From a bacterium HR27 (GTDB lineage Bacteria; Chloroflexota; Chloroflexia; Thermomicrobiales; Thermomicrobiaceae), in assembly GCA_002898975.1 (NCBI GenBank), contig BEID01000138.1, positions 1 to 5,261 on the forward strand: a stretch of 5,261 nucleotides of DNA. The letters are read 5' to 3'. Below, piece by piece: positions 1 through 5,261 of this stretch; position 1 is the stretch's first letter, and each line of letters opens with the position of its first letter. Under the pieces are notes generated by a model. That model saw nothing but the letters and a program-made list of their open reading frames with translations, ran no database searches and was not told the DNA's origin. Both the position numbers and the translations under genes were made by a program.

Positions 1-107
1 AGTCGTGCATAGGAACTTTCGCCACCAGCGATCGTACGGCTGATCCGCTCGAACAGCTGCCGACTACGGGCGAAGTACGCATCGCCCACCAAAAGATCGG
101 TACTCAT
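1..107 (-). CDS. Class-III PLP aminotransferase, glutamate-1-semialdehyde aminomutase-like (N-terminal fragment)
   Basis: Only the first 35 codons lie in the window; the gene continues beyond position 1. The start is ATG at 105-107. On the minus strand it is preceded by GGAGGG (113-118) five bases upstream, a strong ribosome binding site. The peptide begins MSTDLLVGDAYFARSRQLF and continues ERISRTIAGGESSYAR. The pattern S-x-x-L-F-E-R followed by a short helix and I-x-G-G-x-S-S matches the N-terminal 'LFERA..vIPGGVNSPVR' region of glutamate-1-semialdehyde 2,1-aminomutase and related class-III aminotransferases, where the GG-x-S segment helps form the substrate site. Those enzymes are cytosolic and PLP-dependent. 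The PLP lysine lies outside the window, so I cannot separate a true HemL (tetrapyrrole synthesis) from a paralogous aminotransferase. A promoter at 228-258 is the probable driver. Confidence 0.6.
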   Translation of the reverse strand, partial: MSTDLLVGDAYFARSRQLFERISRTIAGGESSYAR

Positions 108-227
108 ACAGTCCCTCCAGTGTCACACCGATGGCTGCGCAGTGACGGGGGCAGCCACGCCCGGGCGTATCCGACCTGACGGTGGGTGGGACGGTGGGGC
201 ACCGTCACGAGTGGACCGCACGACTGG
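108..227 (-). other. Structured leader region of the aminotransferase gene
   Basis: This non-coding stretch between the promoter and the start codon holds several inverted repeats. GACGGTG/CACCGTC with a 3-nt loop lies at 190-206. The perfect 12-bp palindrome ACGCCCGGGCGT lies at 157-168. GGCTGC/GCAGCC lies at 133-138 and 151-156, and GTCAC/GTGAC at 122-126 and 142-146. A direct repeat GACGGTGGG occurs at 178-186 and 190-198. I could not match it to a known riboswitch or T-box. In sequence this GC-rich some pairing is expected by chance. Confidence 0.3.
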
Positions 228-258
228 AGTCTAAGCGAGCCCCCCGGGGGCCTGTCAA
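228..258 (-). promoter_or_regulatory. Putative promoter with 19-bp spacer for the aminotransferase gene
   Basis: On the minus strand there is a perfect -35 TTGACA (253-258) and a -10 TAGACT (228-233, 4 of 6 to consensus), separated by 19 bp instead of the usual 17. The spacer contains CCCCCGGGGG (241-250), a perfect dyad that extends imperfectly to 238-253. Long-spacer promoters with a dyad between the elements are typical of MerR-family activation. The dyad could equally be a repressor site. Predicted transcription start is near 221, leaving a leader of roughly 110 nt before the ATG at 107. No regulator gene is visible next to it. Confidence 0.4.
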
Positions 259-292
259 GGGGGCCGATTACAGTTTTCTCGGATCTCGATCG

Positions 293-305
293 CGCCGATC
301 CGGCG
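293..305 (-). other. Short hairpin just after the EAL gene stop
   Basis: CGCCG-GAT-CGGCG (minus strand) forms a 5-bp stem with a 3-nt loop, beginning 4 nt after the TAA stop of the EAL frame. No T-run follows on the minus strand, so it is not a canonical intrinsic terminator. It may only protect the 3' end of the message or be incidental. Confidence 0.25.
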
Positions 306-308
306 ACT

Positions 309-1007
309 TTATGACGGAACCGTTGTCTCGGAAAGGATCCGTGGGTATCCAAAGAGATAGCCTTGTAAATAGTCCACGCCTACCTCGGCCGCAGCTGCCG
401 CATCCTCGGGCGTTTCGATCCCTTCCGCGATCACCTGTGCGCCGATCGTCCGGCACAGCTCGACGATTTTCGTCACAACTGCCCGTTTGATCGGTTCCGC
501 GCTGAGGCCGTGCGTCAGGTGGCGATCGATCTTGACGAAGTCTGGGCGCAATGCACTGAACCATGCCAAGCTCGAATAGCCGGAACCGACATCGTCGAGC
601 GCGACCCGAAACCCGCGCTCACGATACGCAGCTAGCACGTCATGCACGTGCTTGAGGTTCGGCAGCGACTCGCTCTCGATCACTTCGAACACCACACGGC
701 GAGGATCGATGCCGTATCGTCTGGCTGCGTTCCAGGTCGACTGGAGACATGTCTTGGGATCGTAGACCGCCGTCGGTGTGAAGTTCACGAAAACCAATCC
801 CTCGAGCTTGTGCGTGGCGAACTCTTCGAGAGCTGTGATCCGTGCCTGGACATCCAGTTGGACGAGTTTGTCGAGGACTTTGGCTGCGGAGAGGAGTTGT
901 GCAGCGGTCACGATCGTTCCGTCCGAGCGACGTGCCCGGAGCAGTGCCTCGTGCCCAACGATGTTCCGCTGGACAGCCGAGACGATGGGTTGGAACGCGC
1001 AGGTCAA
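309..1007 (-). CDS. EAL-domain cyclic-di-GMP phosphodiesterase (catalytic part, downstream of an in-frame TGA)
   Basis: This 232-residue frame (TTG start at 1005-1007, TAA at 309-311) is a nearly complete EAL domain, the family that hydrolyses cyclic-di-GMP to linear pGpG. Numbering from the TTG, the catalytic signatures are all present: E20-A21-L22 in 'HEALLR', N75 in 'VNFTP', E108 in 'VFEVIE', D138-D139 in 'ALDDVGSGYSSL', K159 and D161 in 'FVKID', E195 in 'AEGIET', and Q215 in 'LQGYLFG'. The metal and substrate residues therefore look intact. The TTG has no good Shine-Dalgarno. The nine codons between the upstream TGA and this TTG read FTDVLTNGS, which looks like the helix normally preceding the 'FQPIV' strand. 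I infer that this is the C-terminal two-thirds of one longer protein starting at 1394. If translated separately, it would need re-initiation or UGA readthrough. Confidence 0.85.
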   Translation of the reverse strand: MTCAFQPIVSAVQRNIVGHEALLRARRSDGTIVTAAQLLSAAKVLDKLVQLDVQARITALEEFATHKLEGLVFVNFTPTAVYDPKTCLQSTWNAARRYGIDPRRVVFEVIESESLPNLKHVHDVLAAYRERGFRVALDDVGSGYSSLAWFSALRPDFVKIDRHLTHGLSAEPIKRAVVTKIVELCRTIGAQVIAEGIETPEDAAAAAEVGVDYLQGYLFGYPRILSETTVPS

Positions 1008-1034
1008 CGAACCGTTCGTCAGGACGTCGGTGAA

Positions 1035-1037
1035 TCA
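1035..1037 (-). other. In-frame TGA splitting the EAL protein
   Basis: The TGA is codon 120 of a 361-codon frame (1394 down to 312) that is otherwise open before the TAA. Flanking residues are 'TQSA' and 'FTDVL'. Possible explanations are a nonsense mutation (TGG to TGA), a sequencing error, UGA readthrough, or a genuine gene split with TTG re-initiation 28 nt downstream. The position is not a recognisable redox site, so selenocysteine is unlikely. Confidence 0.6.
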
Positions 1038-1394
1038 GGCACTCTGGGTCGCCGCGATGAGCTTGCGCAGGCTCCGGATCGCTGGTATTTCGCGAGGAGT
1101 CGGGCTGGTATCTGTGCCGACGAGCGCGAGAGTGCTATCGAGTTCTTCTTCAGTGAGGTGCTGGCTCGTCAGCCCGAGGAAGCGGTCGAGCGCATCATGT
1201 TCCGGCACCCGCACGCTGAGCCAGGTGCGATCGCTGCCCCACTCGACGTGCAGTGCCAGCTCCTCTGCGACACTGGCGAGCTTGCCAGCAGTGTGGACGA
1301 TCGGCGGCCACAAGAGAACGCGATCACCAGCAAGACCAGCGGCTGGTTCGGTGATCGGCTGCTGGCAGGGGCAGACGTGCTGTGGGTGACCCAT
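1035..1394 (-). CDS. N-terminal part of the EAL-domain protein, ending at an in-frame TGA
   Basis: This 119-residue frame starts at ATG 1392-1394. GGAGGG lies eight bases upstream on the minus strand, which is why I prefer it over extended starts as far back as 1595. It ends at TGA 1035-1037, in the same frame as the EAL domain. The sequence begins MGHPQHVCPCQQPITEP, with a Cys-x-Cys next to a His that might bind metal. It continues into a mixed alpha/beta segment (about residues 25-85) and ends in a helix, 'IRSLRKLIAATQSA'. I do not recognise a named domain. From memory, EAL proteins of Deinococcus-Thermus and related thermophiles have a comparable short Cys-containing N-terminal module running straight into the EAL domain, often with Trp where the TGA stands here. 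A single TGG-to-TGA change would then explain the split. No signal peptide or membrane segment is visible, so it is probably cytosolic. Confidence 0.6.
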   Translation of the reverse strand: MGHPQHVCPCQQPITEPAAGLAGDRVLLWPPIVHTAGKLASVAEELALHVEWGSDRTWLSVRVPEHDALDRFLGLTSQHLTEEELDSTLALVGTDTSPTPREIPAIRSLRKLIAATQSA

Positions 1395-1492
1395 TCGACT
1401 CTCCCTCCGTGGTTGCACCGTGCCGTGCATGTCATCAATCGAATATCGGCTGCGGTGGTTGTGGACATGAGTCGACACGGCCGCGATGACTG

Positions 1493-1504
1493 ACCGTGCA
1501 CGGT
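1493..1504. repeat. 12-bp perfect palindrome in the divergent intergenic region
   Basis: ACCGTGCACGGT reads the same on both strands. A related inverted repeat TGCAC-N6-GTGCA (1414-1429), sharing the ACCGTGC core, lies just upstream of the EAL-frame ribosome binding site. Together they could be operator half-sites for the minus-strand gene. I found no convincing -35/-10 pair for that gene in this 296-bp gap (1395-1690). Confidence 0.25.
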
Positions 1505-1622
1505 GCGATAGCTCGTGCGACCGGTGCAGCGCATCAGCGAGTCGCTGCGACCGCGGGCTCTCATATCGTGGGGAAACCGAAGGTACAGTAGACAACGCGT
1601 GCTCGCAGGGTTCCCGTGTTCG

Positions 1623-1652
1623 TTGGGCAGCAGTGGTGCCGGTCGCTAGGAT
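1623..1652 (+). promoter_or_regulatory. Possible promoter for the thioredoxin/NHL gene
   Basis: TTGGGC (1623-1628) and TAGGAT (1647-1652, 4 of 6 to TATAAT) are 18 bp apart, upstream of the GTG at 1691. The -35 match is weak. A direct repeat GTGCCGGT (1636-1643 and 1658-1665, 22 bp apart) flanks the -10. Transcription would start near 1659. Confidence 0.3.
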
Positions 1653-1660
1653 TACCAGTG

Positions 1661-1677
1661 CCGGTGTGACTCACCGG
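1661..1677 (+). promoter_or_regulatory. Inverted repeat immediately upstream of the Shine-Dalgarno of the thioredoxin/NHL gene
   Basis: CCGGTG-TGACT-CACCGG is a perfect 6-bp inverted repeat with a 5-nt loop. It ends just before the ribosome binding site AAGGGAGG (1678-1685). It may be an operator at the start of the transcript or a 5' mRNA hairpin. The TGA at 1667-1669 in the loop is in frame with the downstream gene, which excludes a more upstream start codon. Confidence 0.35.
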
Positions 1678-1690
1678 AAGGGAGGCTTTC

Positions 1691-3193
1691 GTGCAGCGCT
1701 GGGACGATCCCTATGGACCGATCCGGGCACCCGATTTCCCACCTGGACTCGTCTGGTTCAACGTGCAGCGACCGCTCCGGCTCGCTGACCTCGCCGGTCG
1801 GCTCGCGATCCTCGACTTCTGGACCTACTGCTGAATCAACTGCCTGCATGTCGTGCCCGCGTTGCGGGCGGTCGAGGAGCGGTATCCGACTCAGGTGGTG
1901 GTCATCGGGGTGCACTCGCCCAAGTTTCCCAACGAGCGCGAGCCGGCGAACGTGCGCCAGGCTGTCCTCCGGGAAGGGATCACGCATCCGGTCGTGCACG
2001 ATCCGGAGTTGCTGCTGTGGCGCACCTACGCCGTCCGGGCCTGGCCGACGCTGGTCTTCGTCGGGCCGGACGGGCGGATCCTCGGCGTGCATGAGGGGGA
2101 GATTCCTCCGGAAAGCCTTGTCCGCGCTGTCGAGCGGTTTCTCGAGCGCACCGGGGTCACCACGACCGTGGTGCCCGAGTGGCTCGCGCCGGAGCGCCGT
2201 CCCGCTGCTCCGCTGGCGTTCCCCGGAAAACTGGCTGCCGATCCGGCGCAGGACCTCCTCGTCGTCAGCGATACCGGTCACCATCGGCTGGTACTCGCGC
2301 GACCCGACGGGGCGGTGATCGCGGTGATCGGTGACGGGACGCCTGGCCTCCGGGACGGTCGCTTCGCGGAGGCGCGCTTCTGCGAACCGCAAGGGGTCGT
2401 CGTAGCGGGTGATGCCGTCTATGTCGCCGACCGCGGGAATCACGCGATCCGGCGCATCGATTTCCGGCGCGAGACGGTCGAGACGATCGCTGGAACCGGA
2501 CGGCTCGGCCACAGCTACCCGCAGGCAGGGCCGGCACGTCAGCTCGATCTCCGCTCGCCCTGGGCACTCTGGTATCGCGAAGGGCTGCTCTTCGTCGCCA
2601 TGGCCGGGAGCCATCAGATCTGGGTGCTCGACCTCGCCAGCGGTCTCCTGCAACCGTACGCTGGCTCGGGCATGGAGGGTATCCAGGGAGGGCCGCTGGA
2701 GCGGGCCTGGTTCGCCCAGCCCTCCGGGCTGACGAGTGACGGACGCGTGCTGTACGTGGCCTGTCCGGAGGCGAGTGCGGTGCGCACGGTCGACCTACCC
2801 GGTGCGCCGAATCCCAAAGTCGGGCGGCTGGTCGGAACAGGACTCTTCGATTTCGGTGATCGCGACGGGACTGGCGACGAGGTGCGCCTGCAGCATCCGC
2901 TCGATGTCGCCTGGACGGGAAGCGAGTTGCTCGTGGCCGATACCTACAATCACAAGGTCAAGCGGCTCGATCCGATGACACGGGAGTGCCGCGCCTGGCT
3001 GGGTTACGGTCAGCCGGGCCACGAAGACGGGCCGGCCGATCGCGCCCGCTTTTGGGAACCCGGCGGGCTCGCTGTCACCGCCGATACGATCTTTGTGGCT
3101 GATACGAACAACCACGCGGTGCGGGTCGTCGATCGAACGAGTGGGACGGTCTCCACACTCGAATTGTGGGGACTGGCTCCGCCAGCGCCTTGA
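1691..3193 (+). CDS. Thioredoxin-like NHL-repeat protein, probable selenoprotein (UxxC active site, Sec48 encoded by TGA)
   Basis: The 500-residue frame starts at GTG 1691, five bases after AAGGGAGG, and ends at TGA 3191-3193. Residues about 10-150 form a TlpA/thioredoxin-like domain. It has the strand 'LAILDFWTYC', then the active site at 48-51 reading (TGA)-I-N-C, the segment 'VVVIGVHSPKF', and a cis-Pro at W118-P119-T120 before 'LVFVGPDGRI'. Residues about 165-495 form a six-bladed NHL propeller with repeated 'VADxxNHxxRxxD' cores, for example near 245, 415 and 470. This is the architecture of human NHLRC2 and its bacterial relatives, whose active site is C-C-I-N-C. Here the nucleophilic Cys codon is TGA while Cys47 and Cys51 remain. 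I infer selenocysteine insertion, supported by the stem-loop at 1855-1869. The role is probably thiol-disulfide or peroxide chemistry; the substrate is unknown. There is no clear signal peptide. The alternative is a nonsense mutation in a pseudogene, but 452 intact codons follow. An annotation starting near 1853 would lack both a ribosome binding site and the active site. Confidence 0.85.
1832..1834 (+). other. TGA codon probably decoded as selenocysteine (Sec48)
   Basis: It is in frame with GTG 1691 and lies between TGC (Cys47) and ATC-AAC-TGC (Ile49, Asn50, Cys51). It occupies the first position of the thioredoxin-fold CxxC, the classic position for Sec-for-Cys replacement. CsoR, the CapA-like protein and this gene itself terminate at TGA, so UGA is also a normal stop here and decoding would need a local signal. 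Confidence 0.8.
1835..1880 (+). promoter_or_regulatory. Candidate bacterial SECIS element
   Basis: Directly downstream of the TGA, GCCCGC (1855-1860) and GCGGGC (1864-1869) form a perfect 6-bp stem closing a GUU loop (1861-1863). The first loop base, G1861, is preceded by 26 nt after the TGA. The known bacterial consensus places a stem-loop about 16-37 nt after UGA, with a G among the first two loop bases, and a G-U in the loop is bound by SelB in E. coli fdhF. The stem can be extended by U1854-G1870 and further bulged pairs. GC-rich sequence forms hairpins easily, so the structure supports the call but does not prove it. Confidence 0.6.
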
Positions 3194-3207
3194 TCGAGTC
3201 GTGTGCC

Positions 3208-4188
3208 ATGTCCAGCAGTCGCTCCCGTATCGCCTTCATCGGTGACGTCATGCTGGGGCGGCTCGTCAATCGTGTCCTCCAGACAGCGCCCCCAGCCTCT
3301 GTCTGGGGTGACATCCTCCCAGTCCTGATGGGCGCCGATGCGCGCATCGCCAACTTGGAGTGTGTGCTCTCCGATCGGGGCGAGCCGTGGCCCGGGAAGC
3401 GTTTCGTCTTTCGGAGCGACCGCAAGAACGTCGCGGTGCTGGAGGCTGCCCGCATCACGGCTGTCTCGCTCGCCAACAACCACGTGCTCGACTTCGGCGA
3501 TGCTGCCCTGCGTGACATGCTCGAAACGCTCGCTGCGGCCGGGATCGCCTACGCCGGCGCTGGGCGGAATCTCGAGGAGGCACGTCGGCCAGTCACGCTC
3601 GCTGTCGCCGGATTGCACTGTGCGTTCGTCGCTGTCACCGATAACGAGCCGGAGTGGGAAGCTGGCCCGAGTGAGTCCGGTATCTGTTACGCTCCGTGTG
3701 ACCTCGCCGATGCGCGGTTTCGTGCTCTGCTGGAGATCGTGGCCGATGCTGCAGCGACGCATGACCTCGTCATCGTCTCGTACCACTGGGGGCCGAACTG
3801 GGGTGAACGACCGTTACCGGAGCACGTCCGTGCTGGGCGAGCGCTTCTGGACGCTGGCGCGCGGATCGTCTACGGGCACAGCGCCCACGTGACGCGTGGC
3901 ATCGAGTTCTACCAGGGCGGAGCCATTCTCTACAGTTGCGGCGACTTCGTCGATGACTATGCGGTCGACGAAGTGGAGCGCAACGACGAGTCGTTTGTGT
4001 TCATCGCCGTGCTCGACGGCAGGACGCTCGTGGAGTTCGTGCTGGTTCCCACGGTGATCGCCGACTTCCAGGCTCGCCGCTCCGATCCGCTCCGGGCAGC
4101 TCGCCAGTGCGAGCGGATGCGGCGACTCTGCGCCGAACTCGGCACCCGTTCCGCTTTCGTTCCCGAAGGGCTGCGTGTCTTCCCCTGA
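3208..4188 (+). CDS. CapA-family (poly-gamma-glutamate synthesis type) metallophosphatase-like protein
   Basis: The protein has 326 residues from ATG 3208 to TGA 4186-4188. It belongs to the CapA/PGA_cap family, a calcineurin-like phosphoesterase fold. Motifs in order, numbered from this ATG, are 'FIGDVMLG' (G12-D13), 'ANLEC' (N49-L50-E51), 'SLANNHVLDFG' (N90-N91-H92), 'VSYHWGPNWGE' (H193-W194-G195), 'GHSAHVTRGIEFY' (223 onward) and 'YSCGDFVDDY' (C244-G245-D246-F247). The 'CGDF.DDY' ending marks the variant subfamily rather than the classical 'SLGNF' CapA. Its real substrate is not established, although a hydrolase role is likely. No signal peptide or transmembrane anchor is visible, unlike Bacillus CapA. 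The start lies 14 bp after the previous stop and probably shares its transcript. No strong ribosome binding site precedes ATG 3208. Alternative in-frame starts are TTG 3190, which overlaps the preceding TGA as TTGA and suggests translational coupling, and GTG 3166. A non-coding gap of about 140 bp follows (4189-4329), holding the csoR promoter. Confidence 0.85.
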   Translation: MSSSRSRIAFIGDVMLGRLVNRVLQTAPPASVWGDILPVLMGADARIANLECVLSDRGEPWPGKRFVFRSDRKNVAVLEAARITAVSLANNHVLDFGDAALRDMLETLAAAGIAYAGAGRNLEEARRPVTLAVAGLHCAFVAVTDNEPEWEAGPSESGICYAPCDLADARFRALLEIVADAAATHDLVIVSYHWGPNWGERPLPEHVRAGRALLDAGARIVYGHSAHVTRGIEFYQGGAILYSCGDFVDDYAVDEVERNDESFVFIAVLDGRTLVEFVLVPTVIADFQARRSDPLRAARQCERMRRLCAELGTRSAFVPEGLRVFP

Positions 4189-4263
4189 GCACGGCTCTCG
4201 GTCGTCCATCGCGTGGCTTCTCGGAGTGCCGTCAGTCCAGGTAACGCGACGGTGCGTCCAGCC

Positions 4264-4292
4264 TTGCCGGGCGAAGCTCGGTGATGTATGCT
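4264..4292 (+). promoter_or_regulatory. Probable csoR-copA promoter
   Basis: TTGCCG (4264-4269) and TATGCT (4287-4292) are 17 bp apart, each matching consensus in 4 of 6 positions. This places transcription start near 4299, right at the operator. A second possible pair, TTGCCA (4293-4298) and TATATG (4315-4320) with a 16-bp spacer, would put the operator inside the spacer but leave almost no leader before ATG 4330. Either arrangement lets a bound CsoR block RNA polymerase. Confidence 0.45.
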
Positions 4293-4300
4293 TGCCATGC

Positions 4301-4317
4301 ATACCCGGGAGGGGTAT
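4301..4317. promoter_or_regulatory. CsoR operator
   Basis: ATACCC-GGGAG-GGGTAT is a perfect 6-bp inverted repeat with a 5-nt GC-rich spacer. It matches the known CsoR operator pattern (TACCC, short G/C spacer, GGGTA) found in front of csoR and copZA operons. It lies just upstream of the csoR start, so the gene is probably autoregulated: apo-CsoR represses, and Cu(I) binding releases the DNA. Confidence 0.75.
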
Positions 4318-4329
4318 ATGGAGGGCGCG

Positions 4330-4641
4330 ATGGACGAGCGAATGGACGAGGCTGGCTGCGAGCGGCGGGTCGATTCCTATCGGGCCGATAAAGCGCGTAT
4401 CCTCGCGCGCCTGCGCCGGATGGAAGGACAGGTGCGCGGGATCATCCGGATGGTCGAGGAGGACCGTTACTGCGTCGATATCCTGATTCAGCTCTCCTCG
4501 GTCATCGCCGCCGCGCGCAGCGTGGGGCTCGTGCTGCTGGAAGACCACATCCGTGGCTGTGTCCTCAACGCGGAGGACAAGGAAGCGGCCATCCAGGAGC
4601 TGACCGAGGCGATCGAGCGCTTCACGCGGAGCGTTGGGTGA
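4330..4641 (+). CDS. csoR: CsoR-family Cu(I)-sensing repressor
   Basis: The 103-residue all-helical protein is of the CsoR/RcnR (DUF156) family, which represses metal-efflux genes and releases DNA on metal binding. Numbered from ATG 4330, the Cu(I) ligands are C48 ('RYCVDIL'), H73 and C77 ('EDHIRGCVL'). The spacings of 25 and 4 are the same as in M. tuberculosis CsoR C36/H61/C65. The second-shell residues also align: Y47 with Tyr35, and E93 with Glu81. This points to copper rather than nickel or formaldehyde sensing. The typical '[12 protein letters not shown]' signature is in helix 1. I chose ATG 4330 because GGAGG (4320-4324) precedes it by five bases. ATG 4318 and ATG 4288 are in frame, but 4288 would run the gene through its own operator. 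The stop overlaps or abuts the next gene, so the two are one operon. Confidence 0.92.
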
Positions 4642-5261
4642 TCGGACGTATGGCGAAGACGCGGAGCGAGCAGACAGCACAGGAGGAGGCGGTGGAGACA
4701 GGGTCGGTCGTTCGCCTGGCGATCGAGGGAATGACCTGTGCCTCGTGCGTGCGCCGCGTCGAGCGGGCGCTGACCAGGGTGCCGGGTGTCGTGGCGGCGG
4801 AGGTGAACCTGGCGACCGAGGAGGCCCGGGTTAGGCTGGCGCGACCGGACATCGCGGTCGAAGAACTCGCCGCGGCCATCGAGCGGGCAGGCTATCACGC
4901 ACGTCCACTCGGGATCGAGAACACAGGAGCGGAGTCCGAGGGCGCAGCGACGGTCGAGCTCACGATCGAGGGGATGACCTGCGCCTCGTGCGTGCGCCGG
5001 GTGGAACGCGCGTTGAGCCGCGTCCCGGGTGTCGCCGAGGCGAGCGTCAACCTGGCGACCGAGCAGGCGCTGGTGCACTACGACCCTCGGAAGGCGAGTC
5101 TCGATGCGCTCCTGCGTGCCGTGGAGGAGGCAGGGTATCGAGCGCACGTCCTCGTTCGCGATGCGGCCGAGGAGGACGAGACACGAGACGAAGCCGAGCA
5201 GCGCCGGATCGTTGCGTTGCAGCGGCTGCGCCGTGAGGTACTACTGGCCTGGCTCCTCGCC
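4638..5261 (+). CDS. copA: Copper-translocating P1B-type ATPase, N-terminal part (truncated by window end)
   Basis: 208 codons are visible and the frame is open at the window end. GTG 4638 overlaps the csoR stop (GTGA) and has GGAG (4628-4631) six bases upstream, so translational coupling is likely; ATG 4650 is the in-frame alternative with a weaker site. Two heavy-metal-associated (HMA) domains follow. The first has GMTCASC with Cys34 and Cys37, the second the same motif with Cys115 and Cys118. Each is about 65-70 residues of the ferredoxin-like copper-chaperone fold, ending in 'AGYHARPL' or 'AGYRAHVL'. A charged linker (about residues 175-195) leads to '[12 protein letters not shown]', the beginning of the first transmembrane region. 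The P-type core (CPC motif, DKTGT) lies outside the window. From the family and the csoR partner, the product should pump Cu(I) out of the cytosol across the inner membrane. Confidence 0.93.

What the first reader, a model, noticed from the sequence alone, without database searches (positions are those of the whole stretch)
1691..3193. Undescribed-looking selenoprotein: NHLRC2-type thioredoxin/NHL protein with a UxxC active site
A single in-frame TGA (1832-1834) sits precisely at the nucleophilic cysteine of C-C-I-N-C, giving C-U-I-N-C. A strong Shine-Dalgarno and GTG lie 47 codons upstream, encoding sensible thioredoxin-fold sequence ('LAILDFWTYC'), and 452 open codons follow. A random nonsense mutation would be unlikely to land on this exact residue with both sides intact. 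Sec-for-Cys exchange in thioredoxin folds is well known, but I do not recall a Sec form of the NHLRC2-like fusion. A standard gene call would truncate it to about 446 residues without an active site.
Basis: partly seen in the sequence, partly recalled or inferred. Interest (0 to 1): 0.93.

Follow-up and report, generated by a model that had tools for sequence, protein, structure and literature searches.

The report
Selenium form of the NHLRC2/SOQ1 family
A bacterium, likely a heat-loving Thermomicrobium, carries a protein of the same family as human NHLRC2 (a childhood-disease protein) and plant SOQ1 in which a conserved stop codon at the active site is predicted to be read as the rare amino acid selenocysteine, which would make this poorly understood family likely redox enzymes.

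Summary
In the window gene (1691-3193) one in-frame TGA (1832-1834) sits at the nucleophile position of C-[C/U]-I-N-C. It is at the same codon in 27 of 29 loci checked from the order, including all 5 same-genus genomes that have the gene, in 23 of 79 readable named loci and in 14 of 21 further loci of the phylum; the rest have TGC/TGT. A hairpin with a GUU loop, 26 nt after the TGA, fits a bacterial SECIS: the GTTG letters are in 61 of 64 TGA loci and in 2 of 65 Cys loci (those 2 without the stem), and the stem covaries. The own genome has selA (fragment), selB and selD. tRNA-Sec is not in this 63%-complete assembly; the contig breaks about 0.5 kb before its place in a same-genus genome. The predicted fold matches NHLRC2 and SOQ1 over its length. 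In 10 of 14 genomes of the family a copper regulator and copper-type ATPase follow. The nearest database entries read begin after the TGA. A 2026 inventory of 119 prokaryotic selenoprotein families names no NHL or propeller family, though generic UxxC entries could hide members. Selenium insertion and the reaction are inferred, not shown.

The parts
1681..1685 (+). Shine-Dalgarno-like GGAGG, 5 nt before the start codon
   Evidence: sequence
1691..3193 (+). Sec-form NHLRC2/SOQ1-like gene: thioredoxin-like domain (about residues 13-150) plus NHL propeller (about 172-492)
   Evidence: translation with TGA read; Pfam Thioredoxin_8 and NHL; PDB sequence hits SOQ1 and NHLRC2; AlphaFold2 model and Foldseek
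1832..1834 (+). In-frame TGA, predicted selenocysteine 48, nucleophile of the U-I-N-C motif
   Evidence: same codon in relatives
1841..1843 (+). Cys51 (TGC), predicted resolving cysteine, invariant in the 22-row alignment
1856..1868 (+). SECIS-like hairpin core: CCCGC (1856-1860) / GTT loop (1861-1863) / GCGGG (1864-1868)
   Evidence: fold and Sec-versus-Cys comparison, covariation in the non-Thermomicrobium Sec set, repeat on new loci
2042..2050 (+). Trp118-Pro119-Thr120, predicted thioredoxin-fold cis-proline region, invariant in the 22-row alignment
   Evidence: role of the cis-proline from PMC6107167 passages

Best explanation
The gene at 1691-3193 encodes a thioredoxin-like domain followed by an NHL beta-propeller, the NHLRC2/SOQ1 architecture, and its in-frame UGA at codon 48 is predicted to be read as selenocysteine under the direction of a hairpin just downstream, making it likely a selenol-based reductase. 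Predicted steps: SelA and SelD make Sec on tRNA-Sec; SelB binds the hairpin (GUU loop, 26 nt after the UGA) and delivers Sec-tRNA to the ribosome at the UGA; without selenium or SelB the ribosome would stop after 47 codons. In the folded protein Sec48 and Cys51 would form a U-x-x-C redox pair at the start of a thioredoxin helix, facing the cup of the propeller. The propeller likely presents a client; Sec48 would attack an oxidised group on it (a disulfide or a methionine sulfoxide) and Cys51 would resolve the intermediate. The copper regulator and copper-type ATPase that follow it in most of the family suggest, as a lead only, a role in copper stress. The conserved UGA, the hairpin, the machinery genes and the predicted fold are shown by computation; Sec insertion, substrate and direction of reaction are inferred.
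For: TGA at the same codon in 27 of 29 loci of the order, Cys in the other 2; in 23 of 79 readable named loci (an 80th, L196, lacks the N-terminus); and in 14 of 21 loci newly drawn from the phylum. GTTG loop letters in 47 of 50 TGA and 0 of 58 Cys loci; in the later set 14 of 14 TGA, and 2 of 7 Cys but without a stem. Local hairpin energy mean -11.4 (45 unique TGA) versus -1.2 kcal/mol (56 unique Cys), Mann-Whitney p 6e-17, relatedness not corrected. Covariation 0.342 versus shuffled 0.163, 0 of 500 shuffles as high; slid versions at most 0.162. The Leu codon in the loop is TTG in 26 of 27 TGA loci although TTG is 9.7% of Leu codons in these genes; both Cys loci of that set use CTG. Of 2000 synonymous recodings 0.3-2.3% reach the observed energy in the 11 Sec loci tried. 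selA/selB/selD over cut-off in 26/24/24 of 27 TGA genomes versus 16/18/16 of 31 without; 0 of the 8 genomes with none of the four markers carry the TGA form. Fold: pLDDT 94.6; Foldseek TMq 0.93 to SOQ1 7djk and 0.90 to NHLRC2 6gc1. Copper neighbours: CsoR-like gene and HMA-type ATPase start downstream on the same strand in 10 of 14 family genomes.
Against: No selenium was measured. tRNA-Sec is not in the window's own assembly and was not found in 7 of 27 TGA genomes of the order, including G028 and G029 that are 93-96% complete. tRNA-Sec alone does not separate Sec from Cys forms among named genomes: 18 of 23 versus 14 of 27, p 0.08. Three TGA loci lack the GTTG hairpin: L035, L197, and L127 which has another hairpin. 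Two of the further measures do not beat the shuffles: pairs with a change on both sides (445 of 500 as high) and further pair types (174 of 500). One Cys locus, L140, has a hairpin as strong as the Sec ones but without GTTG. For function: PMC6107167 (passages) reports no insulin reduction by human NHLRC2 and a DTT-resistant modification in plants lacking SOQ1. The copper neighbours were found in 0 of 7 loci outside the family.
Confidence: 0.93

Rival explanations
1. The TGA is a nonsense mutation in a dying gene, or a sequencing or assembly error.
For: The window's genome is a fragmented, 63%-complete assembly, and a neighbouring EAL-domain gene really is interrupted by an in-frame TGA not shared by relatives.
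Against: Same TGA codon in 27 of 29 loci of the order from separate assemblies, with both flanks conserved as protein. Only three of the 29 have any other stop inside the matched span, each within about 10 residues of its end.
Confidence: 0.01
2. TGA is reassigned genome-wide, or is suppressed by an ordinary tRNA, so no selenium is involved.
For: One neighbour gene also has an in-frame TGA.
Against: This gene itself ends in TGA in the window and in many relatives; the neighbour's TGA is private; the internal TGA goes with a hairpin absent from Cys forms; the genome holds selA, selB and selD.
Confidence: 0.02
3. The UGA works mainly as a selenium-dependent switch: the main product is the downstream part made by re-initiation after the UGA, and Sec read-through is minor.
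For: Start codons lie just after the TGA; a UGA at codon 48 can in principle sense selenium supply.
Against: The residues before the TGA are conserved as protein and include part of the thioredoxin fold; both Cys orthologues have a full frame. Re-initiation sites were not tested.
Confidence: 0.04
4. It is a selenoprotein, but its job is not reduction of an oxidised client: for example copper or other metal binding at the Sec-Cys pair, or peroxide removal.
For: Human NHLRC2 gave no insulin reduction (PMC6107167 passages). A CsoR-like regulator and a copper-type ATPase follow the gene in 10 of 14 genomes of the family, across four genera; in another family of the order a cluster of 7 loci has a divergent upstream gene that, in the one member checked, is a CtaA-UbiA cytochrome-oxidase assembly protein.
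Against: Closest folds are thiol-disulfide proteins with a cis-Pro next to CxxC (PMC6107167 passages); the copper neighbours are absent in 4 of 14 family genomes and in 0 of 7 loci outside it were they found.
Confidence: 0.33

Closest known systems
NHLRC2 (human; PDB 6gc1, 6g7w)
   Same: Trx-like domain plus six-bladed NHL propeller, C-C-I-N-C motif, cis-Pro; Foldseek TMq 0.90, phmmer E 1.8e-109
   Different: The residue matching the second Cys of CCINC is Sec here; [quoted passage not shown]
SOQ1 lumenal part (Arabidopsis; PDB 7djj, 7djk)
   Same: Same two domains in the same order; E 4.8e-111, TMq 0.93
   Different: SOQ1 is a Cys protein with an HAD phosphatase domain and a membrane helix (PMC6107167 passages)
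Sec-thioredoxins and thioredoxin-like UxxC selenoproteins (Trx, thiol-disulfide isomerase-like, Redoxin family, Trx-like 1)
   Same: UxxC in a thioredoxin fold
   Different: None is described as carrying an NHL propeller in the texts read; some metagenomic fragments under these headings might belong to this family
DipZ Trx domain (Mycobacterium; PDB 2hyx, 5cyy)
   Same: Next best PDB sequence hit after NHLRC2/SOQ1, over residues 13-147 (E 1.6e-19); SCINC motif (PMC6107167 passages)
   Different: Match covers the Trx-like part only; Cys instead of Sec

Membership tests
Bacterial selenoprotein | In-frame UGA aligned with a catalytic Cys of homologues | tested here: met
   27 TGA and 2 Cys of 29; 23 TGA and 56 Cys of 79; 14 TGA and 7 Cys of 21
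Bacterial selenoprotein | SECIS-like hairpin right after the UGA with a G/U-containing apical loop | tested here: met
   exceptions L035, L127, L197
Bacterial selenoprotein | SelA, SelB, SelD in the genome | tested here: met
   G000: selB C153, selA fragment C50, selD C65 (with one in-frame TGA)
Bacterial selenoprotein | tRNA-Sec (UCA) in the genome | tested here: inconclusive
   Not found in the 63%-complete G000; contig ends 517 bp before its place in G001; found with TCA anticodon in G001, G003, G004, G005, G006 of the genus
Bacterial selenoprotein | Selenium in the protein | not testable with these tools
   Needs 75Se labelling or mass spectrometry
NHLRC2/SOQ1 family | Trx-like domain with C-C-(I/V)-N-C | tested here: met
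   C-U-I-N-C; residue 48, I49, N50 and C51 invariant in 22 rows (Cys standing for Sec), Cys47 not. The Sec at the second position is the difference
NHLRC2/SOQ1 family | NHL beta-propeller directly after the Trx-like domain | tested here: met
   Pfam NHL; model strands 178-489; Foldseek over 515-523 alignment columns
NHLRC2/SOQ1 family | C-terminal beta-stranded domain of the animal proteins | tested here: not met
   Protein ends at residue 500, after the propeller. [quoted passage not shown]
Catalogued selenoprotein families (119 in PMC13188914) | A listed family with an NHL or propeller domain | tested here: not met
   Neither term in the main text; Table 1 read in parts 1 and 2 of section 7. 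No NCBIfam model above its cut-off for P0001

The most novel reading that the evidence does not exclude
NHLRC2/SOQ1 is a universal client-specific redox enzyme family whose true catalytic residue is the second Cys of CCINC; Chloroflexota, including SAR202 lineages, run it in an old selenocysteine form, so these bacteria give a direct handle on the unknown reaction behind the human FINCA disease protein and the plant photoprotection protein.
Probability: 0.4. Interest if true: 0.85.

Novelty: new member of a known kind. Interest (0 to 1): 0.66.

Why it matters
It would add a new, widespread selenoprotein family that current annotation cuts off at its active site. Sec mostly replaces Cys at redox-active residues (established knowledge; PMC13188914 section 7), so the exchange at the second Cys of CCINC is natural evidence on an open point: whether NHLRC2 (essential in mammals) and SOQ1 (plant photoprotection) are redox enzymes, and with which residue. 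In 7 of 64 Sec loci the first Cys of the motif is Gly, which points to positions 2 and 5 of the motif as the working pair. The Sec form in SAR202 and other Dehalococcoidia records ties it to lineages common in the dark ocean (abundance is recalled, not tested).

Tried and rejected
Rfam over the window gave one weak match (E 0.18, 19.9 bits against a cut-off of 52) and no SECIS or tRNA; that Rfam has no general bacterial SECIS model is recalled. The Rfam tRNA-Sec model also hits all 14 control genomes at E <= 0.001 (5 over its cut-off), so it is not specific at that level; the best hit in the own genome is a tRNA-Ser by ARAGORN. I therefore counted only matches of at least 58 bits, a line set after seeing a gap (63.7 to 52.1; 58.2 to 53.7).

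Tree: 5 Sec/Cys changes at fewest on 105 rows (4 forced by well-supported branches); the root is not inferred, so gain and loss cannot be told apart (quick method). Methionine-sulfoxide reductase activity of SOQ1 is recalled; the search for it listed 3 papers and the passages on SOQ1 read in one do not state it.

Literature searches behind 'not described': 20 of 22 listed; open-access library only, no supplements. Passages read: PMC13188914 (plus section 7, parts 1-2 of 3), PMC12013277, PMC1088965, PMC2398784, PMC9402790, PMC6107167, PMC5029168, PMC6463390. Other papers were seen as listings only. Not found in the library: the groundwater MAG selenoprotein study cited in PMC13188914.

Full report
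What is there. The frame 1691-3193 is open with one internal stop, TGA 1832-1834, codon 48. GTG 1691 is the first start after an in-frame stop at 1667-1669 and follows GGAGG by 5 nt. Read through, the product of 500 residues has a Thioredoxin_8 domain and NHL repeats. By sequence its best solved relatives are SOQ1 (7djj, E 4.8e-111) and NHLRC2 (6gc1, E 1.8e-109). An AlphaFold2 model made with 22 sequences has mean pLDDT 94.6 and pTM 0.92 and matches SOQ1 7djk (TMq 0.93) and NHLRC2 6gc1 (TMq 0.90) over its length. Cys stands for Sec in all these programs. The genus is inferred to be Thermomicrobium: a same-genus genome has a 775,658-base contig, and a database protein named Thermomicrobium sp. 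CFH 73360 is listed with a longest contig of that same length. The phylum Chloroflexota follows from this and from named relatives.

The TGA is conserved. Of 29 loci checked (the window's own and 28 relatives of the order), 27 have TGA and 2 have TGC at this codon; a further relative, G027, also has TGA there. All five same-genus genomes with the gene have TGA; the sixth is 54% complete and has no match. The named-genome scan kept the best 80 of 571 confirmed stretches, so its proportions are not representative; its patterns do not cover the Sec codon. Of the 80, 79 can be read there: 23 TGA and 56 TGC/TGT. Three of the 23 repeat genomes of the first set (L124, L125, L174). Of the 23, 20 are labelled as Chloroflexota, including Dehalococcoidia and SAR202, and one each NC10, Rokuibacteriota and unclassified bacterium; some of these may be transfers or binning errors. 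In an even draw of 151 genomes of the own phylum, 23 have the gene at E <= 1e-60: 16 with a TGA and 7 without. For the 21 loci new to the session the Sec codon was read: 14 TGA, 7 Cys.

The hairpin. The stem begins at the 19th to 22nd base after the TGA and carries the loop (A)GUU, whose G is the 27th base after it (26 nt between). In the window it is CCCGC-GTT-GCGGG at 1856-1868. GTTG stands at the loop in 47 of 50 TGA loci and 0 of 58 Cys loci (the 50 include the three repeats). On the later loci it is in 14 of 14 TGA loci with a stem, and in 2 of 7 Cys loci without one. Exceptions among TGA loci are L035, L197 and L127; L127 has another hairpin. One Cys locus, L140, has a strong hairpin without GTTG. 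Outside Thermomicrobium, which shifts the register by one base, 39 distinct sequences give a covariation score of 0.342 against 0.163 in shuffles (0 of 500 as high) and 29 cells changed on both sides against 10.2; two other measures (pairs with a change on both sides, further pair types) do not exceed the shuffles. The codon in the loop is the uncommon Leu codon TTG in 26 of 27 loci, against 9.7% TTG in the same genes. Synonymous recoding reaches the observed energy in 0.3-2.3% of 2000 draws for the 11 Sec loci tried; for the two Cys loci tried the figures are 30% and 4%.

The machinery. The own genome (2.07 Mb, 419 contigs, 62.6% complete) has selB, a contig-end fragment of selA, and selD with one in-frame TGA. 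No tRNA-Sec was found in it. The tRNA-Sec region of genome G001 (L054) matches contig C50 up to query base 984, exactly where that contig ends; the tRNA lies at 1501-1593 and the rest of the region has no match, so the gap is likely in the assembly. ARAGORN reads a TCA anticodon in 7 of 7 high-scoring tRNA-Sec loci tried. Across 61 genomes of the order, selA, selB, selD and tRNA-Sec occur in 26, 24, 24 and 20 of 27 TGA genomes, and in 16, 18, 16 and 12 of 31 genomes without a TGA form. Three genomes (G019, G027, G030) were left out because the codon of their TGA had not been read when the count was set up; G027 was then confirmed. Each of the 27 has at least two of the four markers; the 8 genomes with none include no TGA form and one Cys form, G059. 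In named genomes tRNA-Sec is in 18 of 23 TGA and 14 of 27 Cys genomes, so the machinery is compatible with both forms.

Neighbours. In stretches taken downstream of the gene, a CsoR-like gene and the start of an HMA-type ATPase follow on the same strand in 10 of 14 genomes of the family (G000, G001, G003, G005, G006, G007, G009, G010, G012, G014; four genera), and not in the four genomes of one further genus, where only the CapA-like gene follows; they were found in 0 of 7 loci outside the family, with 1.7-8.3 kb searched. Pfam confirms a metal-sensitive repressor and a full E1-E2 ATPase with two HMA domains in G007. In another family of the order, a cluster of 7 loci (6 genomes) has a divergent upstream gene; the one member checked joins COX15-CtaA and UbiA, cytochrome-oxidase assembly enzymes. 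Both point toward copper, as a lead only; the N-terminus shows no obvious signal peptide (by eye), so the protein is likely cytosolic.

How it likely works. By the standard bacterial mechanism (established knowledge) SelB would bind the hairpin and deliver Sec at the UGA. The residue lies at the position of Cys90 of human NHLRC2 (CCINC, residues 89-93); PMC6107167 describes Cys89 and Cys90 as protruding from the surface and the motif as close to the propeller (passages). Residue 48 and C51 are invariant in 22 sequences; C47 is not and is Gly in 7 of 64 TGA loci. I infer a U-x-x-C pair that reduces an oxidised client held in the cleft. The same paper reports no insulin reduction by NHLRC2 and a DTT-resistant modification in plants lacking SOQ1, which argues for a client-specific or non-disulfide substrate such as methionine sulfoxide; the latter rests on a recalled report on SOQ1.

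Why it was missed. The 17 best database hits are 363-452 residues long and cover 72-90% of the query. Of 11 entries read, 9 (eight of those 17, and P0039) begin after the TGA position, and 2 Cys-type entries are full length; that the 9 have a TGA upstream in their own DNA is inferred from their likeness to the loci here. Names given are generic (alkyl hydroperoxide reductase, thioredoxin-like, YncE). The 2026 inventory counts 119 families and subfamilies; neither NHL nor propeller occurs in its main text, and no entry in the table parts read is such a fusion. The Sargasso and GOS papers list thioredoxin-like UxxC families from metagenome reads (passages), in which fragments of this family could be hidden. 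Ten searches of the open-access library found no description.

Verdict. A conserved selenoprotein family that is new as far as these searches reach. It is a new member of a known kind (selenoproteins) and a Sec variant of a known protein family. Sec insertion is inferred with high confidence, the reaction with moderate confidence.

Noticed in passing
window 309-1595, - strand; stop at 1035-1037: An EAL-domain (c-di-GMP phosphodiesterase-like) gene is interrupted by an in-frame TGA; the three closest relatives have a sense codon there, one of them has a different private TGA, and three genus mates show only distant EAL hits, so the gene seems to be decaying. This TGA looks unrelated to selenocysteine.
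   Followed up: yes
G000:C65:933-1865 and relatives: selD itself carries one in-frame TGA in the own genome and in 38 of the 43 genomes with an over-cut-off selD, as expected for the known Sec form of SelD; the codon was not checked.
   Followed up: no
window 3208-4188, + strand: A CapA/PGA_cap-like gene starts 14 bases after the NHL gene's stop and follows it in Thermomicrobium and one sister genus (10 loci; 9 of 14 genomes).
   Followed up: partly
window 4288-4641 and 4638-5261, + strand: CsoR-type copper regulator followed by a protein with two heavy-metal-associated domains, cut by the window end. The pair follows the NHL gene in 10 of 14 genomes of the family.
   Followed up: yes
L174 261-2270, - strand, and the clustered loci L025, L026, L027, L028, L030, L031: Divergent upstream neighbour joining COX15-CtaA and UbiA domains (Pfam checked in L174 only) in another family of the order.
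   Followed up: partly
L197 (2609-2662) and L035 (1621-1674): TGA at the Sec codon but no GTTG hairpin; L197 groups with Cys forms in the tree. Either other SECIS shapes, young Sec forms, or broken genes.
   Followed up: partly
L127 (2612-2665), record labelled candidate division NC10 CSP1-5: TGA at the Sec codon with a different hairpin, placed among Cys forms: possibly an independent Cys-to-Sec change.
   Followed up: partly
genomes G028, G029: 93-96% complete genomes with the TGA form, selA, selB and selD, but no tRNA-Sec found by the Rfam model: possibly a divergent tRNA-Sec.
   Followed up: no
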